Assembly: GCA_030619985.1 (NCBI GenBank)
Contig: JAUXAI010000061.1
Coordinates: 1-6,316 of the forward strand
Reading direction: 5' to 3'
From: a bacterium
Lineage (GTDB): Bacteria > UBP18 > UBA7526
DNA: 6,316 bases
Part shown: one piece after another, positions 1 through 6,316 of the stretch
How positions within the stretch are numbered: the stretch's first letter is position 1
Layout of the letters: every line of letters begins with the position of its first letter
Notes under the pieces: generated by a model
Database searches by the model: none
What the model was told of the DNA's origin: nothing
Seen by the model: the letters and a program-made list of their open reading frames with translations, nothing else
Translations under genes and position numbers: made by a program

Positions 1-395
1 TGGAGTAATGCCTTTGTTGCTCCACCTTTCTTCTCAAGGATATCTGGTTTAGTGGCCAGAACCTGGAGGAGGGCCTGGAACTCCTCCATCTCTAGGCCTC
101 TGAGGAAGGTAATGCTCTGAATTTTCCGGCTACTTAAGTCAAAGTTAAATTTGATGAATGTCTTATCTCTCTCCTCCAGCGAGAGGTCCTCTACCACCAA
201 TTTATTCTCAACGACGCTTATCGTTAAGTCCCTCTCCTTCTTCAGGTAATCCCTTAGTTCCTGATAGGAGGCCTTTAGGGGGCGGGCGATCATGGGATGC
301 TTAGCAGGATAGATGCCCATATCGGTAATGACGATGTGGAGTTGCTTGATGAGATGACTGGCCCATTCCTTGAGGTGTGATTTATCAAATTTCAC
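1..395 (-). CDS. Conserved protein of unknown function, N-terminal part (truncated by window edge)
   Basis: An open frame of 131 complete codons starts at GTG (395..393) and runs off the left edge without a stop. The start is supported by AGGAGG at 407..402, 6 nt upstream. The protein begins MKFDKSHLKEWASHLIKQLH and continues with a 'YPAKHPM' stretch near residues 29-35, then 'LTISVVENKLVVEDL' near residues 57-71 and 'FLRGLEMEEFQALLQVLA' near residues 97-114. From memory, this layout (amphipathic helix, Y-P-x-x-H-P, a beta pair, then a helix scored as 'Glu-Glu-hydrophobic') resembles the N-terminal segment seen ahead of HEAT-repeat or HD/HD-GYP domains in many environmental bacteria, but the deciding C-terminal part lies outside the window. 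No signal peptide or membrane segment is visible. Its GTG overlaps the stop of the preceding 36-codon ORF (GTGA) and its ribosome site lies in a hairpin arm. The coding call is firm; the family is tentative. Confidence 0.75.
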   Translation of the reverse strand, partial: MKFDKSHLKEWASHLIKQLHIVITDMGIYPAKHPMIARPLKASYQELRDYLKKERDLTISVVENKLVVEDLSLEERDKTFIKFNFDLSSRKIQSITFLRGLEMEEFQALLQVLATKPDILEKKGGATKALL

Positions 396-502
396 CCCGC
401 CCCTCCTTTCGTGGTCAGGCAAATAATTTTTATAAAGAGAAAATCCATCAGTTCAAGTTTTTTAATCTCAAAATTACCAATTTTGTGAGGGGCGGGGTTC
501 AT
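392..502 (-). CDS. Possible 36-residue leader peptide ORF
   Basis: ATG at 502..500 is preceded by AGGAGG at 513..508 with a 5-nt gap, the best ribosome site in the window. The frame runs 36 codons to TGA (394..392), overlapping the GTG of the next gene by 4 nt (GTGA). The ATG overlaps the stop of the small membrane-like frame upstream (ATGA). The product begins MNPAPHKIGNFEIKKLEL, has a mildly hydrophobic middle (MDFLFIKIICL) and ends in a Gly/Ala tail. I recognise no family. Codons 2-5 form one arm of an inverted repeat whose other arm covers the next gene's ribosome site, so its role may be translation itself rather than the peptide. Against a real gene: the interior is A+T-rich, contains a promoter-like sequence, and such a short frame could be chance. 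Confidence 0.4.
   Translation of the reverse strand: MNPAPHKIGNFEIKKLELMDFLFIKIICLTTKGGAG
394..498 (-). promoter_or_regulatory. Inverted repeat sequestering the ribosome site of the left-edge gene
   Basis: ACCCCGCCCCTC (394-405) and GAGGGGCGGGGT (487-498) are perfect 12-bp inverted repeats, almost all G:C, around an 81-nt A+T-rich loop. In minus-strand RNA the 3' arm contains the GAGG of the Shine-Dalgarno sequence (AGGAGG at 407..402) and the first two bases of the GTG start. The 5' arm begins directly after the ATG of the 36-codon ORF. Ribosomes on that ORF would melt the stem. There is no U-run after the 3' arm, so it does not read as an intrinsic terminator. An alternative is a miniature inverted-repeat element, but I see no convincing target-site duplication. 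Confidence 0.6.
429..456 (-). promoter_or_regulatory. Candidate sigma-70-type promoter for the left-edge gene
   Basis: On the minus strand TTGAAC (456..451) and TATAAA (434..429) are separated by 16 nt. The -35 matches TTGACA in its first four bases, and the -10 matches TATAAT at five of six. Initiation would be expected near 422, giving a leader of about 27 nt that keeps the AGGAGG (407..402) but lacks the upstream arm of the inverted repeat. The surrounding stretch is distinctly A+T-rich, so a chance match is possible. Confidence 0.4.
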
Positions 503-628
503 TTCTTCCTCCTAGACTCCACCCTCTTCTGCACCAGAATAAAGAGGCCATAGATGATAATGATTTGACCAATGACGAATAATTACTAAAAGTACGCAAG
601 GAAGGCGAAGATTTCTACGCTTTTTATG
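499..628 (-). pseudogene. Remnant of a small single-span membrane protein, interrupted by TAG-TAA
   Basis: One minus-strand frame downstream of valS reads VEIFAFLAYF, then two consecutive stops (TAG 588..586, TAA 585..583), then LFVIGQIIIIYGLFILVQKR followed by VESRRKK and TGA (501..499). The second part is a textbook membrane helix with a positively charged C-terminal tail. The first part is also hydrophobic and ends in an aromatic pair. Upstream in this frame there is only ATA, no ATG/GTG/TTG, and after the stops the only early candidate is a rare ATT without a ribosome site. A single base added in the TTTT run would read through the stops as FLVII before the frame shifts again. I read this as the decayed gene of a ~40-residue membrane protein. 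Its TGA overlaps the ATG of the next small ORF, which suggests it was once translated. A chance frame cannot be excluded. Confidence 0.4.
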
Positions 629-629
629 T

Positions 630-3629
630 TTACCTTCTGCGCTTTTGCCCTTCGGATCCTGAAGGATCCTCAGGATCCTGAACGGGCGGTTGCAGACTTT
701 TAAAGTTCTTTCTTAATCTTTTTAATCTCTCCTTAAGCTCTCGTTCCTTTTCTCTTTCCTTAACAATAACCGCTTGGGGAGCTTTATTCAAGAAGTCCCT
801 GCTCTTCAATTTTTCTCTCGCCCTTCCCAATTCTTCTTCTACTCTACCCATCTGCTTTTTCAGGCGCTTTCTCTCTTTCCCCAGATCGATCAATCCTTTA
901 AGGGAAACCCAGGCCTCTATCTCACCGATTAGGGCACTGGCGGAGGGAATAGGCTTCTCGACATCGGGACCCATCTCTATCTTAGATACCCGGGCAAGGT
1001 TCCTAATATAAGTAGCATTTTTCTCTAAAGTCTTCAGCTGGTCTTTCCCCTTTATCTTGAAAAAAGCCTCTATCTTCTTCTGGGGAGCGATTCCCATCTC
1101 TGATCTAATATTCCTGATTGATGTGGTAACCTCTATGACAAGAACCATCTCCTTCTCTATTTTAGTATCTATTCTCTTCTTATTAACTTTTGGCCAAGAA
1201 GAAACCATTATGCTATCCAATCTGCGGTCATCTGCGCCTGCCTCGTCGGCAGACAGGTTTATATCTGCGGTCATCTGCGTATGGCGCTTCAGCGCCTGCC
1301 ATATTTCTTCAGTGATAAACGGCATAAAAGGATGGAGGAGCCTTAATGTTCCCTCTAAGACATGACACATCACATACTGCGCAGTCTTTTTCTCCGAACT
1401 CCCCGCCGAAGGCGAGGTCTCGCCCCCTTGGGGCGGACGAACTGTAGACTCCGAACTGTGATAAAGTCTGGGCTTTATCATTTCTAGATACCAATCACAG
1501 AACTCATGCCATATAAACTGGTATAGAGTTTGGACTGCTTCGCTTATCCTGTAATTCTCAATGGAATCTGTGACCTCTTTGACAGTTCTGTTATATCTGG
1601 AAAGAATCCACTTATCCGTCAAGGTCAAACTGGAATCTAGGATCTGGGATCTAGGATCTAACTTAAAGCCTTCTAAGTTCATGAGGACGAAGCGGGAGGC
1701 GTTCCAGATCTTATTGGCAAAATTCCTACTGGAGATGAATTTCTCATTGAATAGCTGTAAATCCTGTCCCTGGGCGCAAGAAGAGGCTAAAGCGAAACGT
1801 AGGGCATCCGTTCCATATTTAGCAATAATGTCTAAGGGATCGATAACATTCCCTAAGGATTTACTCATCTTCTTCCCCATCTTGTCCCGAACAATGCCAT
1901 GAATGTAAACTTCGCTAAAAGGTATATCATCCATTAATCTCAGTCCCATCTTGATCATCCTCGCCACCCAGAGGTGGATGATTTCATGGCCCGTAATTAA
2001 AAGACTTGTAGGATAGAAGTATGCTAAATCCTTTGTCTTCTTTGGCCAGCCAAGGGTAGAGAAGGACCACAAAGCGCTGCTAAACCAGGTATCTAAAACA
2101 TCTGTTTCTTGAATTAAATTTTTTCCTCCACAAATAGGACATTTTTCTGGTTTTTCCCTAGAAACTATTGGAACTGCATTTTTAGGAAGAGAAACTATAG
2201 TTTCCAATCTTTTCAAAATTTCCTTATGTGTATATCCTTTATGTGTACGCCCATAACTTCGTAGGGCTGAGTATGTTCCATGTGTTGGTTCTAAATCTTC
2301 GGGCGTCCTTTTTGTTAGAAGAAGCTCAAGTCTTTTTCCAATGCAATTTCCACAATACCAAGCAGGAATTCGGTGTCCCCACCATATCTGCCGGGAAAGA
2401 CACCAATCTCTCAGGCCTGCCATCCAATCCAGATAGACCTTCTCCCACCTCTTGGGAATATATCTTATCCTTCCCTTTTTTACTACCTCAATGGCTGGCT
2501 TCGTCAATTCTTTAACTTTTAGAAACCATTGAAGAGAGATCAAGGGTTCAATGGGCGTAGAGCATCTATAACACCTTCCCACAGGAACAGAATAATCCTC
2601 TTTCTTCTCCAGATAGCCCTCTTTCTCTAAATCTTCAAGAAGCCTCTTTCTACATTCATACCTATCCAATCCCTCATACTTCCCGGCCTCTCTGGTCATC
2701 CTTGCGAAAGTGTCTATGATTCTTACCTCAGGAAGTTTATGCTTCCTTCCTATCTCGAAGTCATGGGGGTCATGGGCGGGAGTGATCTTCACTGCTCCAG
2801 TACCAAATTCGGGATCAACATAATCATCAGCGATGAGGGGTATCTTCCTATTCATAATGGGGAGGATAAGGGTCTTGCCTATCAAACCCTTGAACCTCTT
2901 ATCCTTAGGGTTGACCGCCACTGCAGTATCGCCGAGCATAGTCTCTGGTCTGGTGGTGGCCACAGTAATAAAAGCAGGTGAGCAGGTGAGCAGGTGAGCA
3001 GGTGAGTTGGGCTTGAAGAAGTATTTAATGTAGTAGAGGTAGCCCTTCTCTTCTTCGTGTTCCACCTCAATATCAGATAAAGCGGTCTGGCACCTGGGGC
3101 ACCAATTTATGATGTATTCATCCCTATAGATCAGGCCCTTCCTATATAGCCTGACAAAGGTCTCGGTTACGGCTTCAGAGCATCCCTTATCCAAGGTGAA
3201 TCTCAATCTTTCCCAGTCGCAGGAGCATCCTAATCTCCTCAATTGCTCGATAATTCTATTTCCGTATTTCTCTTTCCACTCCCAGACCTTTTTTACAAAC
3301 TTCTCTCTTCCCAGATCAAGCCTACTCTTCCCCTCTTTCAGTAGCTCCTTCTCCACAACATTCTGGGTAGCGATCCCCGCATGGTCGGTTCCAGGAATCC
3401 AGCAGGCATTGTAGCCCTCCATCCTTTTATATCTAATCAGAATATCCTGCAGGGTATTATTCAGGGCATGGCCCATATGTAAGGACCCAGTGATATTGGG
3501 AGGAGGGATGACCATGGTAAAGGGCTTTTTCTTTTTATCTACTTCAGCATGGAAGTAGCCCTTATCCATCCAGTATCTATACCACTTCTTCTCCACTTCT
3601 TTTGGTTGATATCTAGTCGGTATGGTCAT
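630..3629 (-). CDS. valS: Valyl-tRNA synthetase (class I) with repeat-derived insertions
   Basis: Charges tRNA-Val with valine using ATP in the cytoplasm and hydrolyses mischarged threonine. Class I signatures are complete: HMGH (51-54) in PPPNITGSLHMGHAL, KMSKS (587-591), DWCLSRQIWWGHRIP (408-422) and LDTWFSSALWSFSTLGWP (512-529). The editing domain starts around TTRPETMLGDTAVAV (225-239) and includes GTGAVKITPAHDPHDFE (276-292). Cysteine pairs are C177/C180, C353/C356, C426/C429 and C497/C500. An anticodon-binding domain follows (about 670-820), then a charged coiled-coil tail (about 910-978). The ATG at 3629 has AGGAAG 5 nt upstream, overlapping the stop of the preceding transporter gene, so translation is probably coupled. 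At 999 residues it exceeds the usual ~860-950; extra stretches at 207-220, 430-490, 657-666, 725-746, 784-804 and 983-992 coincide with repeats or palindromes in the DNA. All signature motifs survive, so the enzyme is probably functional. Confidence 0.98.
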   Translation of the reverse strand: MTIPTRYQPKEVEKKWYRYWMDKGYFHAEVDKKKKPFTMVIPPPNITGSLHMGHALNNTLQDILIRYKRMEGYNACWIPGTDHAGIATQNVVEKELLKEGKSRLDLGREKFVKKVWEWKEKYGNRIIEQLRRLGCSCDWERLRFTLDKGCSEAVTETFVRLYRKGLIYRDEYIINWCPRCQTALSDIEVEHEEEKGYLYYIKYFFKPNSPAHLLTCSPAFITVATTRPETMLGDTAVAVNPKDKRFKGLIGKTLILPIMNRKIPLIADDYVDPEFGTGAVKITPAHDPHDFEIGRKHKLPEVRIIDTFARMTREAGKYEGLDRYECRKRLLEDLEKEGYLEKKEDYSVPVGRCYRCSTPIEPLISLQWFLKVKELTKPAIEVVKKGRIRYIPKRWEKVYLDWMAGLRDWCLSRQIWWGHRIPAWYCGNCIGKRLELLLTKRTPEDLEPTHGTYSALRSYGRTHKGYTHKEILKRLETIVSLPKNAVPIVSREKPEKCPICGGKNLIQETDVLDTWFSSALWSFSTLGWPKKTKDLAYFYPTSLLITGHEIIHLWVARMIKMGLRLMDDIPFSEVYIHGIVRDKMGKKMSKSLGNVIDPLDIIAKYGTDALRFALASSCAQGQDLQLFNEKFISSRNFANKIWNASRFVLMNLEGFKLDPRSQILDSSLTLTDKWILSRYNRTVKEVTDSIENYRISEAVQTLYQFIWHEFCDWYLEMIKPRLYHSSESTVRPPQGGETSPSAGSSEKKTAQYVMCHVLEGTLRLLHPFMPFITEEIWQALKRHTQMTADINLSADEAGADDRRLDSIMVSSWPKVNKKRIDTKIEKEMVLVIEVTTSIRNIRSEMGIAPQKKIEAFFKIKGKDQLKTLEKNATYIRNLARVSKIEMGPDVEKPIPSASALIGEIEAWVSLKGLIDLGKERKRLKKQMGRVEEELGRAREKLKSRDFLNKAPQAVIVKEREKERELKERLKRLRKNFKSLQPPVQDPEDPSGSEGQKRRR
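654..681 (-). repeat. Three GGATCC palindromes in the valS C-terminal tail
   Basis: GGATCC occurs at 654-659, 664-669 and 673-678, and the last sits in a perfect 12-bp palindrome TCAGGATCCTGA (670-681). It encodes residues 983-992 (VQDPEDPSGS), just after the coiled coil, where ValRS proteins normally end. Confidence 0.8.
1220..1296 (-). repeat. 17-bp direct repeat with two hairpins inside valS
   Basis: ATCTGCGGTCATCTGCG occurs exactly at 1220-1236 and 1263-1279 and is itself a doubled ATCTGCG. Between the copies is the stem CTGCC/GGCAG (1238-1242/1248-1252). Just beyond is GGCGCT/AGCGCC (1283-1288/1291-1296) with a 2-nt loop. Together they encode about residues 778-804, including TADINLSADEAGADDRR, which replaces the short link expected between EEIWQ and SIMVSSWP. 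Confidence 0.85.
1392..1457 (-). repeat. Palindromic insert bracketed by 9-bp direct repeats inside valS
   Basis: CTCCGAACT is present at 1392-1400 and 1449-1457. Between them is a G+C-rich block with two short stems: CGCC/GGCG (1404-1407/1411-1414) and CGCCCC/GGGGCG (1421-1426/1430-1435). One direct repeat plus the block is 57 nt, exactly 19 codons, so its gain keeps the frame. It encodes residues 725-746, a polar stretch that begins and ends with Ser-Ser-Glu because of the direct repeat. Confidence 0.8.
1632..1659 (-). repeat. 7-bp tandem repeat, four copies, inside valS
   Basis: GGAATCT, AGGATCT, GGGATCT and AGGATCT follow each other without gaps (consensus RGGATCT; the first copy differs at one base). 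They encode residues 657-666 (LDPRSQILDS), between the end of the catalytic region (NLEGF) and the anticodon-binding domain (TDKWILSRYN). Confidence 0.85.
2191..2204. repeat. 14-bp perfect palindrome within the valS zinc-region insert
   Basis: GAAACTATAGTTTC reads the same on both strands. It lies in the A+T-rich insert that encodes residues 430-490. A near copy of its first half (GAAACTATTGG) starts at 2161, and TTATGTGTA occurs twice nearby, around 2224 and 2239. Confidence 0.6.
2974..3005 (-). repeat. 8-bp tandem repeat, four exact copies, inside valS
   Basis: GCAGGTGA is repeated four times without error. On the coding strand it encodes residues 209-219 (SPAHLLTCSPA), immediately before the TTRPET editing-domain motif. 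Because 8 is not a multiple of 3, gain or loss of one or two units would shift the valS frame; only changes of three units would be neutral. Confidence 0.95.
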
Positions 3630-3638
3630 CGTTTCTTC

Positions 3639-4562
3639 CTAACACAAGAATGCTAATACTAATGGTATGGTAGCGATCATGAGTAGGGTACTGACGAGTA
3701 TGGTAGAGGCGGCCAATTCTGGTTCGGCATTAAACTTCTGAGCAAACATGAAGCTGGCAACGGGTGAGGAGAGAGAAGAGATAAGAATGATGACCGCCCT
3801 ATTCAGGCCAGTTATCTTGAAGAGATTTACGAAGATAAGGGCTAATGAGAGGCCCATAACTATTCTCGCTAAAGCACAGATAAAGGGAAGCCTGAAGGAA
3901 GTGACCTTGGTATTAGAGAGTCTATAGCCAAGCATTAAAAGCATCAAAGGGATGGTGGGTCGAGCAACCATCTCAATGGTCCTCTTTCCGATCCTTGAGA
4001 ATTCGAAGAAGAGGGGATGAGTGTTTAAGAACTGGATTAAAGGTTGACGGTAGATACTCAAGATAATGCCCATTATTGCCGCATAGATGACCGGTATCTT
4101 GAGGGTGGTCTTCATTCCCGACTTCCTACTCAAGAGGTAGATCCCCAGAGAATAAAATAGGAGGCAGGAGGCAACATAGTAGATTATTCCTTTAGAGAGG
4201 CCTACAGTTCCAAAAGCAAAGAGGGAGACAGAGAGACCCATATTTCCAGTATTGGGGAACATGATGGGAAGGTAGAAGGGACGGGGGTCGAACCTCCTTA
4301 TCTTGGAAAAGAGAAAGATAAGAAACCCTCCACATAACATGACAAAAAAGGCCCCAGAAGCAATGCTCAAAAATTCTTTTACTACAAACTCCTTATTTAT
4401 CATGGAGGTGAAGACCAGGCAGGGGGTGGTGATGTAGATGATGATATCAATTAAGGGGTCGAGTCTCAGTTTGGTGACTTTTGAAAATAAGAAGCCCACC
4501 CCTACGATAGTAAAGATGGGCAGTATTGTCCTTGAGATTAAAAGTAGCGTCCCCTGAGGCAT
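3639..4562 (-). CDS. AEC (auxin efflux carrier) family transporter
   Basis: A 307-residue integral membrane protein of typical family length with about ten hydrophobic spans in two repeats. The first half carries PNTGNMGLS (103-111), matching the PNTG-x-x-G signature in a broken helix. The second half ends with SSLSSPVASFMFAQ (262-275) and the characteristic AEPELAASTILVSTLLMIATIP (279-300). Bacterial members move organic acids such as malate or malonate, or amino acids; the substrate cannot be read here. ATG 4562 is the first possible start, since TGA lies five codons upstream in frame; its ribosome site is weak (GGTGA, 4 nt away). It sits between cimA and valS, 9 nt from valS. Export or uptake of an acid linked to the citramalate/isoleucine route is an inference from position only. 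Confidence 0.92.
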   Translation of the reverse strand: MPQGTLLLISRTILPIFTIVGVGFLFSKVTKLRLDPLIDIIIYITTPCLVFTSMINKEFVVKEFLSIASGAFFVMLCGGFLIFLFSKIRRFDPRPFYLPIMFPNTGNMGLSVSLFAFGTVGLSKGIIYYVASCLLFYSLGIYLLSRKSGMKTTLKIPVIYAAIMGIILSIYRQPLIQFLNTHPLFFEFSRIGKRTIEMVARPTIPLMLLMLGYRLSNTKVTSFRLPFICALARIVMGLSLALIFVNLFKITGLNRAVIILISSLSSPVASFMFAQKFNAEPELAASTILVSTLLMIATIPLVLAFLC

Positions 4563-4582
4563 ATAATCACCACATCAGACAG

Positions 4583-4676
4583 TCCAAGGGTTACATGGGA
4601 AACAGGGGCTACAGGGATAACAGGGGTTAAAACCCTTGCCACCCTTGCCACCCTTGCCACCCTTGTTACCCTTGCT
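4583..4676. repeat. Symmetric inverted array of a 9-bp repeat (5 + 5 units)
   Basis: The 120-nt cimA-transporter spacer is filled by ten 9-bp units. Five direct units of consensus NNCARGGGN occupy 4583-4627, TAAA forms the centre (4628-4631), and five inverted units ACCCTTGNN occupy 4632-4676. Each GGG core on the left faces a CCC core on the right in perfect 9-nt register. The outermost pair matches at 7 of 9 bases and the innermost at 6 of 9 plus one G-T pair, with more mismatches between. RNA or single-stranded DNA could form a long imperfect hairpin. No U-run follows on the minus strand, so it is not an ordinary intrinsic terminator. Confidence 0.85.
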
Positions 4677-4682
4677 GCTCTT

Positions 4683-6251
4683 TTACTTTTTGTGTTTCTT
4701 GAGGAGTTTATATTCCAGACTATCCACCAATGCCTGCCAGGAGGCTTCAATAATATTGGTGGATACTCCAACCGTTCCCCATCTCTCCTTTTTATCCCTT
4801 GCCTCCACAAGGACCCTCACCGGAGCAGCGGTCCCGGCTTTAACATCCAGAACTCTCACCTTATAGTCCGTGAGACGAACATTCTTTAGAGAGGGATAGA
4901 ATTCTTCCAGTGCCTTCCTCAGAGCATTGTCCAAAGCATTTATGGGGCCTCTTCCCTCTGCTGCGGTATGCTCTTCAATTCCTTTTACTTTCACCTTTAT
5001 GGTTGCCTCACAATTTAAGGTTCCATTCTTTCTCTTCTCCACCGTGACCCGGAAACCCTCTAAGTCAAAGAGGCTTTTATACTTCCCTAAGGCCTTCTTC
5101 ATCAGGAGTTCAAAGGAGCCCTCCGCCCCCTCAAACTGATAGCCTTCGTCTTCAAGTCTCTTTAAGTCTTCTAAGACCTTCACTGTCTGAGGAGTTTTCT
5201 TCTCCAGATCCAGGCCATACTCCTTTGCCTTATAGAGGATATTGCTTCGCCCAGCGAGTTCTGAGACCAGTATCCTCCTATGATTCCCCACCAGCTCTGG
5301 TAGGATGTGCTCATAGGTCCTGGGGTCCTTCTTCACCGCGCTCACATGTATCCCTCCCTTATGGGCAAAGGAGGAGTTTCCTACGAAGGGCTGCCTCTCA
5401 TCATGGGGCAGGTTGGCAAGTTCTGCCACATACCTTGAGACTTCGGTCAGCCTGCTCAATTGCTTCTTCTTGATACACTCCATTCCCATCTTTATCTGGA
5501 GGTTCGGTATCACGGAACAAAGGTTTACATTCCCGCATCTCTCCCCCAAACCATTTATCGTCCCCTGAACCTGGAGTGCACCCTCCTGGACTGCAGCCAG
5601 GGTATTGGCTACAGCAAGGCCGGAATCGTTATGGGCATGGATGCCCAGAGGAACTTTAATCTTTTTCCTTACTTCACGCATGATCTTTGATAGTTCAAAA
5701 GGAAGGGTTCCTCCATTGGTATCACATAAAATAATCCAGTCCGCCCCTGCTCTTTGAGCTACTTCCAAGGTCTTAAGGGCATAGGAAGGATCATGCTTAT
5801 AGCCATCGAAGAAGTGTTCGGCATCGTAAATTACTTCCTTCTTCTTTTTCTTTAGATAAGAGACAGAGTCTTCAATTAGCTCGAGGTTTTTCTCTAAAGA
5901 GACCCCCAGGGCGATCCTTACATGGAGGTCCCAAGATTTGCCAAAAATACAGACCACCTTGGTTCCTGATTTTAAGAGGGCTCTGATATTGGGATCCTTC
6001 CCCGCAGGATATTTCGCTCTTCTGGTAGAGCCGAAAGCAGTAAGTTTAGCATTCTTCAGTTTCATCCTCTTCATCCTCTGGAAGAACTTTATGTCCTTGG
6101 GATTGGAGCCCGGCCAACCTCCCTCAATGTAATGGATTCCAAGTTCATCCAGCCTCTGAGCGATACGCACCTTATCGTCTAAGGAGAAGGAGATTCCCTC
6201 TGCCTGGGCGCCGTCCCTCAATGTGGTATCGTAGATTCTCACCTTAGTCAT
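4683..6251 (-). CDS. cimA: (R)-citramalate synthase
   Basis: Condenses pyruvate and acetyl-CoA to (R)-citramalate, the threonine-independent first step to 2-oxobutyrate and isoleucine. The N-terminal TIM barrel has DTTLRDGAQ (8-16), the metal-binding HAHND (205-209), GLGERCGN (234-241) and [11 protein letters not shown] (295-305). The C-terminal LeuA-type regulatory domain includes [17 protein letters not shown] (432-448), [20 protein letters not shown] (462-481) and [18 protein letters not shown] (491-508). At 522 residues it has the full length of the long citramalate synthase type (the TIGR00977-like group), not the shorter methanogen type; 2-isopropylmalate synthase is less likely given [10 protein letters not shown] (44-53) and this length. 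The regulatory domain implies feedback control, by isoleucine in characterised relatives. ATG 6251 has AAGGAG 7 nt upstream and lies 3 nt after the stop of a probable aspartokinase gene. Confidence 0.95.
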
Positions 6252-6254
6252 CTC

Positions 6255-6316
6255 TTAACTCCTTCCTAAACTGAATTCCTTATGTAATGACCTCACTGCT
6301 TTCTTGACCTCTTTTT
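6255..6316 (-). CDS. C-terminal end of a probable aspartokinase
   Basis: The minus-strand frame entering from the right edge reads KEVKKAVRSLHKEFSLGRS and ends at TAA (6257..6255). The pattern 'A-V-R-x-L-H-x-x-F-x-L' near a stop is how aspartate kinases (LysC type) typically end, in the last helix after the second ACT domain. Only 19 residues are visible, so the call rests on this motif and on context: aspartokinase supplies the threonine branch that CimA bypasses. The stop lies 3 nt before the cimA ATG, and the cimA ribosome site (AAGGAG, 6264..6259) sits within the last codons, so the two genes are probably co-transcribed and translationally linked. Confidence 0.65.
   Translation of the reverse strand, partial: KEVKKAVRSLHKEFSLGRS

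Follow-up and report, generated by a model that had tools for sequence, protein, structure and literature searches.

A MITE-like palindromic element at bacterial start codons that probably rebuilds the ribosome site and start of the gene it enters

The gene at the left edge of the window (the whole stretch of DNA analyzed, 6,316 nt) is preceded by a hairpin and a 36-codon ORF, which raises the question of whether this arrangement is a device of that gene and, if not, how it came to be there. All coordinates of the arrangement refer to the minus strand. The hairpin arms, at positions 394–405 (ACCCCGCCCCTC) and 487–498 (GAGGGGCGGGGT), are perfect 12-bp inverted complements. The small ORF (positions 392–502) begins with the ATG at 502 behind a good ribosome site, AGGAGG (positions 508–513), and its TGA stop (394–392) overlaps the GTG start (395–393) of the next gene; a second Shine–Dalgarno sequence, AAGGAGG (positions 402–408), lies partly within the stem, 6 nt 5′ of that GTG. 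The downstream gene (positions 3–395) encodes a long protein, cut here by the contig end, and has an open frame of hundreds of codons in genome G002; it seems to run on into contig C39. The original prediction was that a ribosome reading the small ORF as a leader would open the stem and so arrive at the start of the gene, and the repeat, the leader with its ribosome site, and the stop/start overlap were all present as it described. When the minus-strand RNA from 515 to 370 was folded, the stem formed, with a predicted energy of −36.7 kcal/mol (z = −2.35), and 6 of 200 shuffled sequences folded as well, suggesting that the stem by itself is only moderately unusual. The repetition of the whole segment, on the other hand, is far beyond chance.

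Segment 391–515 (query window 360–560) recurred in the same genome in three further copies with 77–80% identity, located before unrelated genes, together with weaker ones. The outer sequences followed the pattern TGAA-YCCCGCMCCTY...RAGGKGCGGGR-TGAA, with strongly GC-rich ends enclosing an AT-rich loop. When an interior of 70–100 nt was allowed, this end pattern yielded 15 copies in the same genome and 24 in five relatives of its own family, with 0 for the reversed control in both cases; in 1.25 Mb there were 15 strict copies and 157 half-ends, the reversed control giving 25 half-ends. A scan of GTDB genomes produced at least 106 stretches, and the matches listed, which do not form a random sample, included, by record name, Omnitrophota, Planctomycetota, Elusimicrobia, Acidobacteria, Deltaproteobacteria, and unclassified bacteria; those from Acidobacteria and Deltaproteobacteria, single per genome among those listed, may be chance matches. 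A slightly different form of the pattern matched in 24 of 25 such genomes, with up to 20 copies in each (control, 0). No copy was found by end pattern in 54 unrelated, distant genomes or in viral contigs, nor by blastn in plasmids and phages. The comparisons below use 128 distinct copies flanked on each side by TGAA; they come from the genome's own family, Omnitrophota, Planctomycetota, and a few others, and their loops fall into 66 unrelated clusters.

The element typically measures approximately 100–120 bp, with terminal inverted repeats of 11–13 bp and a 4-bp target duplication, mostly TGAA. In the window, its 103-bp body (positions 395–497), recognized from the repeats with the same ends in this genome and its relatives and from an empty site in genome G003, is bounded by the left terminal inverted repeat CCCCGCCCCTC (positions 487–497, the 5′ arm of the hairpin) and the right one GAGGGGCGGGG (positions 395–405, the 3′ arm). 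Terminal inverted repeats, a target duplication, and many dispersed copies with no internal transposase gene are all present, as in a miniature inverted-repeat transposable element (MITE). Elements of a shorter class with the same ends (approximately 49–63 bp; G000 contigs C1, C3, C6, and C10, among others) occur in some cases on start codons and in others at intergenic positions, where TCAA or TTGA is duplicated. In L067, L076, L083, and other copies from Planctomycetota and Omnitrophota, the ends reach inward to CCTTCTNNATATTCA, and this bipartite end may be a candidate binding site of the mobilizing enzyme. An apparent whole tRNA gene (CTT anticodon by eye) lies in the loop between two element ends at G004:C25:9200–9304. 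The element pairs L010/L055, L101/L162, and L051/L053 are 95–99% identical, even though silent sites in the neighboring genes differ extensively (L101/L162: 98% identity, with differences at 28 of 57 four-fold sites of the adjoining gene), which may reflect constraint or recent exchange.

The insertion itself can be read from sites with and without the element. In G003, the gene begins ATGATTAATAAATTGCACCTC behind AGGAGAAAGAG, i.e., with a plain ATG and its own ribosome site, and the locus reads AGGAGAAAGAGATG and then the gene, with neither hairpin nor small ORF; it is exactly this ATGA that the element interrupts in G000 and G002. The AGGAGG at 508–513, which now serves the leader, is thus the native site; in G003, the corresponding position is the gene's own ribosome site. 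A second pair of filled and empty sites was found for the MNLTITGRG gene (filled in G001 and G002, empty in G005) and a third for the MKELKGISASPG gene (G002 against G001), with one TGAA where the element is absent and two where it is present. The left copy in the window (positions 498–501) comprises the TG of the native ATG and the following AA, and the right copy (positions 391–394) supplies the last two letters of the new GTG start and, overlapping them, the TGA at which the leader stops. Some copies are flanked by TTCA, TCAA, or TTGA instead, indicating that these 4 bp come from the target. Nesting of one element inside another also occurs (L022). Furthermore, L063, before a hypF-like gene in G002, and L006, before an rfbB-like gene in G000, are the same element in opposite orientations, and the shared stretch takes in the first codons of the rfbB-like gene, suggesting that any stretch between two such ends is mobile (gene names such as these come from reading the translations, not from a database search).

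Upstream of the element, positions 499–582 (minus strand) retain only the 3′ end of a small membrane-protein-like gene, whose stop (TGA) and the native ATG overlap as ATGA. Both G002 and G003 have an intact version that overlaps in the same way, which indicates that the element entered an overlapping junction and recreates one. In the window, only the remnant is left and adjoins valS, possibly through a rearrangement or an assembly join. The valS gene (window positions 630–3629) contains several in-frame repeat stretches, as if further small repeats had been inserted into the gene without disturbing its frame: atctgcggtcatctgcg twice at approximately 1225–1290, gagcaggtgagcaggtgag at 2975–3006, and aggatcctg at 655–685.

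The copies lie mostly at gene starts: 119 of the 128 terminate precisely at the initiation codon of an ORF no shorter than 60 codons, and 111 have ATG as the left codon. A frame of that length begins at 13.9% of all the TGAA sites in a 284-kb sample, a figure that is an upper bound for real starts. This unbiased sample, made up of stretches of the largest contigs, contained 10 elements when no TGAA flank was required; 6 lay at starts and 3 elsewhere, and the remaining one was in the N-terminal part of an rfbB-like gene. An SD-like 4-mer precedes the left start in 73 of 124 copies, as against 30%, and every right end has an SD-like AGG together with a start codon. There was no clear excess at overlapping gene junctions (47 of 124, versus 9 of 32 likely real starts). 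The enzyme may prefer start codons, or copies may survive mainly there.

The leader frame provides evidence on what happens after insertion. It was free of stops in 53 of the 128 copies, compared with 8 and 10 for the other two forward frames. The element length was a multiple of three in 74 copies, of which 47 had open leaders, when 7.4 were expected from shuffled interiors. The excess persisted when each loop cluster was represented by one copy (25.4 of 66 open, versus 5.1 and 7.6 in the other frames and 6.9 expected), the length then being a multiple of three in 35.3 of 66. In 47 of the 128 copies, including that in the window, the leader stop exactly overlaps the downstream start. Leaders stop inside the element in 75 copies and 54 have lengths that are not multiples of three, so read-through of the leader is not obligatory. 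An open leader was more common when the upstream frame ends in the left TGA (25 of 47 versus 22 of 77; Fisher p = 0.008, kinship ignored). Among the orthologous leaders compared, changes were spread evenly over the three codon positions (15, 17, and 19), with 11 synonymous and 31 non-synonymous, and no selection on the leader peptide was seen, indicating that an open frame, rather than a peptide, is kept. These counts statistically support the view that selection keeps the leader readable.

The pairing of the two ends was also well maintained: end positions 1–11 pair in 91–100% of copies, with two-sided changes at position 1 (T-A in 59, C-G in 58) and position 7 (A-T in 97, C-G in 20). However, covarying arms may only reflect a transposon that moves as a unit and are alone no proof of an RNA stem. 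In ten copies, position 1 is C-A, the right end reading ATG while the left end keeps its C, consistent with a start improved by later selection at the expense of one pair. In the window mRNA, the predicted pairing over the SD region is 0.75, whereas the G002 copy has an A-C mismatch in the stem, and its mRNA is predicted to use other pairs. In the comparison of homologous loci proposed in the original prediction, G003 speaks against a device made for this gene, and in the orthologous insertion of G002 the small ORF is kept open with an imperfect stem.

Of the other explanations, that of a coupling device evolved in place for this gene fails almost entirely. Its hairpin, ribosome sites, and overlap are real, but the gene occurs in G003 without the stem or the small ORF, which means that the hairpin did not arise for this gene, and the same segment stands before unrelated genes. 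A vertically inherited cis-regulatory RNA family, similar to a riboswitch or attenuator, would account for orthologous elements that are more alike than the adjoining four-fold sites (L101/L162); it is nevertheless very improbable, given that the element has no Rfam match, that the downstream genes are unrelated, and that the loops form 66 clusters with a duplicated target and empty sites. We consider a mobile promoter or terminator comparably improbable: the AT-rich loop and strong GC-rich ends would suit one, but positions 330–720 contain neither a minus-strand promoter-like site nor a terminator-like site, and exact placement on the start codon fits translation, not transcription.

The strongest competitor, although still unlikely, is a passive start-codon element, in which the right end would act simply as an accessible ribosome site, with leader and hairpin idle, and copies would persist at starts because their deletion would remove the ribosome site and start codon of the gene. 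The leaders that stop in 75 of 128 copies, the SD-like AGG and start codon invariably present at the right end, and the occurrence of short copies (49–57 bp) at starts all agree with such an element. It does not explain the strong excess of open leaders and of lengths divisible by three in unrelated loops, nor the link between an open leader and an upstream overlap.

We therefore favor, as the probable reading, a MITE-like palindromic element that inserts into the start codon (ATGAA), rebuilds a Shine–Dalgarno sequence and a start, and lets the gene restart through a coupled leader. When the element enters that gene's ATGAA, its native ribosome site and ATG stay on the left and open a leader within the element, and the right end recreates AGGAGG...(G/A)TGAA, i.e., a new ribosome site and start codon, so that the gene product would be unchanged; the gene struck by the element probably keeps being made. 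The inverted repeats would pair in the mRNA and, according to the predicted fold, partly bury the new ribosome site. A ribosome reading the leader from the native site would then unwind the stem and stop at the TGA overlapping the new start, where initiation or re-initiation would follow. Because the leader frame is open far beyond chance while its peptide is unconserved, coupling through the leader, understood as a property of the element, appears to be the best interpretation. The original prediction is thus partly borne out: a device-like arrangement does exist, with family-level support from the leader-frame statistics, but judging from the copies and empty sites it is owned by the element rather than by the gene.

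Transposition was presumably carried out in trans by an enzyme recognizing the terminal inverted repeats. No transposase was seen between the same ends in the loci examined, and one 250-bp end pair in G065 has no obvious gene inside. As candidate mobilizers, DDE_Tnp_1 (PF01609) and the Y1 transposase (PF01797) were each rejected, being absent from several copy-rich genomes.

More tentatively, and with slightly less than even confidence, we suggest that these copies represent a class of transposable elements that spans phyla and has adapted to start codons; its members would duplicate the TGAA of ATGAA, have their interior translated from the native site, and leave the gene to a coupled restart, as a translational counterpart of self-splicing introns. 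If this is true, selfish DNA has a route into essential genes (by sequence, tsf, fmt, and ribosomal protein genes) that does not shut them down, with an element end that doubles as a ribosome site and a target TGAA that doubles as stop and start. The copies would also constitute a natural set of coupling leaders with unrelated interiors, ready for re-initiation tests, and gene-start calling would be affected in genomes of Omnitrophota and Planctomycetota.

No such start-codon element appeared in the open-licence papers searched, an absence that is weak evidence, and the words “start codon” and “ribosome” never occur in a 2024 review of bacterial MITEs (PMC10969869). Like the MITEs Correia/NEMIS, ERIC, RUP, and BOX, the present element is short and (nearly) non-coding, with terminal inverted repeats, a target duplication, many copies, and no internal transposase (PMC10969869); unlike them, it sits on start codons and rebuilds a ribosome site and start. 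Rickettsia palindromic elements are likewise palindromic, approximately 100–150 bp, tolerated in genes, and provided with an open frame, but they are in-frame fusions inside genes, and the peptide they encode is conserved (PMC10969869), whereas the leader here terminates at the start codon and drifts in sequence, so that neither in-frame fusion nor a conserved peptide is found. REP/REPIN sequences and their RAYTs (PMC3733652) resemble it in their many inverted-repeat units, thought to be mobilized in trans; they differ in that the element has no GTAG-tagged hairpins, makes a 4-bp target duplication, and is accompanied by no Y1 transposase in six genomes of its own family. IStrons, which combine a group I intron with an IS (PMC4227781), are also mobile DNA whose insertion is rendered harmless by a trick at the RNA level, but they splice out, whereas here the gene would be restarted by translation. 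In known translational coupling, a stop/start overlap is combined with a long-range stem over the downstream initiation region that is opened by the upstream ribosome (PMC6728339). The element shares the overlap of the leader stop with the downstream start, and its stem may similarly limit initiation until the leader ribosome opens it; the known cases, however, are native operon junctions (PMC6728339), whereas here a transposable element brings the arrangement with it.
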